Of a stretch of 64,000 bases of DNA, positions 1-64,000 are shown in pieces (position 1 is the stretch's first letter; every line of letters begins with the position of its first letter). The position numbers and the translations under genes are program-made. The stretch is taken from the NCBI GenBank assembly GCA_003247575.1, contig QJZC01000040.1, forward strand, positions 1 through 64,000, written 5' to 3'. Source of the DNA: Pseudomonadota bacterium (GTDB lineage: Bacteria; Myxococcota_A; UBA9160; SZUA-336). Under the pieces are notes generated by a model, which saw only the letters and a program-made list of their open reading frames with translations, was not told where the DNA came from and made no database searches.

Positions 1-1216
1 CATGTTCTGGCGCGGCGACATCACGAATCAGCGTGACCCGTTCGATGAGCGCGAGAACTTCCAAGGCATCAACGTCGTGTTCCAGGCGCTTCTGGGCCGT
101 GAGGCGCCGCTCCCGCAGCGGGACTTCGATCAGCTCACGGACTGGGCGCTGTCCCTGGTGCCCCCGCCGAATCCGCACCGGGCACTGGACCAACGCCTGA
201 ATGCAAACCAGCAAGAGGGCATGGCAGTCTTCACGGGTGCGCGCGGCCCGAACGACGGTCCGTTCAACTGCAACACATGCCACAACCTCAACCCCGGCCA
301 GGGATTCTTCGGCACTCGAGGCGAGAACAGCGTCGAAGGTGAGCCGCAGGACTTCAAGGTCACGCAGCTGCGCACGACCTACGACAAGATCGGAATGTTC
401 TCGCAGAACAGCGGGACGAACGGGGATCCCCGCACCTTCGGTGGGGCACGCGGGCGCGGGCTCGGCCCACAGATCCGAGGCACGGGCACCCTGCACGACG
501 GCTCGCAGGGAGGCGCAGAGGACTTCCTGACCGATCCGCAGTTCCAGCTTACGGCTGCCGAGCTGCGCCAGGTCGTCGACTTCGTCTATGCCTTCCCGTC
601 CAACGTGGCGCCGGTCGTCGGCCAGCAGGTCACCCTGCGCGCGGATAGCGGCCAGGATGTGCTGGCGCGCGTCGATCTGCTGCAGCAGCGTGCGGGCACT
701 CCCTTCACTTTGCCCGGGAACCAGCGCACGACCGAGTGTGACCTGGTTGCCAAGGGCAACGTCGGCGGGGTCGAGCGCGGGTTCCTGTTCCAGCCCGAGG
801 CGAGAAACTTCCTCGACGATCAGGGGCAGACGATCTCCGGCGCGGATCTGCGCGCGCTAGCTCGTGTCGCGGGCCAGGAGATCACCTTCACCTGTATCTA
901 TCCTGGTGGGGGACGCCGCTTCGGTATCGATCGAGATCTGGATGGCCGTCTCGACGGCGTGGGACGACGTCCGCAGCCACCCGTGGCGCAGCCGCCTGCG
1001 CCTCGGCCTCCGGTCGTGCAGCCTCCCGCGCCGCAGCCTCCGGTCGTGCGACCGCCGGCCCCGCAACCTCCGGTCGTGCAGCCTCCCGCGCCGCAGCCTC
1101 CGGTCGTGCGACCGCCGGTCGTGCAGCCACCGGCACCGGCTCCGGCGCCTCAGTTGAACTTCTTCGAGCGTCTCGTGAGGTTCTTCCAGTCGCTGTTCGG
1201 AGGATTCGGGCTGTAG
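1..1216 (+). CDS. c-type cytochrome domain protein, 3' part (5' end outside window)
   Basis: The frame is open at the left window edge, so the ATG at position 2 is probably internal. One haem c site, CNTCH, lies about 90 residues into the visible part, followed by a segment that reads like the haem domain of di-haem peroxidase or beta-propeller/cytochrome fusions (GFFGTRG, GTGTLHDGS, 'FLTD..F.LTAAELRQVVDFVYAFP'). From about residue 325 the chain is a low-complexity Pro/Val/Gln/Ala stretch built from PPVVQPPAPQ-like units, encoded by an almost exact 60-bp DNA repeat, and it ends in a Phe-rich amphipathic tail (FFERLVRFFQSLFGG). The haem requires export to the periplasm, but the signal peptide is not visible. 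The proline spacer may span periplasm or envelope. Function beyond electron transfer is not assignable. Confidence 0.75.
   Translation, partial: MFWRGDITNQRDPFDERENFQGINVVFQALLGREAPLPQRDFDQLTDWALSLVPPPNPHRALDQRLNANQQEGMAVFTGARGPNDGPFNCNTCHNLNPGQGFFGTRGENSVEGEPQDFKVTQLRTTYDKIGMFSQNSGTNGDPRTFGGARGRGLGPQIRGTGTLHDGSQGGAEDFLTDPQFQLTAAELRQVVDFVYAFPSNVAPVVGQQVTLRADSGQDVLARVDLLQQRAGTPFTLPGNQRTTECDLVAKGNVGGVERGFLFQPEARNFLDDQGQTISGADLRALARVAGQEITFTCIYPGGGRRFGIDRDLDGRLDGVGRRPQPPVAQPPAPRPPVVQPPAPQPPVVRPPAPQPPVVQPPAPQPPVVRPPVVQPPAPAPAPQLNFFERLVRFFQSLFGGFGL
1008..1137 (+). repeat. 60-bp coding repeat, about two copies (Pro-rich tail)
   Basis: Units of CCTCCGGTCGTGCAG and CCTCCGGTCGTGCGA alternate with CCCGCGCCGCAG spacers, giving two nearly identical 60-bp blocks. 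They encode PPVVQPPAPQPPVVRPPAPQ. This is typical of repeat length that changes by slippage or recombination. Confidence 0.8.
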
Positions 1217-1316
1217 TCGGGCTGCCCACGAGGCAGGCCGCACCAATACGTCCATAGGACATCGAGGGCGATCAGTTCGGGAGCCGTGGCTCCCAGGGCT
1301 GGTCGCCCTTCGATTT

Positions 1317-1483
1317 TTAACAGCCCGTTGAACAAGTCCGGACCGAGCCAGAGGGTCCCTGCGGCCCGAGATCAAGGCGCGAAAGCGCAGCCATATCTGC
1401 GGATAAGGCGAGCTTTCGCAACGCTGAGATCGGGTCGCAGGGGCTCTCTGGCGACGGGAGTGACTTGTTCAACGGGCTGTTAA
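1317..1483. mobile_element. MITE-like element: 167-bp imperfect hairpin with perfect 22-bp terminal inverted repeats
   Basis: TTAACAGCCCGTTGAACAAG.. at 1317-1338 is the exact reverse complement of 1462-1483 (..CTTGTTCAACGGGCTGTTAA). The interior is also an inverted repeat: CCAGAGGGTCCCTGCGGCCC near 1350 pairs with CGACCCGATC/CAGGGGCTCTCTGG near 1430-1452, and CGCGAAAGCGC pairs with GCGAGCTTTCGC. The whole element can therefore fold into one long hairpin. No transposase is encoded. TTAA is present at both outer ends and could be a 4-bp target duplication or part of the repeat. No second copy was found in the window. Confidence 0.8.
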
Positions 1484-1575
1484 CTCGCGCCTGCTCAATC
1501 GTGGACCCCAGTTGCCGATAGGCAGCGTGGTCTCGAAGCGGGAAGTGCGCCACGGCATGAACTGCGAGGACAGGG

Positions 1576-1776
1576 ATGAGCGAGTCGCGATCGCTAGCGC
1601 CCTACGAGGAGATGCTCGACGAGTCATTCCTTGCAGGTGTGCTCCAGGAGCTCCCGGCAGCACCGCTGGTGATCGATGGGTGCGAGCGCGGCTCGCGGAT
1701 CGCGGCGAAACCTTCGTCGTGGATGTGGAAGTCACGAGCATTGAGTGAGTTCAGTATGCGAAGGAGAAGTGCATGA
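1576..1776 (+). CDS. possible small protein coupled to the Roadblock gene, maybe frameshifted
   Basis: A 66-aa frame opens with ATG at 1576 and its TGA overlaps the ATG of the next gene (ATGA), which is typical translational coupling. Its first 33 residues (MSESRSLAPYEEMLDE.., ..LAGVLQELPAAPLVID) look protein-like, but the remainder (CERGSRIAAKPSSWMWKSRA) does not. In the neighbouring frame the same DNA gives WVRARLADRGETFVVDVEV.. ending at 1748, which looks much more like a real C-terminus. Either this is a non-coding shadow or a small gene carrying a frameshift near 1675-1685. No family recognised. Confidence 0.25.
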   Translation: MSESRSLAPYEEMLDESFLAGVLQELPAAPLVIDGCERGSRIAAKPSSWMWKSRALSEFSMRRRSA

Positions 1777-2141
1777 GCTCGCGGACGGACCAGCTGAATA
1801 CGATCCTCAGCTCTTTGCAGTCGGGGAGCCCAGAGATCGAAGCCAGTGCGCTCGTATCCGAGGACGGGTTGATGATCGCCAGCGCACTTCCTCAGCACAT
1901 CGACGAGGTCCGGGTTGCCGGGATCTGCGCCACCCTTATCAGTCTCGGGATGCGCGCCGTGTCCGAGCTCGACATGGGCGCTATGGAACAAGTGATGATC
2001 AAGGGAGACAAGGGGTATGCGGTCATGGTGAAGGCCGTAGAGGGGACGGATTTGATCGTGCTCACGACCGCGAGTGCAAAGCTCGGGATGATCTTCCTCG
2101 ATATGAACCGCACGGTGAGCGAGATCAAGAAGGTGCTCTAG
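1773..2141 (+). CDS. Roadblock/LC7 domain protein (MglB-like)
   Basis: A 122-aa single-domain protein with the Roadblock/LC7 pattern: an N-terminal helix (QLNTILSSLQ), 'EASALVSEDGLMIASALP', a central helix, 'MEQVMIKGDKGYAVMVKA' and the final strand/helix 'LIVLTTASAKLGMIFLDMNRTV'. In bacteria this fold typically dimerises and acts as a GTPase regulator (MglB on MglA) or as a polarity or gliding factor. AAGGAG lies six bases before the ATG. The stop codon overlaps a GTG that opens the next frame by one base, so it is the first gene of a Roadblock / ParA-like / Roadblock-like operon. No MglA-type GTPase is encoded nearby, so the partner is either the ParA-like ATPase or elsewhere in the genome. 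Confidence 0.85.
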   Translation: MSSRTDQLNTILSSLQSGSPEIEASALVSEDGLMIASALPQHIDEVRVAGICATLISLGMRAVSELDMGAMEQVMIKGDKGYAVMVKAVEGTDLIVLTTASAKLGMIFLDMNRTVSEIKKVL

Positions 2142-2305
2142 TGCTGGAGGACTTCAGCGACGGCCTTGCCGTCCAGGCGAATCAGCACGTGATCATCCAT
2201 GGGGACCAGGCCATGATCTTGGACCCAGGTGGGCACAAGATCTACGAAAAGGTCATGGCTCTTGGAGATGGGTGTGGGCGGTACCGGGGGAGGGAGTACG
2301 TGTCG
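2141..2305 (+). pseudogene. N-terminal remnant of an MBL-fold (flavodiiron/ODP-type) protein, in frame with the ParA-like gene
   Basis: GTG at 2141 overlaps the Roadblock stop by one base and opens about 55 codons in frame with the downstream ATPase. The peptide begins LEDFSDGLAVQANQHVI and continues with GDQAMILDPGGHKIYEKV. This is the first beta-strand region of metallo-beta-lactamase-fold oxygen-sensing (ODP/flavodiiron-like) proteins, where a 'QANQ.LI.DGD.A.LLDPGG' start is familiar. The HxHxDH metal site that should follow about 35 residues later is absent. Instead the frame runs directly into the ATPase. Either it is a deletion remnant of an MBL gene or a short N-terminal extension of the ATPase. 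Confidence 0.55.
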
Positions 2306-3121
2306 ATGAATGCGCGCATTGCGATTACGAGTCAGAAGGGAGGTGTGGGTAAGACCACCGTCGCGCTCAACCTGGCCGCGGCGCTCGCAGACCGAGGGCT
2401 GAAGACGCTCCTGGTGGACCTGGATCCTCAGGGGGGCGTGGTCCTGTCGTTGGATCGGGCAGACGCGAGCCTGCCGGGTGTCGCCGACGTTCTCGCCGGG
2501 TACAGCTCCCTCGAGCAGGCCCTGCTGCATACGAAGCTCCGTGGACTGAGCCTGTTGCCTCGTGGGCGACTCGCCGCTACGGATGCCGCGGAGTTCGAGC
2601 AAGCGCTCCATCGTCCGAGCGTCCTCGAACGCCTGCTTGCGGGCGCGAGAGATCAGTACGAGCGCATCTTGATCGATACGCCGGCCGGCATGGGGCTCGT
2701 GACGCGAGGGGTGTTGTCGGTCGTGAACTTCGCGCTCGTGCCGTTTCAAGTCGAGCCGCTGGCGCTGCGCTCGGTGGGGCAGGTTCTCGAGGTGATCGAG
2801 CACGTTCGAAGTGGCGAGAATCCCGAGCTCGAGCTGCTCGGGATCCTTCCCACGATGTACGACTTCGGAAACGAGGACTCGCTCGCGGTCTTGAGCGAGA
2901 TCTCGGATGGGTTCGACGGTGTATTGCAGTCGGCGATTCCACGCTCTCCAGTCTTTACCCACGCGAGTCGACGCGGGTTGCCACTCGCCTGCCTCGGTGG
3001 TGTCAAAGCCCCCGAGGCGTGTCGATTCGAGCATCTGGCCGATGAAGTCGAGGCAACCTTGAGCCTGCTCGAGGCAAAGGATGATCCTCATGCGGGGCGA
3101 CCGGAACGTGCGATCCTCTGA
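2306..3121 (+). CDS. ParA/MinD-family ATPase
   Basis: A 271-aa P-loop ATPase with a deviant Walker A near the N-terminus (SQKGGVGKTT), followed by 'LVDLDPQGG' (Walker A') and 'ILIDTPAG' (Walker B). These mark the ParA/Soj/MinD group, which form ATP-dependent dimers on DNA or membrane and position cargo. The ATG at 2306 has a GGGAGG about 11 bases upstream, and a purine-rich GGGGGAGGGAG precedes it. No MinD-type C-terminal amphipathic helix is evident and no ParB is encoded beside it, so a chromosome-partition role is not supported. Flanking Roadblock genes suggest a polarity or positioning role. It overlaps the following gene by 41 bp. Confidence 0.85.
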   Translation: MNARIAITSQKGGVGKTTVALNLAAALADRGLKTLLVDLDPQGGVVLSLDRADASLPGVADVLAGYSSLEQALLHTKLRGLSLLPRGRLAATDAAEFEQALHRPSVLERLLAGARDQYERILIDTPAGMGLVTRGVLSVVNFALVPFQVEPLALRSVGQVLEVIEHVRSGENPELELLGILPTMYDFGNEDSLAVLSEISDGFDGVLQSAIPRSPVFTHASRRGLPLACLGGVKAPEACRFEHLADEVEATLSLLEAKDDPHAGRPERAIL

Positions 3122-3698
3122 TCTCGACCGCGCACGAGCGCTGTCGCGCCAGCTTCGGGGCAAGCGCACGACCGTTTCCGACTCCCCGCACTCCACTGCT
3201 GCGCACGCTCCACCGAGCGAGCAAGCCGCATTTTCGGGCTATTTGAGCGACGACGGCGTACCGGTCACCGAGGCATCGGTACGAGAGGACTCGAACCCAG
3301 CAGCGAACTTCTCGACGGATACGCTCGGATCGAGACTATGGAATGACATCCTGGGCGAGTGTATCGAGCTGGCCGGTGATGCAGGCGCCGTGGCTGCATT
3401 TGCCGTAGACATGCAAGGGCTGGCGATTGCGCAAGTGGGCGAGGTTGCAGCAGGCGAGATCGAGGCCACCGGGTCCAGACTCGTGATCGCCATCGAGCAG
3501 GCGGCACGTATGGAATCGTTCGCGCAGCAGCGACCGCAGTCGATTCAGATCGACTTCGGTGCGAGCTGGCTCACGGGAATTCCCGTGGCAGGCACCAACG
3601 ATATGGAGATCATCGTCGGCATCGTGAGTCGTGACACCACCTCGGGGCGTGCACGCGCGTTGATCTCGAATCTGGTCGGAGAGGTACTCACGCGTTGA
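3081..3698 (+). CDS. Roadblock/LC7-like protein with long disordered N-terminus
   Basis: 205 aa. The first ~80 residues are polar and low in complexity (Ser/Ala/Arg rich). From about residue 85 the chain has a Roadblock-like arrangement: helix 'LWNDILGECIELAG', 'AVAAFAVDMQGLAIAQVGE', a long central helix, 'SIQIDFGASWLTGIPV' and 'MEIIVGIVSRDTTSGRARA'. It overlaps the ParA-like gene by 41 bp (a second ATG lies at 3090), so it is co-translated. A pair of Roadblock proteins flanking a ParA-like ATPase suggests a three-component positioning or signalling unit. The N-terminal tail could bind a partner. The family assignment is by fold pattern and less secure than for the first Roadblock gene. Confidence 0.65.
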   Translation: MILMRGDRNVRSSDLDRARALSRQLRGKRTTVSDSPHSTAAHAPPSEQAAFSGYLSDDGVPVTEASVREDSNPAANFSTDTLGSRLWNDILGECIELAGDAGAVAAFAVDMQGLAIAQVGEVAAGEIEATGSRLVIAIEQAARMESFAQQRPQSIQIDFGASWLTGIPVAGTNDMEIIVGIVSRDTTSGRARALISNLVGEVLTR

Positions 3699-3708
3699 GC
3701 GCCGAGGC

Positions 3709-5289
3709 TCACGGATGCAGGATGCGCCCCATCTGCTGCGTCGGGTAGCGCTCCATGGCTAGGCGTTCCTCGTGTTGGGGGTCGCTCGGCACCGTAGCCT
3801 GGCTGTCGAACAGCATGACCGGACGCCGATCGAGATCGTAGGGCGCCCAGCTTGGAATCGACGAGTTGTTCGGGTCTCCGGTGCGTGCGAACGCCAGCCA
3901 GGACTCGCTCATCATCTGGGCGAGTGTGCGAGTTTCGGAGGTCTCGGGTCCTACCATCTGCGGCGCCTTGCTCACGTTGTCGAAGACGAAGGGGAGGTCG
4001 AGTGAGTGAGGAGTGATGCGGCGGCCGCCTTCCACCGGGGTCCGCCACATCAAGCGGTATGCATACACCGGTGCGCTGGCTTGGCGTGCCTTCGCCTCGG
4101 TCTGCAGGATGCTGTCACGCCAATAGCCGCGTGCGGTGGTGATCTTGAAGAAAATCTCGGAAGCGGATGCGCCCGGACTCTCACGCTCGAAGATGGCAAT
4201 CAGCTCGGGGACGTCTTTCGCCGGGACGAAGCGTGCGAGCCGCGTGGAGAGCGAACTGTGATCGAGCTCGAAGGTTCCGGGGTCTGCGCTTCCCAGCTGG
4301 TTCGACAGCTCCGTGCGGCAGGTGCCGATGATCATCGGGATCGTTGCTGCGGTGGCGGGGGCCGCGATGTCCCATGGATGCGCGTGGAAGACGGACCCGT
4401 CGATGGCGGGTGAGTACCGGAGCCGCGTCGCACGAGTGATGTCTCGGTTCGCGCGCCGGATGTCCCGCCAGGGGAACCCTTGCAGCTTCTTGACGTCGGA
4501 CGGCTGTAGATCGAAGTAGGCCAACAGGCGTTCCGCCAGCTCGTGCGAGCTCTCACGCGACAGGATGCGCAGATGGGATCCACTCTGCACGATCGCCCGA
4601 TGCAGAAGTCCTTGCGCGAGCGGGGAGGCCGTCAGCAGGCTGACCTTGCGTCCTCCACCCGATTGACCGAATACCGTGATGTTGTTCGAGTCACCGCCGA
4701 ACTGTCCGACGTTCGTCGCCACGAAGCGCAGGGCGGCCACGATGTCGAGATAGCCGGCATTGGCGGAGCCGGCGAAGGCTTCGCCCGCTAGGTCTTCGAG
4801 AGCGCAGTGTCCGAAGATCCCGAGGCGATGATTGATCGTGACGATGACCACGTTTCCTCGGCGGCTCAGATTGGTGCCTTCGTATAAAAGGTTGGAGCCG
4901 CTGCCGGCCTCGAAGCCACCGCCGTGGAGCCACACCATCACGGGCCGTCGCCCGGAATCTGCCGAGGGCGTCCAGACGTTGAGGCACAGGCAGTCCTCTC
5001 CCATCTCGGGCCGGTGGCCCTTCCAGCCGCCTTCCGCCAGTGGCCCCGGCGCCTGTGGCGCGGTCTCTCCATAGGAGGCGCAGCTCCGTATTCCCGTCCA
5101 GGGCTCCACCGGGCGTGGCGCGCGGAAGCGATGCGCGCCGCTCGTCGATGCCGCATACGGAATGCCACGAAAGATCGAGATGCCTCGGAAGATCTCGCCC
5201 TGCACACGGCCATGCGAGGTCTCGACGACCTGCGAAGCTGTCGGAGTTCTCTGGATCGCGGGGGGAGGGGAGGGAGTGGCGTGGGCCAT
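3709..5289 (-). CDS. type-B carboxylesterase (alpha/beta hydrolase)
   Basis: 526 aa, the usual length for the carboxylesterase/cholinesterase family. Visible marks: 'FRGIPYA' near the N-terminus, EDCLCLNVW (residues ~98-106), the oxyanion-hole LHGGGF (~121-126), and the nucleophile elbow GQSGGG with Ser about 210. The common elbow is GESAGG, so this enzyme carries Gln and Gly in place of Glu and Ala. 'PHSLDLPFVF' near the C-terminus supplies the likely catalytic His region. No signal peptide is seen, so it is probably cytoplasmic. The start at 5289 is chosen over 5316 because GGAGG sits six bases before it. It is convergent with the Roadblock operon, only 10 bp apart. Confidence 0.9.
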   Translation of the reverse strand: MAHATPSPPPAIQRTPTASQVVETSHGRVQGEIFRGISIFRGIPYAASTSGAHRFRAPRPVEPWTGIRSCASYGETAPQAPGPLAEGGWKGHRPEMGEDCLCLNVWTPSADSGRRPVMVWLHGGGFEAGSGSNLLYEGTNLSRRGNVVIVTINHRLGIFGHCALEDLAGEAFAGSANAGYLDIVAALRFVATNVGQFGGDSNNITVFGQSGGGRKVSLLTASPLAQGLLHRAIVQSGSHLRILSRESSHELAERLLAYFDLQPSDVKKLQGFPWRDIRRANRDITRATRLRYSPAIDGSVFHAHPWDIAAPATAATIPMIIGTCRTELSNQLGSADPGTFELDHSSLSTRLARFVPAKDVPELIAIFERESPGASASEIFFKITTARGYWRDSILQTEAKARQASAPVYAYRLMWRTPVEGGRRITPHSLDLPFVFDNVSKAPQMVGPETSETRTLAQMMSESWLAFARTGDPNNSSIPSWAPYDLDRRPVMLFDSQATVPSDPQHEERLAMERYPTQQMGRILHP

Positions 5290-5439
5290 GTGGGTCCTCC
5301 AGGGGCTCTGGCCCATGGTTGGGCGTAGACTTCGCCCAACCTACGGGGATGCGTCGCGCCGTGTCAAACGGGATTCATCCAGGGAAGGCTGTCCCGGCGC
5401 GTCAGGACGATTGCCGCAACCGCCAAGCGGCCGCCTATA

Positions 5440-5478
5440 CTGGTGTCCAGGTCTGGTGTCCAGGTCTGGTGTCCAGGC
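5440..5478. repeat. 13-bp tandem repeat, 3 copies
   Basis: CTGGTGTCCAGGT at 5440-5452 and 5453-5465, then CTGGTGTCCAGGC at 5466-5478. It lies between the divergent carboxylesterase and papain-like genes. Too few copies and no spacers, so not CRISPR. Confidence 0.9.
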
Positions 5479-5570
5479 TTTCGTTTGATGGACTGCACGC
5501 GATTCTGCAGAGAGTGGCCGCGGTGCTGGCGCAGGTCGCACGGTGCGCGTGGACGATGGGGTGACTGCGC

Positions 5571-6431
5571 ATGAGCGGGCAGATCGAGAGGCTCGAGCCG
5601 CGAGAGCTCAGACTCGGCGACATTCTCATGTGCCGAGGGAGTGCGCGCCTGGGCTCCACGATCTCCGAGTGGATCTGTGCACTCGATGGGGGCCGCTACT
5701 CCCATGCGGCGCTCTGGGACGGCGAAGCCGTACTGGAAGCCTCAGGAAGCGGGGGGAAGGTCCGGGCTGCCGACCTCGGTGAGCTGATTGCGGAGCACGA
5801 GTACACGCATGTCCATCGGTTCCGGACGGGGGCGACGGGCGGCGAGCCACCTCTCGACCTCGCCCCTGTGATCGAGGTCGCGCGCGCGCGTATCGGTGCG
5901 GGCTATCCCTACGCGGAGCTCTGTCTGCTGGGAGTTCTCATCGGGCTCGGGCGTACGACCGGCCTTCCCTGTCTACAGGAGTTGTTGCGCACGCGCGGAG
6001 CCACCCTCGCGCAGGCGCTGCGAGAGCTGAAGCAACATGTGCGCTCCGAGTTGCCGATGACCTGCTCGCAGCTGATCGGCATGGCGTTCTGGGAGGCGGA
6101 TCCGAGCCCTGCACGCCGCTATGCCCTCGAGGTTCCGTACCGAGCGTTTCCGGTCTGGCGCAGTGCGCATGCGCTCGAGCTGTCGAGCTCCGACCGCGAG
6201 CAACTTCGCGCGCTGCGAGAGTTGGCTCGCGATGTCCTCATCCCCGAGCCAGCACGCACGCGGCCCGGCTGGAGTCGGGAGCTCGCTCGGGGGGCTCGGA
6301 CGGTGCGGTCGCTGGGAATCGAAACGGAGCTCGTGCGAGCGGGCGATGGGAAGCTCCCGAATATCTGTGTCACTCCCCGCGATCTCGAGTGTAGCCCGAG
6401 CCTGACGTGCGTAGGTGAACTCCGAGCCTAG
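5571..6431 (+). CDS. permuted papain-like (YiiX/NlpC-P60 superfamily) protein
   Basis: 286 aa. 'LGDILMCRGSARLG' opens the domain, followed by the catalytic-His strand GGRYSHAALWDGE (residues ~40-52) and, about 110 residues later, the catalytic-Cys helix 'PMTCSQLIGMAFWEA'. The His-before-Cys order is the hallmark of the circularly permuted NlpC/P60 group (YiiX/YebB, LRAT-like), whose members cleave amide or thioester/acyl bonds in cell wall or lipid substrates. There is no signal peptide or membrane segment, which argues against periplasmic peptidoglycan cleavage and leaves an intracellular amidase or acyltransferase role open. The last ~80 residues are Arg/Glu-rich and unrecognised. Confidence 0.75.
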   Translation: MSGQIERLEPRELRLGDILMCRGSARLGSTISEWICALDGGRYSHAALWDGEAVLEASGSGGKVRAADLGELIAEHEYTHVHRFRTGATGGEPPLDLAPVIEVARARIGAGYPYAELCLLGVLIGLGRTTGLPCLQELLRTRGATLAQALRELKQHVRSELPMTCSQLIGMAFWEADPSPARRYALEVPYRAFPVWRSAHALELSSSDREQLRALRELARDVLIPEPARTRPGWSRELARGARTVRSLGIETELVRAGDGKLPNICVTPRDLECSPSLTCVGELRA

Positions 6432-6608
6432 CCAGCGGCAAGTTCTGGAGCCCGAAGGTCTGGGATTCGTGCGGCGAGCTAGGCGAGGTCCGATCCTGGA
6501 GACGCCGGCCGGGCGCCCCGCGCGCCGTCCCTCCGCTCCATGATAACTTCGGCTCTAGCTATCCCCGGTGTGTGAGTTCTGCGAGTGAGTTCTGGGGAGG
6601 GAGGGCGC

Positions 6609-7940
6609 TTGAAGTTCGATGGGGAGAAGTGTCGCCGCTTGCGCGAGCAGCTGGGGCTGACGCGCGAGGAGCTTGGGGCTCGCTCGCGCTGCCATGCGCG
6701 GACGATCTACAACGCGGAGAAGGGACTGCGGCAGCCGCGTGGCTTCATTCTCAAGAATCTGGCCCTGGCCCTGGGCTGTGCGCCCCACGATCTGATGGTG
6801 GCCGATTCGGCCGCCGCATCTGCCCCCGGCCCGGTCCCCTCGGTGCAGGACCCCGAGGGCGCGGCCGATCTGGCCTCCCCCTCGGACGACGACATCCGCC
6901 GCACCCTGGCCGAAGCCGTAGAGTTCCGTCAGCTCATCGAAATGGAGGAGCTGGGAGAGCTCTACAAGGATCGCGGCCTGTTGAAGCGCGCCGTCGAGTG
7001 CTGTGAGCTCGTGCGGCAGCGCACGCGTACCTTGCGAGGTGCCGAGGATCGGCACCTCCGTGTGGCCGCATCGTTGCGCCTGGCGGTCGTCATCTCTTAT
7101 CGAGCAGAGCTCTCTCGGGCCGTCGAGCTGCTCCAGGAAGCACTGGCTGACGCCAGAGAGTTGGAAGACCGATCGGCGGAGTGCTTTGCTCTCCGCCAGC
7201 TCGGGGTGACCTTGAATCTGGCCGGCGAGTTGCGTGCGTCGAGTAGGTATGTGGCCGAGAGCTTGGCACTCGCCCGCCGGCTCGGAGATCGGTCGAGCGA
7301 GGCTCGCGCGCTGGTGGCGCTCGCCGGTGTGACTCGCGCTCTCGGTGACCCCAAGCGATCTCGCGACCTGGCGGAGAGCGCGCGAGACTTGGCCGGTCGC
7401 ATGGAAGCCGTCCGAGATGTACTGCATGCGGAGATCACGCTCGTCTTCACCTACACCGATCTGGGTGAGCTCGATTCTGCCGCTGACTACTTTGCCAGCG
7501 CACTCGAGCGGGCGAGAGAGCTGCGCGACCGTCGCGGAGAGGGGCAGGCGTTCGGGGGAGGCGCCGTCGTTGCCTACGCGCGCGGCGACCTCGATTCCGC
7601 CGAGGAGCGCTCGGCTCAGGCGCTCACGATCGGACGCGACATCGGCGACCGGTATCTCGAGTCGTGGGCGCTGGGTACGGCGGCGGCGGTCCGACGGCGC
7701 AGAGGCGACGACGCGGGCGCTCAGACGCTGTATGAGAGCTGGCTCGAGCATGCGCGCAGCATCGGCGATCGGAGAGGCGAAGCTGCCGCTAGCTGGCTAA
7801 TCGGGTCGTTGCATGCCGCATCTGGCCGGTCGTCCGACGCGGCTGCGGCACTGCGCTTCTGCGTGCTCTACGAGGAGGAGATGGGGCACCCTCGCGCCGC
7901 GTCACATCGAGCACGGCTCCACTCCCTCGAGGTGAGGTAG
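6609..7940 (+). CDS. XRE-type HTH regulator with TPR array
   Basis: About 443 aa. An N-terminal Cro/XRE helix-turn-helix ('CRRLREQLGLTREELGARS..ARTIYNAEKGLRQPR', ~65 residues) is followed by a Pro/Ala linker and then tetratricopeptide repeats filling the remaining ~330 residues (periodic 'A..L..LG......A......A...A' helices). This is the layout of peptide- or protein-sensing one-component regulators and of HTH-TPR proteins that control neighbouring accessory genes. The TTG at 6609 has a strong GGGAGGGAGGG just upstream; a GTG at 6585 would add eight residues. It is followed by a 400-bp regulatory region and then the CHAT gene on the same strand, so that region is its most obvious target. Confidence 0.8.
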   Translation: MKFDGEKCRRLREQLGLTREELGARSRCHARTIYNAEKGLRQPRGFILKNLALALGCAPHDLMVADSAAASAPGPVPSVQDPEGAADLASPSDDDIRRTLAEAVEFRQLIEMEELGELYKDRGLLKRAVECCELVRQRTRTLRGAEDRHLRVAASLRLAVVISYRAELSRAVELLQEALADARELEDRSAECFALRQLGVTLNLAGELRASSRYVAESLALARRLGDRSSEARALVALAGVTRALGDPKRSRDLAESARDLAGRMEAVRDVLHAEITLVFTYTDLGELDSAADYFASALERARELRDRRGEGQAFGGGAVVAYARGDLDSAEERSAQALTIGRDIGDRYLESWALGTAAAVRRRRGDDAGAQTLYESWLEHARSIGDRRGEAAASWLIGSLHAASGRSSDAAAALRFCVLYEEEMGHPRAASHRARLHSLEVR

Positions 7941-8341
7941 TCCTCCCCCTGCGGGCGATTCTTCTTTTTTGGTGATTCCCTGCGTGCAGAGGGAGTCTCT
8001 TGTCATTTTTCGAGTCAAGTCTCTCAAGTTGTCATGATCTTTCAGTTGACTTGTCACTCTGGAATTCTGGTTCTGTAAAGGTGTCCAGGCTGGGTGACTC
8101 CTGGGAGTGTCCCGCCTCCGCGAGCATGCGGGCGGACATTTCGTACGAGGAAGGCTCGTGCTGCGGGGTGCGTCGTTTCATCTCCGAATTGCTAGCACCC
8201 CACCTGCTTCATTGGCGCCATCCATGCAAAGACATTTGGGGGGGCGACCGGTAGAATCGACTTGGGGGCCGATCCAGGGCGACACAGATCGGCTGTCAGT
8301 GGTTTGCGAGTCTGGGGAGCGGATCAGCGTGAGGGGACACA
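7941..8341 (+). promoter_or_regulatory. 400-bp AT-richer intergenic region with repeated TTGTCA motifs, upstream of the CHAT gene
   Basis: No credible gene. The stretch 7960-8090 is noticeably lower in GC than its surroundings and carries TTGTCA at 8000-8005, 8029-8034 and 8051-8056, with TTGACTTGTCA around 8046-8056 and an opposite-facing GAGTCAAG at 8012. This looks like a promoter/operator region, plausibly for the upstream HTH-TPR protein, but no -10/-35 pair can be assigned confidently. GAGGGG six bases before the ATG at 8342 is the ribosome binding site of the CHAT gene. Confidence 0.4.
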
Positions 8342-9658
8342 ATGTTGTGGACTCACGTCGGGGAACACCCAGCGGGATACGGTGCGATGCAATCGAAGCT
8401 GGTTTGCCCTACAAGGCCGATCGGGCGAGGTGAGCGTCTTCGCGTCCTGCACATTTGGGCGGACCCCCCTACGCTTCAGTGTACAGCTGCTGCGGTCGAA
8501 GTGGCTGCGCTCAAGTTTGCACTCGATCCCTATGTTCACGCAATCGAGTATCGCGACATACCCGCCTGTACGCGCGAGGATCTGCTTCGCGCGCTGAACG
8601 CCTTTCACCCACACGTCCTGCACTTCAGTGGTCACGGCGACGTCAATGGCGGGATCACCTTGGTGAACCCGCAGACGGGTGATCCGTCGATCCTGTCCAA
8701 AGGTGATCTATCGCGTCTTCTGAGGCATCGAGGCTACCCCTTTCTTCTGGTGCTCAATTGCTGTCACGGCCTGGTGGAAGCTGACGAACTGGCTGGAGTA
8801 ATCGAAGCGGTCATAGGTGTGTCCTCTTCGGTCGCCGAGCCCTATCCCATCGCCTTTTCCTGTGCCCTCTATGATTCGATTGCCGGCGGGCTCTCACTCG
8901 TGTCCGCGCTGGACTGTGCGGTGACGGCTGCGAATGAACGCCGCTCCGGTGACGAGTGTGCGGCCTTCGAGCTATGGGTCAGTCCGATTCCGATGCAGTC
9001 TGTGGATGAAGGTCTGGTCGGAAACCGTCGGGGAACAGGCCGAGATCGGGCATCGCTCGCATTCTGTGTCGCGGTCGCGCTCTCTGCCTTGGTGTTTGTT
9101 TGCGGAGTTCCGTTCGTCTATCAGAGTGCTCCGCCGCTGTTCAAGCCGGGAGCGCTGATCGCGTGGTTTGCCGCAGTCACGATTGCGGTCGCAGTCGGAA
9201 TCACTGCATATGCGCGCGGAGTGAAATTTGCGTTGGCCCTCGTCTGTCTTGCGGGGGCTTGTGCGAGCATGTCGGTGTACTCCTCATTGTGGCGTGAGAC
9301 GACGGTTCCTGTACCTGATTATCCTGGATCGGTGCTTCAAGTCGGGTTTGGTCTGTATCGTTGGTCGCTCACGCCCGAGGCTATCCGCTACGCGCAGTCT
9401 GGGAGGATCTGTACGGCGAGGGAGCTGGTCGAATGGACGACGTACGATCAATCAGCGATCGAGCGTGGCTGGAGACCCTGGACGATTCATGCGGCATCGC
9501 TCTGTCTTCTCGGTGCTTTGACCTTGGGTCTGACTCTCGCCTGCTGCGGTATTGCGCTCGCGATTGCGGTCCTGGCGTCGCGTGGCTGGGCAATCCGGCA
9601 GCATGACTTCGTCGGGAGTGGAATGCAGGCCGATCCGCCGCGGCTCCGGTGCTCATGA
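8342..9658 (+). CDS. CHAT-domain caspase-like protease fused to a multi-pass membrane domain
   Basis: 438 aa. Residues ~33-215 form a CHAT (caspase HetF-associated with TPR) protease core: 'RLRVLHIWADPP', the catalytic-His motif LHFSGHGD (His about 98), 'LSKGDLSRLL', and the catalytic-Cys strand FLLVLNCCHG (Cys140/141). After residue ~235 come four strongly hydrophobic segments (~238-260, 270-290, 294-314, 384-412), with a loop of ~70 residues between the third and fourth. The protease end should face the cytoplasm by the positive-inside rule. CHAT proteases are known in programmed cell death and defence (gasdermin-activating proteases, Craspase). A CHAT domain tethered to its own membrane bundle suggests a self-contained membrane-acting effector. 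The stop overlaps the next ATG (ATGA). Confidence 0.8.
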   Translation: MLWTHVGEHPAGYGAMQSKLVCPTRPIGRGERLRVLHIWADPPTLQCTAAAVEVAALKFALDPYVHAIEYRDIPACTREDLLRALNAFHPHVLHFSGHGDVNGGITLVNPQTGDPSILSKGDLSRLLRHRGYPFLLVLNCCHGLVEADELAGVIEAVIGVSSSVAEPYPIAFSCALYDSIAGGLSLVSALDCAVTAANERRSGDECAAFELWVSPIPMQSVDEGLVGNRRGTGRDRASLAFCVAVALSALVFVCGVPFVYQSAPPLFKPGALIAWFAAVTIAVAVGITAYARGVKFALALVCLAGACASMSVYSSLWRETTVPVPDYPGSVLQVGFGLYRWSLTPEAIRYAQSGRICTARELVEWTTYDQSAIERGWRPWTIHAASLCLLGALTLGLTLACCGIALAIAVLASRGWAIRQHDFVGSGMQADPPRLRCS

Positions 9659-10077
9659 AGAGCAGGTGGGCACTGCTGCTCCGGCTCGTGGGGGGCGGTA
9701 CGATCGGAGCGATCCTTGGGGCATTCGCCTGTGCCACGGTACCCGCGCTCCCTGCGAGGATGGCGAACGACTCCGAAGCGCGCGCGATCCGTACGGATAT
9801 GGCCCACGAGGGTGCCCCAGGTTTTACGGCCCAGGTTTGCTTTCGAACGCCCGAGCCTGGCGCAAAGGTCACGGTTCGCTCTGTATCTGCAGAGCGTGCC
9901 ATCGTGCTCGGCTATACAAACAGTCCGGAGGCTGCTGTGCTCACCTTGGGCTTGTACGATGTCTGGACCGAGCGCGATGGTCGTGTCACGGACTTGCGCG
10001 AGTCTTACCCGGTGACGCAGCGTTCCCTGGTGATCGATCTCGAAGGGGACACGAGTCGCATCGCTCGATGCAACTGA
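9655..10077 (+). CDS. small membrane-anchored or secreted protein, partner of the CHAT gene
   Basis: 140 aa. N-terminal Lys/Arg then a hydrophobic stretch ending LGAFACATVPALPA: an uncleaved anchor, a signal peptide, or a weak lipobox (AFAC). The mature part (~100 aa) is beta-rich ('GFTAQVCFRTPEPGAKVTVRSV', 'ERAIVLGYTNSPEAAVLTLG', 'RSLVIDLEGDTSRIARC') with two Cys, and looks like a small beta-sandwich. The ATG at 9655 overlaps the CHAT stop, so it is translationally coupled. No family recognised. It may be a substrate, sensor or immunity partner of the CHAT protease; this is inference from coupling only. Confidence 0.65.
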   Translation: MKSRWALLLRLVGGGTIGAILGAFACATVPALPARMANDSEARAIRTDMAHEGAPGFTAQVCFRTPEPGAKVTVRSVSAERAIVLGYTNSPEAAVLTLGLYDVWTERDGRVTDLRESYPVTQRSLVIDLEGDTSRIARCN

Positions 10078-10225
10078 CCCAGGTGCATCCCCGAAGGTGC
10101 TCGAGTCTCATCCCCCGGCCGCTGGCTAAAGCTCGACCCCACGCAGCGCTTGAGCTTCCTGGCGGTGCCGTGCGAGACTCGCTGCCGCCGGCGTGTCAGG
10201 TTCGGGCGGATGGGGAGGTAGGATC

Positions 10226-11206
10226 GTGCGAGACCGGGCGTCCTCTGAGGGCAGGTTCAACTACCTTGCGGACTCCGTCGCGCACTCGCTCGTTCGCAAT
10301 GGCCGCGTGCTGACGAGGCGAGATCACGATGGTCGCGATGCCGGGACCGAGGGGGTCGTGATCGATCGACGCGAGCTCTGCGTCCTCGACGCACGCGCTT
10401 GCGATGCTGCGTCGCTTCCGACCTTGGCGCAGCACGGCTTCGAGCAGCACACCCACCGCCTGGTTCGAAGAGACCTGGATTTTCTCCGTCATGAGCCCGT
10501 CGTGCGCGAGTACTATCCTGAGTGCGCCGCGTTCCTGCGCGAAGTTACCGGTGCGGCACACGTGTACGCGTTCGACCACAATGTGCGCTCAGCGCAGGGG
10601 ACGCGGAGCGAGACCCGGATCATCGGAGGCCAGCAGGTCCAGCCGCCAGCGCACATCGTGCATGGTGACTACACGTTGACCAGCGCCCCACAGCGCCTGC
10701 GCGACCTCGGTGCTCCGCCTGGGGCGAACGACACGCTGCGCTCCTTTCTGGGAGATGGTGAGACGGTCGTTCCGCGCGAGCTCGTCGAGCAGGCGTGCGG
10801 GGCGTCCGGGCGGTTTGCGTTGATCAATGTCTGGCGCAACATCGCGCCGGAACCCGTGATGACCCATCCCCTCGCTCTCTGCGACGCTCAGAGCGTATGC
10901 CCACGTGATCTCGTCGTCTTCGAGATCCACTACGCAGACCGAGTCGGTGAGAATTACTTCGCAAAGTATGCCCCGGAGCATCGCTGGTACTTCTATCCGG
11001 AGCTGACACGGGACGAAGTGCTATTGATCAAGCAGTGGGACTCGGCTGGAATGCTGGCGCAATCGGCGGGCGAGCTCGCGGACGCCAGTTCCCCCGGGGC
11101 GCCCTGCACTTTCAGCTTCCACAGCGCCTTCCGAGATCCAGCGACACCGCCTTCGGCTCCGGATCGGTGGAGTATCGAGGTGCGCTGCCTGCTGATCTAC
11201 GCCTGA
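10226..11206 (+). CDS. CmcJ/NvfI-family (AsaB-like) Fe(II)/2-oxoglutarate-type oxidoreductase
   Basis: 326 aa. The chain follows the CmcJ/NvfI pattern: 'YAFDHNVRS', 'PAHIVHGDYT' (candidate metal-binding HxD), a central 'FALINVWRNI..EPVMTHPLALCDA', 'DLVVFEIHY', 'HRWYFYPELTRDEVLLIKQWDS', and a C-terminal 'FSFHSAF.DP..PPSAPDRWSIEVR' with the second His and the Arg that binds the co-substrate carboxylate. Relatives act in cephamycin (CmcJ), fungal meroterpenoid and gibberellin pathways as hydroxylases or desaturases. The substrate here is unknown. GGGGAGGT precedes the GTG at 10226 by a good distance, better than the GTG at 10193. It stands about 150 bp after the CHAT pair and may be independent. 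Confidence 0.75.
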   Translation: MRDRASSEGRFNYLADSVAHSLVRNGRVLTRRDHDGRDAGTEGVVIDRRELCVLDARACDAASLPTLAQHGFEQHTHRLVRRDLDFLRHEPVVREYYPECAAFLREVTGAAHVYAFDHNVRSAQGTRSETRIIGGQQVQPPAHIVHGDYTLTSAPQRLRDLGAPPGANDTLRSFLGDGETVVPRELVEQACGASGRFALINVWRNIAPEPVMTHPLALCDAQSVCPRDLVVFEIHYADRVGENYFAKYAPEHRWYFYPELTRDEVLLIKQWDSAGMLAQSAGELADASSPGAPCTFSFHSAFRDPATPPSAPDRWSIEVRCLLIYA

Positions 11207-11228
11207 ACGACAACCTTTCGAGCCTCGG

Positions 11229-11262
11229 CCCTTCGAGCCCCTGAGAGTCGGGCTCGAGAGGG
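11229..11262. terminator. hairpin between convergent genes
   Basis: CCCTTCGAGCCC (11229-11240) pairs with GGGCTCGAGAGGG (11250-11262) with one bulge across a 9-base loop. It lies between the stops of the CmcJ-like and porin genes and could serve both strands, though a U-tract is weak. Confidence 0.5.
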
Positions 11263-11305
11263 CAGAGGCCGATGGCCGATGCGAGAGGCGGAGGATCCGG
11301 AAGTG

Positions 11306-12682
11306 CTAGAACTTCCAGCTGATGTCGGTTTGGAGGCGCTTTCGGTCTCGGTTGGGTAGAGACGCTGCAAACGGTCCAGTCGCCCGACCGCGCGAGCGCA
11401 GAGAATCGCTATCGTAGAGAGTGATCTTGAGGTTCGCCCTCCCTGGAAGGGAGCGCTGTACGTATAGGACGAACCCTTCTCCATTGGTCAGCCCATCCGT
11501 GGGGTCGGACTCCGTGAACTGAGCGATGACTGCATTGGCCTCGTAGCGGAAGTAGCTCGCACCGAACTCGAAGTACTTGCTTGGATCACCTACCTCGAAT
11601 CCGATGGCGAATGCGTCGTTCTCCTTGCCTGCTCGGATTCCGGACGGTGCGGTGGTCGAGTCGGCCGTCAGATTCGATGCAACCGACGCGTGTAGCAGCA
11701 GGGGCCAGGCCTCGGAGCCGTCGAGTCGAAGGTAGGCGCTGCTCTCTGCGATGCGCGCCTTGCCATCGAAGGCCCCATCCAGATTTCCTAGCGCCTTCGC
11801 TCGTGTGATGAAGCTGTCGTCGAGCGAGCGCCACTCGTAGCCCGAGACGCGAAGGCCGAGTTCTGTCGTCTCGTTCAGTCGAGTCCCGCCGCCGAACTGC
11901 AGGCCGAAGACCTTTGGATCTGCATCGGTAGACCGCTCTTCGACGATGTACCCACCTGCGTTCCCGAATAGCCATGCGGTCTCTGATAGCTTCCAATTGC
12001 TACGTACAGAGGCGCCTTCTAGAGTCAGGTCGGCGTCCCAAATCAGCAAGTCGGGTACGCCGCTCCAGCGAAATGGGTTCACGACCTTGCCGAAATCGAG
12101 CGACGTCTTCATTCCGTATCCCGTATCGGGGAGGCGGAAAGAGACGAAGGCCTGATCCAGCATCAGCGGATCGGTATCGAAGTCTGGCCCGCTTCCAAAG
12201 GTCTGATTCGTGCTCCGGGCAGACGCATCTCCACTCACGATTCGAAATCCGAGGGTGACCGAGTCGTTGAGCTTCTTCTTTGCACCGATTCGGAGTCGAT
12301 AGCGAAAGCGTCCGCGGTTCGTTCGCTCGTTGCCCAACGCGTCTCGGTCGAAATAGAAGGACTCGAAGCGTCCGCGGAAGTCGCCCGATAGCTCGAGCCC
12401 GAACGGGGGAGCATCAGAGCTTCCCGATGCGCCGACTCCCGGTGTCGCGGATGCCACGGGCTGTGCCATTGCGTTCTTCGCCAGAATCTTGGTGCGCTGC
12501 GCCTCGTCGATCAGTCCCTGCTCGAACAACACACCCACGATCTGTTCTACCGCAGTCTCCTCGGCGAAGACGCGAGCAGGCGAGCCGACTCCCATCATTG
12601 CCAAGAGAATCAGGCTCGTTCCCGCCCACCCAGCTGCAGCCCTTTGGGCTCGCCTGCGACACACTCTAGCTACAAACATCAT
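11306..12682 (-). CDS. putative outer-membrane porin
   Basis: 458 aa. A signal peptide with hydrophobic core TSLILLAMMGVG is followed by a short helical segment ('VEQIVGVLFEQGLIDEAQRTKILAKN') typical of the 'putative porin' family, then a beta-barrel of alternating strands from about residue 95 ('GLELSGDFRGRFESFYFDRD', 'RFRYRLRIGAKKKL') to the C-terminal strand, which ends in Phe (DISWKF), the usual outer-membrane assembly signal. The start at 12682 has AGGAG at proper spacing. It is divergent from the multihaem cytochrome operon across a ~900-bp region, which suggests joint use: substrate entry for, or wiring of, the respiratory module. Sixteen strands are plausible for this length but not counted. 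Confidence 0.8.
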   Translation of the reverse strand: MMFVARVCRRRAQRAAAGWAGTSLILLAMMGVGSPARVFAEETAVEQIVGVLFEQGLIDEAQRTKILAKNAMAQPVASATPGVGASGSSDAPPFGLELSGDFRGRFESFYFDRDALGNERTNRGRFRYRLRIGAKKKLNDSVTLGFRIVSGDASARSTNQTFGSGPDFDTDPLMLDQAFVSFRLPDTGYGMKTSLDFGKVVNPFRWSGVPDLLIWDADLTLEGASVRSNWKLSETAWLFGNAGGYIVEERSTDADPKVFGLQFGGGTRLNETTELGLRVSGYEWRSLDDSFITRAKALGNLDGAFDGKARIAESSAYLRLDGSEAWPLLLHASVASNLTADSTTAPSGIRAGKENDAFAIGFEVGDPSKYFEFGASYFRYEANAVIAQFTESDPTDGLTNGEGFVLYVQRSLPGRANLKITLYDSDSLRSRGRATGPFAASLPNRDRKRLQTDISWKF

Positions 12683-13577
12683 CCCGCTCCTGTCCTGATT
12701 GGTCTTTCGTCATCTTGCTCGATGCAGCTCTGATTGTATTGCGGAGCGCGCCGAACTCGCACGAGCGATTCCCATCCCGGTCGATGGTCTTCACGCTCCT
12801 TCACGACCCGTGACCGAGCCTCGGTCCATTGCAGGAAGCAAGCCACCGCAGCGTTTCGGCCTCGAGTCGCGTGGGCAGTACCCACTTCCAGGGAAGAGCA
12901 CGAGGACTTTCCGGGCAGATGGACGGGCCCCTTGCTCGGGGATAGAGACTGAGACTTGCGGCCAAGAATTGAGACCCAGTTGGTAGGTCTAGCGCTTTCC
13001 GCGATCGGGGAGCATCGGAGAGCATGTGCCGCTCTCTCCGCGCTGGCGCCGGGAACGTTCGCGGTAGCGGCAGGGCTGAGATCCTCGGGAAGTGGGTTCA
13101 CGGACAGAGGATGGTTGACTGCAAACAAATGTCGGTTGAGATCGTTCTGGTTCTCGTTGAAAAAAGGGACTAAATCTAGAATTGCGCAGCTCGTCGAACA
13201 GGCGTGTCGCCTGGCCTCCAAATCCCAGCGTTTCTGCGCCTGGATGAAGCTACTGGAACTTCCCATTTGCGACTTTCCGTCCCGAATATTTATGAAATGT
13301 CACACTGAACTGTTTCGAGCTTCGAGAGAACGAGACATTCGGAGCCTGTAGCAGTGCGCGTTGGGAGTCGAGCTGCACGCAGGAGGGTCTTCGTGGAGTA
13401 GGCATCTGTCTTGCTGATGTTGAGCGAGTGCCGCGTCGTCGGCCGCTATGGATGTAGTACGGGAAGGAGTTGGAGCTCTAGGGGGCTTGAGCAAAGGGCT
13501 GCGGGCCGGAGCTTGGAGCACGCGCCACTGTGTCGCCTACAAGCTCGGCCAGAGGCATTGGGCCCGACCACTGGGCG
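12683..13577. promoter_or_regulatory. 895-bp divergent intergenic region (porin / cytochrome operon)
   Basis: No convincing gene on either strand; long frames here are uninterrupted only because of GC bias and lack family features. Two AT-richer pockets, around 13157-13185 (TTGAAAAAAGGGACTAAATC) and 13285-13310 (AATATTTATGAAATGTCACA), are the best places for promoters. The latter includes TGAAATGTCACA, reminiscent of half of a CRP/FNR-family site. The length is unusual in this otherwise dense window, so a small RNA or decayed gene remains possible. Confidence 0.35.
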
Positions 13578-14624
13578 ATGCGAATGAGGAAACCTGAGGT
13601 TCATTCAGACGCCGGGGCGCGGGGGCGAGTGGGATGGGAATCTGCATTCTTGGCAGTCGTAAGGTGCTGCTTCCTCTTCGCTTTGCTGGTGGTGGGGATG
13701 GCAACCCGCGTTACCCGAGCCGAAGACTCCCGAGCCGAAGGGGGAGCGCTCAGCCCGGAGATGCTCGCCGAGATCTCTCGTGCGAACGCGATCTGCCTCG
13801 ACTGCCATTCCCTCGTGGGCCTGGAGCTGCGGCTCCAGGAGCTCCGTACATTGGAGTTCTCTCTCGAGCGAGCTGAGGAGCTCCTGGTGGAGCCTGGTGC
13901 TTTCGAGCTGTCCAGTCATGGTGAGATGAAGTGTGTCAGCTGCCACGTGAAGGGGTTCGATGAGCACCCGCACGACTCGGAAGCTCGCGAGGAGATCAAG
14001 TGGTGCGACGATTGCCACACGCGCGCGTTTCTGGTCATCGAGGAGCAGTTCTTCGATAGTGTGCACGCTCGGCAGTTCGAGAAAGGGTTCAGCTGCTCGA
14101 CATGCCATGATCCTCATAGGTTTCTATCACGTGACCAGCAGCCTAGCGCGCGTGCTGCGGTGAACCAGGACAATGCAATGTGCCTGACGTGCCACGAGGA
14201 TTCGGGCGCGAGTCATGAGCTCGCGCCTCAGTCGCGGCAGCCCTTGAGGTCGGTTTCGCATGCGTGGCTGCCCAATCCCGATCTTCATTGGGAAGCAGCG
14301 CGCTGTGTCGAATGTCACGTGAATGCCGAAGGAAAGCTGTTGTCTCACGAAATCGTGGATTCCGAACGTGCGAAGCGGGAATGCGTAGCATGCCACAGTT
14401 CCGAAGCGGATCTGCTCGTGCGATTGTACAAGCATCGAGTGGGCGAAGAGCGTGAGAGCGCCGGATTCATGAATAGCATCATATTGAATGAAAGCTACAT
14501 CGTCGGTGCGACGCGAAACCAAGTTTTGGACGAGCTCAGTGTCCTGTTCGCCGTCCTCGTCTTGTCGATGTTCTCTTCGCACGCGCTCGTTCGCGTCGCT
14601 CGATGGGGGTGGAGGCAGCGATGA
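13578..14624 (+). CDS. heptahaem c-type cytochrome with C-terminal membrane anchor
   Basis: 348 aa from the ATG at 13578 (a longer GTG-initiated frame begins at 13530). After an N-terminal hydrophobic export segment (FLAVVRCCFLFALLVVGM) there are seven CxxCH haem sites: CLDCH, CVSCH, CDDCH, CSTCH, CLTCH, CVECH and CVACH, evenly spaced over ~250 residues. A single hydrophobic helix near the C-terminus (ELSVLFAVLVLSMFSSHAL) ends with basic residues, so the haem domain is periplasmic and anchored at its C-terminus. Related architectures feed electrons to or from a membrane cytochrome b. The stop overlaps the ATG of exactly such a gene (ATGA). Seven-haem arrangement matches no named reductase that I can identify. 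Confidence 0.85.
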   Translation: MRMRKPEVHSDAGARGRVGWESAFLAVVRCCFLFALLVVGMATRVTRAEDSRAEGGALSPEMLAEISRANAICLDCHSLVGLELRLQELRTLEFSLERAEELLVEPGAFELSSHGEMKCVSCHVKGFDEHPHDSEAREEIKWCDDCHTRAFLVIEEQFFDSVHARQFEKGFSCSTCHDPHRFLSRDQQPSARAAVNQDNAMCLTCHEDSGASHELAPQSRQPLRSVSHAWLPNPDLHWEAARCVECHVNAEGKLLSHEIVDSERAKRECVACHSSEADLLVRLYKHRVGEERESAGFMNSIILNESYIVGATRNQVLDELSVLFAVLVLSMFSSHALVRVARWGWRQR

Positions 14625-15343
14625 GTCACGGGGCATACCTGTATCCGATCTGGCTTCGGATCTGGCATCTAGTGAACGCACTGCTGATGCTGGCCTTGAT
14701 CGGGACTGGGATCAGTCTGCACTTCGCTAGCTCGAGCTTTGCGCTCCTTCGTTTCGAGCATGCGGTGACTGTGCACAATGTCGCCGGCCTGGGGCTGGCT
14801 CTGAGCTACGCATACTTCCTTGTCGGTAGCCTCGTGTCTGGGAATCTCCGACACTATATTCCGAAGCGCGCGGCGTTGTTCGGGAAGCTTCGCTCTCAGG
14901 TGTGGTTCTTCTGTGTCGGATCGCTTCTCGGCGAAGGGCCTCCGCATGTCCCTTCGATGGAGAGTAAGTTCAACGTCCTCCAGCAGGTCACGTATCTACT
15001 CGTGATGTTCCTTGCGATGCCGCTCTTGATAGGTTCCGGGATCCTATTTCTGTTTCCAGAGCTTGCGCCGGAGAAGGTGATGGGCATGTCTGGACTGCTT
15101 CCCGTTGCGGTTCTGCACTGTGTAATCGGATATCTGCTTACGTTGTTTCTTGTAGGCCACATCTATCTGGCCACGTTTGGAGCTTCGCTCGCGGAGCACT
15201 TTCGAGCAATTTCCACGGGATGGCACGTGAGCCCGCCAGAGCGCGAGTGGGCGCTGGCTTCATCGCGGGCGACAGCATCGAAAATGAGGCCGAATTCGGC
15301 TGAGGAGGTAGCAGATGAAGGGGTTGGAGGTGCGACGGAGTAG
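14621..15343 (+). CDS. cytochrome b (FdhI / thiosulfate-reductase gamma-like)
   Basis: 240 aa integral membrane protein with about five hydrophobic segments. Candidate haem-b ligands are His in 'LRIWHLVNALLMLALIGTG', 'FEHAVTVHN', and 'VLHCVIGYLLTLFLVGHIYL', an arrangement seen in the b-type subunits of formate dehydrogenase, Ni-Fe hydrogenase and thiosulfate reductase. These move electrons between the quinone pool and a periplasmic partner, here the heptahaem cytochrome. The ATG at 14621 overlaps the upstream stop by four bases. The last 29 bp overlap the next gene. The C-terminal ~45 residues are polar and cytoplasmic. Confidence 0.85.
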   Translation: MSHGAYLYPIWLRIWHLVNALLMLALIGTGISLHFASSSFALLRFEHAVTVHNVAGLGLALSYAYFLVGSLVSGNLRHYIPKRAALFGKLRSQVWFFCVGSLLGEGPPHVPSMESKFNVLQQVTYLLVMFLAMPLLIGSGILFLFPELAPEKVMGMSGLLPVAVLHCVIGYLLTLFLVGHIYLATFGASLAEHFRAISTGWHVSPPEREWALASSRATASKMRPNSAEEVADEGVGGATE

Positions 15344-16367
15344 AGTCGTTTGGGCCGTCGCTTGTGGGGCTTGGGCGGCGGTTCTACTCGGGAACGAGGT
15401 GCACGCAGAATCTCTGGTTACGGCCAAGAAGGCGACCGCGGCGCCCAAGCTCGATGGAGTCGCTGATGACGCGGTCTGGAAGAGTGCTACGGGAGCAGAG
15501 GTGAGTGCCGTCGACGGTGCGAACTTCGGTGGCACTGGGAAGACGACTGGAAGTGTGAAGGCTGCCTATATGGGCGACATGCTATATCTGCTGATTCAGT
15601 GGAAGGATGCCACCCTGAGCCTTCAGCGAAGTCCCTGGGCCAAGCAGGCGGATGGATCCTGGACGCAGCTGAAGGATGCCGAGGATAAGGGTGGTGACAA
15701 CAACAAGTACTACGAAGACAAAGCAGCCCTGATCTGGTCGATCGATGACTCGATCTTCGGATTCGAGCGGAGAGGTTGCCAGATGAGTTGCCACTCAGGC
15801 CAGCCTGGAAAGCCGTTCGGGAACAAGTACAGCGAGGAAGAATCGGAGCTGGGGGATATCTGGCATATCAAGAACGTTCGCACGAGTCCCGTGGGCATGG
15901 TTGACGATCAATATCTCGACAATACTCGCTACGACCCCAAGAAGTCGCCGTCGGCTGGGCGGCACACCGACCCAGGGGGGGGTGGGTATTCCGACATCGT
16001 GCTGAAGGACGGGGTGCCCGAGCTCATGCACAAAGATGCCACTGCTGCCAATCGGGGCGGTACCTATTGGCTGGCGAAGCAAGATGCTGTTCCCTTCGAT
16101 GATTCCAAGTTCAAGCCGGGTGACGAGGTTGCTGCGATCGCCATCGCGCCACTCGAGGGGGATCGGGGCGATATTCGGGCCGGAGCCCGCTGGAACGAGG
16201 GGACGTGGACGGTCGAGATCGCACGCAAGCTCGAGACGGGCAGCGACAAGGACGTGCAATTCAGCGATTTGACGAAGGCGTATCCTTTCGGAGTCGCGTT
16301 CTTCGACAACGCACAGGTGCGGCACGCCGTCGTCGAGGATCCACTCAAACTGGTCTTCGAGAAGTAG
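15315..16367 (+). CDS. ethylbenzene-dehydrogenase-type haem-binding protein
   Basis: 350 aa. A signal peptide (VVWAVACGAWAAVLLGNEVHA) precedes an EB_dh fold: 'APKLDGVADDAVWKSA', 'AAYMGDMLYLLIQWKDAT', 'DKAALIWSIDDSIFGFERRGC', and 'EVAAIAIAPLEGDRGDIRAGARWNEGTWTVEIARKLETG'. EbdC-like domains hold a b-type haem between a Met and a Lys and pass electrons from a molybdoenzyme. Here GCQMSCHSG gives a C-X3-CH, common in stand-alone EB_dh cytochromes but not a canonical haem-c site. GGAGG precedes the ATG by a good distance, and it overlaps the cytochrome b gene. No molybdopterin subunit is present in the window. Confidence 0.85.
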   Translation: MKGLEVRRSRVVWAVACGAWAAVLLGNEVHAESLVTAKKATAAPKLDGVADDAVWKSATGAEVSAVDGANFGGTGKTTGSVKAAYMGDMLYLLIQWKDATLSLQRSPWAKQADGSWTQLKDAEDKGGDNNKYYEDKAALIWSIDDSIFGFERRGCQMSCHSGQPGKPFGNKYSEEESELGDIWHIKNVRTSPVGMVDDQYLDNTRYDPKKSPSAGRHTDPGGGGYSDIVLKDGVPELMHKDATAANRGGTYWLAKQDAVPFDDSKFKPGDEVAAIAIAPLEGDRGDIRAGARWNEGTWTVEIARKLETGSDKDVQFSDLTKAYPFGVAFFDNAQVRHAVVEDPLKLVFEK

Positions 16368-16441
16368 GCAGGATGGAGGGCGGGTCGAGCTGGACTGCGT
16401 GTTTTCTTCGTTGCAGTGGGCTCGGCCTGCAATCCTCCTGG

Positions 16442-18115
16442 TTACTCGCCCGTCGGCTGGTCGGAATGGCGCTCCGAGCGCTGGTAGAACTCACACGTTC
16501 CGGCCGTTGCAGCCGGGGATGTCTCGAAGCGAAGAGACTCGAGCCGTTGACGTAGGCCTTCCGGATCGCGCTGCCGGACTCCGCAGCTCACGACTCCCGC
16601 GAGAGGTGTGTCGCCGAGAGATGCGAGTGCTGCCTGAATCTTGGGGTGGCCGGGCTCGCGGTAGCGAGGATCCATGATCGCGCGTCGCTCGGCGTAGTAG
16701 GGAATCGCAGAGGACCAGCCGCGCCCATAGATCAAGATGATGCCATCCTGCGGGACGCGCTTCCGAATCTCGGCGACGATGGGTTCGGGAGGCGTATCGT
16801 GGCGCGCGACGCGGCGGAGCCCTTGATTGTGTCCGTAGCATCCGATGACCGTAAGAAGCGCGAAACCTGCGATGCCGCAGTAGCTCCACCTCGGCTGCTG
16901 GCTCTCGAGCATGCTCACGAGTGCGAAACCGACGCCGACGAGTAGGAAGATCGCGTTCGCATACTGATAGTAATCATGCACGTAGTGTAGGTTCGTGAAG
17001 GTCGAGAGCGCTGCCAGGAACAATCCGGCCGACACCATGATGCGAGAGCGATACGCGGGCGCGATGCTGGCGCCGATTGCGATCAGGGAGAGGGCCGCGA
17101 GGGTTCCGATTCTTGCTCCGAAGATATCGCTACCCATGCGTCCCAGGACCGTGCTGTACCAGAACTTGCTCGAGAGGCGCTGCTCGAGAGAGCCGAAGTT
17201 CCAGTCGCGAAGCGCAGTCGAGGTGATGTAGTCAGCAGCCAGCGGAACCGTCTCCTTCACGCCGTCGGCGTAGGCTGTCCACGCTAGTGTTGCGGCAAGA
17301 GGGATCAGTGCTCCGCCCACGAGCAGGCCCAGCGCCAGCGGAATCTGTCGCAGCAGCGCTGCTGGCTCTCCACGTAAGGTCATGCGCAGGCTCGGATAGA
17401 GTTTGCCTAGCAGGAGGGCTGCTGCGGCGAGGGTGAACGTGTAGAACGTGGTGATCTTGGTGAGGCCCGCGAGGCATCCGCACAGGCACGCGGTTGCCAA
17501 TGTTCCCAGGCCCCCGGAGCGCAGGTAGCGTGCGACCAGAACGAGAAATGCGAGGCCGAGTAGGAGCGCGAGCGATTCGATCATGAAGGTTCGCGACCAG
17601 AAGAGGTACAGCGGGCTCGTCAGTAGCAGGGTCAGGATTACGAGCCTGCGCGACCAATCGAGTCCCCAGTGCCGGAGGCCGGCATACACGAGGACCAGGG
17701 ACCCGAGAAAGCAGCCCACGCTGACGAGGCGCCCCGAAGAGTCGAGCGGCATTCCCGTGAGTCGGACCCAGGCTGCGACCAGCCACTGATACGTCGGGAA
17801 CTCCATCGGAATCGACCAGTTAGGCCCGAGCACGGGAGTCTCGTACGCGAGCCAGCTGCTGCCGCGCAAGAGGTAGTACGTGCTGATCGCGGTCTGACTC
17901 TGTCGAAAGCCGTGTCGATCGAGCACGCTGTTCTCCCACCCTTGTCCGAGCTGGACCAGCGCATGCACGAGCGCGGCGCAGAAGATCAGCGCGATCACCG
18001 TCTGCCAGCGTACGGGGGAGACGGCTGCCGCCGGGTATTCCCGGCCAGCCGGACGCGAGGCCTCCTCGGCGCCGCCAGTTGCGACGCGAGATTCATGGGC
18101 ACTGTGGAGACTCAT
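16442..18115 (-). CDS. GT-C fold glycosyltransferase (family 39/ArnT-like)
   Basis: 557 aa polytopic membrane protein with roughly eleven hydrophobic helices and an N-terminal periplasmic-loop motif 'DRHGFRQSQTA', the Asp-containing signature of polyprenyl-phosphate-sugar-dependent mannosyl/aminoarabinosyl transferases. A soluble C-terminal domain of ~130 residues follows the last helix ('IVAEIRKRVPQDGIILIYGRGW'). The enzyme should transfer a sugar from a lipid carrier to a target on the periplasmic side. A GT2 polyprenyl-phosphate-sugar synthase-like gene is divergently encoded 97 bp away and could make the lipid-linked donor. Confidence 0.8.
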   Translation of the reverse strand: MSLHSAHESRVATGGAEEASRPAGREYPAAAVSPVRWQTVIALIFCAALVHALVQLGQGWENSVLDRHGFRQSQTAISTYYLLRGSSWLAYETPVLGPNWSIPMEFPTYQWLVAAWVRLTGMPLDSSGRLVSVGCFLGSLVLVYAGLRHWGLDWSRRLVILTLLLTSPLYLFWSRTFMIESLALLLGLAFLVLVARYLRSGGLGTLATACLCGCLAGLTKITTFYTFTLAAAALLLGKLYPSLRMTLRGEPAALLRQIPLALGLLVGGALIPLAATLAWTAYADGVKETVPLAADYITSTALRDWNFGSLEQRLSSKFWYSTVLGRMGSDIFGARIGTLAALSLIAIGASIAPAYRSRIMVSAGLFLAALSTFTNLHYVHDYYQYANAIFLLVGVGFALVSMLESQQPRWSYCGIAGFALLTVIGCYGHNQGLRRVARHDTPPEPIVAEIRKRVPQDGIILIYGRGWSSAIPYYAERRAIMDPRYREPGHPKIQAALASLGDTPLAGVVSCGVRQRDPEGLRQRLESLRFETSPAATAGTCEFYQRSERHSDQPTGE

Positions 18116-18211
18116 GGGCGGAGAGTATATCTTATGGACTTCTACGCGCGTCTGCGCCGGTGAGCGGAGAGGCTCGGCGCGGCCCTACCACGTTCTCCAA
18201 GGCTTTCCTGT

Positions 18212-19138
18212 ATGCACCTGCTCGTCCTGTCGATCATCATTCCAGCCTTCAACGAGGGAGAGAATCTCGAGGCCACCTTGACGGGTCTCCGAACGGCCTT
18301 ATGCGAGGAGAAGATTCCGTACGAGATATTGGTGGTAGACGACAACAGCCGCGACAGCACCCCGTCCGTTCTGGCCCGGATGCATGCACTCGATGCTCGG
18401 ATCTCTCTGGTTCAGCGGCGTCCACCTGGTGGCTTCGGCCGCGCCATTCGTACCGGCGTCGAGCTCGCCAAGGGCGACGTCATCGCCATCTTCATGGCAG
18501 ATCAGTCCGATCACCCCAGGGATCTCATCCGCTGCTACTCGAAGATCGAAGAGGGGTACGACTGCGTATTTGGAACCCGCTTCTCACGCAAGTCGACGGT
18601 GAATGGATACCCGCGCGTCAAGCTGATCGTGAACCGTATCGTGAATCGTACGATCCAGCTCATGTTCTGGACTCGCCACAATGATCTCACCAACGCGTTC
18701 AAGGTGTATCGTTCGCACGTCGTGCGTGACTGCGGCCCGTACTCTTCCAGCCACTTCAACATCACGATCGAGATGTCGTTGAGTGCGCTGATTCGAGGAT
18801 ACTCCATTGCGTCCATTCCCATCGACTGGGAAGGGCGAACCTGGGGAACCTCGAACCTTCGCATCTCGGAAATGGGGCGCCGGTACCTGAATGTGTTGCT
18901 CAAGATCTTCCTCGAGCGGCTTTTGATCGGAGATGATCTGGTCGCAGATCGGCTCGCACGGCAGCTGCGGGACAACTCCGACCGCGGTGACCTCGAGCGT
19001 CGTTTGTCGCGTCTCGAGGACGACGTGCGCGAGCTGAGAATCGAGATCGAGGAGACGCCTCGCATGGCCTCTGCGGCCGCCGGCTCGGATTCCGCCGATC
19101 GATCGAATTCCGAGAATCGATCGGAATCGGCTGCATGA
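18212..19138 (+). CDS. GT2 glycosyltransferase (DPM1-like) with C-terminal coiled coil
   Basis: 308 aa. 'LSIIIPAFNEGENL' at the N-terminus, 'ILVVDDNSRDST' (nucleotide-binding Asp pair), 'GFGRAIRTGVELAKGDVIAIFMADQSDHP' (metal-binding D-x-D-like region) and 'GTRF' identify the dolichol/polyprenyl-phosphate mannosyltransferase branch of GT2. No membrane helices follow the catalytic domain. Instead a charged segment from ~245 ('DLERRLSRLEDDVRELRIEIEE') forms a short coiled coil, then a Ser/Asn/Glu tail. It likely makes polyprenyl-phosphate-hexose for the divergent GT-C enzyme. The unusual coiled coil may mediate oligomerisation. Confidence 0.85.
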   Translation: MHLLVLSIIIPAFNEGENLEATLTGLRTALCEEKIPYEILVVDDNSRDSTPSVLARMHALDARISLVQRRPPGGFGRAIRTGVELAKGDVIAIFMADQSDHPRDLIRCYSKIEEGYDCVFGTRFSRKSTVNGYPRVKLIVNRIVNRTIQLMFWTRHNDLTNAFKVYRSHVVRDCGPYSSSHFNITIEMSLSALIRGYSIASIPIDWEGRTWGTSNLRISEMGRRYLNVLLKIFLERLLIGDDLVADRLARQLRDNSDRGDLERRLSRLEDDVRELRIEIEETPRMASAAAGSDSADRSNSENRSESAA

Positions 19139-19166
19139 CACCGCCCCTCGGTGAGGGCTCTCAGTC

Positions 19167-20660
19167 TCAGCGGTAGTGAAACTCCGGGCCCTCGAGGTCG
19201 ATGGTGGGTAGCTCGTCTCTCTCGTGCCAGTAGTCCTGTGTGTGTTGCCACTCCGGCTTGTCGCCTCGTTTGGGGAGCAGATGCATGCTGCGCAGCAGGT
19301 AGTTGGGGCTGAAGTCCTCTGTGTCGACCCACGGTAAGAGTGGCATGGTGCCATCTTGCGAACGCAGGGCGACTTCGACCTTGCGGTGTCCGTGCGCGCG
19401 CATGTGATTGAGTAGTCTGCACGTGAAGTCACATAGCAGGTCTACGCGCAGAGTCCAGCTGGCTCGAAAATAGCCGAAGATCCACAGGAGATTCGGGATC
19501 TGCGTGAACATCATGCCGCGGTAGGTCACTTGGTCCGCCAGGTTGGCAGGAGCGCCGTCGATCGTGAGTGCGATGTCGCCGAGAATGCTCAGGTCGAATC
19601 CAGTCGCGGTGATGATCAGGTCCGCTTCGAGCTCGGTGCCGGATGCGAGCAATAGGCCCTTCTTGGTGAAGCGGGCGATCTCGTCGGTAACTACCGATGC
19701 GTCGCCGGAGGCGACGGCTCGAAACAAGTCTCCGTTCGGTACGAAGGCAATCCGTTGCTGCCAGGGGCGATAGCGCGGGGTGAAGTGCTTCCCGACGTCG
19801 AACTCCTGCGGCAGGTAGGGCGTGATTCCCGCGATCAGAAGCTTCTTCATGTTGTCTGGTTGATCGACACATGCTCTTGCGACTGCGGCTTGATTCTTGA
19901 GAATGCGACGGCGCGCGATCTCGTGAATCCACGCCTCGTCGATCTCTAGCTCGCGTAGCTCGTCGGCGAGCTCATTGCGGTTGGGGCCGGCATAGAAGTA
20001 GGTCGGCGAACGCTGGAGCATGGTGACCTTCTCGGTCTTCGATGCGATGGCAGGCACGAGGGTGGCGGCTGTGGCACCAGAGCCGATCACGATGACCCGC
20101 TTTCCAGCGAATTCGAGATCTTCGGGCCACGTTTGCGGATGGACGATCTGACCTTCGAAGGAGTCCATTCCCTCCCAATCAGGAGTATACCCTTCTGCGT
20201 GTCGGTAGTATCCCTGGCACATCCATAGGAAGTTGCAGCTCAGCCGAACGACTTTTCCTGTATGTTGCTGGCGCGCCTCGAGGGTCCAAACTCCTTCCTC
20301 GCTCGACCAGTGAGCGCGCTCTACTCGGTGACGGTACCGGATATGCGAGGCGAGGTCGTTTTCTTCGATGACCTCTCCGAGGTATTGGAGGATCTGTTCT
20401 CCGCTAGCGATGGGGTTGCCGGTCCATGGCTTGAATCGATAGCCAAAGGTGTAGAGATCGCTGTCCGAGCGAATTCCCGGATACTTGTGGATGTGCCACG
20501 TGCCGCCGAAGGACTCGTAGCCCTCGAGTACGACGAAGCTGTGCTTGGGACACTGAGAGGTCAGGTGATATGCAGCGCCGATTCCAGAGATTCCCGCGCC
20601 GACGATGACAACGTCGAAGTGTTCCCGATGGGCGGTCTGCGGTGTGTTGGGCTTGCTCAC
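19167..20660 (-). CDS. flavin monooxygenase, type I Baeyer-Villiger
   Basis: 497 aa. FAD-binding GAGISG at residues 21-26, NADPH-binding GSGATA at 193-198 and, just ahead of it, FEGQIVHPQTWP (168-179), which fits the Baeyer-Villiger fingerprint FxGxxxHxxxW(P/D). The 'ATG' motif late in the chain (ITATGFD) closes the FAD domain. Such enzymes convert ketones to esters or lactones using NADPH and O2. The start is GTG at 20660. Its promoter region carries CGAGCGCTCACC (20732-20743), also found before the MFS gene. Downstream member of a minus-strand catabolic cluster with a lipoprotein esterase that could hydrolyse the ester product. Confidence 0.9.
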   Translation of the reverse strand: MSKPNTPQTAHREHFDVVIVGAGISGIGAAYHLTSQCPKHSFVVLEGYESFGGTWHIHKYPGIRSDSDLYTFGYRFKPWTGNPIASGEQILQYLGEVIEENDLASHIRYRHRVERAHWSSEEGVWTLEARQQHTGKVVRLSCNFLWMCQGYYRHAEGYTPDWEGMDSFEGQIVHPQTWPEDLEFAGKRVIVIGSGATAATLVPAIASKTEKVTMLQRSPTYFYAGPNRNELADELRELEIDEAWIHEIARRRILKNQAAVARACVDQPDNMKKLLIAGITPYLPQEFDVGKHFTPRYRPWQQRIAFVPNGDLFRAVASGDASVVTDEIARFTKKGLLLASGTELEADLIITATGFDLSILGDIALTIDGAPANLADQVTYRGMMFTQIPNLLWIFGYFRASWTLRVDLLCDFTCRLLNHMRAHGHRKVEVALRSQDGTMPLLPWVDTEDFSPNYLLRSMHLLPKRGDKPEWQHTQDYWHERDELPTIDLEGPEFHYR

Positions 20661-20731
20661 GAGCGGGCCCCCTATGCCCGCATATTGCAGCAGGCAAAGC
20701 GTGGTTCCGGTGGTCTCGGGTAGTCAGCGAG

Positions 20732-20743
20732 CGAGCGCTCACC
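20732..20743. promoter_or_regulatory. GAGCGCTC palindrome, candidate TetR-type operator
   Basis: CGAGCGCTCACC about 75 bp before the monooxygenase start; within GCGAGCGAGCGCTCA. The same 12 bases occur at 25446-25457 upstream of the MFS gene. Inferred operator; no TetR gene is in the window. Confidence 0.35.
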
Positions 20744-20835
20744 GCCCCTTGACTCCGGTTGTAGGCCAAGCTGTAGGGGGTTGCAACCAGCAGCCGGCAT
20801 GTGTCTTTCGGGGGCGCAAGATTTGGCTGACTCGG

Positions 20836-22023
20836 TCACTTGGCGTTTGCTGGAGGAGCCGATCGGGATGGGACGAATCGTGAGAGCTTCTGGCATGCGA
20901 GGTCGAGGACTCGATCCTGTTTTGCGTAACATACGCGCACGAAGCGCTCTCCTTCTGCCCCGCGCATGAAGGCGGTGCCCGGAACCGTAGCGACGCCGCA
21001 GCCGTCGAGAATGCTCATCGCCGCCGTTCGCGCGGACTCGAATGCGCTGGCGTCCGCCATTACGTAGTAGGAGCCCTCGGGAATCGCGACTGGAGGCAGT
21101 CCCCCGCGTTCGAGCGCGTCACATACACGATCACGCCTGGCTTCGAATTGGGTAGCGAGCTCCCGGTACCACGCCTGCGGGAGAGTATCGATGGCAGCGG
21201 CAACGGCATGCTGGAGGGGGCGAGGCGCGCAGATGAAGGTCAGATCGTTGGCCAGCAGGATGCGCTCCGCGAGCGGCGCGGGTGCGACCGCGCATCCGAT
21301 GCGCCAGCCGGTGATGGCGAACGTCTTGGAGTATCCGAGCAGGCTCACTGTGCGCGGCCACAGCTCTGGCAAGCGGGCAGGTGAGATGTGCGCGCGTCCA
21401 TCATAGGCGAAGTACTCGTAGATCTCGTCCGTGATGACCAACAGATCCCGTTCCGTTGCGACCCGGGCGAGTCCCTCGAGCTCGCGTAGCGACCAGACCT
21501 TTCCGGCTGGGTTCGATGGGGTACAGACTACGATCGCGCGTGTGTGGGGAAGCAGTGCATTTCGCAGCAGGTTCTCGTCGATCGTCGCGTGTGGATGTGC
21601 GGGCCGTGCGAAGTGAGGGTCGAGTCCTGCGACTCGGGCCATGTTCAAGTGGTAGCCGTAGTAGGGCTCGATGAGCAGGATTCCGTCCCCGGGGTTCAGC
21701 AATCCATCGAGAGTGCAATGGTATGCGCCCGTCACGCCCGAGGTGACCACGATCTCGCGCTCTGGATCTGGGTGAAGCCCGTTGTCGCGTTCAAGCCGGC
21801 GAGCGAGCGCATGGCGCAGCTCGGGGATGCCCGCGGCGCTGGAGTAGGGTTGGGTCTCTCGCTGCATCGCGGCCACGCCCGCATCCCGCACGCAGTCAGG
21901 AATGGGAATGTCACACAGGCCCTGCGCCATGTTGATCCCGCCCACCCGCTCGCATTCGAGCGTCATGCGTCGAATCTCGGATTGGCGAAGTTCACCGTAG
22001 CGATGTGCTGCAAAGGTCCGCAT
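20836..22023 (-). CDS. pyridoxal-phosphate aminotransferase, class I/II
   Basis: 395 aa. PLP fold-type I marks: 'TSGVTGAYH' (phosphate-cup region), 'VVCTPSNPAGK' (Asn about 171), 'VITDEIYEYFAYDG' (Asp199, Tyr202), the Schiff-base lysine in SLLGYSKTFAITGWR (Lys233), and a C-terminal carboxylate-binding Arg in 'RFVRVCYAK'. This is the aspartate/kynurenine-aminotransferase-like group. The start at 22023 was chosen because AGGAGA precedes it and family similarity begins there, although the frame stays open to 22674. It lies between the esterase and the monooxygenase, same strand, gaps 125 and 175 bp. Which amino donor or substrate it uses cannot be read from the sequence. Confidence 0.9.
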   Translation of the reverse strand: MRTFAAHRYGELRQSEIRRMTLECERVGGINMAQGLCDIPIPDCVRDAGVAAMQRETQPYSSAAGIPELRHALARRLERDNGLHPDPEREIVVTSGVTGAYHCTLDGLLNPGDGILLIEPYYGYHLNMARVAGLDPHFARPAHPHATIDENLLRNALLPHTRAIVVCTPSNPAGKVWSLRELEGLARVATERDLLVITDEIYEYFAYDGRAHISPARLPELWPRTVSLLGYSKTFAITGWRIGCAVAPAPLAERILLANDLTFICAPRPLQHAVAAAIDTLPQAWYRELATQFEARRDRVCDALERGGLPPVAIPEGSYYVMADASAFESARTAAMSILDGCGVATVPGTAFMRGAEGERFVRVCYAKQDRVLDLACQKLSRFVPSRSAPPANAK

Positions 22024-22148
22024 ACCGACTTTCTCCTGCAAGGTTCTCGCCGTTTCTTCTTCGGGCGGAGGCCGGCGCTGGCCTGGTGATTGGCGGGCTC
22101 GCCAAGGTGCCGTGCAGGCAGAAGGCGGCAGCTGTGGTGCAGCTCCGG

Positions 22149-24029
22149 CTACTCGCCCTCGGATGCGGGCGGAGTCTCCGGAGAGCAGCCCACCCGGGCG
22201 TAGTGCTGCCGATTCCACTCCACGCCATTGGTCAACTCGGCGAAGCGCATGAGCTCGCAGCGTTCGTCCCGAGTCGAGAAGATCCCATCCTCGGCGAGTT
22301 CGGCTGCGACACGGGATCGCGTAGTGGCGACGTTCTCCATGCGCAACCCGCCATCTTGCGGGGTATCGAGAATCATGAAACGAGGGGCATCTTGGCGTGC
22401 TTCGCTCCAGGCTTTCCATGGAGGGAGGTCGTTTGCGCGACCGCGTCCCGGATTTCCGGTGTCCGCGAACTGCGCCCAGTAGGACATCATTGCACGTGAC
22501 AGGGTCCGCCGGCCGGGCTCGTTCTCGTCGGTGAAGACCATGTTCGTGATCGATCCGTACTCGAAGGAGCCGAAGAGAAACGGAACTTCGATCGCGTGGG
22601 CTGCGCCGAGGAGCAGCTGCATGTTGCCCACGAAGCTCTCGGGCTCCTCGTCCCAATCGAAGCGATAGACCCATACGGACTCAGCGCCGGATCGCGCCCA
22701 GCTGGCGGCGACCTCATCCGCTCCGGTGGCCTTCCAGATCGCACTTCCGTAATAGGCAGAGCGCACATAGCGCTCGGGATCCTCCGCGCGCGGGAACAAT
22801 CCGAGGAGATTCTTGATGCCAATGCCAGCTCCCAGCTGGAACGCGCGAATCTCATCTCGATTCGTGCCGAGCATGACCGGAATGGTGGGGACTCCACTGG
22901 GCTGGGTGAGGTGCTCGCCCAGAGGATCCCGCGGCAGGACGTGGCCGTCTCTGAAGTTGAGGGGGAACTGGAGGAAGCCTCCGCTCGCACCCGGGTCATA
23001 GACTGCGATCAGCTCCGCCGGCGAGACCGAGCGCAGAAAGGCGGCTAGCTCTCCCGCCGGCATCGAGTCTGCGAGAGCGAGTGCTTGGCTGCGGGTGGTC
23101 GCTCGTTCCCGCGCAATCAGAAGTCGAAGTGCGACCTCGCGTCCACTGAGCGCGTTGCCCGGAACCGCGGCGTCGCTCAAGTTCTCGCCTCGCTCCACCG
23201 GCTCGGACGCGGGGATTGCGCTCTGGACGATGGCGCGCTGGAAGAGACCCTGCGCGAGCGGTGAAGCGAGCAGACAGAACACGTTCACACCGCCGGCCGA
23301 CTCTCCGAACACACTGATGCGATCGGGGTCGCCGCCGAAGGCGGCGGCATTCTCTCGGATCCACGCGAGTGCGCGAATCAGGTCGAGGATCCCATAGTTG
23401 CCGGAGTCGTCCGAGGGGCTCGTGTCGTGTCCGCGCAGCGCCGGGTGGCGGAACCAGCCGAGAGGCCCGAGGCGATAGTTCAGGGTGATCACGATGACGT
23501 TCTGTGTGCCGGAGAGCAGGGCTCCGTCGAAGCTCGAGCCCGTTCCGATGGCATTGGCGCCTCCATGCACCCAGACCATGACAGGCAGTTTCCGGTCCCC
23601 CTGCGGCAGGTCGTTCGGAGAGACGCCCGGAGCCCAGACGTTCAGGTACAGGCAGTCCTCGCTTCCGACCACCGTACCCTCCGGGCCTGGAACCCCACCG
23701 AAGGAGCTTGCGATCTGGGGACATGCGGATCCGGCTTGCGTCGCCTCGAGGCGCGACATGCGGTCGCTCGGGGGGAGCGGAGCTCGCCAGCGTAGCTTCC
23801 CGGTGGGCGGCTCTGCGAACGGGATTCCGAGCCAGGCGTGCGTGCCTTCGGAACCCCGGAAGCCGATCACCGGTCCCTCGGTCGTCGAGCGCACCGACTC
23901 GGGCTCTGGAGTGGGTCGAGTGGCACGCTCGGGCTCCGTCGCCTCGGAGCCGCAGGCGATCAGGAGCACGAGCAAGCCAGCCAGAGCGAGGCGACTCCGA
24001 ACATGGCGAGTCTTCCCGAGGCCGCGCAC
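22149..24029 (-). CDS. type-B carboxylesterase, lipoprotein
   Basis: 626 aa. A lipoprotein signal (basic start, LALAGLLVLLIAC, Cys about 26) is followed by the carboxylesterase/cholinesterase domain: 'GIPFAEPP', EDCLYLNVW (~125-133), oxyanion hole VHGGAN (~154-159), nucleophile elbow GESAGG (Ser about 244), 'GTNRDEI' and 'AHAIEVPFLFG' (catalytic His region). It should act on the outer or inner membrane surface. The GTG at 24029 overlaps the stop of the upstream MFS gene by one base (TAGTG) and gives exactly a lipoprotein N-terminus, which settles the start although the frame runs on to 24866. Expected to hydrolyse esters, possibly those made by the nearby monooxygenase, although the compartments differ. 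Confidence 0.9.
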   Translation of the reverse strand: MRGLGKTRHVRSRLALAGLLVLLIACGSEATEPERATRPTPEPESVRSTTEGPVIGFRGSEGTHAWLGIPFAEPPTGKLRWRAPLPPSDRMSRLEATQAGSACPQIASSFGGVPGPEGTVVGSEDCLYLNVWAPGVSPNDLPQGDRKLPVMVWVHGGANAIGTGSSFDGALLSGTQNVIVITLNYRLGPLGWFRHPALRGHDTSPSDDSGNYGILDLIRALAWIRENAAAFGGDPDRISVFGESAGGVNVFCLLASPLAQGLFQRAIVQSAIPASEPVERGENLSDAAVPGNALSGREVALRLLIARERATTRSQALALADSMPAGELAAFLRSVSPAELIAVYDPGASGGFLQFPLNFRDGHVLPRDPLGEHLTQPSGVPTIPVMLGTNRDEIRAFQLGAGIGIKNLLGLFPRAEDPERYVRSAYYGSAIWKATGADEVAASWARSGAESVWVYRFDWDEEPESFVGNMQLLLGAAHAIEVPFLFGSFEYGSITNMVFTDENEPGRRTLSRAMMSYWAQFADTGNPGRGRANDLPPWKAWSEARQDAPRFMILDTPQDGGLRMENVATTRSRVAAELAEDGIFSTRDERCELMRFAELTNGVEWNRQHYARVGCSPETPPASEGE

Positions 24030-25372
24030 TAGGAGGACGGCTCCAGCAGGCTCGCAGCGGGCGCGTCCGCTCTGGTGACGCGAGCATAGAGCGCTGCGCG
24101 ATCCTGAGCGAAGCGCCTCCCCGCGACCCAGAAGCAAGGGATCGCGGTTGCCGAGAGAGCTGTGAAGCAGACCAGGGTGACCGTATAGGGCTGCTCGACC
24201 CCGCTCGCGCTCAATGCGTCGATCATGTAGCCGCCCCCGGTGATGCCCACGCCCAGTCCGATGAAGTTGAGTGCCAGGATGTAGAAGGCGACGATCGTGG
24301 CGCGAATCTGTGCTGGGACGAGCTCCTGGACCGTCGAGAAGGTCGGTCCATAGAACACTCCGAGCTGGAAGAATCCGAGCGCGACCCCCACCCAGAACAG
24401 TGGAGATCCTCCCTCGGCGAGCCGATAGGCGATGCCCATCGGGGTCAATAGCAGTCCTGCCCAGAAGAGAAAGAGTGGCCGGCCGGTGCCGGTGAGCTGT
24501 TGCCAGCGGTCCCCCGCCCAGCCACCGAAGATCGTGCCCACCAGGCCGGACAACATGCCGACCCAGCCGCTCAGACGAGCGATCTCGGCTCGCTCGAATC
24601 CGCGCTCCTCTACGAACCAGAGCTGATCGAATGCGGCCGCACCGAGAATGAAGTGGAATGCGACCCCGCCACAGATCGTGGCAACCAAGGCGGGAGAGGA
24701 GCGGAGCACGTCGAAGAGCGTTCCCAGGATGTCTCCGAATGAGGGACGGGCGGTCGGGCTGGATGCGTGCACGTCGCTGGTAGCGCTTCGTGGCTCGGCG
24801 ACGCGCAGCATGAACAGCGCGAGTAGCATCCCGAGGACGCCGAGCAGGTAGAAGCAGTTCCGCCAACCGATCGCGGGTCCCAGGTAGCCCACGATGAGCA
24901 GGCTCGCTCCCACTCCCACCGGAACGCCCATGTAGTAGAAGCCGGACGCGAAGCCCATTCGAGAAGACGGGAAGCGATCCGAGATCATGGACATCGAAGC
25001 CGGAGTCAGGACCGACTCGCCCACGCCGATGAACATGCGTGGGATCAGGAGCGAGACGAAGCCTCCTGCCGCACCCGACGCGGCGGTGAGCGCACTCCAG
25101 AGGGTCAGCGCGGCGGCCACGAGCCGCGGTCGGTGAACCATGTCGGCCAGTGCACCGGCGAACAAGCCCATGAGCGAGTAGAAGACAATGAATGCGAAGC
25201 CGGTCAGCCAGCCGAACTGCGCATTGCTGAGCTCGAGCTCCGGCACGATGAAGTTGGCGAAGCTGGCAAGGAGCTGGCGGTCCACGAAGTTCATCACGTT
25301 GAGTAACGTGATGAATCCGAGAAAGCCGTAGTGGCGGGCTTGGATGGGCTGTGGTGGGCGAGTCGCGGTCAC
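24029..25372 (-). CDS. MFS transporter, spinster-like
   Basis: 447 aa with 12 predicted hydrophobic segments. Early helix 'FITLLNVMNFVDRQLLASF' with the Asp-Arg pair of the spinster-like MFS branch, loop motif 'GALADMVHRPRLVAAAL' (motif A) and 'IPRMFIGVGESVLTPASMSMISD' are diagnostic. These permeases in catabolic clusters usually import organic acids or aromatic or steroid-like compounds. First gene of the MFS / esterase run (one-base overlap). Its upstream region contains paired GAGCGCTC palindromes. Confidence 0.88.
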   Translation of the reverse strand: MTATRPPQPIQARHYGFLGFITLLNVMNFVDRQLLASFANFIVPELELSNAQFGWLTGFAFIVFYSLMGLFAGALADMVHRPRLVAAALTLWSALTAASGAAGGFVSLLIPRMFIGVGESVLTPASMSMISDRFPSSRMGFASGFYYMGVPVGVGASLLIVGYLGPAIGWRNCFYLLGVLGMLLALFMLRVAEPRSATSDVHASSPTARPSFGDILGTLFDVLRSSPALVATICGGVAFHFILGAAAFDQLWFVEERGFERAEIARLSGWVGMLSGLVGTIFGGWAGDRWQQLTGTGRPLFLFWAGLLLTPMGIAYRLAEGGSPLFWVGVALGFFQLGVFYGPTFSTVQELVPAQIRATIVAFYILALNFIGLGVGITGGGYMIDALSASGVEQPYTVTLVCFTALSATAIPCFWVAGRRFAQDRAALYARVTRADAPAASLLEPSS

Positions 25373-25431
25373 GCAGATCCTCCAGGGATCAGTCTATACG
25401 GGTTCGCGATCGCACGTGACTCCCAAGTGAT

Positions 25432-25457
25432 GAGCGCTCATCGAACGAGCGCTCACC
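25432..25457. promoter_or_regulatory. paired GAGCGCTC palindromes in the MFS promoter region
   Basis: TGAGCGCTCA at 25431-25440 and CGAGCGCTCACC at 25446-25457, centres 15 bp apart, about 60-85 bp upstream of the MFS start. Inverted repeats of this kind are typical of TetR-family operators. Operator role is inferred. Confidence 0.45.
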
Positions 25458-25466
25458 CAACGCAAA

Positions 25467-25495
25467 GAGGCGGGGCCGCATCGCGACCCCGCCTC
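25467..25495 (-). terminator. rho-independent-like terminator of the TonB receptor gene
   Basis: GAGGCGGGG (25467-25475) and CCCCGCCTC (25487-25495) form a 9-bp GC stem around an 11-base loop. Read on the minus strand it follows the receptor stop by ~30 bp and is trailed by TTTGCGTT. Confidence 0.7.
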
Positions 25496-25527
25496 GGAGC
25501 GGTTCCGGCTAGACCGGTGAGAAGGGT

Positions 25528-28479
25528 CTAGAACCGGGTTCGGATGTTGGCGAAGACCCGGCGCCCGAACGGGCTGTGGGTTCGCGTGTCGTAGTTGAAG
25601 TCGGTCGTTGCGAACGGCGGATCAGTGTTCAGCACGTCGATGACCCCCACCTGGAGCCGCGTGTCGAAGCGACGGAAGGGCAGCTCGTAGGAGTAGGCCA
25701 GATCGATCGTGCCGTGCTGGCTGATCTTGTTGTTCTCGTTGTTGTCGTCGTCATAGGACGAGATGTAGCGGAACGTGAGCGACGCAGCGTGCGCACCAGA
25801 GTAGAAGCTCATGGTCGCGTTTCCGCGCCACTTCGGGAGTGCGCGCGAGAACGTGCGCGTGTTGATGTTCCCGGCCGCCTTGCACGACTCCGGCTGCGAG
25901 CCACCGCGGAGCGGGCAGAAGCCCTGTCCACGGATGTCATACTGGATGAGGTGGCTCACGTTCAGATTGAACGCCATCGTCCCGAAGGCCCCGACGTCGC
26001 GCGAGTAGTTCAGCGCGAGATCGATGCCGTCGGTGATGATGCTCGGTGCGTTGCGGAAGTTCGCGTTGATGCGCGAGATGTTGCAGTCCGGCGTGCGCTG
26101 GATGACCGGGTTGCCGTCGGCTCCGAGCAGCGGCTGGAACCCCGGATTGTTGCAGTCGAGCCGCTGATCGATGCCCGTGGGTCCGCCGTTCGTGCTCGCG
26201 AACGGAACCCCGTTCGTGAGATTGAGCACGGACTCGTTGTCGACCAGCGTCTGTGCCGTCTCCTGCACGATGACGTCCGAGAAGTCGATCCGATAGTAGT
26301 CCAGGGTCAGGTCCAGCCCTTCGAACGGCTCCAGGATCAGGCCGAGGTTGTAGACGTCGGCTTCCTCCGGAGCGAGCTGGTTGTTGCCGCGCGTGGTCAC
26401 TGCGACGAAGCCGAAGGGGCGATCGTCGTCCACGTTGCCCGGATTGCCGTCGCGGATCGGATCCTGCGAGGTCCGGAAGCTGGCGATCTGACTGAGCGTC
26501 GGAGCCCGGAACGTCGTGCTGAAGCTGCCGCGCAGCGCCAGCCAGTCCGTGGCCTGCCAGCGGAGCGCCAGCTTGGGATCGACGCTCGAGCCGATGGCCC
26601 CATTGTACTCCTCGAAGCGCAGGGCCAACTGAGCCTCGAGACGGTCGGTCAGCGGAACCGCCGACTCGACGAACAGCGCGGTGGTGCTGCGCACCTTGTC
26701 GAACTCGGGCGGCGCCGTCAGGAAGATGAAGCGGTTGAAGTCTGGCTCCATCCCGGTGCCACCGTTGCTGCGAAGCTGGTAGCTGTCGCGGCGGTACTGG
26801 TAGCCGAAGGCCACGCCGACCGGTCCTGCAGGCAGATCGAAGAGATCCCCACTCATGACGAAGTCGATCACCTGCAGCTCGGTATCCGTGTCGGTCTTGA
26901 TACGACCCGTGAAGAAGTCGATCACGTCCTCGCGGTTGCCGAGCGGCAGGCCGCCGATGCCGGTTCCGGTCGGATTGAGGTCCGCGCTCGCGAACGGATT
27001 GAAGAAGAAGCAGCCGTCGGCGGCGGAACCCGCCAGGGCCGTGTTGCTCGAGTCACAGTTCGGGCCGCCCAGGCCGTTCAGTGCGGCCTGGAAGCGATCG
27101 AAGATCGTGTCCGGCACGTTCGCGTAGCGGCGCTGCTTCTGGAATGTGTAGTGAAGATCCCACTCCCAGTCGCCCACGGCGCCATTCAGTCCGGCTTCGT
27201 AGTTGCTGGCCTTGCTGTAGTAGAAGCCGCGCTCGCTCGTGCGCGCCTCGGCGAGAGGTCGGCCGAAGAAGACGGCCGTCGTGCCGAAGATGTTCCCCGG
27301 ATTGTTCTCCGGCACGCGCGGGAAGGTCAGCAGCGGGAACGACGGGGAGAGCCCGATGTCGTCCTGCTTGTTGTACGCGAAGTTCCACTTGAAGCTTGCG
27401 CTCAGGTTCTCGGAGAAGTCGTGGCGCAGCTGAAGCGCGTAGTTCGCTCGCTTCTCGTGCTCCTGCAGATTGAAGTTGTCCACGAACTCGAACGAGCAGC
27501 GCCCAAGGATTGGGGCGGGGCCGGGATTGGGCGCCCCGCCGTCTGCGAGGCAGTCCGGATCCGTCACGGGTGTGTCCCCGTTGATGAAGCCTGCGGCCCG
27601 CGCAGCGTTCACGGCTGCCGTGAACGATGGGTCGACCAACGGAGTCGGAACGGCATCGGTGAGCGGCAGGAACGCGCCCTTGCCCAGCGTGCTGTTTCCT
27701 CGGGTCGTGATCAGCGTGCCGTTCGCATCGCGCGCCGAGCGGGTGAATTTTCGCTCGGAGGAGTTCAGCTGGTTCAGGTCGCTACCGCTCGCGAACAGGG
27801 TCAGGTGAGTCTTGTCGTTCCCCCAGCCCCAGAGCGCGGAGAGGTCCTGGTTACGCTGGCCACCCGAGGTGGTGGTGTTGTAGCCCGTGCGGAGCTCGAA
27901 ACCCTCGAAGTCCTTCCGCGTGATGAAGTTGACTACGCCGGCTACTGCGTCCGAGCCGTAGGTCGCCGCGGCGCCTTCCTTGAGCACCTCGACCCGCTCG
28001 ACCAGGCCGAGCGGGATCGTGTTGATGTCCACGAAGCTCGAGCCGTCGTTCGCCGTCGTGCCGCTGATCACCTGGCGGCGACCGTCGACGAGCACCAGGG
28101 TGGTGCCGAGGCCGAGGCCGCGCAGATTCACGTTGGCGGTTCCGTAGGTGCCGCCGCTCTGGAAGGCGTCGGACTGGAACTCGGAGCCGGTATTGATCGA
28201 CAGGTTCTTGATGATGTCGATCGGCGCCTGAACGCCCAGATCTTCGATCTGCGCTGCGTCGATGACCTGGACGGCCTGCGGTCCCTTCGGATCCGTCCGC
28301 TTGATGTAGGTGCCGGTGACCGTGATCTCTTCGACGGCCGGCGGAGTGCCTCTCTCGGCCGACTCGGCCTGCCCGTCGATGTCTTCCGACTCGGACTGTG
28401 CCGCGGCTGGCGGCGCGCTCGATAGTGCGAAGCCGAGCGCGAGCACACTCGCAGATGTAGCTAGTTCACGAAATCTCAT
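25528..28479 (-). CDS. TonB-dependent outer-membrane receptor
   Basis: 983 aa. Signal peptide (ELATSASVLALGFALSSAPPAAA), then 'VEEITVTGTYIKRTD' as the TonB box/plug entrance, plug domain ('LVLVDGRRQV', 'VERVEVLKEGAAATYGSDAVAGVVNFITRKDFEG') and a large 22-strand barrel ending in Phe (FANIRTRF). The size and 'NVNLRGLGLGTTLVLVDGRR' place it with receptors common in oligotrophs and organic-substrate degraders rather than siderophore receptors. The start at 28479 is preceded by GGAGGGACCC; the ATG at 28491 lies inside that site. It is immediately upstream on the same strand of the catabolic cluster, separated by a terminator, and likely imports the cluster's substrate. Confidence 0.92.
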   Translation of the reverse strand: MRFRELATSASVLALGFALSSAPPAAAQSESEDIDGQAESAERGTPPAVEEITVTGTYIKRTDPKGPQAVQVIDAAQIEDLGVQAPIDIIKNLSINTGSEFQSDAFQSGGTYGTANVNLRGLGLGTTLVLVDGRRQVISGTTANDGSSFVDINTIPLGLVERVEVLKEGAAATYGSDAVAGVVNFITRKDFEGFELRTGYNTTTSGGQRNQDLSALWGWGNDKTHLTLFASGSDLNQLNSSERKFTRSARDANGTLITTRGNSTLGKGAFLPLTDAVPTPLVDPSFTAAVNAARAAGFINGDTPVTDPDCLADGGAPNPGPAPILGRCSFEFVDNFNLQEHEKRANYALQLRHDFSENLSASFKWNFAYNKQDDIGLSPSFPLLTFPRVPENNPGNIFGTTAVFFGRPLAEARTSERGFYYSKASNYEAGLNGAVGDWEWDLHYTFQKQRRYANVPDTIFDRFQAALNGLGGPNCDSSNTALAGSAADGCFFFNPFASADLNPTGTGIGGLPLGNREDVIDFFTGRIKTDTDTELQVIDFVMSGDLFDLPAGPVGVAFGYQYRRDSYQLRSNGGTGMEPDFNRFIFLTAPPEFDKVRSTTALFVESAVPLTDRLEAQLALRFEEYNGAIGSSVDPKLALRWQATDWLALRGSFSTTFRAPTLSQIASFRTSQDPIRDGNPGNVDDDRPFGFVAVTTRGNNQLAPEEADVYNLGLILEPFEGLDLTLDYYRIDFSDVIVQETAQTLVDNESVLNLTNGVPFASTNGGPTGIDQRLDCNNPGFQPLLGADGNPVIQRTPDCNISRINANFRNAPSIITDGIDLALNYSRDVGAFGTMAFNLNVSHLIQYDIRGQGFCPLRGGSQPESCKAAGNINTRTFSRALPKWRGNATMSFYSGAHAASLTFRYISSYDDDNNENNKISQHGTIDLAYSYELPFRRFDTRLQVGVIDVLNTDPPFATTDFNYDTRTHSPFGRRVFANIRTRF

Positions 28480-29463
28480 GGGTCCCTCCATAGATCGTAG
28501 GTGGGGGCGACCGATCGGGATCTCACGATCGCGCTCCTATCCATCCCCTCGAGCGCTGCGGAGTTCATCAACGAACACCCGGGCTGCCCCTACTACATAT
28601 GAAAGTGTCCTCAGAAGCTGGTGCAGGGTCAACTGGAAAGCCGCAACCAACTCACGATTCACTTCAGGCGAGATATCTGTTAGCCGCCGTTCACGGGGAT
28701 CGATGACGGACGGACGTACGACCGAACCCGTTCCGTGCGACCGGATACGCCAATACGGGAGTCTCACGAGCACACATGGGAGTGATCGGCGTGCGAATGT
28801 TCGCTCCAGCTTGTCAGACCACGACGGGCGAGATGCCGAATGAAGTCACACCTTCGTGGTCCGGGCGAACTCTCGCCGCCCGACCGCTCGTACTGAGAAG
28901 AACGATCGAGCGTGGGTAGTGGGGTGCGGTCACCGGTTGCAGTCGTAGCGTGAGGTCGATGCTCGAGAAACTCTCGATCGCGTCTCCAGGCGAACGCAGA
29001 TCGAGAAGAGAGCGCGCAGAGGTCGAGATCAGAGTTCATCGAAGGAAGGCGTGCGATCTGCGCCTGAGTCAGTGTCCCGGATCTGCACCCATCGGTTCAG
29101 AAGAGGTGGAGCACTGTGGCGCCTGCACGCCGGGGCCGAGGTCCCTCTGGATCCGACTCTGGGGCAAGGTGGCGAGCGGGGACCCTGCGGGCTGCGGCAC
29201 GCGGACCATCCGGTCGCCATCGGCCTCGCGTCGCTCGAGAGTCGACACGCACACATCCACCGGGTAAAACCGAAGCTAGGGTCGAAGCTCCGCCTCCTTG
29301 CGACGGCCGCTCTGGGACTCGGGGACTCTGGGACTCGGGAACTCTGGGACTCGGGAAGGCTGGGCGTCGGACCGGCGGATCTCCCGAGATCAGCGGAGAT
29401 TCGCAGAACGCAGATCAGCGGATCAACGCATCGCGGAGACGGGACATCTGGCGAAGAATCGAC
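28480..29463. other. 980-bp intergenic region, no convincing gene
   Basis: Overlapping frames on both strands have no family features. A 78-codon minus-strand frame at 28537-28773 ('DISPEVNRELVAAFQLTLHQLLR') is slightly protein-like but unsupported. GGGATCTCACGATC and CTCGAGCGCTGCGG (28552-28565), a partial match to the GAGCGCTC motif, lie within 90 bp of the receptor start. The right end holds a 16-bp tandem repeat. Confidence 0.35.
29310..29357. repeat. 16-bp tandem repeat, 3 copies
   Basis: CTCTGGGACTCGGGGA (29310-29325), then CTCTGGGACTCGGGAA twice (29326-29341, 29342-29357). About 105 bp before the transglutaminase/TPR gene. Confidence 0.9.
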
Positions 29464-30573
29464 ATGAGCAGGTGTAGGGTCGCTCCGAGCCGAGGTCGCG
29501 GCCCGAGCTGGCGCGCGCCTGGAGCGCTCACCGAACTGGCTCTGCTCGCCAGCGTGCTGGCGTGTAGCACGCCACGTACGCTCGAGTACGCTCCGGACGC
29601 GTTCCGCCGCGCGGTGGCGGAGAAGCTCGGTGTCGAGACCGCGACCGTCGAAGTCCCCTTCGAAGTGGATTCCGATGCCGTGGAGGCGATGCGCCGGCTG
29701 CTGCGACCCGTCTCGGATCCGAGGGAGCGCGCCAGCCGGCTCGCGGATGCACTGGTCTCGGAGCGTGCCTTCGGCATCACCTACGACCCTCTGGCAACCT
29801 CGAACGCAAACGATGTCCTGCGCGAGAAGCGGGGAAACTGCCTCGGGATGAGCTCGCTCTTCATCGGGCTCGCGCGCGAGCTGGGGCTGCGTGCGTACTA
29901 TCTCGATGCCTCCGATCGAGTTCGTTCCGTCGAGGAGGACGACGCCTTCATCGTGTCCTCGGGCCACGTGAGCGCCGTCGTCCGGACCGTGGAGGGAGAT
30001 CGGATCGTCGACTTCGACCGCTCCGTGGGGAGCTATCGCAGGTTGCGGGTGATGGACGATCTACAAGCCTTCGCCCACTACTACAACAACTACGGCTACG
30101 ATCTGCTGCGTGGCTATGCCACGCCGGACGAGATTCCGGCGGATGTCTGGGCCGCTGCGCAGGAGACGTTCGAAGCGGCCATCGAGCTCAACCCCAGTCT
30201 GGCGCGGGCTTGGAACAACCGGGGGATCGCCCATGGACGCCTCGGCCGCGTAGACGAGGCCGTGTTGGACTACCGCGTGGCCATCAGCCAGGATCCCGAC
30301 TTCGCCGAGCCCTACAACAACCTGGGTGTGCTCTACCTGCGACTCGATCGTCCGGCAGAGGCGCTCGAGCCGCTGCGCAAGGCCGTCGAGCTCGCGCCGC
30401 GCAATCCTCACCACCTCTACCACTTGGGGCTGGCCCTCGAAGAGAGCGGGCAGAACGGGGCCGCGGCGGCGGAGTATCAGCGCGCGCTCGAAGTGAGTCC
30501 GGAGCACGCACCCGCGCGAGTCGCATTGGAAGCGCTGGCCGGCGAGGGCGATCCGCAATCCCCCGCCCCCTGA
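29464..30573 (+). CDS. lipoprotein with transglutaminase-like domain and TPR repeats
   Basis: 369 aa. N-terminal lipoprotein signal (ELALLASVLAC, Cys about 34). Residues ~75-190 form a transglutaminase-like core: 'VLREKRGNCLGMSSLFIGLARELGLRAYYLDA' with the candidate nucleophile Cys126, His168 in 'SSGHVSAVV', and Asp183 in 'RIVDFDR', in the normal Cys-His-Asp order. Residues ~235-360 carry three tetratricopeptide repeats ('AWNNRGIAHGRLGRVDEAVLDYRVAI', 'PYNNLGVLYLRLDRPAEALEPL', 'HHLYHLGLALEESGQNGAAA'). The enzyme sits in the envelope. Such fusions may be peptidases or protein-processing factors, but the substrate is unknown. ATG at 29464 gives the lipoprotein start, although the frame is open from 29116. 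Confidence 0.8.
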   Translation: MSRCRVAPSRGRGPSWRAPGALTELALLASVLACSTPRTLEYAPDAFRRAVAEKLGVETATVEVPFEVDSDAVEAMRRLLRPVSDPRERASRLADALVSERAFGITYDPLATSNANDVLREKRGNCLGMSSLFIGLARELGLRAYYLDASDRVRSVEEDDAFIVSSGHVSAVVRTVEGDRIVDFDRSVGSYRRLRVMDDLQAFAHYYNNYGYDLLRGYATPDEIPADVWAAAQETFEAAIELNPSLARAWNNRGIAHGRLGRVDEAVLDYRVAISQDPDFAEPYNNLGVLYLRLDRPAEALEPLRKAVELAPRNPHHLYHLGLALEESGQNGAAAAEYQRALEVSPEHAPARVALEALAGEGDPQSPAP

Positions 30574-30832
30574 GTCGAGAGCGAGTGAGTGCATCCCGCG
30601 ATCACGAGTGAAGCGGGCGTCTGAGTCGAAGTGTGCGGCGAATTGGCCCCCTTTTGAACCAGAGCTGCTCTCCCGGTTTGATCCGACCTGCGGCGTTCCT
30701 GACGGCTGCGCGTTCGGAGCGCCGGAGCTGCACGGTCTCAGGTTTCGGAATCAGGCTTCCGAAGGGCTGTCCGGTCACGCGACGGGAGCCTGGTGTGCGA
30801 TCCGCTCGTGGTGCATCAGAGAAGGAGCCCGT

Positions 30833-31318
30833 ATGCGCAGTCGTCCAGTCTCCAAGTGGTGCGTACCGCTTACTCTCGGCCTGCTCGTGGGCGGGGGGAC
30901 AGCGATGGCGAAGGAAATCCCCGTTGCGCCCGGCCTTTCCGAGGTTCCCCCGGACCCGACGTCGGTGGAATCCGAGGCCCCGCTGGGCCGAGACCCGTTC
31001 AAGCGCCTCTCCTTCGACGAGCCAGGAAAGACCGTGCTCGAGCTGGTCCCGCTCTCGAGCCTGCGACTCCGGGCCATGCTCTGGTCGGTGGGCGAGCCCC
31101 GAGCGATCGTCTCGACGCGAGAGGGTGCAGGGTCGGAGCACGTATTGAGCGTTGGCACTCGCGTCGGTCGCCAGGGCGGCATCGTCACCGAGATCGACGG
31201 ACGTTGCGTGCGGATCGAAGAAGAGCAGGGGAAGGACGCAACGCGCGAGATGCGCCGGCTGTGTCTGCACTTTGCTCAGCAGGAAAGCACGCGGGCGGGG
31301 AGACCTGGCGAGCGCTGA
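30833..31318 (+). CDS. PilP-like type IV pilus assembly lipoprotein-like protein
   Basis: 161 aa. A hydrophobic signal (WCVPLTLGLLVGGGTAMA) is followed by a Pro-rich spacer, RDPF (the 'RDPF' motif at the start of the PilP domain) and a short beta domain: 'LELVPLSSLRLRAMLWSVGEPRAIVSTREG', 'SVGTRVGRQGGIVTEIDGRCVRIEEE'. PilP links the inner-membrane PilN/O platform to the PilQ secretin. No pilMNOQ genes adjoin it here, so it is an orphan, though a secretin-like protein lies 13 kb downstream. AAGGAG lies just before the ATG at 30833. The chain has no lipobox Cys, unlike classical PilP. Confidence 0.65.
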   Translation: MRSRPVSKWCVPLTLGLLVGGGTAMAKEIPVAPGLSEVPPDPTSVESEAPLGRDPFKRLSFDEPGKTVLELVPLSSLRLRAMLWSVGEPRAIVSTREGAGSEHVLSVGTRVGRQGGIVTEIDGRCVRIEEEQGKDATREMRRLCLHFAQQESTRAGRPGER

Positions 31319-31343
31319 GCGCCTGCGGCCTCGTTTCGATTCC

Positions 31344-31565
31344 TCAGCCGCGCTCGCCTGTCGAAATCAGTGGGCTCCGCGGTTCCGTCGGGATCGGCTG
31401 GATCGGACCTTCGATCTCGGGGGTTCGGTCGTCGTCTGCGAGCATGCGGGCGGACGGGGCTTCGAGATCATCGAAGTCGCCGGCGCGAACCGCCGCCAGG
31501 ACCAGGCTGAGCAAGACGCCTGCCAGGAAGAGGGTTACGGGAATCGTGACGACCAGGAAGCTCAC
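31344..31565 (-). CDS. ccoS: cbb3 oxidase maturation protein CcoS
   Basis: 73 aa from the GTG at 31565, which overlaps the CcoI stop by four bases (GTGA). A single membrane helix, 'SFLVVTIPVTLFLAGVLLSLVLAA', is followed at once by 'RAGDFDDLEAPSARMLADDD'. The 'G.FDDLE.P..R.L.DD' tail is the CcoS/FixS signature. The last ~20 residues are a Pro/Glu extension. CcoS is needed for delivery of haem or copper to the cbb3 oxidase. Last gene of the ccoNOQPGHIS operon. Confidence 0.9.
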   Translation of the reverse strand: MSFLVVTIPVTLFLAGVLLSLVLAAVRAGDFDDLEAPSARMLADDDRTPEIEGPIQPIPTEPRSPLISTGERG

Positions 31566-33802
31566 TCTCGAGGCTTCCAGCCGAGCAGGCGCGCGGCGTT
31601 GCCGGTGACCACCAGCGACGACGCGCTCATGGCCAGGGCTGCGGTCAGCGGATCCAGCACACCCGCGAGGGCCAGCGGGATCGCAGTAGCGTTGTAGCAG
31701 AGCGCGACCCCGAAGTTCTCGCGAATGCGGCGGACGCACGCTCGCGCGAGCTCGATGCTGTCGGTCAGTGCACCGAGTCTTGGGGAGAGGATCACCAGAT
31801 CGGCGGCGTGCAGGGTGACGTCCGCCCCGCGCGCCAGCGCGATTCCCACGTCCGAGGCGCCCAATGCCGCGGCGTCGTTGATCCCATCTCCTACGGAGGC
31901 AATGCGCGCGCCGCGTCCGCGTGCACCCTGGACGTGTTCGAGCTTGGCTTCCGGCGAGACCCGGTAGAAGGATTCCGCGGCCCGGATTCCGGCTCGCTTC
32001 CGTGCGAGTTCGACCGCGGGTCGGTCGTCGCCGCTCACGAGCTCGATGCGCGCGCCGAGAGTTCGCAGCCGCGCGATCGTGCGCTGCGCGTCCGCGCGTG
32101 GCCGGTCCGAGAGACCGATGACGCCCACTGCCTCGAGACCGTCGGCCACCCAGGTCGAGGTGAGGCCGCGCAGGTCGAGAGCTCCGCAGCCTTCGTATAG
32201 CTTGTCGCAGATGCGGACGTTGGCGCATCGAAGGTGCGCCAGGGTGCCGACGAGGATGCGCCGATCGCCGGCGCGAGCCTCGACTCCGCGGCCCGCAAAG
32301 GTCTGGCGCTCGACGCGTGTGTGCGAGGCGTGGTTCACGCGATCCGCCAGGCGACGTTCGCTGAACTCGCGCTCGATGGCTTCGGCAATCGGGTGGGTCG
32401 AGTGACCCTCGGCCGTGTGAGCGAGCGCGAGCACGTGATCCTCGTCGTATCCGGGAGCGACTCGCACGGTGTCGACGTGAAAGCGGCCTTCCGTGAGCGT
32501 CCCGGTCTTGTCCAAGAGGACGTGGTCTATGCGAGCGAGTCGTTCGAGTGCGTCTCCACGCTTGACCAGGATCCCGAGCTGCGCGGCGCGGCCGATCGCG
32601 GCCGTGATGGCCGTGGGAGTGGCGAGGCCCAGCGCGCAGGGGCACGCTACGATGAGCACGGCTGCGGCGCGGAGCGCGATCTCGAGCGCCGGAGTCTCGG
32701 TGGTTGCGAGGTATGCCACACTTAGGGCGGCGACCGCGAGCAGAGCCGGTGCGAACACCGTGGCCACGCGATCCGCGAACCGCTGGACGTCGGGGCGGTC
32801 TGCTTGCGCACGTTCGAGAAGTGCGGCCAAGCGGGACAAGGTCCCCGCTGCAACCGTCGCGGATACCTCGACCTCGATCTCCGCGAGGCGGTTGTGACTG
32901 CCTCCGACGACAGGGTCGTCGAGCCGGCGTGCAACGGGCTGTGACTCGCCCGTCAGCAGGGATTCGTCGAGCTCGGTCGCACCCGCCCGAATCGTTCCGT
33001 CTGCCGGCACGACCTGGCCCGGTGGGACGAGGATTCGGTCGCCGACGCGCAGCTCGCGCGGATCGACCGGCTCGAAGTCGCCGCTCGGGGATCTGCGTAG
33101 GACGTGCCGCGGCGTGAGTGCCGTCAGCTGATCGATGGCACTGGCCGCTCGCGCGCGGGCACCGCGTTCGAGCGTGCGCCCCAGCAGAATCAAGAACACG
33201 ATGGTTGCGGCGGAGTCGACGAAGAGCTCGGCGCTCTCGGCCCAGGTGCCGACGACGTGTACACCGAAGGCCACGCTGATCGCCAATACGATTGGGAGAT
33301 CCATGGTGATCGTGCGCTGCTGGACTCCCGACCACGCTCCCCGCCAGAACGGGAGCGCGCACCAGCCGATCGACGGCGCCGTCAGGGCCACCGCAAGCCA
33401 GCGCAGCGCGCGCCGGGTCTGCGCGTCGATGCCGGAGTCCGCCCCGAAGTAGAGCGCGAACGCGATGAGCATGACGTTGCCCGCCAGGAAGCCGGCAACG
33501 AGAACCCTTACGAGGGCGGCCCGAGCGCCCTGGCGCTCTGCACGCGAACGATCGAGTGCGCGGGGATCGAATGGGGTGGCGGCGTAGCCGAGCTCGGAGA
33601 CTCGCGCCACGAGTGTCTGCGTCGGGCAGTGCTCGGGGATGTGCCGCACCAGCGCTCGCCGCGTCGTGTAGTTGACCGTGGCCTCGACCACACCCGGGAG
33701 CTCCTGCAGGGACCGCTCGATGCGACGTACGCATCCCGAGCAGCGTGTGCCATCGAGGAAGAGTCCGGTCTCGATCGGCTCTCGACTCGCGTGTGTCGTC
33801 AT
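31562..33802 (-). CDS. ccoI: copper-transporting P1B-type ATPase CcoI (FixI)
   Basis: 746 aa. N-terminal heavy-metal domain with CSGC (residues 21-24), eight membrane helices, actuator TGES (284-287), the translocation motif CPC (387-389), phosphorylation site DKTGT (431-435) and 'GDGINDAAALGASDVGIA'. Position and content match CcoI/FixI, which exports Cu+ needed for cbb3 assembly. The start at 33802 overlaps the stop of a small ccoH-like gene (ATGA), so the longer frame to 33928 is not used. Confidence 0.95.
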   Translation of the reverse strand: MTTHASREPIETGLFLDGTRCSGCVRRIERSLQELPGVVEATVNYTTRRALVRHIPEHCPTQTLVARVSELGYAATPFDPRALDRSRAERQGARAALVRVLVAGFLAGNVMLIAFALYFGADSGIDAQTRRALRWLAVALTAPSIGWCALPFWRGAWSGVQQRTITMDLPIVLAISVAFGVHVVGTWAESAELFVDSAATIVFLILLGRTLERGARARAASAIDQLTALTPRHVLRRSPSGDFEPVDPRELRVGDRILVPPGQVVPADGTIRAGATELDESLLTGESQPVARRLDDPVVGGSHNRLAEIEVEVSATVAAGTLSRLAALLERAQADRPDVQRFADRVATVFAPALLAVAALSVAYLATTETPALEIALRAAAVLIVACPCALGLATPTAITAAIGRAAQLGILVKRGDALERLARIDHVLLDKTGTLTEGRFHVDTVRVAPGYDEDHVLALAHTAEGHSTHPIAEAIEREFSERRLADRVNHASHTRVERQTFAGRGVEARAGDRRILVGTLAHLRCANVRICDKLYEGCGALDLRGLTSTWVADGLEAVGVIGLSDRPRADAQRTIARLRTLGARIELVSGDDRPAVELARKRAGIRAAESFYRVSPEAKLEHVQGARGRGARIASVGDGINDAAALGASDVGIALARGADVTLHAADLVILSPRLGALTDSIELARACVRRIRENFGVALCYNATAIPLALAGVLDPLTAALAMSASSLVVTGNAARLLGWKPRE

Positions 33803-33957
33803 CGCTCGGACTCCAATCGGAAGGTATCGAGCGCGACCACGGGATCCGGATGTGCGACTGCAATCCACCAGAAGCCGATGCAGGTGGAGATCATTGCGCA
33901 GAGCAGCCCCGCGACGGCGAAGGGCCACGGCTCGAATCGTCCGACGTGGTGTCTCAT
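33799..33957 (-). CDS. ccoH: very short CcoH (FixH)-like membrane protein
   Basis: 52 aa, found by reading the gap between ccoG and ccoI. ATG at 33957, TGA overlapping the ATG of ccoI (ATGA). The sequence MRHHVGRFEPWPFAVAGLLC then 'MISTCIGFWWIAVAHPDPVV' has the FixH/CcoH-like Trp-Pro membrane helix and 'AHPDPVV' exit, but the ~100-residue periplasmic domain of normal FixH is absent. CcoH supports assembly or stability of cbb3. Truncation here could reflect a genuine minimal lineage variant, since reading frame and operon coupling are intact. Confidence 0.7.
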   Translation of the reverse strand: MRHHVGRFEPWPFAVAGLLCAMISTCIGFWWIAVAHPDPVVALDTFRLESER

Positions 33958-33978
33958 GGCTCGTGTCTCATGGCTCGC
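33951..33978. repeat. 14-bp tandem duplication around the ccoH-like start
   Basis: GTCTCATGGCTCGT followed by GTCTCATGGCTCGC. On the minus strand it duplicates the ATGAGAC context, giving two ATGs; the first leads to an immediate stop, the second opens the ccoH-like gene. Confidence 0.8.
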
Positions 33979-35383
33979 GTCTGGTGCTGGGCGCGATGAA
34001 GCGGGCGCGCCTCGTTACCCGCTCACTGGGCGCGTCGAGCGCCTGCAGCACGAAGTGAATCTCGCGGTTTTCGTTGCTCGAAGCCGCACTGGCCGATGGC
34101 GTCTGGCTGTGGCCTGCCGTCCGCGTGTCCAGGACGAAGACCTTCGTCTCAATGTGTGCCGTGGCTGGGACCTGGATGGGATTGAGCCCCGCGACCAATC
34201 GGTAGCGGGACTCCTCCAGTGCCAGCTGGAAGCGCCTGGCCCGTCGGCTACGGTTCTCGATCTCGAGTGTATAGGCATTGCCGATCTCGCCCGACGCCGT
34301 CTGGGAATAGAGCGCGCTGCGGTTGCGACGGACGGACAGCTCTAGCGGCTCACGCCTGGCGAGAGCGATGGCGAAGCTGCTTGCCGCGACCAGTAGCAGG
34401 CCTCCATAGGCGACCACGCGCGGTCTGAAGCCGCGGGATTCGCCGCGTTTCTCGGACGCACGGCTCATCTCCGACGGAAGCCGTGTTTTCGAGGAATGGT
34501 CTCCGTCCGACTGACCCTGGTTTCCGTCCGACTGAGACAGGGAGCGGTAGCCGATCAGGTTCTCCTGGCGGCCGATTTGGCGCATGACCTGGTTGCAGGC
34601 GTCGATGCACTGAGTGCAAGCGATACACTCGAGCTGCAGACCGTCGCGAATGTCGATCTCGCTCGGACACACCGCGACGCAGAGGCCGCAGTTCACGCAG
34701 TCTCCTTCGACCCGTCCGCGCTTCCCGCGCGGCTCCCCGCGATTGCGGTCGTAGGCGATCACCAAGGTGTCCCGATCGAAGAGAACGCTCTGGAGGCGCG
34801 CATAGGGACACAGGAACTTGCAGAATCGCTGTCGCAAGAATGCGAAGTCGAGATATGCGATCACTCCGAGTACGAGCACGAAGCTCGAAGCGATACGGGG
34901 CAGCTCGCCCCGCGCGAGCGACTCCTTCCACGAGTAGGGCGACACGAAGTAACCGACGAGATGGAACGCGACCAGAAACGAGATGGAGAGCCACACGCCG
35001 TGGACGACGAGTCTGCGCGACAGAGGGACCTGCTTGCGGTGCGGCGAGAGCCTGGTTGTTGCGAGCGCGCGCCCGATCCCTGCGAACAGGTCCGTGAACA
35101 CGGTCTGGGGGCACGCGTAGCCGCACCAGAGTCGCCCGCCGATCGCGGTGAAGAAGAACAGGCTGAGCACGAGCACGGCGATCAGCAGCCACAGGAAGTA
35201 GAGCTCTTGCGGGAAGATGATCAAGCCGAACGTGTGAAACTGACGCTTCGGGATGTCGAGGAGCACGAGCGGCTCGGAGCCGATCCGGACCCACGGCACA
35301 GAGAACAGGATCAGCACCAACACTGTGTTGGTCGCATTGCGCAAGCTGCGCCAGTACCCTCGCACCGGCTTGGCGGCGCGCAC
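33968..35383 (-). CDS. ccoG: cbb3 oxidase accessory protein CcoG (FixG/RdxA)
   Basis: 471 aa. Five or so membrane helices, including 'GGRLWCGYACPQTVFTDLFAGIGR' (the conserved CGYxCPQTVxTD motif), then two 4Fe-4S ferredoxin motifs CVNCGLCVAVCP and CIACTQCIDACN, and a C-terminal immunoglobulin-like periplasmic domain ('YTLEIENRSRRARRFQLAL'). CcoG is a cupric reductase supplying Cu+ for CcoN. A short insert 'SQSDGNQGQSDGDHSS' follows the ferredoxin domain and is encoded by a 21-bp direct repeat. It begins a few bases after the ccoP stop. Confidence 0.95.
   Translation of the reverse strand: MRAAKPVRGYWRSLRNATNTVLVLILFSVPWVRIGSEPLVLLDIPKRQFHTFGLIIFPQELYFLWLLIAVLVLSLFFFTAIGGRLWCGYACPQTVFTDLFAGIGRALATTRLSPHRKQVPLSRRLVVHGVWLSISFLVAFHLVGYFVSPYSWKESLARGELPRIASSFVLVLGVIAYLDFAFLRQRFCKFLCPYARLQSVLFDRDTLVIAYDRNRGEPRGKRGRVEGDCVNCGLCVAVCPSEIDIRDGLQLECIACTQCIDACNQVMRQIGRQENLIGYRSLSQSDGNQGQSDGDHSSKTRLPSEMSRASEKRGESRGFRPRVVAYGGLLLVAASSFAIALARREPLELSVRRNRSALYSQTASGEIGNAYTLEIENRSRRARRFQLALEESRYRLVAGLNPIQVPATAHIETKVFVLDTRTAGHSQTPSASAASSNENREIHFVLQALDAPSERVTRRARFIAPSTRREP
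34500..34541. repeat. 21-bp tandem duplication inside ccoG
   Basis: TCTCCGTCCGACTGACCCTG.. followed by TTTCCGTCCGACTGAGACAG... In-frame, giving a repeated QSDG in the linker between ferredoxin and C-terminal domains of CcoG. Confidence 0.75.
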
Positions 35384-35388
35384 GAAGG

Positions 35389-35973
35389 CTAGCTACCGCT
35401 CGCCGTCCCCTCGGGTGCGCCCAGTCCGGGTTCCGAGGAGGTCGGAAGTGTTTCGAGGTAGGCGAGGGCCTTCCATATCTTGTCTGCCCCGAGCTGGGTT
35501 TGCCAAGCGGGCATGCCTCCGGGCCGACCTGCGGAGACGGATTCGAACAAGGTCGGGTCGTCGTGGCCGTACTTCCAGTACGGATCGACGAGACTCGGTC
35601 CGATGAGACCGCTCCCGTCTGCCTTGTGGCACACGGCGCAGACCGTTGCGAAGACCTGCTGCCCCTCGCCGATGGCGGCGGCATCGGCGCGATAGGGATT
35701 GGTTTCCGGGAGAGATGCTCGAGCCTGGGAGGCGAGGGCGTCCGCTCGAGCGACCTGCGTCTGGTACTGCGCTGCCTGGCTCCAGTCCGACAACAGGTAG
35801 TACGCGGCGTAGAATGCGGCGAATACGATCGTGGCGCAGAAGCTCACGTTGAACCATGTGGGGATCGGGTTGTCGTCTTCGCCGATCCCGTCGCGAACTG
35901 CGGCATCTTCGCGAGGTAGCTCCGCGATCTCGGCTGGCGTTTCGTCCTGGTACGGTTCTCTCGGTTCCGTCAT
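35389..35973 (-). CDS. ccoP: cbb3 oxidase subunit III (CcoP/FixP), monohaem form
   Basis: 194 aa. N-terminal cytoplasmic segment 'DGIGEDDNPIPTWF', one membrane helix ('FCATIVFAAFYAAYYLL') and one cytochrome c domain with CAVCH (residues 112-116) and 'GGMPAWQTQLGADKIWKALAYLETL' carrying the Met ligand. Standard CcoP has two haem c domains (~300 aa); only one is present here. The gene is complete, starting in a four-base overlap with ccoQ and ending just before ccoG. Electrons from a soluble cytochrome would therefore pass to CcoO through a single CcoP haem. Confidence 0.92.
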   Translation of the reverse strand: MTEPREPYQDETPAEIAELPREDAAVRDGIGEDDNPIPTWFNVSFCATIVFAAFYAAYYLLSDWSQAAQYQTQVARADALASQARASLPETNPYRADAAAIGEGQQVFATVCAVCHKADGSGLIGPSLVDPYWKYGHDDPTLFESVSAGRPGGMPAWQTQLGADKIWKALAYLETLPTSSEPGLGAPEGTASGS

Positions 35974-36122
35974 GCATCATCCTCCAGCATTCGGTGTGCG
36001 GGAGCTTCCAGTCGATCCTTCCGCTTGCTCGAGAAGGTCCAGAGACTGATTCCTGCGAGGGCGAGCGCGAGAGTCGCGAGGCGTGCGAACTTGTAGAGCC
36101 CAGCCCAATCCTCAATCTCCAT
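35970..36122 (-). CDS. ccoQ: cbb3 oxidase subunit IV (CcoQ/FixQ)
   Basis: 50 aa, seen by reading the gap between ccoO and ccoP. ATG at 36122 (overlapping the ccoO end by 11 bases), TGA overlapping the ccoP ATG. One membrane helix, 'FARLATLALALAGISLWTF', is followed by SSKRKDRLEAPAHRMLEDD, the charged CcoQ tail. CcoQ stabilises the CcoP-CcoNO complex. Confidence 0.88.
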   Translation of the reverse strand: MEIEDWAGLYKFARLATLALALAGISLWTFSSKRKDRLEAPAHRMLEDDA

Positions 36123-36828
36123 GTGAGGACCCCTGATGGGCTGTGGCCTCGAGCAACCCCGCCCCGCGACCGAGACTCTGCAGGTAGGCGATCAGTGCGA
36201 GTGCTTCGCTCCGGCTCTGGGATTCGGAGAGCTCAATACCGTCGGCGCGCAGCGACTCTACGATCGTACGCATCGCATTGCGTGCGTCCTCCGGAGCATT
36301 CTCTACCTCGGATGGTGTGTAGGGATGTCCTAGGCTGCGAAGGACATCGAGCCGACGACGGGTCAGGCTCAGATCGAGGGGCTGCTCCGCCAGGAACGCG
36401 AAGCTCGGCATGTTGCTATCAGGCTCGAACGAGCGCGGATCGAGTAGGTGAAGCCAGTGCCAGGAGTCCGGATACTTTCCACCCACGCGGTGAAGGTCTG
36501 GTCCCGTGCGCCGCGAACCCCACAGGAAGGGGCGATCATAGATGCCCTCACCCGCGACCGAATAGCGACCATAGCGATCGGTCTCTGTCCTGAAGGGGCG
36601 CACCTGCTGGCTATGGCAGACGTTGCATCCTTCACGGATGTACAGATCGCGGCCCTCCTGTTCGAGAGCCGAGTACGGGCGGAAGCCTGGAATCGGATCG
36701 ATCGTACCCTGCAAGAAGAAGGGCGGGATGAGCAGGACCAGTCCGCCGATCACGACCGCAGCGAGCGTGTAGAGCGTGAAGGGAAGCCAGCGTCCTTCGA
36801 GCTCGCGGTGCCACGAGGGGCCGCTCAT
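36112..36828 (-). CDS. ccoO: cbb3 oxidase subunit II (CcoO/FixO)
   Basis: 238 aa. N-terminal membrane helix (TLAAVVIGGLVLLIPPFFL), then a monohaem cytochrome c domain with 'EGCNVCHSQQVRPFRTETDRYG' (haem site residues 68-72), 'GPDLHRVGGKYPDSWHWLHLLDPRSF' and 'SNMPSFAFL' with the axial Met. These are all standard CcoO features. The ATG at 36828 overlaps the ccoN stop by four bases; upstream in-frame sequence belongs to ccoN's other frame. Confidence 0.95.
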   Translation of the reverse strand: MSGPSWHRELEGRWLPFTLYTLAAVVIGGLVLLIPPFFLQGTIDPIPGFRPYSALEQEGRDLYIREGCNVCHSQQVRPFRTETDRYGRYSVAGEGIYDRPFLWGSRRTGPDLHRVGGKYPDSWHWLHLLDPRSFEPDSNMPSFAFLAEQPLDLSLTRRRLDVLRSLGHPYTPSEVENAPEDARNAMRTIVESLRADGIELSESQSRSEALALIAYLQSLGRGAGLLEATAHQGSSHGD

Positions 36829-38273
36829 GCTTGGCCTCCGATCGCGCTTGGCGAGATCGTGTCGGGCGGGAGCGGAGCGTAGGCGACCGTGCCGCTGCGC
36901 ACCGTCTTGAAGACGTTCCAGCACATGACGCCGCTCCCCGAGAGGAACACGCAGCCGCCGAGGAAGCGCAACACGTCGTAGACCCGGATCGCCGTCACGG
37001 TCTCCATGAAGGTATAGGTCAGGCTTCCGTCTGCGTTCGTAGCCCGCCACATCAAGCCCTGCGTCACTCCAGAGATCCACATGGGCGTGACGTACAGCAC
37101 GAGCCCCAGCGTGGCGAGCCAGAAGTGAACCTCGACGAGCCGCTGGCTATGGATGCGTGTGTGCCACAGCCTCGGAATCAGATAGTAGAGTGTGGCGAAG
37201 CAGGTCAGCGCGACCCATCCGAGGGCTCCCGAGTGGACGTGGCCGATCGTCCAGTTGGTGAAATGGGATAGCGAGTTGACGGTCTTGATCGACATCATCG
37301 GACCCTCGAACGTGCTCATGCCGTAGAAGGTGAGGCCGACTACGAACATCTTGAGCAGCGGGTCCGTGCGTACCCTGTCCCATGCCCCACGTAGTGTGAG
37401 CAAGCCGTTCAGCATCCCGCCCCAGGATGGCAGAATCAACATGATCGAGAACGCGGTGCCGAGGGTTTGTGCCCAATCGGGAAGTGGCGAATAGATCAGG
37501 TGGTGCGGGCCTGCCCAGATGTAGATGAAGACCAGCGACCAGAAGTGAACGATCGACAGACGGTGCGAGAAGATGGGTCTCCCCGCGGCCTTGGGTAGGT
37601 AGTAGTACATCAGGCCGAGGATCGGAGTCGTGAGCAGGAATCCGACCGCGTTGTGCCCGTACCACCATTGGATATTCGCGTCGAATACGCCTGCATAGAT
37701 GGAGTACGATTTCATCCAGGAGACAGGCGCGGCGAGGCTGTTCGCGATGTGCAGCATCGCGATCGTGAGAACGGTCGCGATCCAGAACCAGATCGCGGCG
37801 TACATCCCCTTCTCCCGTCGGCGTGCAATGGTTCCGAGCAAGTTGATGCCGTAGACGACCCAGACTGCTGCGATTGCGATGTCGAGTGGCCACTCGAGCT
37901 CTGCATACTCTTTGGAGCTGGTCTTTCCGAGGAGCAGCGAGACGGCAGCAGCCACGATGATGGCGTTCCATCCCCAGAGATTGATGCGAGACAAGGTGTC
38001 CGAGAACATGCGTACGCGGCAAAGGCGCTGAATTGCGTAGTAGCTCCCTGCAAAGACGACACCCAGCGTGAAGCCGAAGATGATCGCGTTCGTGTGCACG
38101 GGGCGAATCCGCCCGAAATGAAGGTAGGGCCCGAGATTGAGCTCGGGCCACGCGAGCTGGGCGGCTGCCAGCAAACCCACCGCCATTCCTACGATTCCCC
38201 ACACGAGTGCAGAGATCGCGAATCCTCGAACCACGCGCATGTCGTAGGTGGGTGTCGATGTCGCTGCTTGCAC
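36825..38273 (-). CDS. ccoN: cbb3-type cytochrome c oxidase catalytic subunit CcoN (FixN)
   Basis: 482 aa, twelve hydrophobic helices. Haem and copper ligands are visible in 'RIRPVHTNAIIFGF', 'WWYGHNAVGFLLTTP', 'HFWSLVFIYIWAGPHHLIYSPLPDWAQTLG' (with the helix-7 cross-link Tyr of cbb3 oxidases) and 'SHFTNWTIGHVHSGALGW'. CcoN reduces O2 to water at low oxygen and pumps protons. First gene of a continuous ccoNOQPGHIS operon in which most genes overlap by four bases. About 240 bp upstream precede the next gene; no clear FNR box was found there. Confidence 0.96.
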   Translation of the reverse strand: MQAATSTPTYDMRVVRGFAISALVWGIVGMAVGLLAAAQLAWPELNLGPYLHFGRIRPVHTNAIIFGFTLGVVFAGSYYAIQRLCRVRMFSDTLSRINLWGWNAIIVAAAVSLLLGKTSSKEYAELEWPLDIAIAAVWVVYGINLLGTIARRREKGMYAAIWFWIATVLTIAMLHIANSLAAPVSWMKSYSIYAGVFDANIQWWYGHNAVGFLLTTPILGLMYYYLPKAAGRPIFSHRLSIVHFWSLVFIYIWAGPHHLIYSPLPDWAQTLGTAFSIMLILPSWGGMLNGLLTLRGAWDRVRTDPLLKMFVVGLTFYGMSTFEGPMMSIKTVNSLSHFTNWTIGHVHSGALGWVALTCFATLYYLIPRLWHTRIHSQRLVEVHFWLATLGLVLYVTPMWISGVTQGLMWRATNADGSLTYTFMETVTAIRVYDVLRFLGGCVFLSGSGVMCWNVFKTVRSGTVAYAPLPPDTISPSAIGGQA

Positions 38274-38509
38274 GAGCAGACCCCTCGAAGTAGAGAGTTT
38301 GTATTCGTTGTCCGAATGGCGGACGTTCGAAGCTCGGAGGGGCCTTGCGCTTGGACGGTAGCCATAGTTTCAGAGAGAGCGCAACGAAACTCACCCGTAG
38401 CTGCGTGGTGCGTTCGCAGGGAGCCGGGGATATGCTGCGTCGTCCGATTCGCGAAGGATCCGCGAAGGGAGTCGTGTGAGGCGCCTCTGTGCGCGTGCGG
38501 GCTCGCGTG

Positions 38510-39106
38510 TCAGCTGGTGGGCGCGGCGTCCGGATCCGTAGCCCTGAGCGGATTCGTAGCTCCGAGGGTTGGGCTCGAGCAACCCATACGCGCAGCAGTT
38601 TGCGCTGCGAGCGATACGCTTCCCTCGATCAATGCCATCTGCAACACTGTTCGCTGACCGCGGAGCAAGCTGCGCGCAGGACCAGGGAATCCGGCGGCAA
38701 AGCGCACGGGATCATCGAGGTCCCGCTCGCGATGCATCCGGATGAGAGTGCGTGCAGAGATCTCGGGTGTTTCGTGCGCGATGTCCGCTTCCAGCGCCGA
38801 GATCTTGGCGGCGCCCGCCGCGGAGAGCTCGATCTCCACGTGCTCGAGGGATTCGAGGCCACCCCGCTTGTCTGGCAGCTCGCCGTTGCTCGAGATGAAA
38901 CGGACTCCGACGAGATCCGAATCTGCGAGTCGGACGCGCCGATCTTTGGAAGGGCCGGTGGGAGTATCCTCTGCCTGGGAATACGCGACGTACTCCACTT
39001 CGAGCACGCAGCGGGGACCGGGCGGAGCAGGCCCGGCGTCCGGAGGCTCCGTCTCCGGGTGACACGCGCTCAGGATCAGCAAGGCGAGGCATGCGAGACA
39101 TCGCAT
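38510..39106 (-). CDS. lipoprotein, possible SecD-like domain
   Basis: 198 aa from the ATG at 39106, which places a lipobox at CLALLILSAC. In-frame ATGs at 39148 and 39226 give longer N-termini that bury this signal. After a Pro/Ala spacer there is a region with 'HVEIELSAAGAAKISALEADI' and 'GQRTVLQMALIEGSVSLAAQTAA', which loosely resembles the P1/head segment of SecD ('V.I.L...GA.K...' then a hairpin with 'I.G...S...A'). The match is only suggestive. It is divergent from the HlyD/ABC operon. Confidence 0.6.
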   Translation of the reverse strand: MRCLACLALLILSACHPETEPPDAGPAPPGPRCVLEVEYVAYSQAEDTPTGPSKDRRVRLADSDLVGVRFISSNGELPDKRGGLESLEHVEIELSAAGAAKISALEADIAHETPEISARTLIRMHRERDLDDPVRFAAGFPGPARSLLRGQRTVLQMALIEGSVSLAAQTAARMGCSSPTLGATNPLRATDPDAAPTS

Positions 39107-39224
39107 ATCGAGGTGAGACGCAGCGACGCAGGCGGTTCTTCGAAGCATGGCGATTGCAGCAGTGTACCTCGAATCAGGGCGGGATGAGGGGTGTTCGGCC
39201 TCGTGCTGTGCCCCGCGCCTGCGC

Positions 39225-40094
39225 ATGGGACGAGATGAGCGCTATCGTCTGGGAGTGAACCCTTCATCTGCATATCGTCGAGCGCTGGGCTGCGTAGGCG
39301 TCTACTGTCTCCTCGTGGTTCCTGGGTGCTGGCAGGATGTGGAGGATCGCGTCGTCCTCATGGGCACCGTGGAGCGAACGTTGATCGAGCTCATTGCCCC
39401 AGCAACCGAGGTCATCGAGGGGGTGCCCGTTCAGCTGGGGCAGAGGGTCGAACGGGGTGCATCCATCGTGGAGCTCGATTCCACCTTGGCGCGGGCAGAT
39501 GTTGCCAGTGCGGATGCCAATCTTGCGCGCGCCCGCTCCGAGCTATCCGTCGCGGAAGAGGAGTACGCGCGGGCTGGCAAGCTCCATAAAGATCGCGTCA
39601 TCCCGCAGCAGAAGCTCGACCGCGCACGGCTCGCCTTCGATGAGGCGAACGCCCTGCTCAGAGAGGCCGAGGTACGTCGAGAGGCGTCCCTCAAGCGGCG
39701 GGACGACTTGAGCCTGCGGGCTCCCGTTGCAGGGATCGTGGACCAGTTGCCGTTCAACGTAGGGGAACGCGTGCCCGTGGGAGCTGTGCTGGCGGTCCTC
39801 GCGCCAGACGCTGCCCCGTGGGTGCGCGTGTGGCTGCCCGAGCGTGCGCTCGCGCGAATTCCGGAGAACGCAGAGGTGTCGATCTCTGTCGACGGGTTGG
39901 CTCCGCTTTCGGGACACCTGATCGAGATCGCGCGCGAGCCCCAGTATACGCCTCATTTCGCCCTCACGGAGAGGGAGCGCGCGCTGCTCGTCTTCGAGGC
40001 GCGGATCGCGATCGAAGATCCACCTGCGACGTTGCGGGCGGGACTTCCCGCCGAGGTGGAGATCTCGCTCGAGGGCCCGCGCGCCCCCTCATGA
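39225..40094 (+). CDS. HlyD/EmrA-type periplasmic adaptor, lipoprotein
   Basis: 289 aa from the ATG at 39225 (a GTG at 39255 is an alternative). An N-terminal lipobox LLVVPGC suggests membrane anchoring by lipid. Order of elements is normal for membrane fusion proteins: lipoyl half-motif ('PATEVIEGVPVQLGQRVERGASIVELD'), an alpha hairpin of ~60 residues ('DVASADANLARARSELSVAEEEYARAGKLHKDRVI'), second lipoyl half ('LSLRAPVAGIVDQLPFNVGERVPVGAVLAVL') and a beta-barrel. It overlaps the ABC ATPase gene (ATGA) and so forms a three-gene exporter operon of the YbhG-F-R type. Confidence 0.85.
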   Translation: MGRDERYRLGVNPSSAYRRALGCVGVYCLLVVPGCWQDVEDRVVLMGTVERTLIELIAPATEVIEGVPVQLGQRVERGASIVELDSTLARADVASADANLARARSELSVAEEEYARAGKLHKDRVIPQQKLDRARLAFDEANALLREAEVRREASLKRRDDLSLRAPVAGIVDQLPFNVGERVPVGAVLAVLAPDAAPWVRVWLPERALARIPENAEVSISVDGLAPLSGHLIEIAREPQYTPHFALTERERALLVFEARIAIEDPPATLRAGLPAEVEISLEGPRAPS

Positions 40095-41071
40095 CCGCTT
40101 CAGTCGAGCCTGTAATCTGCGCACGAAGCCTGAGTCGCAGCTTCGGTGCGCGTCGGGCAGTAGACTCGCTGGATCTAGCGATCGCACCCGGAGAGATCTT
40201 CGGGCTGCTGGGGCCGAACGGATCGGGCAAGTCCACGTTGATGCGTATGCTGCTCGGTCTGCTCGCTCCGACCGCGGGGACCGCGCGCGTGCTCGGCTAC
40301 GAGATCCCTGCGGAGGCGGAGCGCTTGCGCCCGCGAGTTGGGTACATGACCCAGCACTTCTCGCTGTATACGGAGCTCTCGGTGGAGGAGAATCTGCAGT
40401 TCTCTGCTGCCATCTTCGGGCTCGGGCGTGCGGAGCGGGCGCGGCGAATCGAGGAGGCGCTGCACGCGACTGGGCTCGATGCTTACCGCTCCGCGCGCGC
40501 AGCGGAGCTCTCCGGGGGGTGGCAGCAGCGCCTGGCGCTGACGGCGGCCAGCTTGCACGAGCCGAAGCTGTTGGTGCTCGACGAGCCGACGGCGGGAGTG
40601 GATCCGCAGAGCCGACGTATGTTCTGGGAGAGGCTCTTCGAACTCGCTGCGCAGGGCACGACCATCTTGGTTTCCACGCACTACATGGACGAGGCGGTGC
40701 GCTGCCATCGCCTGTGCATCCTGCGGGAAGGCCGTCGTGTCGCGCTCGGGACGCCGACCGCGCTGACACACGATCTGCACGGACGGGTGGTCGAGGTCGA
40801 GGTCTCGAATCCCGAAAGTGCGTTGATGGCGCTGCGCGATCATCCGCTGATCGCGAGCGTCGCGCAGTTCGGAAAGGTACTGCACGTGCTCTTGGCGGAG
40901 GGGCAGACGGGGACGGAGGCTACCCTCCGGGAACTCGCGCGAGTGCTCGAGGCTCTGGGCTTCGAGCAGCCCGCGGTCGTGCCGTGCCCCGCCAACCTCG
41001 AGGATGTCTTCGTGGCGCTGCTGCTTGGACAGCAGTCTCGTCCCACGAGTACCCTGGTGGTCGATGCATAG
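40091..41071 (+). CDS. ABC transporter ATPase (YbhF/CcmA-type)
   Basis: 326 aa. Walker A GPNGSGKST, Q-loop 'YMTQHFSLYTELSVEENL', signature LSGGWQQRL, Walker B 'LLVLDEPTAGVDP' and the H-loop STHYMDEA. The C-terminal ~90 residues form the accessory domain of ABC-2 exporters. The signature has Trp in place of the usual Gln (LSGGWQQ). It energises the downstream ABC-2 permease. Only one permease gene follows, so a homodimeric membrane domain is implied. Confidence 0.93.
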   Translation: MTASVEPVICARSLSRSFGARRAVDSLDLAIAPGEIFGLLGPNGSGKSTLMRMLLGLLAPTAGTARVLGYEIPAEAERLRPRVGYMTQHFSLYTELSVEENLQFSAAIFGLGRAERARRIEEALHATGLDAYRSARAAELSGGWQQRLALTAASLHEPKLLVLDEPTAGVDPQSRRMFWERLFELAAQGTTILVSTHYMDEAVRCHRLCILREGRRVALGTPTALTHDLHGRVVEVEVSNPESALMALRDHPLIASVAQFGKVLHVLLAEGQTGTEATLRELARVLEALGFEQPAVVPCPANLEDVFVALLLGQQSRPTSTLVVDA

Positions 41072-42269
41072 CGCAGGCGCTATCTCTGCTTCGCTGGGCC
41101 GGCTGCTGGCCATCGCTCGAAAGGAGGTCCGACAGCTCGCGCGCGATCGCCTGACGTTGGCGATGATGGTGGGAATCCCGGCGCTACAGCTCCTGCTCTT
41201 CGGCTATGCGATCGACTTGGATGTGCGTCGGATGCACACTGCGCTGCTCGACCGCAGCCGTTCGACCCTATCGAGAGAACTCGTCGGACAGCTGGAAGCG
41301 ACGCAGGCCTTCGAGTTCACGCACGAAGTGTTCAGCGAGCGAGAAGCCGATCGCCTGATGGAGCGCGGTGACGTGAAGTGCGTGGTCGTGATTCCCCCGG
41401 ATCTGGACCGGTATCTGTACCGCGGGCGCGGAGCCGAGATCTCGCTTTGGATCGATGCCAGCAACCCGACCGTCGCCAGCGCTGCAACGCAGGCTGCACG
41501 AGGTCTCGAGCGTACGCTGGAGGGACGTGAGGTACCGGGTTCGGGCGGCAGTCGGATGGCGCTAGGGCGGCGTCTCGCCCGCCCACTCGCGACGCTCGAT
41601 CCAACTCCCGACCTGGTACGCCGGCAGCCCCTGCGGATCTCGCTATTGCCGCTCTACAATCCCGAGCGGCGAACCGCCGTCTTCATCGTCCCAGGCCTCA
41701 TCGGCACGATCCTCACGATGACCATGATGCTGATGACGGCGGTTGCCGTCGTGCGCGAGCGAGAGCGCGGTACGCTCGAGTTTCTCATCGCCACCCCGGT
41801 GCGGCGCAGTGAGCTCATGGTGGGCAAACTGGCACCCTATGTGGCGGTGGGCCACCTGCAGATCGCATTGGTGTTGCTGCTCGGTGTGGGCTTGTTCGGC
41901 ATGCCGATCCACGGCAGTCTGGTGCACCTACTCGCGGCCTCTGCGCTCTTCATCGCGGCCATGCTCGCACTCGGTCTCGTCATCTCGGCGCGGGCGCAGA
42001 CCCAGTTTCAGGCTATGCAGATGTCTTTCTTCGTGTTTCTTCCCTCGATTCTCTTGTCGGGCTTCATGTTCCCGTTCGAAGCGATGCCGCCCGCCGCTCA
42101 GTGGATCGGAGAGATCCTGCCGCTGACGCAGTATCTCCGGATCGTGCGTGGCGTTCTGCTGCGCGGCGCGTCGCTCGAATCCTTCGGGTCCGAGCTCGTA
42201 GCGCTCGCGGGCTTCTTCGCGGGGGTCCTCCTGCTGGCTGCGGTCTCGTTTCGAAAGCGGCTCGGCTGA
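41064..42269 (+). CDS. ABC-2 type permease (YbhR/YbhS-like)
   Basis: 401 aa. 'IARKEVRQLARDRLTLAMMVGIPALQLLLFGYAIDLDV' is the typical N-terminus of drug/heavy-metal ABC-2 permeases: amphipathic helix, first membrane helix, then a ~170-residue periplasmic domain, followed by five more helices ('MTMMLMTAVAVVRERERGTLEFLIATPVRRSELMVGKLAPY', 'SILLSGFMFPFEAMPPAAQWIGEILPLTQYLRIVRG'). It starts inside the end of the ATPase gene. With the adaptor and ATPase it would export an unidentified substrate. No outer-membrane channel gene is adjacent. Confidence 0.92.
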   Translation: MHSAGAISASLGRLLAIARKEVRQLARDRLTLAMMVGIPALQLLLFGYAIDLDVRRMHTALLDRSRSTLSRELVGQLEATQAFEFTHEVFSEREADRLMERGDVKCVVVIPPDLDRYLYRGRGAEISLWIDASNPTVASAATQAARGLERTLEGREVPGSGGSRMALGRRLARPLATLDPTPDLVRRQPLRISLLPLYNPERRTAVFIVPGLIGTILTMTMMLMTAVAVVRERERGTLEFLIATPVRRSELMVGKLAPYVAVGHLQIALVLLLGVGLFGMPIHGSLVHLLAASALFIAAMLALGLVISARAQTQFQAMQMSFFVFLPSILLSGFMFPFEAMPPAAQWIGEILPLTQYLRIVRGVLLRGASLESFGSELVALAGFFAGVLLLAAVSFRKRLG

Positions 42270-42532
42270 CGCGCGATCGCGCGGGTGCGCGCTCTGGGCG
42301 TCGCGGAGGCGGCCGGCGACGGGCTGCTTCGACGAGCTCGTTCGCGCGTCCCCGGAACTCCGCGCATGTAGATCCCAGGTAGAGAGCAGGCTCGGCTTGC
42401 GGCGATCTGTGCGAGACGAGGTAACCTAGACGTCCCCTGAACAGCTGCAAGCGTTCCAGGATGCCGAGCGGGGAGAGCGCAAGGGGGCGGAGTGCGCCAC
42501 CTCGGGGCATCGTTCCTTCTAGGAGGTAGCAT

Positions 42533-43717
42533 ATGAAGACGTGGAGGACGCAGAGTACCGGCCTGCGGCAACTCGTGCTGGCGCTGCTCGTGTGTGTGGC
42601 GAGCGATACTGCGCAGGCCCAGGAGTTCGTGATCAACAATCCGCTTGCTGCGGATCGCTTCGCGACCTTGCCCGCCGATGCGAACTTTCCCGAAGGAATC
42701 GCCGCGAATCCTGCGACCGGAGACCTGTTCGTCGGGACCTTCGACGTTCCACCCGATGGAACCGGGACCAACTTCATCCTGCGCTTCGATCGCAGAGGGC
42801 AGGTGCGTGCGAAGCTGCCGCTCGGCCCGGTTCCCGTCACCGGCCTGGCGTTCAATCCGATCGACGAGAAGGTGTACTTTGCGCGGCCGGCGGCGCTCTT
42901 CGGGCTTCCTTCGATGGTGCAGCGAGTGCCGATGGACTTCGATGCCACGACGCCTGTCGAAGACGTGGTGGCGATCACGGAGGTGGGGGCCCCACCCCCG
43001 CGCACGGAGGTGACGCTCGACGGACAACAGATCGTCACGATGTTCCCCGACAGTGTGCCAGCGCCGAACGGCCTTGCCTTCGGCCGTTTTCGAGGGGAGA
43101 GCATCCTGGCCGTGACCGACTCGCTGCAGGGTGCGCTCTACATCTTTCAGAATCCGGAGCTGGCGGGCCCGGACTGCGAGCAGACGACGGGATGTCCGCA
43201 GCTGATCGAACTCATGCAGGTGACGGAGTTCGCATCCGCGGCTTTCCCTCAGCTCGGTATCAACGGAGTCGCAATCTTGGAGGGGCCGGAGGGCGAACTT
43301 CCACAGATCTTCGTCACGAATACGGGCGACGATCGCTTGCTGCGACTCACTGCCGACCCCACCAACCCCGTAGTCGTGGTTGCCGATTCGCTGGAGGGTG
43401 CGGATGGGATCGTCCCTGGACCGGGCAATACGCTGATCGTCTCGATGGCGCTCGGCGACGAGCTGGCGGTGATCGATGCGGGCACGGGTCGAATCCTTGC
43501 AGAGCTCGGCGAGTTTCGCGGCATTCGGCGCGACGGGTCTCCGCGCGGGCTCTTGTTTCCAGGCAGCATCGTACGCGTTGGGAACTCGATCTTCGCAAAC
43601 AACCTCGCGCTGCCACTGAGCGGGAATGCGTCGGAGCCGGAGCTCGATGTCACGACCTTTACGATCTCGCGGGTGCGGCTTCCCGTGCGCTTGCCGAGGC
43701 TGAAGGCCGCCCCATAG
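42533..43717 (+). CDS. secreted six-bladed beta-propeller (SMP-30/NHL-like)
   Basis: 394 aa. Signal peptide (LVLALLVCVASDTAQAQ) then repeated propeller blades: 'FPEGIAANPATGDLFVGTFDV', 'VPVTGLAFNPIDEKVYFARP', 'APNGLAFGRFRGESILAVTDS', 'LGINGVAILEGPEGELPQIFVTNTGDDRLLRLTAD', 'GADGIVPGPGNTLIVSMALGDELAVID'. The 'GIA.NP.TG.LFVG' and 'PNGLAF' patterns resemble SMP-30/gluconolactonase, a family that includes lactone hydrolases, but acidic metal ligands are not certain. An AGGAGG site seven bases before the ATG makes the start firm. Confidence 0.8.
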   Translation: MKTWRTQSTGLRQLVLALLVCVASDTAQAQEFVINNPLAADRFATLPADANFPEGIAANPATGDLFVGTFDVPPDGTGTNFILRFDRRGQVRAKLPLGPVPVTGLAFNPIDEKVYFARPAALFGLPSMVQRVPMDFDATTPVEDVVAITEVGAPPPRTEVTLDGQQIVTMFPDSVPAPNGLAFGRFRGESILAVTDSLQGALYIFQNPELAGPDCEQTTGCPQLIELMQVTEFASAAFPQLGINGVAILEGPEGELPQIFVTNTGDDRLLRLTADPTNPVVVVADSLEGADGIVPGPGNTLIVSMALGDELAVIDAGTGRILAELGEFRGIRRDGSPRGLLFPGSIVRVGNSIFANNLALPLSGNASEPELDVTTFTISRVRLPVRLPRLKAAP

Positions 43718-43785
43718 GGGGTGCTCGATTCCCCACGCAGCGGCGGAGCCGCGGCCATTGAGATCCGCTCCATCCCGAACGGGCG

Positions 43786-44205
43786 CTATTGGAACGAGTC
43801 GGAGACGGCGAGATCTCTTCGGGCTGACACGGTGGTCACCACGAAGCCCGCGAGAAAATCGATCAGGGTCATCGTAGTGAAGATGAAGAAGGTCGAGTTC
43901 CCGAAGCCGGGGGCGAGCACGAACAGCAGGAGTGCCGCTACGAACACCACCACCGAGAAGATATGATTCAGAAGCGCGGCGCGATCGGTCTGGGTGGCCC
44001 GCAGGAGCTCTAGGAAGAGCAGAACCAGGCTGAACACGATGAACAGGTCGCCAAACGTGAGTTTCCAGACGTCGCCCGAGGTCAGCGAGAGGCTGGCCAC
44101 AGAGCGCCCAATCCAGTCAGCGCTTCCGAGCGCCCCGCGTTCGAGCAACGTGGGGACGAGGTAGGCTACCAGGCTGAGCGCGAGCAACGGGAAGATCTGA
44201 AACAC
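43786..44205 (-). CDS. small membrane protein, four helices
   Basis: 139 aa from the GTG at 44205, preceded by AAAGGAGG. Four hydrophobic helices: 'FPLLALSLVAYLVPTLL', 'FGDLFIVFSLVLLFLELL', 'NHIFSVVVFVAALLLFVLAPGF', 'FFIFTTMTLIDFLAGFVVTTV'. No catalytic motif. The longer in-frame start at 44343 is not used because it crosses a 17-bp tandem repeat and has no ribosome binding site. Unknown function. Confidence 0.75.
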   Translation of the reverse strand: MFQIFPLLALSLVAYLVPTLLERGALGSADWIGRSVASLSLTSGDVWKLTFGDLFIVFSLVLLFLELLRATQTDRAALLNHIFSVVVFVAALLLFVLAPGFGNSTFFIFTTMTLIDFLAGFVVTTVSARRDLAVSDSFQ

Positions 44206-44226
44206 GTGGGCCTCCTTTGGTTCGCC

Positions 44227-44277
44227 GGTTCGAGACCAGAGCGGGTTCGAGACCAGAGCGGGTTCGACACCAGACGC
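44227..44277. repeat. 17-bp tandem repeat, 2 exact + 1 degenerate copy
   Basis: GGTTCGAGACCAGAGCG at 44227-44243 and 44244-44260, then GGTTCGACACCAGACGC at 44261-44277. It lies in the divergent promoter region of the membrane-protein and secretin-like genes. Confidence 0.85.
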
Positions 44278-44424
44278 CTGTCCAGGATGGAACGTCTTGA
44301 TACCCGAGGGACAGCCGTCACGTCCACCCAGCAGCGAGCGCATCGACTCGGGGGATGGCGCCGGCAGGGGCGGGGGTCTGGTCGTCGTCCCCCGCTAGCG
44401 CGAAACCGCTACACTCGGAGGAGC

Positions 44425-45318
44425 ATGCTTCAGCACAGGCTCCTTGGCGAACGGACCGCCCCGGCGTGGTACACCGGATCGCGGACCGCGATCCGGATCA
44501 TCGTTGCGATCTGGGTCGTCCTGGCGTGTGCGGCGACGCTCGCCGAGGCGCAGACGCTCGAGGTGTATTCCCTGCGCGCTCGATCCGCAGAGGAGCTCCT
44601 GCCGATTGCCGAACGGATTCTCGGTAGTGACGGCAAGGCGGTGGTCGACCGCGCGACGAATGCGATCGTACTGTCCGGCTCGGCGGAGGCGGTCGCACGC
44701 GCGGTCGAGACGCTCAGCCTGCTCGATCAACCACGTCAGAACGTGCGCATACGGTGGAAGCGCGTAGACATGGCGGATCTCGAAGCACGAGACTTCGAGC
44801 TCCGCTGGCGCGTGCGAGCGGGTGCCCTGCGCGTGGGAAGCCTGTACCGTCGCGGCGTTGCGGTGAGTCTCACCCTGCAGTTCGAGGAGCTCGCGCAGCG
44901 TTTGGCCGGGAATGCGAGCGGCGAGGTCAGGGTCATCGATGGGGAGTTCGCCCGGATCTCGATGGGTGCGAGCATTCCGGTAACGACTCGCAGCCGCGTC
45001 TCGGGTCGCTTCGGTTCCGTGATTCGTGAGACCACGCGCCTGGCCTCCGCGGAGTCGGGGCTCGAAGCCCGCCCACGCGTGCTCGGCGATGGCAACATCG
45101 AGCTGCTCCTGCGTCCCTTCCAGTCGGATCTGCGCGCAGATGGGAGCGTTCGGACGTCGGAGCTCGAGACGCGCGTACAGGTACGGCCCGGAGAGATGGT
45201 CGCGATCGGCGAGCTCGAGGAATCCGTCGCGGTGCGCTCCGGTGACGGCCTGACGAGTCGTGGCCAGGTCGAGGTGGAGCGACGGCAGGTGTTCTTCATT
45301 GCGGCTGAGCTTCCCTGA
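44425..45318 (+). CDS. short secretin-like protein (N-domain plus secretin core fragment)
   Basis: 297 aa. A signal segment (IIVAIWVVLACAATLAEAQ) precedes a secretin N0/N1-like domain ('LEVYSLRARSAEELLPIAERIL', 'VVDRATNAIVLSGSAEAVARAVETLSLLD') and part of the secretin pore domain: 'GEVRVIDGEFARISMGASIPVTTRS', 'LEARPRVLGDGNIELLLRPFQS', 'TSELETRVQVRPGEMVAIGEL'. Full secretins (PilQ, GspD) are 600 aa or more with several N-domains and a longer barrel; here everything is compact. GGAGGA precedes the ATG. It is an orphan with no secretion or pilus genes next to it, except the PilP-like protein 13 kb away. It may build a small outer-membrane ring or be an auxiliary protein. Confidence 0.75.
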   Translation: MLQHRLLGERTAPAWYTGSRTAIRIIVAIWVVLACAATLAEAQTLEVYSLRARSAEELLPIAERILGSDGKAVVDRATNAIVLSGSAEAVARAVETLSLLDQPRQNVRIRWKRVDMADLEARDFELRWRVRAGALRVGSLYRRGVAVSLTLQFEELAQRLAGNASGEVRVIDGEFARISMGASIPVTTRSRVSGRFGSVIRETTRLASAESGLEARPRVLGDGNIELLLRPFQSDLRADGSVRTSELETRVQVRPGEMVAIGELEESVAVRSGDGLTSRGQVEVERRQVFFIAAELP

Positions 45319-45352
45319 GCTTGCCCCACTCTACGCGTGCGACCACTCGGGT

Positions 45353-45763
45353 CTACGCGGGGACGAGTGGAAGGAACCTGTCCAGGTTGCTCTTGACGCA
45401 TGACCAGCCCACGCCGAGGTTACACGAGGACTTCGTCACGAGGCAGAGGATGGACTCTCGGCCGGGGATCTTCTTGATGAAGTGATGGTGCTGGGACGTC
45501 GTCAGCTGGACTTCCTCCAGATAGTGTTCGCCAGGATCATCGATTCCGCGCTGAGATTTTACCAGGTTTTCGACCCGTACCGTCTCCTTGCCGCGATAGA
45601 GCGACGTGGCTGCTGCGGACACGGCCTCGAAGTGGTCCTCGGTGAAGCTCGAATGGAAATGACCTCCGAGCATCATTCCGGAAGAGAGATCGACGACATT
45701 GGCCGCAACTGCGTCGCGTGTTTCGGCGACCATGGCCTCGCACAACTCATTGATCGATGCCAT
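45353..45763 (-). CDS. Roadblock/LC7-like protein
   Basis: 136 aa. 'MASINELCEAMVAETRDAVAANVVDLSSGMMLGGHF', a central helix ('FEAVSAAATSLYRG'), then 'HYLEEVQLTTSQHHHFIKKIPGRESILCLVTKSSCNLGVGW' match the Roadblock-like fold. The His triplet and the two Cys residues near the end are not usual. Adjacent on the same strand is the PilZ-DUF4388 gene (180 bp), so a signalling role with c-di-GMP or surface motility is plausible. Confidence 0.65.
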   Translation of the reverse strand: MASINELCEAMVAETRDAVAANVVDLSSGMMLGGHFHSSFTEDHFEAVSAAATSLYRGKETVRVENLVKSQRGIDDPGEHYLEEVQLTTSQHHHFIKKIPGRESILCLVTKSSCNLGVGWSCVKSNLDRFLPLVPA

Positions 45764-45942
45764 GCCTCTTGCCTCCCTGCGCGGCTCTCGGACTCGGTGC
45801 TCGGGATTGGTGCTCGGGATTCCGGCGCGCGTGATCCGAATCGGGGAGGTGAACCAGGGATAGTAGGGCAGAGACTCGGGGCACGAAAGACGGTCGGATC
45901 CACGCCTGCTCGGCTGGCACTTTGTCTAGTGCGAGTTCTGGC

Positions 45943-47202
45943 TCAGCCCTTGATCTCGACCAGGCTCTCTCGCTCGAATACCTGCAGAGCCGCGAGGATC
46001 TCAGGGTCGGGCTGCGGAAGCGCATCGAGAAGCGCGGCCAGGGTGAGGTCTTGTTCCAGGCAGCTCAGAATGCCGAGCTCGACCTCCGAGTCCGCGTCCC
46101 GAACCTCTGCGAGGTTCGGAAGTGCGTGCACGATGGCATCGAGTGGCCAGGGGGTGCCGCTATGCGCACCTTCGTCAATCCAGCGCATTGAGGTCAATAG
46201 TGCTCTCTCGAGGGAGATCGCAGTGCCTTCTGGTGCTTTGCTCTCCGCCCGTGCGCGGAAGTGGAACGTGCCATCGGGCCACTGGAGCAAGCGGACCAGC
46301 GCCTTCAGGCCCGATGCACCTTCCAAGCGGATCGATGTGAGGAGACCGTCGCGGAAGGAGATCGAGCCCTCCATGTCTTCACGCGCCAAGGTCAGTGAGC
46401 CTTGTGGGGAAGACAGCCCGAATGCTTGCAGTAGGCTTGGGAGTCCCACCTCTTCGATCGGGCCGGAGATGCCACCGAGCCGCCAGCCATGCTCTGGCCC
46501 ACAGAGAGCACCGAGCTTGCGGTCGTCGTCGTGCGAGCGCGTCCCCGGTGGATCGAAGTGAATTCCCAACGTCGGAGGATCTGGAGTGCGAGGGTCCCGA
46601 CGTGCGATGCGCCCCCTCACGATGACGCGTTCCTCGCTCCCCGGTGCGACGATGGAAAGGCTGACCTCGCTGCCCACCGGAATCGTCTCGCCGAGAATCT
46701 GCACCAGCGCGCCCGTACGGCTCAGATTCTTGATGCTGGCCGTTCGCGTCGGGGAGCCATCGGTGGTGGTCACGGTCGCGCTGAGCTCCGATGGAGCGCG
46801 CAGTGCTGCGTGGTGTTCGATCCGGTCCGACTCCAGGCAGCTCTTCCCAACGAGGTCGGAGAACACCTCCCGTAGCTCCGTCGTGCTCGGACTCAGCTGA
46901 ACCGATACGCCCGAGGGTTTCCGCGGGCTCGAGACGTCGGGCGCGCTTGGGTTCAGCACGCGTCCGCCGACGACGATCGTCTGGCCGCAGTACGGGAGGT
47001 GGATCGACACGACGACGGGTGTATCGCATTGAAGCGGCTCGTCGCACTCTACGAGGAGGCTGCCGCCAGCCAGATTGCTCGTGTACTCGGAATCGAACTC
47101 TGCTTGGTCCGCGAACGTCATGCTCAGCCGGTGCGCACTCGGTTCGATGCGTCCGATGACGCGGTAGGAGCGCGTGCCTGGTCCGGAACTCTCAGAAGCC
47201 AC
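45943..47202 (-). CDS. PilZ-domain protein with C-terminal DUF4388
   Basis: 419 aa. Two PilZ-like beta-barrels (~1-120 and ~125-220; 'ALRAPSELSATV' with 'SIKNLSRTGALVQI', and 'GIHFDPP'), followed from ~245 by DUF4388/PATAN ('GPIEEVGLPSLLQAFGLSSPQGSLTLAREDMEGSISFRDGLLTSIRLEG', 'LVRLLQWPDGTFHFR'). The canonical c-di-GMP-binding RxxxR is not clear: 'DRIEHHAALRAP' is the nearest match. DUF4388 occurs with response regulators and motility proteins of myxobacteria and cyanobacteria. Cytoplasmic regulator. Confidence 0.75.
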   Translation of the reverse strand: MASESSGPGTRSYRVIGRIEPSAHRLSMTFADQAEFDSEYTSNLAGGSLLVECDEPLQCDTPVVVSIHLPYCGQTIVVGGRVLNPSAPDVSSPRKPSGVSVQLSPSTTELREVFSDLVGKSCLESDRIEHHAALRAPSELSATVTTTDGSPTRTASIKNLSRTGALVQILGETIPVGSEVSLSIVAPGSEERVIVRGRIARRDPRTPDPPTLGIHFDPPGTRSHDDDRKLGALCGPEHGWRLGGISGPIEEVGLPSLLQAFGLSSPQGSLTLAREDMEGSISFRDGLLTSIRLEGASGLKALVRLLQWPDGTFHFRARAESKAPEGTAISLERALLTSMRWIDEGAHSGTPWPLDAIVHALPNLAEVRDADSEVELGILSCLEQDLTLAALLDALPQPDPEILAALQVFERESLVEIKG

Positions 47203-47373
47203 GCCGCTCCTCCCCGTCGCATGCTGCGCGGCTGCAGAGCAAGTAGCGGCGAAAGAGCACCCGCGCGCGGACCGTTCGGGACTCTCAATCGGCTGGAATC
47301 GGCGCGCGCTTGACTCGGACGGTGCGTTTGACGGCCTGCTCGCGTCGAGCTCGACTCGGACCTCTCGCTCTTG

Positions 47374-47868
47374 CTAGCCGTCGATGACCCGACGAATGCA
47401 CTCGAGCAGCGATGAACTTGCAGGTGCATCGGCTCTTCCCTGCAGGGCCGTGTAGCATTTTCGTAGCCAGCTCCGCAGCTCTGCACATTCGGTGGTGGCG
47501 TGGTCTCGATCGCGGATGAGCCTCGAGATCCGATCCGCGAGATTCTCCAGCGGCATTGCACTCGAGAGGAGCCCTGCGGCTCGGCGTGCTTCGGCGAGCG
47601 AACGTGCAGCGTCGTCTCGCGCCTCTCCGAGACTGGTCATGGCCACCTCGACCACTCGCAGATGATCCAGCATCTGGTCCAGCTGGGCCTCGGCGCGATT
47701 GGCGCGGCTGGTTGCGCATTCGAGCTCGTCGTGGACCTGCTCGAGGCGTGGAAGGAGAGCCGTCAGAGGGCGTAGCTCCATGGGGATGGAGTCCGGAGGG
47801 ATTACCGCCGCAGCTGCGATCGCGGCTGCGAGTTCTACGACAAAGGATCCTGGCTCTCGGGTTCCCAT
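47374..47868 (-). CDS. coiled-coil protein of unknown function
   Basis: About 164 aa from the ATG at 47868; ATGs at 47931 and 47781 are alternatives. Central heptad-rich helix 'LLPRLEQVHDELECATSRANRAEAQLDQMLDHLRVVEVAMTSL', then 'ADRISRLIRDRDHATTECAELRSWLRKCYTALQG'. Codon use matches neighbours. It is read in the same direction as the PilZ-DUF4388 gene (170 bp upstream of it), possibly the same operon. No family recognised. Confidence 0.6.
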   Translation of the reverse strand: MGTREPGSFVVELAAAIAAAAVIPPDSIPMELRPLTALLPRLEQVHDELECATSRANRAEAQLDQMLDHLRVVEVAMTSLGEARDDAARSLAEARRAAGLLSSAMPLENLADRISRLIRDRDHATTECAELRSWLRKCYTALQGRADAPASSSLLECIRRVIDG

Positions 47869-48126
47869 CTTCCCGTGAAGCAAGAACGGGCGATGCCTGC
47901 GAGGTCTTGAATTGCCGAAAGATGCAAGCAAGCTGCGTCATTGGTGGATCGACACCACTCGGGGGCGCTCCGGCCGGGACGAGGCGGTGGCCCAGTTACG
48001 CACGCGCAACTGGATCTGGCCGGGGGTCAATGACTCGCTCCGAGTCCTAGACTTGCGCGCGAGATGCACATCGCCGTGTGCTTCCGAGATGCATCCAGAG
48101 GTAGGGTGCGCCAGGCTCGGTCCCGC

Positions 48127-49068
48127 TCAGTAGTAGGAGTGTGCCAGCCCATTCGTGCTGAGCCAGCGCTCCCAGTCGCGAATGAAGCCTCCGAGCCCCT
48201 GGGGGTAGATGCGTTCGATCGACTCGATGCTCGAGCCCGAGCCGGCCTCGAGCAGCTGACGAAGAGTCTCGCGCGAGCGCGAGGTCTCCATGAGCATGTA
48301 GACGATGCTCCACGCCTGGTCGTACGAGAAGCGGAAGTCCGTCTCGGCCTGGTCGTTCCATGCCTGCGACTCGAGCGCGAGCAAGCGCTCGAGCTGACTG
48401 CGCACCCCTCCGCGAAGCTCCCCTTGGACGAAGCGGCGGCGATCCTCCTGTCGTGGGATGAGGATGCGTCCACCGCGGAGCTCCATGCCTTCGAAGTACT
48501 CGGCCATGCCTTCGTTCAGCCAGCGAGGCGCATTCGGAAATCCGTCGGCCAGGATCGCGTGGCTGCTCTCGTGCAGCATGGTGCGGCGCGTGAAGCTGCG
48601 ATCCGTATCCCCCGAGACGACCGTCTCGCCGGTACTCTGCCGGTAGAAGCCCCCCGTGTTCTGAGGCGTGCCCTGGCGCTCCTGGTAGGTGCGTCGATTG
48701 CCGAGGACGTCGAGCTGGACATCGAACTCGGGACTCACTCGAATCCCCAGGTACTCGTCGTACAGTCCGATGAGCTTCCGAATCTCGCGGCGGATCTCCG
48801 CGCGTTCGTTCCCGTCGATCGTGTACCGGTCCGTGTCGATGTCGATGTCTACCGTTTCGATGTCGAGCTCCGGCGGCGCGGACTCCTGCGACTCGCTCAT
48901 GGCTGCAGCCGTCTGACCCGAGCGGTGCGAGATGCTCTGCTTCTGCGTGCCTCGGATGACCTCGATCTGGCCCGAACCCTGTTCCGCTCTGGCCAAAGTC
49001 ACGGCCAGAGAGGCCACGCTGATCGTGAGAACAACGAGATCGCGCGTCCGGGACGGGCTCCGCTGCAT
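48127..49068 (-). CDS. secreted zinc metallopeptidase (peptidase MA-like)
   Basis: 313 aa from the ATG at 49068, preceded by AGGAAGGAGGAG. Signal peptide 'DLVVLTISVASLAVTLARA', then a disordered linker and a gluzincin core: zinc motif HESSH in 'RRTMLHESSHAILADGFPN' and the downstream glutamate in 'APRWLNEGMAEYFEGMELRGG'. The C-terminal region 'FSYDQAWSIVYMLMETSRSRETLRQLLEAG' is typical of the peptidase MA (DUF1570-like) family. Likely periplasmic or outer-membrane associated; substrate unknown. Confidence 0.85.
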   Translation of the reverse strand: MQRSPSRTRDLVVLTISVASLAVTLARAEQGSGQIEVIRGTQKQSISHRSGQTAAAMSESQESAPPELDIETVDIDIDTDRYTIDGNERAEIRREIRKLIGLYDEYLGIRVSPEFDVQLDVLGNRRTYQERQGTPQNTGGFYRQSTGETVVSGDTDRSFTRRTMLHESSHAILADGFPNAPRWLNEGMAEYFEGMELRGGRILIPRQEDRRRFVQGELRGGVRSQLERLLALESQAWNDQAETDFRFSYDQAWSIVYMLMETSRSRETLRQLLEAGSGSSIESIERIYPQGLGGFIRDWERWLSTNGLAHSYY

Positions 49069-49291
49069 GGTGAGTCGCTCCTCCTTCCTCGATTCCAGGC
49101 AGCGATGATACCGCAGAGGTCGGGACGCGTGTGCGCTGTCCGAAACCGTGGGATCGATGTCATGGCGGAGTGTCTCCCATGGGATCACCCTGTAGCGATG
49201 ACGCGCAGTCGGCAGTCTGGATGCATCCGATCGAGGCGCGTGAATCACGTCTGCTCGGCAGGTCTCATGCCGACAGCAGGGGAGGTGTCAG

Positions 49292-49909
49292 GTGGAACTC
49301 ACGACGGGAATCCTCGTCTTTCCGGGTGTGGAAGAGCTCGACTTCGTCGGTCCGTGGGAGGTCTTCAAGGTGATGCGCATGCTGCTCGAGGCGGACGATC
49401 GGGTCGTCACGATCGCGCAGTCTCGCGAGTGTCTCGAGTGCGCGAAGGGATTGCGGATCCTACCGGATCACGACTTCGAAGACGCCCCCGCTCTCGATGT
49501 CCTCATCGTCCCTGGCGGTCTCGGAACCCGCACCGAGCGGTCCAACAAGGTGCTCGTGGATTGGTTGCGCAAGGTTGGAGAGTCATCGAGCTGGGTAACC
49601 AGTGTTTGTACGGGCGCGCTGCTTCTCTACGAGGCCGACTTTCTGCGTGGGAAGCGGGTAACTACTCATTGGTCGGTCATAGGGGTTCTGCGCGACGAGT
49701 GCGGCCTGGAAGTGGTCGAAGGCGTACGCTTCGTTCATGACGGGAAGGTCGTGACGTCGGCTGGAGTCTCCGCTGGGATCGACATGGCTCTATGGTTGGT
49801 GGGTCAGCTGCGCGGGATCGAGGTTGCGCGCCGAGTCCAACACTGGATGGAGTATCAGCCGATGCCTCCCTACGCGCCGGAACCGGTGGTGCGCGCCAGT
49901 CTCGAGTAG
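49292..49909 (+). CDS. DJ-1/PfpI family protein (isonitrile hydratase-like)
   Basis: 205 aa. 'TGILVFPGVEELDFVGPWEVF' at the N-terminus (conserved acidic residue), 'LDVLIVPGGLGTRTE', the nucleophile elbow SVCTGALLL (Cys about 106) and 'RVTTHWSVIGVLR' mark the DJ-1/PfpI superfamily, closest to the isonitrile hydratase/InhA branch or amidase-domain regulators without the AraC domain. It may hydrate isonitriles or act as a glyoxalase or chaperone. Confidence 0.85.
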   Translation: MELTTGILVFPGVEELDFVGPWEVFKVMRMLLEADDRVVTIAQSRECLECAKGLRILPDHDFEDAPALDVLIVPGGLGTRTERSNKVLVDWLRKVGESSSWVTSVCTGALLLYEADFLRGKRVTTHWSVIGVLRDECGLEVVEGVRFVHDGKVVTSAGVSAGIDMALWLVGQLRGIEVARRVQHWMEYQPMPPYAPEPVVRASLE

Positions 49910-50035
49910 TTATGCGCCGAATGTAAACTTATTGCTTGTTTGCATTTTGTTTCGGGTCTTCCGTAGTGGGTGCCGGAGCCATCATTGAGTTGGAGTTGGA
50001 ATGGCCGAGGTCGGGGCGGGTGGCTCCCGGCTCGT

Positions 50036-50308
50036 ACGCCGGCGCGCCAGCGCCCGATCGGTCCGGCGCCCTACCTCGATCGCTTGCGGCAGGGTCTTCA
50101 GACCAGGGGCATACTCCTTCCAATGCCCGTTTCCGAAATAGCTGTGCCGGGCGCCGCAGGCGAGTACGAGAGGATTGAGGAAAAGCTCTCCCGCCGTGCT
50201 CCAGACGCGCCGATTCGCGATATCGATGCGGTCCGCGCGACCGCGGAGCACGCGGATGTTCGCAAAGCGTGCGAGCAGGCTTCGGATCGGAACGGCGATC
50301 TTCGGCAC
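50036..50308 (-). pseudogene. remnant of a type II NADH dehydrogenase (NDH-2)
   Basis: One minus-strand frame reads 'VPIRSLLARFANIRVLRGRADRIDIANRRVW', 'GELFLNPLVLACGARHSYFGN' and 'WKEYAPGLKTLPQAIEVGRR'. This is the stretch of NDH-2 between the first FAD-binding glycine motif and the NADH domain ('LVLA.GA.HSYFGN..W...APGLKTL'). About 90 codons survive; the GxGxxG N-terminus and all the rest are missing, and the frame then degrades to low-complexity residues. It abuts the downstream phosphatase-superfamily gene. A relic left by deletion or partial transfer. Confidence 0.8.
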
Positions 50309-50310
50309 TC

Positions 50311-52128
50311 ATGACGTCCCTGATCCTTCACTACACGCTGGTAGCTGTCGCATGTCTGGCGGCCAAGCTCTACAGGACTCTCTGGCTCCAGCCCGACTGG
50401 AGCGCGGTGGCGACTCTGGATGCCGTGGTCGAGGATCTCGGACTCCACCTGATCGTGCTCGGGAGTGCAGGGGCGGGGCTCTGGGCGACGTGGACGCCGC
50501 TGGCTCGCTCGCTGGTGCAGGTCACGGTGGCGGCGCTGGGTGTCCTGCTCGTCTTGGCGGAGGCCGCTGCCGTGATCACGATGCACGTGACCGGTGTTCC
50601 CCTCGACAGGTACCTGTTGGCGTACGTGTTCGAGCACGTCGTCATGGTCGGGCCGCTCATCCTGACGGAGGCTAACCCAGTTCCGTTTGGGCTGTTGCTG
50701 TTGGCATCTGCGATGGGAATTGCGCTGCGCATTCGACGAGCGCTCGGTGAGAGCCAGCCCGTCGTGCGCGTCGCGCTCGGGCCCGGTCTCGCTATGCTCG
50801 TGGCGGGCTTTGTGCTGGTCGCCTTGCCGCCCTTCCGCCTGCCGGCTCGGGCGGCGCGAGCGCTTCCGGTCGAGCTGGCCGCCGGGGCCTGGCTGACGCC
50901 AGTCGAGCGGATGCCGCCACAGGCGGCCTCGCCGAACGTGATCCCTCGCAGCTTGGACGTGCGACCGCTCGATGCCGCACCGTACCGCAACATCGTGGTC
51001 GTCGCGCTCGAGTCGACGGGTGTGTTCGCCACAGGCCTCGGCGCGCCCGGTCTCGCAACCACGCCCTTCCTGCTCGAGCTCCGCGACAAGAGTGTGAGTT
51101 TCGAGCGTGCGTATGCAAGCGTTACGCATACCTCCAAGGCGCTCGTTGCGATGCTGTGCGGGATCGCTCCCTACCCGTTGATGGAGGTGCGAGAGGCAGA
51201 GCCCGGAGGCATTCCGGTGCGCTGCCTGCCCGAGCTCCTCGCAGAGCAGGGCTTTCGTACGATCTACTTCGGATCGCATACCGGGTCGTTCGAGAATCGC
51301 GTTCAGCTGACTCACAACCTGGGCTTTCGCGAGCGCGTGCTGCGCGAGGATCTCGATGGGACTGGCTTCGAGGAAGCCAACTACCTCTCCTATGAGGATG
51401 ATGTGTTGCTCGGCCCGACCCGCGACTGGCTCGAGCAGCTGGGAAGCGCGCGCTTCCTCGCCTTCTATCTGACGAGCACTGCGCACCACGACTACCGCAC
51501 GCCCTCGCGGTATCCTCTGCAGCGTTTCTCGCCCGACGACGAGCAGAACCGCTATCTCAATGCGGTGTACTACCAGGACCAGTTTCTGAGGCAACTCTTC
51601 GATGTGTACCAAACGAGCGGGAGGGCGGGGGAGACACTATTCGTGGTCCTCGGGGATCATGGCGAGGCGTTCGGTGAGCACGGGCGCTTTCTGCACGACG
51701 CCGTCATTCACGACGAGGGCATTCGGATCCCGCTCTTGTTCCACGCCCGAGGTCTGGAAAGCGCGCGGCGCCAGACTCTGGTCAGCCAGATCGACCTGCC
51801 GGTTACCCTGGCGCGCTTCGTGGGCTATCGGGTCGACGGGGCCGGCGGGCGAGATCTCTGGGAGCGGGGGGCCGAGCGTGTGGTACACGCCATCTGTTGG
51901 TATTCCGAACGATGCCTGGCGCGCATCTCGAAGCATCGAAAGGTCGTCTCTCACTTCGATCATCTCCCTCCGGAGGCCTTCGAGATTGCAATGGATCCGC
52001 GCGAGCTCCGGAACGCGTTCGGCGAGTCGGAGGGCGACGTGGAAACACTGGCCGAGCTGCACCGCTGGAAGCGAGAGGTCCTCGCAGGCTACGATGCCTT
52101 CTACGCGCTCTCCAGGACGTCCGACTGA
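50311..52128 (+). CDS. membrane-anchored alkaline-phosphatase-superfamily enzyme (LtaS/phosphoethanolamine-transferase-like)
   Basis: 605 aa from the ATG at 50311. About five membrane helices in the first 200 residues, then a periplasmic sulfatase-type domain: 'YRNIVVVALESTGVFATGLG', 'TPFLLELRDKSVSFERAYASVTHTSKALVAMLCG' (candidate catalytic Thr), and the metal-binding 'LFVVLGDHGEAFGEHG'. This is the architecture of LTA synthases, opgB and phosphoethanolamine transferases, which move a phospho-alcohol group from a lipid to a polymer or glycolipid. The last 28 bp overlap the end of the convergent glycogen synthase gene. Confidence 0.85.
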   Translation: MTSLILHYTLVAVACLAAKLYRTLWLQPDWSAVATLDAVVEDLGLHLIVLGSAGAGLWATWTPLARSLVQVTVAALGVLLVLAEAAAVITMHVTGVPLDRYLLAYVFEHVVMVGPLILTEANPVPFGLLLLASAMGIALRIRRALGESQPVVRVALGPGLAMLVAGFVLVALPPFRLPARAARALPVELAAGAWLTPVERMPPQAASPNVIPRSLDVRPLDAAPYRNIVVVALESTGVFATGLGAPGLATTPFLLELRDKSVSFERAYASVTHTSKALVAMLCGIAPYPLMEVREAEPGGIPVRCLPELLAEQGFRTIYFGSHTGSFENRVQLTHNLGFRERVLREDLDGTGFEEANYLSYEDDVLLGPTRDWLEQLGSARFLAFYLTSTAHHDYRTPSRYPLQRFSPDDEQNRYLNAVYYQDQFLRQLFDVYQTSGRAGETLFVVLGDHGEAFGEHGRFLHDAVIHDEGIRIPLLFHARGLESARRQTLVSQIDLPVTLARFVGYRVDGAGGRDLWERGAERVVHAICWYSERCLARISKHRKVVSHFDHLPPEAFEIAMDPRELRNAFGESEGDVETLAELHRWKREVLAGYDAFYALSRTSD

Positions 52129-53993
52129 ACCGTTCCCTCGCAGCCCAGATTGCGAAGCGCAAGGTCGTGTGCTTCGTGGTAGGCGCTGCACAGGCGGGTC
52201 CAATCGAAGGCACGAGAGTGCGCTTCGACCTCGTTTCGCAGCGCGATCCTTCCCCGACGATCCAGCGAGCAGAACTCCAGTACGCGGTCCGTCAGACTCT
52301 TGGCGGACTCATGAAAGCTCCGACCTCTGCGCTCGAGCACGATCACGCCCCAGCGGTCGTGATCTGGGAAGACGGTGGCGGCATACCGGCCGAAGCCCGC
52401 CAGGTCACTCGTGATCGCGGGAACGCCCATCGCGACGCACTCGAGGGGAGTGTAGCCCCATGGCTCGTAGCTGCTCGGAAAGATGCCGAGATGGCAGCCG
52501 CGGACGAACTGCTCGTAGTCCATCGCCCAGAGCGGACTGACGGGATTGATGAACTCGGGATGGTAGACGAGCTTGACGGGGTCGGACTCCGCGTTCGTGA
52601 GACCGAGCGCGCGTGCGTGGGACAGGATCGGATCGCTCTCGGCGTCCTCGATCACGTGCGTCGAGACCGCTGGCAGACGGGTGGTGCGGAGCCCGTGGGC
52701 GACGCGTCGATGGCGTAGGCGCCAGTACTCCTCGACCAGGTTGTCGAGCTCGGGGATCTTACCGGCAGCAGAGCTTCGGAAGAGCCGTTCGCCGACGTCG
52801 CGGCCGATCCGGTGCGAAACGTCTCGAAGCTCATCCAGGATTCCATGGGCGCGCAGCGAATGCGGGTCGAGCGAGCGCGTTCCGCGTGACGTGACGATGA
52901 AGAAGACGAGCGTGATGTCGAGAGACCGCTGCTTGAGCTCCGTATTTAGCCGCGCGAGTGTCTCGAGGCACAGATCGAAGCCTTTGTTGCGGGGCTCGAA
53001 GCGGCCGGCCGTAAAGGCGTAGAGCGTTCGATCGAGGTCGAAGGAGTAGCTCGGAAAGAAGTGACCCATCACGAAGCGGTGGATCTGCTCCTTGTACTGT
53101 GCGTGGTGGGTCTGGAAGTCGTGTCCCAGGTCGAAGCGGTTGATGTTGAGGCCATTGGGAGTCAGCAGATCGGGCTCTCTCCCCAGCAGGCGGCTGCACT
53201 CCTCCGCCGTGAGCGGGGAGAGAGTGGTGAAGACGTCCGCAGCGTGCGCACATGCTCGCTCGATGTCGTGCTGCGCTTGGATGCCGAACCGCTTCGCCTC
53301 ACCATCGCTGTCGAGACTGGGTAGTCGCTCGTAGAGGTCGGCCTCACTCGAGGTCACGTATCGCCCGACCGATGTTGCGTGCGTAGTGAACACGGTCGCG
53401 ACGCGCGCTCGCTCGGCCCGAAGCAGCGGGAGCGCGAGCCCGCCGACCCACTCGTGAAAGTGCGCGAGCACGTAAGGGGGGCGTCCGCGTCGATGAGCCG
53501 CAGTCGAGCGAGGATGCTCGACCACAGCGTGTAGCAGGCGGCGTACACACTCTCCGAAGCGCACGACGTCGTCCATCAGGGGATCGTGCGATACTGGATC
53601 GATCCCCAGCTGACCCTGGACCCGCTCCCGAATCTGTTCCCGCCAGCTATTGGCGTCATTTGGATCGACGAGCAAGGCGCGCGGGTGTCCAGATACGAGC
53701 CAACGTCCCTCGCGCACGCCCAGTCCCTGGACGCCGAGATCGGTGACCAACTGTGTCACCCAGTCTCCGCCCTCGAAGGCCTCGAATTCGACTTCGGCCA
53801 TTGCCGGGATCCAGGGACCGATGACGACATACGCGTCACCCCAGCGCCGTACCATCGCCTCGGCCTTGGACCTGATCACCTGGTAGATGCCGCCGACTTG
53901 GTTGCAGACCTCCCAAGAGATTTCGAACAAGGTGGCGTCTGGGCGAGGCCGGAGCTTCTGATCCGGAACGGAGGAGGTTGGGGACGGTGTCAT
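52101..53993 (-). CDS. glycogen synthase, eukaryotic/GT3 type
   Basis: 630 aa. 'LFEISWEVCNQVGGIYQVIRSKA' at the N-terminus, 'AHFHEWVGGLALPLL', 'FTTHATSVGRY', 'TPNGLN', 'AFTAGRFEPRNKGFDLCLETLARLN', and the C-terminal 'VYHPEFINP.SPLWAMDYEQFVRGCHLGIFPSSYEPWGYTPLECVAMGVPAITSDLAGFG' match the animal/fungal GYS family (GT3), using UDP-glucose, rather than bacterial GT5 GlgA. The catalytic Glu is in 'YEPWGYTPLE'. A protein-kinase-like gene lies 71 bp upstream on the same strand, and glucose-6-phosphate isomerase is further upstream, so this is a glycogen-synthesis neighbourhood. Confidence 0.93.
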   Translation of the reverse strand: MTPSPTSSVPDQKLRPRPDATLFEISWEVCNQVGGIYQVIRSKAEAMVRRWGDAYVVIGPWIPAMAEVEFEAFEGGDWVTQLVTDLGVQGLGVREGRWLVSGHPRALLVDPNDANSWREQIRERVQGQLGIDPVSHDPLMDDVVRFGECVRRLLHAVVEHPRSTAAHRRGRPPYVLAHFHEWVGGLALPLLRAERARVATVFTTHATSVGRYVTSSEADLYERLPSLDSDGEAKRFGIQAQHDIERACAHAADVFTTLSPLTAEECSRLLGREPDLLTPNGLNINRFDLGHDFQTHHAQYKEQIHRFVMGHFFPSYSFDLDRTLYAFTAGRFEPRNKGFDLCLETLARLNTELKQRSLDITLVFFIVTSRGTRSLDPHSLRAHGILDELRDVSHRIGRDVGERLFRSSAAGKIPELDNLVEEYWRLRHRRVAHGLRTTRLPAVSTHVIEDAESDPILSHARALGLTNAESDPVKLVYHPEFINPVSPLWAMDYEQFVRGCHLGIFPSSYEPWGYTPLECVAMGVPAITSDLAGFGRYAATVFPDHDRWGVIVLERRGRSFHESAKSLTDRVLEFCSLDRRGRIALRNEVEAHSRAFDWTRLCSAYHEAHDLALRNLGCEGTVQSDVLESA

Positions 53994-54064
53994 AGGCAGA
54001 CCAGTCTAGCAGTCTGCTTGCAATTCCTGCCCCGGAGCAGTTCCTCTGACGGCGCTCTGCGAAT

Positions 54065-55258
54065 TTATCGCAGGATGAGTGCCACACCCGCAGACACCGC
54101 GCCTGCGGCGACGATCGCGAGCCCTGTGCCCCAGACGACGATTCGGCGTCGCATCGACGGTGGTAAGAGCTCGATCTCGTGGCGCTGGTCCGCGAGGATC
54201 ACGAAGACGGCTCTCACGGTCTTCTGGAGCTCGTCGAGCCATGGCTGCATCGCCAGGCCGCGAAAGCGCGGTCCCTCCTCGTGCGCGGGCGCGACGAGCT
54301 CGGACTTTTCCGGCGAGATCGACACCGCTCGCTCGAGTGGAAAGCTCTTGCGGCTGCTAGTCGAGGCGATCGGTTTGGACGCCCTGCGCGTGGGCGCCGC
54401 AGCTGCTCGCAGTGGACCTTCGCCGCCAGGGCTGCGCGTATGGATGCCGCTGTGCGCACGGAGCCGCTGCAGGAGCTCCGCGGCGGTGTCGATCCGAGCC
54501 GACGGATCGGGGGCGATCAGCTCACGGAGGATCTGCACGAACTCGGCAGAGCAGTGCGTCGGTAGATCGAACCGAGCCGGTGCCGGGATCTCCTCGAGAT
54601 CCTCCGCCGCCATGTCGCCAAAGTCGAAGGGGAGGCAGCGAAATGCCAGCTCGTAGCCGATGATGCCGAGCGCGAAGATGTCCGCGCTCGGTGGAATGGG
54701 TGCCTCACAGTGTGCGAACTCGTGAGGGAGATAGGGCGAGAAGCTCGCGATGCTGCCATCGGGGGAGCGCAACGGGCTGCCGGAGCTCGGGACGAAGCCG
54801 ACGTCGAGAACTTTCAGGCGGCCCTTCAGGTCGCGCAGCAGACTGGAAGGGCGCAGGTCGCGATGGGCGACCCCGGCGTTGTGGCAGATGCGCAAGGTGT
54901 CCGCCACCTGAAGCAGGAGCTGCACGATCGCGGTCTCGGAGGGGGGCTCCTTGCTCTCCGCGAGGTGGTACTGAAGGGTCGTGCCCCGGATCGGCTGCGT
55001 GACGATGTAGCGAGCGTCCGCAAACTCGCCGAAGTCGAGCACCCGAACCAGGGCTGGGTGCTTCAGTGTGGCGGAGATGCGTGCCTCGCGGAGGAATCGC
55101 GCTCGATCGGCTGCTGGCGAGCCGTACATCACGCGTACGTTGACCTCGGCGTTCAGGCGAGCGTGGTGAGCAGAATAGACGGTGGAGGTTTCGTCCTTGC
55201 GAATAACGCTCCGTAGTTCAACGGGCCCGAGTACAGATCCAACATCGATCGGAATCAT
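54065..55258 (-). CDS. degenerate Hanks-type Ser/Thr protein kinase (likely pseudokinase) with C-terminal TM helix
   Basis: 397 aa. The kinase fold is clear (αC 'FLREARISATLKHPALVRVLDFG', HRD loop 'VAHRDLRPSSLL', 'LKVLDVGFV', 'SADIFALGIIGYELAF'), but key residues are changed. The Gly-rich loop has no glycines (IRKDETSTVY), the ATP-anchoring Lys is Arg42 (EVNVRVMYG), HRDxKxxN reads HRDLRPSSL (Lys to Arg, Asn to Ser), and DFG is DVG. The catalytic Asp134 and the DxG Asp remain. After a ~110-residue linker one helix near the C-terminus (TGLAIVAAGAVSAGVALIL) anchors it in the membrane. It is 71 bp upstream of glycogen synthase. Either weak activity or pseudokinase regulation is expected. Confidence 0.85.
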   Translation of the reverse strand: MIPIDVGSVLGPVELRSVIRKDETSTVYSAHHARLNAEVNVRVMYGSPAADRARFLREARISATLKHPALVRVLDFGEFADARYIVTQPIRGTTLQYHLAESKEPPSETAIVQLLLQVADTLRICHNAGVAHRDLRPSSLLRDLKGRLKVLDVGFVPSSGSPLRSPDGSIASFSPYLPHEFAHCEAPIPPSADIFALGIIGYELAFRCLPFDFGDMAAEDLEEIPAPARFDLPTHCSAEFVQILRELIAPDPSARIDTAAELLQRLRAHSGIHTRSPGGEGPLRAAAAPTRRASKPIASTSSRKSFPLERAVSISPEKSELVAPAHEEGPRFRGLAMQPWLDELQKTVRAVFVILADQRHEIELLPPSMRRRIVVWGTGLAIVAAGAVSAGVALILR

Positions 55259-55882
55259 CTGATCTCTCCTCCGTGTAGAGCGTCAGCTGCGTCGTTCGCA
55301 AAGCCATGTAGGATGCGAGTATCGAATGGGAATGAGTAATTCTCTTCCGTGATTCAGGACACAATGAAAAGCGCTCGATGCCGATTTTGCTGCGCGACTC
55401 TGCGGGTGGATGAATGGTTTCATCTCGTCCGCGATCGCTGTGAACTCTTGCGGGAGCAAGAGTAGAAAGCCCTTACCGGTTCCTTCGGTCGCGGCTCCTT
55501 CGGTCGAAGAGGCTACGCGATCGCGGACAGGTCGATCGGTTCCGCACGGTCGCGGTGTGACGAGACGGGACATGGACATCGCGCCCCACTGATCAAGATT
55601 GGCTCAGCGATCTGCTGGGCTCTGGTCTCGCGGCACGCGCGGCCACCAGATACTCAGGCAATCGAGAACATCAATTAGCACAGGCTTGTAGCGCGGAAGC
55701 TGCGGATTTGCAACGATCTTCTGACGGACGCTCGAGACGACTGGTTGCAGGATGCCGTTTGTCGCACCTAGCCGAGTCGAGATCTACTGCGGTGGCAGCC
55801 TCTTAGCCGTGTGGTGATTGCGAGCTGGGCAGTCGCTGCCTGGCTTCTCGGCATCCTCGTGCTAGCTGGCTCTTCAGTTGGG
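55259..55882. other. 624-bp intergenic region with a 15-bp tandem duplication
   Basis: GGTTCCTTCGGTCGC at 55478-55492 followed by GGCTCCTTCGGTCGA at 55493-55507 is the only distinct element seen. AT-richer sequence at 55320-55385 (GAATGGGAATGAGTAATTC) could hold the promoter of the kinase gene on the minus strand. No credible gene on either strand. Confidence 0.35.
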
Positions 55883-57532
55883 CTAGCCGGAACCTCGCAG
55901 CTGTCGCAAGTAGAGGATCAGCCTCCGCGTCGATGCATCGTGCGACACCGGATCGTGCGAGGCATCGAGTTCGGGAATGATTCTTTGCGCCAGCTGCTTG
56001 CCTAGCTCGACACCCCACTGATCGAAGGAGTTGATACTCCAGATCACACCCTGCACGAAGATCTTGTGCTCGTAGAGGGCAATCAGCTTGCCGAGCGTGT
56101 ACGGAGTGAGCTTGCGATACACGATCGAAGTACTCGGCCGGTTGCCGGGAAAAACCTTGTGAGGGGCAAGGCCCTCGATCTCGGATTCGCTGAGACCGGC
56201 TTTGGTGAGTTCGGCGCGCGCCTCCTCCAATGTCCTTCCGAAAGCCAACGCGGCCGGCTGGGCCAGGAAGTTTGCGAGGAGCTTCACGTGGTGCTTCGTC
56301 AGGGGGTGATGGGGCTCGGCTGCAGCCAGGAAGTCCGCGGGCACCATCTCCGTTCCTTGGTGAAGTAGCTGATAGAACGCGTGCTGTCCGTTTGTGCCGG
56401 GTTCTCCCCACAGAACGGGGCCGGTTGCGTAGTCGACCGCCTCGCCATCGCGCCGAACGCGCTTCCCGTTGCTCTCCATGTCTGCCTGCTGGAGGTACGC
56501 GGGGAAGCGGTGCAGGTGCTGGTCGTAGGGGAGCACCGCGTAGCTGCTGGCGCCCAGAAAGTTGCGGTACCAGATCCCGACCAGCCCGAGGATTACCGGG
56601 AGATTCGTCTCGAGTGGTGCCGCTCGGAAGTGTTCGTCCAGAGCATGGGCTCCGGCGAGGAGCTGCTCGAAGCTGTCCCATCCGAGCGCCAGGGAGATGG
56701 GGAGGCCGATCGCCGACCACAGGGAGTAGCGGCCGCCTACCCAGTCCCAGAACTCGAAGGTGCGTTCCGCCGAGATGCCGAACGCCTGGACGGCTGCGTG
56801 GTTCGTGGATACGGCGACGAAGTGGCTGGCTACGGCGCTCTCGGAGCCGAGGTGGCGGACCAGCCAGTCACGTGCGGAGGCCGCGTTGGTCATCGTCTCC
56901 TGGGTGGTGAACGTCTTCGAGGCGACGACGAACAGGGTGGTGGCGGGATCCAGCGACGCCAGGGTCTCGTGGAGGTGCGCCCCGTCCACGTTCGAAACGA
57001 AGTGGGGGCGGAACGCCTCGTTTTGATAGGGCGCGAGCGCCTCGCAGACCATATGGGGCCCCAGATCGGAGCCTCCGATTCCGATGTTCACTACCGAGCG
57101 GAACCGCTGCCCCGTGAAGCCGAGCAGCTTCCCACTGCGAACCTGCTCGCTGAACGTGCGCATCTGCTCGAGGACACGGCGCACGTCTGGCATGACGTCT
57201 CGGTCGCCCACGCAGATCGCGCGCTCGCTGCGATTGCGCAGCGCGACGTGGAGAACCGCGCGATGCTCGGTCGAGTTGATCGGCTCGCCACCGAACATGC
57301 GGTCTCGCCAGGTCTCGAGTTGCTCCTGACGAGCGAGCGCGCAGAGTAGCTGAAGCGTCTCCGGCGTGATCCGGTGCTTCGAGAAGTCGACCAGGAGATC
57401 CTCGTGGCGAAGGGAGAGCTGCTCGAAGCGATCCGGATTCTTCTCGAAGAGCTGGCGCAGTGAGATCGGGCGCAACGCCTCCGCGTGCTGCTTCAGGGAA
57501 TGCCAGGCGGGCGAGTCCGTAAGAGTTCGCAT
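55883..57532 (-). CDS. pgi: glucose-6-phosphate isomerase
   Basis: 549 aa, exactly the length of the E. coli enzyme. Family stretches: '[17 protein letters not shown]', '[15 protein letters not shown]', '[15 protein letters not shown]', '[20 protein letters not shown]', 'QADMESNGK', '[26 protein letters not shown]'. It interconverts glucose-6-phosphate and fructose-6-phosphate, feeding glycogen synthesis via phosphoglucomutase. A few further codons upstream (57565) lack a ribosome binding site and family similarity begins at 57532. It follows an MFS gene by about 50 bp on the same strand. Confidence 0.97.
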
Positions 57533-57583
57533 GAGTGCCGGGGAGTATCCGGTTCGTGTGCGCATCGTGCCAGCTCGCGCGCG

Positions 57584-58825
57584 TCAATCGCGCTCCCTCG
57601 CGAGTGCGCGGCTCGGTGTCGGGTCTACTGGCTCGGGCGCCTCGGCGCGCGTATCCGGCAAGAGGCGTGGTAGGGCGAGGGTCAGCAGGAGCGCGCCGAG
57701 TCCACCGAATTGTGCCGGCGCCTGCGCGCCGTAGGCGTCGATCAGCCAGCCTGCGGTCAGGTTCGACAACATGGAGCCGAGACTGACACCGAGCATGGCG
57801 AGCAGGCCCTGTCCGGTGGAACGGAGCTCAGGGGGGACGACCTGGTTGACGTAGAGCGGTGCGCCGAGCACGACACCCCACACGCTGACCCCGTGGAGGA
57901 TCTGGACGGCGTAGATCCAGCCGAGATCCTGCGTCAGGCCGCTGATTCCCCAGCGAATCGCAGCTGCGAGCATGCCGATCTGAATCACGCCGCGTACACC
58001 GAACATCTCGAGCGTCGCCCCGAAGTGGTAGACCAGCGGCACCTCGAGCAGCAGCATCAGGATCCACATGTGGCTCAGGGCCTCGATGCCACCGCCCTGA
58101 TCGCGGACCAGGATCGGGAATAGAATCGTCGGCCCTTGCATGAAGAGGAACGCCAGGAACGTGAAGGCGAGTACGCGGATGAAGGCCGGGTCGCGAAACA
58201 GCTGTCGCCACTGTCCGCGATGTGCGCGAGGGGAGGTGCTCGCAGGGGAGCGCAGAATTAGGCTGACGAGGGTTGCCATCGCCAGAAAGCCAGCTGCACA
58301 GCCGAAGATCAGGCCCAGGCCCGCCTCCCCCTCGGGGGTCGCGGCGGGTCGCGCGAGCCCGTGCTGCTGAAACAGCCGTAGCGCGTACGGTAGGCTGACG
58401 ACGCTGACGCCGAACGCGAGCGTTCCCATCACGCGAGCGCGGCCGAAGCCTCGGTCGTCCTTTGCCAGGGCCAGTGTGACCGCGACGCAGTTCGGAATCA
58501 GGGCGGTCGAGAAGCAGGCCAGGCCGGCGGTGCACGCAAGCAGCATCAGAAAGCCATCGGTGTGGCCCAGGGCTAGATACCCGGCGCCGGTGCCGAGTGT
58601 CAGGATCGTCACGACCCGTGTGCGCTTTCCGGTTCGGTCACCGATCTGTCCCCACAGCGGCTGCGCCACGAGACCGATGCACGGAATGGCGGCGAGCACG
58701 AGGCCGACCTGGGTCCCTTCGAGTCCGATGTTCTCGCGCAGATACAGACTGTAGTACGGGAAGAACAGTCCGAGCCCACCCAGTGTGAACCACCAGAGGA
58801 GACCGAGGGCGAGCGGGGTCGGCAT
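57584..58825 (-). CDS. MFS transporter, MFS_1_like (PPP/NHS-type)
   Basis: 413 aa, twelve hydrophobic segments. 'LWWFTLGGLGLFFPYYSLYLRENIGLEGTQVGLVLAAIPCIGLVAQPLWGQIGDRTGKR' is typical of the 3-phenylpropionate/nucleoside-symporter-like MFS_1_like branch, where 'QP.WG...D' carries motif A. Substrate unknown; sugar or small organic acid is plausible given co-orientation with pgi. Confidence 0.85.
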   Translation of the reverse strand: MPTPLALGLLWWFTLGGLGLFFPYYSLYLRENIGLEGTQVGLVLAAIPCIGLVAQPLWGQIGDRTGKRTRVVTILTLGTGAGYLALGHTDGFLMLLACTAGLACFSTALIPNCVAVTLALAKDDRGFGRARVMGTLAFGVSVVSLPYALRLFQQHGLARPAATPEGEAGLGLIFGCAAGFLAMATLVSLILRSPASTSPRAHRGQWRQLFRDPAFIRVLAFTFLAFLFMQGPTILFPILVRDQGGGIEALSHMWILMLLLEVPLVYHFGATLEMFGVRGVIQIGMLAAAIRWGISGLTQDLGWIYAVQILHGVSVWGVVLGAPLYVNQVVPPELRSTGQGLLAMLGVSLGSMLSNLTAGWLIDAYGAQAPAQFGGLGALLLTLALPRLLPDTRAEAPEPVDPTPSRALARERD

Positions 58826-59021
58826 GCATCCGGAAACCTAGCAGGATCGACCCGCTACCGCCTCGAGCCTAGAGCCGCCCCTCTTCGAGGACTCGGGGCT
58901 CGGAAGAATCTCGTGTACGTTCCCAAGCCGCGGGCTCCGATGACGGGCTCCCGTGTTCATTCAGCCAAGGGGAGTCGTGGGCGGAGCCGCGGCGAGCTTC
59001 CTCATTTCATGGAGAATTTCG

Positions 59022-59753
59022 ATGCAAGCATTCTCGTTCATCCAATTCCAGCGCGGCATTTGGGCGCTCTCGGCTGCGGCTCTCTGCGCAGGGCTGGCAG
59101 CCTGCAGCGATCCGGCCGCTGACAAGCCCAGGGCGGCGGTCGGGCCGGCCGCCGCGGTTCCGGCCGATTCAAGCGCTGCTTCGATGCCCGGAGCAAGTCG
59201 AGCTCGCGCCGGGGAGCCGTCCGAGGTGGCCACCTTCGCAATCTCTCCGGCGAAGTCCCGCATCGGTTTCGTCGGGTCGAAGGTGACCGGAAGTCACGTC
59301 GGCGAGTTCAAGCGCTTCGAGGGGCAGATCGCGATCGCCCCGGGCGGCCCGCTCGAGTCGGGTCAAGTGCGTGTGGAGATCGACATGGGCTCGGTCGAGA
59401 CGGACACCTCGCGCCTCACCTCGCATCTGAAGACCGGTGACTTCTTCCTGGTCGAGCAGTTCCCGACCGCGCTGTTCGAATCCGAGTCATTGGAGCCCAA
59501 CTCCGCCAGGAGCGACACGCCAGAGGGGGGAGAGCCAGCTGCTACGCACACCGTGCGCGGAAGTCTGACACTAAGAGGTGTCAAGAAGTCGATATCGTTT
59601 CCAGCAACGATCGCGCGTGACGGAGACGACATCGTGGTGAAGTCCGAGTTTGCGCTGAATCGCAAGGAATTCGGGATCGAATACCCTGGAAAGCCCGACG
59701 ACCTGATTCGTGATGACGTCGTGATCTCGCTCGATCTCCGGACCTCGAGCTAG
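59022..59753 (+). CDS. YceI-family lipocalin-like lipoprotein
   Basis: 243 aa from the ATG at 59022, preceded by GGAGAA. Lipobox CAGLAAC, an Ala/Pro spacer of ~50 residues, then a YceI domain: 'FAISPAKSRIGFVGSKVTGSHVGEFKRFEGQI', 'VRVEIDMGSVETDTSRLTSHLKTGDFFLVEQFPTALFESESL', 'VRGSLTLRGVKKSISFPATI', 'EFALNRKEFGIEY'. The beta-barrel of this family binds isoprenoid-like lipids in the periplasm. A GC-rich hairpin follows the gene. Confidence 0.92.
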   Translation: MQAFSFIQFQRGIWALSAAALCAGLAACSDPAADKPRAAVGPAAAVPADSSAASMPGASRARAGEPSEVATFAISPAKSRIGFVGSKVTGSHVGEFKRFEGQIAIAPGGPLESGQVRVEIDMGSVETDTSRLTSHLKTGDFFLVEQFPTALFESESLEPNSARSDTPEGGEPAATHTVRGSLTLRGVKKSISFPATIARDGDDIVVKSEFALNRKEFGIEYPGKPDDLIRDDVVISLDLRTSS

Positions 59754-59772
59754 CCCCTTCGAGCTAGTCCCA
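59745..59772. repeat. 14-bp tandem duplication over the YceI stop codon
   Basis: TCGAGCTAGCCCCT (59745-59758) then TCGAGCTAGTCCCA (59759-59772), repeating the TAG stop context. Confidence 0.75.
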
Positions 59773-59775
59773 AAA

Positions 59776-59820
59776 GGGCACCCCGCAGGCTGCGTCCTGC
59801 TGCCTTCGGGGTGCCCCCTT
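59776..59820 (+). terminator. strong hairpin terminator after the YceI gene
   Basis: GGGCACCCCG (59776-59785) pairs with CGGGGTGCCC (59807-59816), preceded by AAAA and followed by CCCTT, so it is a perfect 10-bp GC stem, possibly bidirectional. Confidence 0.85.
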
Positions 59821-60180
59821 CTGCCTCGATCCGTGCCACGCCGCCGTGTCTGCGAGCGAATCTTCCGCCAGGCTTTCGGCCTGACACTGTCTGGTTTCGT
59901 GCCTGTCGAATGGGCAGTGGATCCCAGTGTCATGTCAATTCGCTGACCCTCGATGTCAGCCGCTTGACGTCTTGATCGATGAGACGCCAGCTGCGCGCTT
60001 TTCGCACAAAATGCAGACTTTTTGCTCAAGCGAGCACTATTGCTGCCGATGCTGATGCTGTTCGCGCGGACGTACGCAGAATGAATCGCCGCTGCGCGAA
60101 GCCTGTGAACACGGAGGATCATACGAGATGACAGGTCTTGATGAACGGTACTTCGCCGGTGGTCACGAGGGGGTCGGGTC
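59821..60180 (+). promoter_or_regulatory. 360-bp region before the LLM oxidoreductase gene
   Basis: No gene. An 8-bp inverted repeat TGACACTG (59882-59889) / CAGTGTCA (59925-59932) and an AT-richer stretch at 59998-60050 (TTTTCGCACAAAATGCAGAC) are the only elements that could be regulatory. Confidence 0.3.
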
Positions 60181-61044
60181 ATGAAGCTGGGTCTCATGTA
60201 TGTCAACGTCGGTCCCTTCGCAGACCCAGAGCGTTTCGCCAAGCTTGCACGCATCGCAGAGGCGGAAGGCATAGAGTCGCTTTGGGCGGTCGATCATGCG
60301 GCGGTTCCGGTCGAGCTTCGCTCGTCGTATCCATACACCGAAGATGGTCAGCTTCCGTTGCCACCGACGACGAACCTGACCGACCCGCTCATCTCTCTGG
60401 CGTATGCGGCCGCACTGACTAGCCGCATTCGCCTCGCAACCGGTGTGCTGCTCGTGTCGCAGCGGCATCCCGCACACGTTGCGAAGGCGATGGCGACACT
60501 GGACCATATCTCGAACGGCCGCGCGATCCTGGGCGTGGGTATCGGATGGCTACGCGAGGAGTTCGAGATGATGGGAGTTCCGTTCCGTCAGCGAGCTTCT
60601 CGCACGGAAGAGTGTGTCGCTGCGGTGCGCTCCCTTTGGAGCTGCGATGACGAAGGCTTCAGCGGCAGGTACCACGCTTGGGAGCCTGCCTATGCCTATC
60701 CGAAGCCGAAACAGACGCGAGGAGTTCCGGTCGTGATTGGCGGTGCAGTCGAAGCGGCGGCCCGGCGCGCGGCGCGCATCGGCGACGGATTTTTCCCGGT
60801 CGAAGGTCGATTCTCCGAGCTGCGCAAACTGCTCGACGCGCTGCGGGACGAGTGCGCGAAGCTCGGGCGCGACCCGAGAACCATCGAGGTTTCGACCATC
60901 CCCAACGCGCTCGATCCGGATTCCATCCGAGCCTATCGCGAGCTGGGAGTCGATCGCCTGATTTTTGCGCCGCCCGCATTCGACGAGTCGGGTCTGGTGC
61001 ACGGACTACGAGAGGTGGTGCAGCATGTCGCAGCTTCGCAGTAG
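60181..61044 (+). CDS. LLM-class (luciferase-like) oxidoreductase, probably F420-dependent
   Basis: 287 aa TIM-barrel of the bacterial-luciferase superfamily: 'MKLGLMYVNVGPF', 'LARIAEAEGIESLWAVDHAAVP', 'ALTSRIRLATGVLLVSQRHPAHVAKAMATLDHISNGRAILGVGIGWLREEFEMMGVPF', 'VPVVIGGAVEAAARRAARIGDGFFP'. The pattern matches the probable-F420 subfamily rather than FMN luciferase. The oxidised substrate is unknown. The start ATG is clear. Confidence 0.88.
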   Translation: MKLGLMYVNVGPFADPERFAKLARIAEAEGIESLWAVDHAAVPVELRSSYPYTEDGQLPLPPTTNLTDPLISLAYAAALTSRIRLATGVLLVSQRHPAHVAKAMATLDHISNGRAILGVGIGWLREEFEMMGVPFRQRASRTEECVAAVRSLWSCDDEGFSGRYHAWEPAYAYPKPKQTRGVPVVIGGAVEAAARRAARIGDGFFPVEGRFSELRKLLDALRDECAKLGRDPRTIEVSTIPNALDPDSIRAYRELGVDRLIFAPPAFDESGLVHGLREVVQHVAASQ

Positions 61045-61817
61045 AACTTTCGCAAAGGCTCGGGTGATGCCCCCGCGCCGGCATTCCTACCCGATGGACA
61101 GCTCGAGAGCGGTGTCGCCTCGCTGCGCGACGCCCCTGCGACGGGAGGAGCTCGATCCGGCTCGGCGCGGGCTGCACACCTCACCCGCGAAGGGCTCGGA
61201 CGCATCTGACGAGGCTCAGCCGGAGCAGCGTCCACGAGTCGGCCTGTGGGTCTGGTATGTGGGGCCCGAGGAAGGTTGATCGAACGAGGCGGGCGTACGA
61301 AGTCGGGGCGAGCTCACTCGAAGCGTTGATGGAGTCTTGCGAGCGCGCTGTTCCGTTGTCCAGTTCGTCTCGCCAAAGTTCCTCGAGGCCAATGCTGGGC
61401 TCGGCCAGGCGGCCCGTTTGCCAGTGGGGCCACCCGCTGCGACCGCTCTAGCCATACCGAAAAATGTTTACTGTCAACTCTTTGGCGTCATGTTGTTTCT
61501 CGATTGGTCGTGTTCCTGGGTCGGTCGGACCGTCGTTCGCAGCTCGAGGGTAGCTGTGACACGACTGAAGCTTTACGGCTGCGGTCGAGTGGAGATCCGC
61601 TGCGGGGTTGGTGCCGCAGGGTTCCACTGGCGTGTGTACCAGCTGACACACTAGACTGCGCTCCGGAAATGCACGCCGGGACAGGCCAATCGGGTCATGT
61701 CGGTACTGACGAATCGGTGTGGGAATGAGATGATGCCGCATCGCGCCGAGTCAGCCGCGCTCGTCTCGTTGCTGCGCGAAGCAGTGGGTGCCGGTTGGGT
61801 GACCCGGAGGAGGAGAG
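61045..61817. other. 773-bp intergenic region, no credible gene
   Basis: Short frames on both strands lack family features. A locally AT-rich block at 61456-61500 (ATGTTTACTGTCAACTCTTT) could be promoter DNA. GGAGGAGGAG at the right end is the ribosome binding site of the KhpA gene. Confidence 0.3.
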
Positions 61818-62051
61818 TTGAGAGATCTGATCAATCAGATCGTGCAGGAGCTTGTCGATCATCCGGAGCAGGTCGTCGTGACTGAGATCCAGGGGCATCA
61901 TGCGCATGTGATCGAGGTCGAGGTAGCCAAAGAGGATCGGGGCAAGGTCGTAGGACGGCGAGGGGCGACGGCAGATGCCTTGCGGACGTTGCTCAAGGCG
62001 GCCAGTGGGAAGCACGGGAAGCGCTTCATTCTCGAGATCATCGAGGATTAG
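61818..62051 (+). CDS. khpA: KH-domain RNA-binding protein KhpA
   Basis: 77 aa from TTG at 61818, with GGAGGAGGAG seven bases upstream. 'RDLINQIVQELVDHPEQVVVTEI', 'VIEVEVAKEDRGKVVGRRGATADALRTLLKAA' contains the KH GxxG loop (GRRG). Length and pattern match KhpA/YlqC, an RNA chaperone that partners with KhpB (Jag). Confidence 0.93.
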   Translation: MRDLINQIVQELVDHPEQVVVTEIQGHHAHVIEVEVAKEDRGKVVGRRGATADALRTLLKAASGKHGKRFILEIIED

Positions 62052-62066
62052 TGTACTGACGTCGCG

Positions 62067-64000
62067 TCAGGCTGTGTCGGGCAGGAACTTCGAAAGTAGT
62101 GCAAAGAGCTCGTCCACGCGGATGGGCTTGCTCAGGTAGTCATCCATTCCCGCCTCGATGCAGCGCTCACGGTCCCCCTTCATCGCATTCGCAGTCATCG
62201 CTACGATCGGGACGTGTTCGCCGGAGTCGGCCTCGCGGCGCCGGATCGTGCGCGTTGCCTCGAAGCCGTCCATGACCGGCATTTGGCAGTCCATCAGCAC
62301 GAGGTCGTAACTCCCAGAGGCCGTCGCTTCCACCACCTTGAGGCCGTCGTCGACGATGTCGCATCGGTATCCACCCCGCGCGAGCAACCGTCTGGCGAGC
62401 TTCTGATTGAGTACGTAGTCCTCCGCGACCAAGATCTGAAACCGGGCGCGAGCGCGGAGCGTGGATTCGTCGACCTCCGTGCTCTGAGCCTGCGGTCGGG
62501 AGACGCTGACTCCGTAGGCCTGGCCGACGGAGCTCCGAAGCTGTTTTCGCTTGAGAGGCCAGCTGACGAGGCAGACGCTGCGTTCGGAGGTGGAGTCAAC
62601 TTGGGGTTGGACCGCCGATGTGCGACCCGAATTGGTGTCGGTGTCGCTCTCGAATTCTCGTTCTGCAGCGGCACGATCCCGGACTGCCGCGAGCAGAAAC
62701 ACCCTGGCGCCGCTTCGCTGCAGGGTAGAGAGCGGTTCTTTCCAGCTCGGGTCCTCGAGAGGGAAGTAGGCGAAGATCGCCTGTCCATCGGTGAGTTCGG
62801 CGACGGAAGCGGTCGCTGCCTCGGGGTCTTCGAAGCGCGTGCTCCCAAGTCCGTTCGTGGCGAGCATTTCCTGCAGCGATGCCGCGCTGCGGCGGTGCCG
62901 TGTGATGATCCAGGCTTCGGGGGTTTCCTCCGGCAGTAGCGGAGACTCTGGTGGGCTCTCCTGGATCTCAGGGTGAATCTCGAACCAGAAGGTCGATCCT
63001 TCCCCTTCCTCGCTCTCTACACCCACTTGTCCGCCCATTGCCTCGATCAGTCTCTTCGAGATCGCCAAGCCGAGGCCGGTGCCGCCGTACTTGCGCGTCG
63101 TCGAGGCGTCCACCTGCGAGAAGCTCTGGAACAGTCGATGCTTGCGGTTCTCGGGAATTCCGATTCCGGTGTCTCGAACCTCGCAGCGGATCGAGGTGCT
63201 CTGCGCGGAGGCATCCGCAGATCGTTCGTCGGGAGATCGTTCGATGGGGAAGATGCAGATCTCGATACAGCCCGCCTCCGTAAACTTGATGGCATTGTTC
63301 ACGAAGTTGATGACGACCTGTTTGAGCCGCGCGGGGTCGCCCTTCACGCGATCGGGTACTCGGCGATCGATGAATACGGGAAACTCGAGGTGCTTCTCGC
63401 GTGCCTTTGCTGCAAGAATCTCGGCGACGTCCTCGACACAATCTCGCAGGCTGAACTCGATCGATTCCAGATCCAGCTTGCCCGCTTCGATCTTGGAGAA
63501 ATCGAGGATATCGTTGATGATCGCGAGCAGGGAATCTCCGGCCGTATGCACCGCCTGCACGCAGTCCTGTTGGTCTTCGGTGAGCGGAGTCTCCGACAGT
63601 AGCTGCGCCATGCCGATTACGACGTTCATCGGGGTGCGGATCTCGTGGCTCATGACCGCGAGGAACTCGCTCTTGGCCCGAGTTGCCGCCTCTGCGGCGT
63701 CGCGCGCTTCGCTGAGCTCTTCGGTGCGCTGCACGACACGCTCTTCGAGGTCCTGGTTCAATGTGGTCAGCTCGAAGTACAGGCGAGCATTGTCGAGCGA
63801 AATAGCGGCCTGCGAAGATAGCAGCCCGAGAACCTCGACGCGTTCCTCCGTGAAGGCGTTGCTGACGAGTGCGTTCTCGAGGTACAGGACGCCAACGAGC
63901 TTGGTCTGTCGCACGACCGGAAGGCAGAGAATGGACTTCGCACGCGTTCGCATCACGTACGGATCGTCCGAGAATAGGCCTTCGGATGAGGCGTTCCCTA
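62067..64000 (-). CDS. GAF - histidine kinase - receiver hybrid sensor kinase, 5' end outside window
   Basis: At least 644 aa, reading frame still open at 64000. The visible chain starts in a GAF domain ('KSILCLPVVRQTKLVGVLYLEN..AFTEERVEVLGLLSSQAAISLDNARLY') of the kind found in large Ser/Thr-kinase/AAA/histidine-kinase fusions. It continues through a coiled-coil ('EERVVQRTEELSEARDAAEAA'), HisKA with the phospho-His in 'VMSHEIRTPMN', HATPase N-box 'VNFVNNAIKFTE', G1 'DTGIGIPE', G2 'GGTGLGLAI', then a degenerate receiver-like segment, and a C-terminal receiver with 'ILVAEDYVLNQ', phospho-acceptor Asp in 'LVLMDCQMPVMDG', 'MTANAMKGD', 'DDYLSKPI'. It is convergent with khpA. Confidence 0.93.
   Translation of the reverse strand, partial: GNASSEGLFSDDPYVMRTRAKSILCLPVVRQTKLVGVLYLENALVSNAFTEERVEVLGLLSSQAAISLDNARLYFELTTLNQDLEERVVQRTEELSEARDAAEAATRAKSEFLAVMSHEIRTPMNVVIGMAQLLSETPLTEDQQDCVQAVHTAGDSLLAIINDILDFSKIEAGKLDLESIEFSLRDCVEDVAEILAAKAREKHLEFPVFIDRRVPDRVKGDPARLKQVVINFVNNAIKFTEAGCIEICIFPIERSPDERSADASAQSTSIRCEVRDTGIGIPENRKHRLFQSFSQVDASTTRKYGGTGLGLAISKRLIEAMGGQVGVESEEGEGSTFWFEIHPEIQESPPESPLLPEETPEAWIITRHRRSAASLQEMLATNGLGSTRFEDPEAATASVAELTDGQAIFAYFPLEDPSWKEPLSTLQRSGARVFLLAAVRDRAAAEREFESDTDTNSGRTSAVQPQVDSTSERSVCLVSWPLKRKQLRSSVGQAYGVSVSRPQAQSTEVDESTLRARARFQILVAEDYVLNQKLARRLLARGGYRCDIVDDGLKVVEATASGSYDLVLMDCQMPVMDGFEATRTIRRREADSGEHVPIVAMTANAMKGDRERCIEAGMDDYLSKPIRVDELFALLSKFLPDTA

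Follow-up and report, generated by a model that had tools for sequence, protein, structure and literature searches.

A CHAT protease gene with a predicted four-helix membrane anchor overlaps the gene for a predicted exported protein

Results

Organization of the locus

The window, by which we mean the whole analyzed stretch of 64,000 nucleotides, contains a row of four genes encoding a C92-like amidase, an HTH-TPR regulator, a CHAT protease with four transmembrane (TM) helices, and a small protein with an N-terminal signal or anchor that we call P2. The features of this locus are as follows:

5571..6431, plus strand: C92/YiiX-like permuted papain-fold cysteine amidase with His45 (SHAALW) and Cys165 (PMTCS) (family profile, alignment)
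6585..7940, plus strand: HTH-TPR regulator (HTH_3 plus TPR_12), GTG start provisional (Pfam; in another part of this genome, a relative lies next to a C92-like gene)
7974..7997, plus strand: hairpin, possibly a terminator, behind the HTH-TPR gene (pattern match)
8000..8056, plus strand: three TTGTCA repeats (8000, 8029, 8051), possible operator (motif search of the genome)
8342..9658, plus strand: CHAT protease fused to four TM helices, 438 aa (Pfam, PDB, hydropathy, alignment, AlphaFold2, Foldseek)
8435..8986, plus strand: CHAT domain, residues 32-215 (AlphaFold2 model, Foldseek)
8633..8635, plus strand: codon of catalytic His98 (alignment of CHAT cores)
8762..8764, plus strand: codon of catalytic Cys141 (alignment of CHAT cores)
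9062..9283, plus strand: TM1-TM3, residues 241-314 (hydropathy, positive-inside flanks)
9284..9511, plus strand: predicted periplasmic TM3-TM4 loop, about 70-76 residues (topology inference)
9512..9574, plus strand: TM4, residues 391-411 (hydropathy)
9655..10077, plus strand: P2, 140 aa, with a signal or anchor segment near the N-terminus (about residues 6-34) and a possibly beta-rich periplasmic part (coding frame, low-confidence model)

An earlier note on this DNA had described a CHAT core with His and Cys, four hydrophobic helices behind it, an ATGA-overlapping gene for a 140-aa exported or anchored protein of no known family, an HTH-TPR regulator, and repeated TTGTCA upstream, and our analysis bears out each of these descriptions. 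Its proposal of a protease at the inner membrane, probably an active one, is supported as well. It had missed two features that are treated below: a sister gene of the CHAT-TM-FGE type carried by this genome and the recurrence of the C92-like/HTH-TPR neighbourhood.

The CHAT domain and its active site

The Pfam CHAT family (PF12770) matches residues 48-156 of the 438-aa protein right at its cut-off of 24 bits (E=4.6e-5, 23.4 bits; in a genome search with the same family, the protein reached 24.1 bits, just above that cut-off). The closest solved CHAT by sequence is the SAVED-CHAT structure PDB 8tl0 (E=1.5e-9, or 1.4e-34 with a five-sequence profile). An AlphaFold2 model made from five-sequence input is confident over about residues 31-200 (pLDDT about 75-90), and Foldseek with this model again found 8tl0 first (E=2e-12), followed by caspase-3, -4, and -6 at about 1e-4; model and search together give the domain a caspase/separase-like alpha-beta fold. 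SAVED-CHAT shares the His-Cys dyad with the window protein, which differs in having no match to a SAVED domain and in placing the CHAT domain N-terminally, ahead of the four TM helices.

The conservation of the active site, a point raised by the earlier note, was assessed over 91 aligned CHAT cores. Position 98 is His in 91/91 and position 141 is Cys in 89/91, while the neighbouring Cys140 is Cys in only 4/91; we therefore assign the dyad to H98/C141 and reject Cys140 as the nucleophile. The protein is probably an active protease.

Searching genome contigs with the whole protein returned a single match, a Pyxidicoccus CHAT protein, and no relative was found among viral contigs or phage records. 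A CHAT profile scan found two IMG/VR contigs with CHAT genes; an IMG/VR contig classed as viral (L176:2377-5430) carries two convergent ones. Both the CHAT and the P2 gene score weakly as coding against the local codon model, and their GC3 (0.64 and 0.70, respectively) is below the 0.76-0.77 of the flanking genes, which suggests recent acquisition or low expression.

Predicted topology of the membrane half

Hydropathy places the four helices behind the CHAT domain at about residues 241-260, 271-290, 294-314, and 391-411. The protein has no signal peptide, and its flanks fit an N-in topology: an R-rich stretch ahead of TM1 (LVGNRRGTGRDRASLA), ARGVK between TM2 and TM3, and an R-rich C-terminus. 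Because of these positive-inside flanks, the CHAT domain is predicted to be cytoplasmic and the TM3-TM4 loop, which is charge-balanced, to be periplasmic. The helices match no family and no known transporter family, and none of 379 genomes of the phylum yielded a credible relative of the membrane half. A likeness of the loop to the C-terminal domain of two other CHATs (L079/L078; motif GRIC(T)AR[DE]L) was put down to chance.

P2, the predicted exported partner

The P2 ATG at 9655 overlaps the CHAT stop codon (TGA, 9656-9658) in a 4-base ATGA, an arrangement that predicts translational coupling; the gene could alternatively start from an in-frame GTG (9649). P2 is likely a real gene because its frame is the best-scoring of all six over most of 9655-10000. 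The N-terminus, MKSRWALLLRLVGGGTIGAILGAFACATVPALPA, has the character of a signal or anchor, and the globular part is predicted to be periplasmic. No family was matched in Pfam, PADLOC, or NCBIfam, and the AlphaFold2 model is unreliable (pLDDT 39.6), with hints of an N-terminal helix followed by strands.

The earlier note had inferred a two-gene unit and proposed conserved synteny as a check; at the level of sequence, the search gave the outcome that the note had named as refuting its inference. A CHAT core match (E<=1e-6) is present in 78/379 genomes of the phylum, and throughout this search it occurs elsewhere always without P2. No credible P2 relative was found among 60 relatives, the 379 genomes, or plasmids; matches to the P2 query at E 1e-4 to 1e-2 were short and often ran across stop codons. 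At the level of sequence, then, only the CHAT core is common to other genomes, and P2 and the membrane half of the protease are both orphans in this set.

A sister CHAT with a fused lectin-like domain

The only close relative of the window CHAT is encoded by the same genome (G000:C67), is 45% identical to it across residues 32-215, and is its sister on our tree with support of 100/100. This 1524-aa protein (L005:5125-9696, minus strand) has three TM helices behind its CHAT domain and, at the C-terminus, a domain of the FGE/C-type-lectin-like kind (Pfam FGE E=2.1e-17). A TIR_2-like gene (E=3.7e-5) is found on the same contig at L005:13824-14969. In another genome (G260:C100, L149:3788-7937), two tandem genes appear to encode CHAT, TM, a Cys-rich segment, and an FGE-like domain, the last recognized by eye; they could be a duplicated receptor pair.

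FGE domains have been proposed as invader sensors in conflict systems (PMC8195603), and a CHAT-TIR-CLec protein as well as membrane-spanning CLec proteins have been described as targets of diversity-generating retroelements (PMC10907252). Systems in which CHAT, TIR, or STAND modules carry FGE or CLec sensors, partly diversified by such retroelements, have CHAT+TM+FGE counterparts in the sister gene, in G296:C747 (see below), and probably in the two G260 genes. By contrast, Pfam finds no FGE/CLec domain in the window CHAT protein, which has a separate small protein in that place. With FGE fused after CHAT and TM in other loci, the economical reading is that P2, together with the loop, replaces the FGE domain in the form of a separate sensor or regulator.

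Membrane-anchored CHATs across the phylum

A hydrophobic helix follows the CHAT domain in 48/101 distinct CHAT frames. On the CHAT tree the TM label changes 21 times, with at least 7 changes forced by well-supported branches, so that CHATs seem to have acquired or lost their membrane anchors several times over. The next gene encodes an exported protein for 8/19 CHATs with a TM helix close behind the domain versus 2/52 without TM (Fisher p=2e-4), a count that uses thresholds chosen once the data had been looked at, includes the window, and enters related loci more than once. Examples are a TM-CHAT gene with a short overlap to a gene for a 152-aa TM protein (G260, L079), another followed by an exported or lipoprotein-like gene with overlapping start (G263, L077), and TM-CHATs with an exported gene directly after them (L128/L167 and L133/L162). 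As far as sequence can tell, the design of a TM-CHAT plus exported gene recurs with partners of differing sequence.

Several other loci deserve mention in their own right. L079 and L078 (G260:C31 and G137:C14) have a common operon of a large alpha/beta-hydrolase-like gene, a TM-anchored CHAT with a Cys-rich extracytoplasmic tail, an about 150-aa TM/coiled-coil protein, and a 169-aa exported protein. A four-segment membrane CHAT on the reverse strand of L081 (G267:C220, 2247-3938) has its catalytic Cys replaced (NTD for NAC) and is apparently inactive. An Agrobacterium Ti plasmid (L063, NZ_CP039902.1) carries three CHAT genes together with caspase, TIR, metallophosphoesterase, and winged-HTH genes and resembles a defence/conflict island.

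A recurring C92-like/HTH-TPR neighbourhood

The C92-like gene upstream falls below the cut-off when compared alone to Pfam C92 (E=0.33). Its family profile finds the YiiX/C92 amidase structures PDB 3kw0 (5.3e-6) and YiiX 2if6 (5.4e-4) with the permuted order of His before Cys, and His45 and Cys165 are invariant in 5 relatives. The family differs from YiiX/C92 in its larger size (about 290-330 aa), a conserved C-terminal VTPxDL-like motif, and linkage to HTH-TPR and caspase-fold genes. Within the incomplete portion of the literature covered here, two conflict-system surveys contain no mention of YiiX.

C92-like genes are rare, with 5 places in 3/379 genomes and none on plasmids or viral contigs at the sensitivity used. 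An HTH-TPR gene lies nearby at 4/5 places and a caspase-superfamily gene within about 4 kb at 3/5. Besides the window, the family occurs on a second contig of its own genome (C48, L186), where an HTH-NB-ARC-TPR gene is followed by the C92-like gene and an exported FGE-like gene (FGE by eye; start near L186:8162); this regulator is 35% identical to the HTH-TPR protein of the window over the TPR part and 39% over the HTH. Two further places are in a distant genome, G296. In G296:C747 (L192:1937-8318), a C14 caspase gene, the C92-like gene, and a CHAT-TM-FGE gene stand in a row, the GTG of the last (4279) overlapping the C92-like stop (4289), and an HTH-TPR gene follows about 2.6 kb on, on the opposite strand; no other locus shows the suspected module in so complete a form. 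On G296:C588 (L193), the order is as in the window: C92-like gene, HTH-TPR gene, a short opposite-strand gene, and a C14 caspase. The fifth place (G004) has metabolic surroundings without HTH-TPR or caspase neighbours. The HTH domains of the other four loci, the window among them, have a common short N-terminus containing (F/L/Y)DG. The neighbourhood thus recurs, and a module of C92-like, HTH-TPR, and caspase-fold genes is a lead rather than proven because it is seen at only four loci in two genomes, two of these loci being in the window's own genome.

Intergenic DNA and surroundings

A gap of 401 bp lies between the HTH-TPR and CHAT genes, and the CHAT gene may be transcribed separately. Transcription of the HTH-TPR gene could stop at the hairpin (7974-7997); terminator-type hairpins in the region are not above chance (2 found versus 2.1 expected). 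The spaced TTGTCA triple covers 57 bases between the two genes, occurs once in the 5.8-Mb assembly, and is plausible as a putative operator.

The surroundings of the locus are metabolic and not a defence island. Right after P2 lies a gene for a CmcJ/NvfI-family oxidoreductase (10193-11206; NCBIfam 1.2e-64), and other genomes of the class without a match to the whole CHAT protein carry copies of it with 62% identity. Further on, a multihaem cytochrome c, a cytochrome b561, and an ethylbenzene-dehydrogenase-like gene stand in a row (13530-16367), possibly a respiratory unit.

Discussion

A membrane-spanning conflict-system variant as the preferred reading

The genes themselves, their overlap, the intact dyad, the hydrophobic helices, and the recurring neighbourhood can be read from the DNA, and from these we infer topology, contact between P2 and the protease, trigger, substrate, and outcome. 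The best explanation for the whole, to which we give a probability of roughly 40%, is that the locus is a variant, specific to its lineage and spanning the membrane, of the modular conflict systems of bacteria (immunity or programmed death), in which P2 is a split-off outer sensor and an envelope signal leads to cleavage by the CHAT domain. The separase/caspase-like cysteine protease would be held by its four-helix anchor with the H98/C141 site in the cytoplasm. P2 would be made by translational coupling, exported, and contact the anchor and the periplasmic loop of roughly 70 residues from outside the membrane. It would correspond, as a separate protein, to the lectin-like FGE domain that the same-genome sister CHAT carries fused on its extracytoplasmic side. 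An envelope change sensed by P2, the loop, or both might then be relayed through the helices and switch on the CHAT domain, which would cut a cytoplasmic protein and cause death or dormancy. The upstream C92-like amidase would act as a second hydrolase, and the HTH-TPR protein as controller or sensor, of the same module.

Intact dyad and fold, positive-inside flanks, and the anchor and coding frame of P2 are all consistent with this explanation. The CHAT-TM-FGE sister argues for it, as do the same plan in G296:C747 with its overlapping C92-like gene and twice in tandem in G260, and published conflict systems contain FGE/CLec domains with CHAT and TM (PMC8195603, PMC10907252). The rarity of C92-like genes with HTH-TPR and caspase-superfamily neighbours and the excess of exported genes behind TM-CHATs point the same way. 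Against it stand the orphan status of P2 and of the CHAT membrane half, with a pair that lacks conservation, and the poor P2 model (pLDDT 40). The exported-gene count also has its post hoc thresholds, the neighbourhood comprises four loci in two genomes with G004 as a place without such neighbours, and the 401-bp gap, a possible separate transcript, and the metabolic surroundings weigh on the same side.

Alternative readings

Immunity or programmed death is our preference on grounds of domain company (CHAT, caspase, FGE, and NB-ARC-TPR), and the main alternative, which we consider unlikely, is a HetF-like regulator: a membrane CHAT for cell division, development, or envelope control rather than immunity. 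HetF, the namesake of the CHAT family, has an N-terminal CHAT domain and one TM helix, is part of the cyanobacterial divisome, and binds FtsI (PMC8406250). The window protein is likewise an N-terminal CHAT anchored in the membrane, its best NCBIfam match is HetF (E=7.7e-7), and the surroundings are metabolic. However, it fails the full-length HetF equivalog by far (27.8 bits versus a cut-off of 1200) and has four TM helices, no TPR, and an overlapping exported partner, whereas HetF has one TM helix plus TPRs; an orphan partner and patchy distribution are also unlike a housekeeping gene. The comparison has a further consequence: the earlier note had considered the locus distinct since the protease carries its own membrane part, and this argument falls with the anchoring of HetF and with the 48/101 frames that have a helix.

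The pair might also be incidental, a horizontally acquired stand-alone membrane CHAT followed by an unrelated exported orphan gene. P2 without relatives, CHAT cores that elsewhere always lack it, and atypical codon use in both genes would all suit this idea, which we nonetheless rate as improbable: the 4-base overlap predicts coupled translation, and other TM-CHATs of the phylum also precede exported genes.

Quite improbable is a protease with its target, as the earlier note had suggested for P2, in which the CHAT domain would cut P2 and release a toxic fragment, comparable to Csx29 with Csx30 or CHAT-type proteases with bacterial gasdermins. CHAT substrates are commonly encoded beside the protease (PMC9729208), and overlapping genes suggest a 1:1 partnership. 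Craspase, in which the TPR-CHAT protein Csx29 (dyad H585/C627) works with Csx30 (PMC9729208), resembles the window in combining a CHAT protease with a neighbouring partner gene, but the window CHAT starts at about residue 32 without TPR (by Pfam) and P2 is predicted to be across the membrane. Nor is there a sign of a gasdermin gene beside the protease, P2 having 140 aa and no family match. Since the body of P2 is predicted on the periplasmic side and the active site on the cytoplasmic side, the two could not meet, barring an error in this topology or cleavage of P2 ahead of its export; once P2 is inserted, only some 10 residues at its N-terminus would be within reach. P2 as a direct substrate was demoted on this predicted topology, and its place on the opposite side of the membrane from the CHAT domain makes it more likely a sensor or regulator. 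Least probable is a membrane bundle that is itself the weapon, with the CHAT domain cutting its own linker (about residues 214-240, between CHAT and TM1), the freed helices damaging the membrane, and P2 as antidote or trigger, for although that linker has low confidence in the AlphaFold2 model and the four short helices belong to no known transporter family, they match no family at all, and the G267 four-TM CHAT with its lost Cys implies that such helices can persist without a protease.

Implications

Membrane-anchored CHATs are already known from HetF and are common in this phylum; the combination of a CHAT-TM protease of the window type with P2 is, as far as we checked, unstudied. Returning to the conflict-system reading, the locus could belong to an undescribed module of C92-like amidase, HTH(-NB-ARC)-TPR protein, membrane caspase-superfamily protease, and an exchangeable extracytoplasmic sensor, an extension that we regard as doubtful. 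The part of the sensor could be taken by a lectin-like FGE domain fused to the protease or, alternatively, by an exported protein of its own, as with P2. In the manner of a death-domain receptor, such a module would pass an envelope signal through the inner membrane to its caspase-like protease.

Characterized CHAT immunity proteases respond to cytoplasmic triggers such as guide-RNA targets. Nucleotide messengers are another such trigger. If our reading is true, an inner-membrane CHAT wired to an exported partner would mean that the envelope can drive caspase-like proteolysis in bacteria, comparable to the death receptors of animals. With its C92-like, HTH-TPR, and caspase-fold genes, the recurring neighbourhood offers a concrete pattern with which genomes can be searched to see whether such systems form a class.
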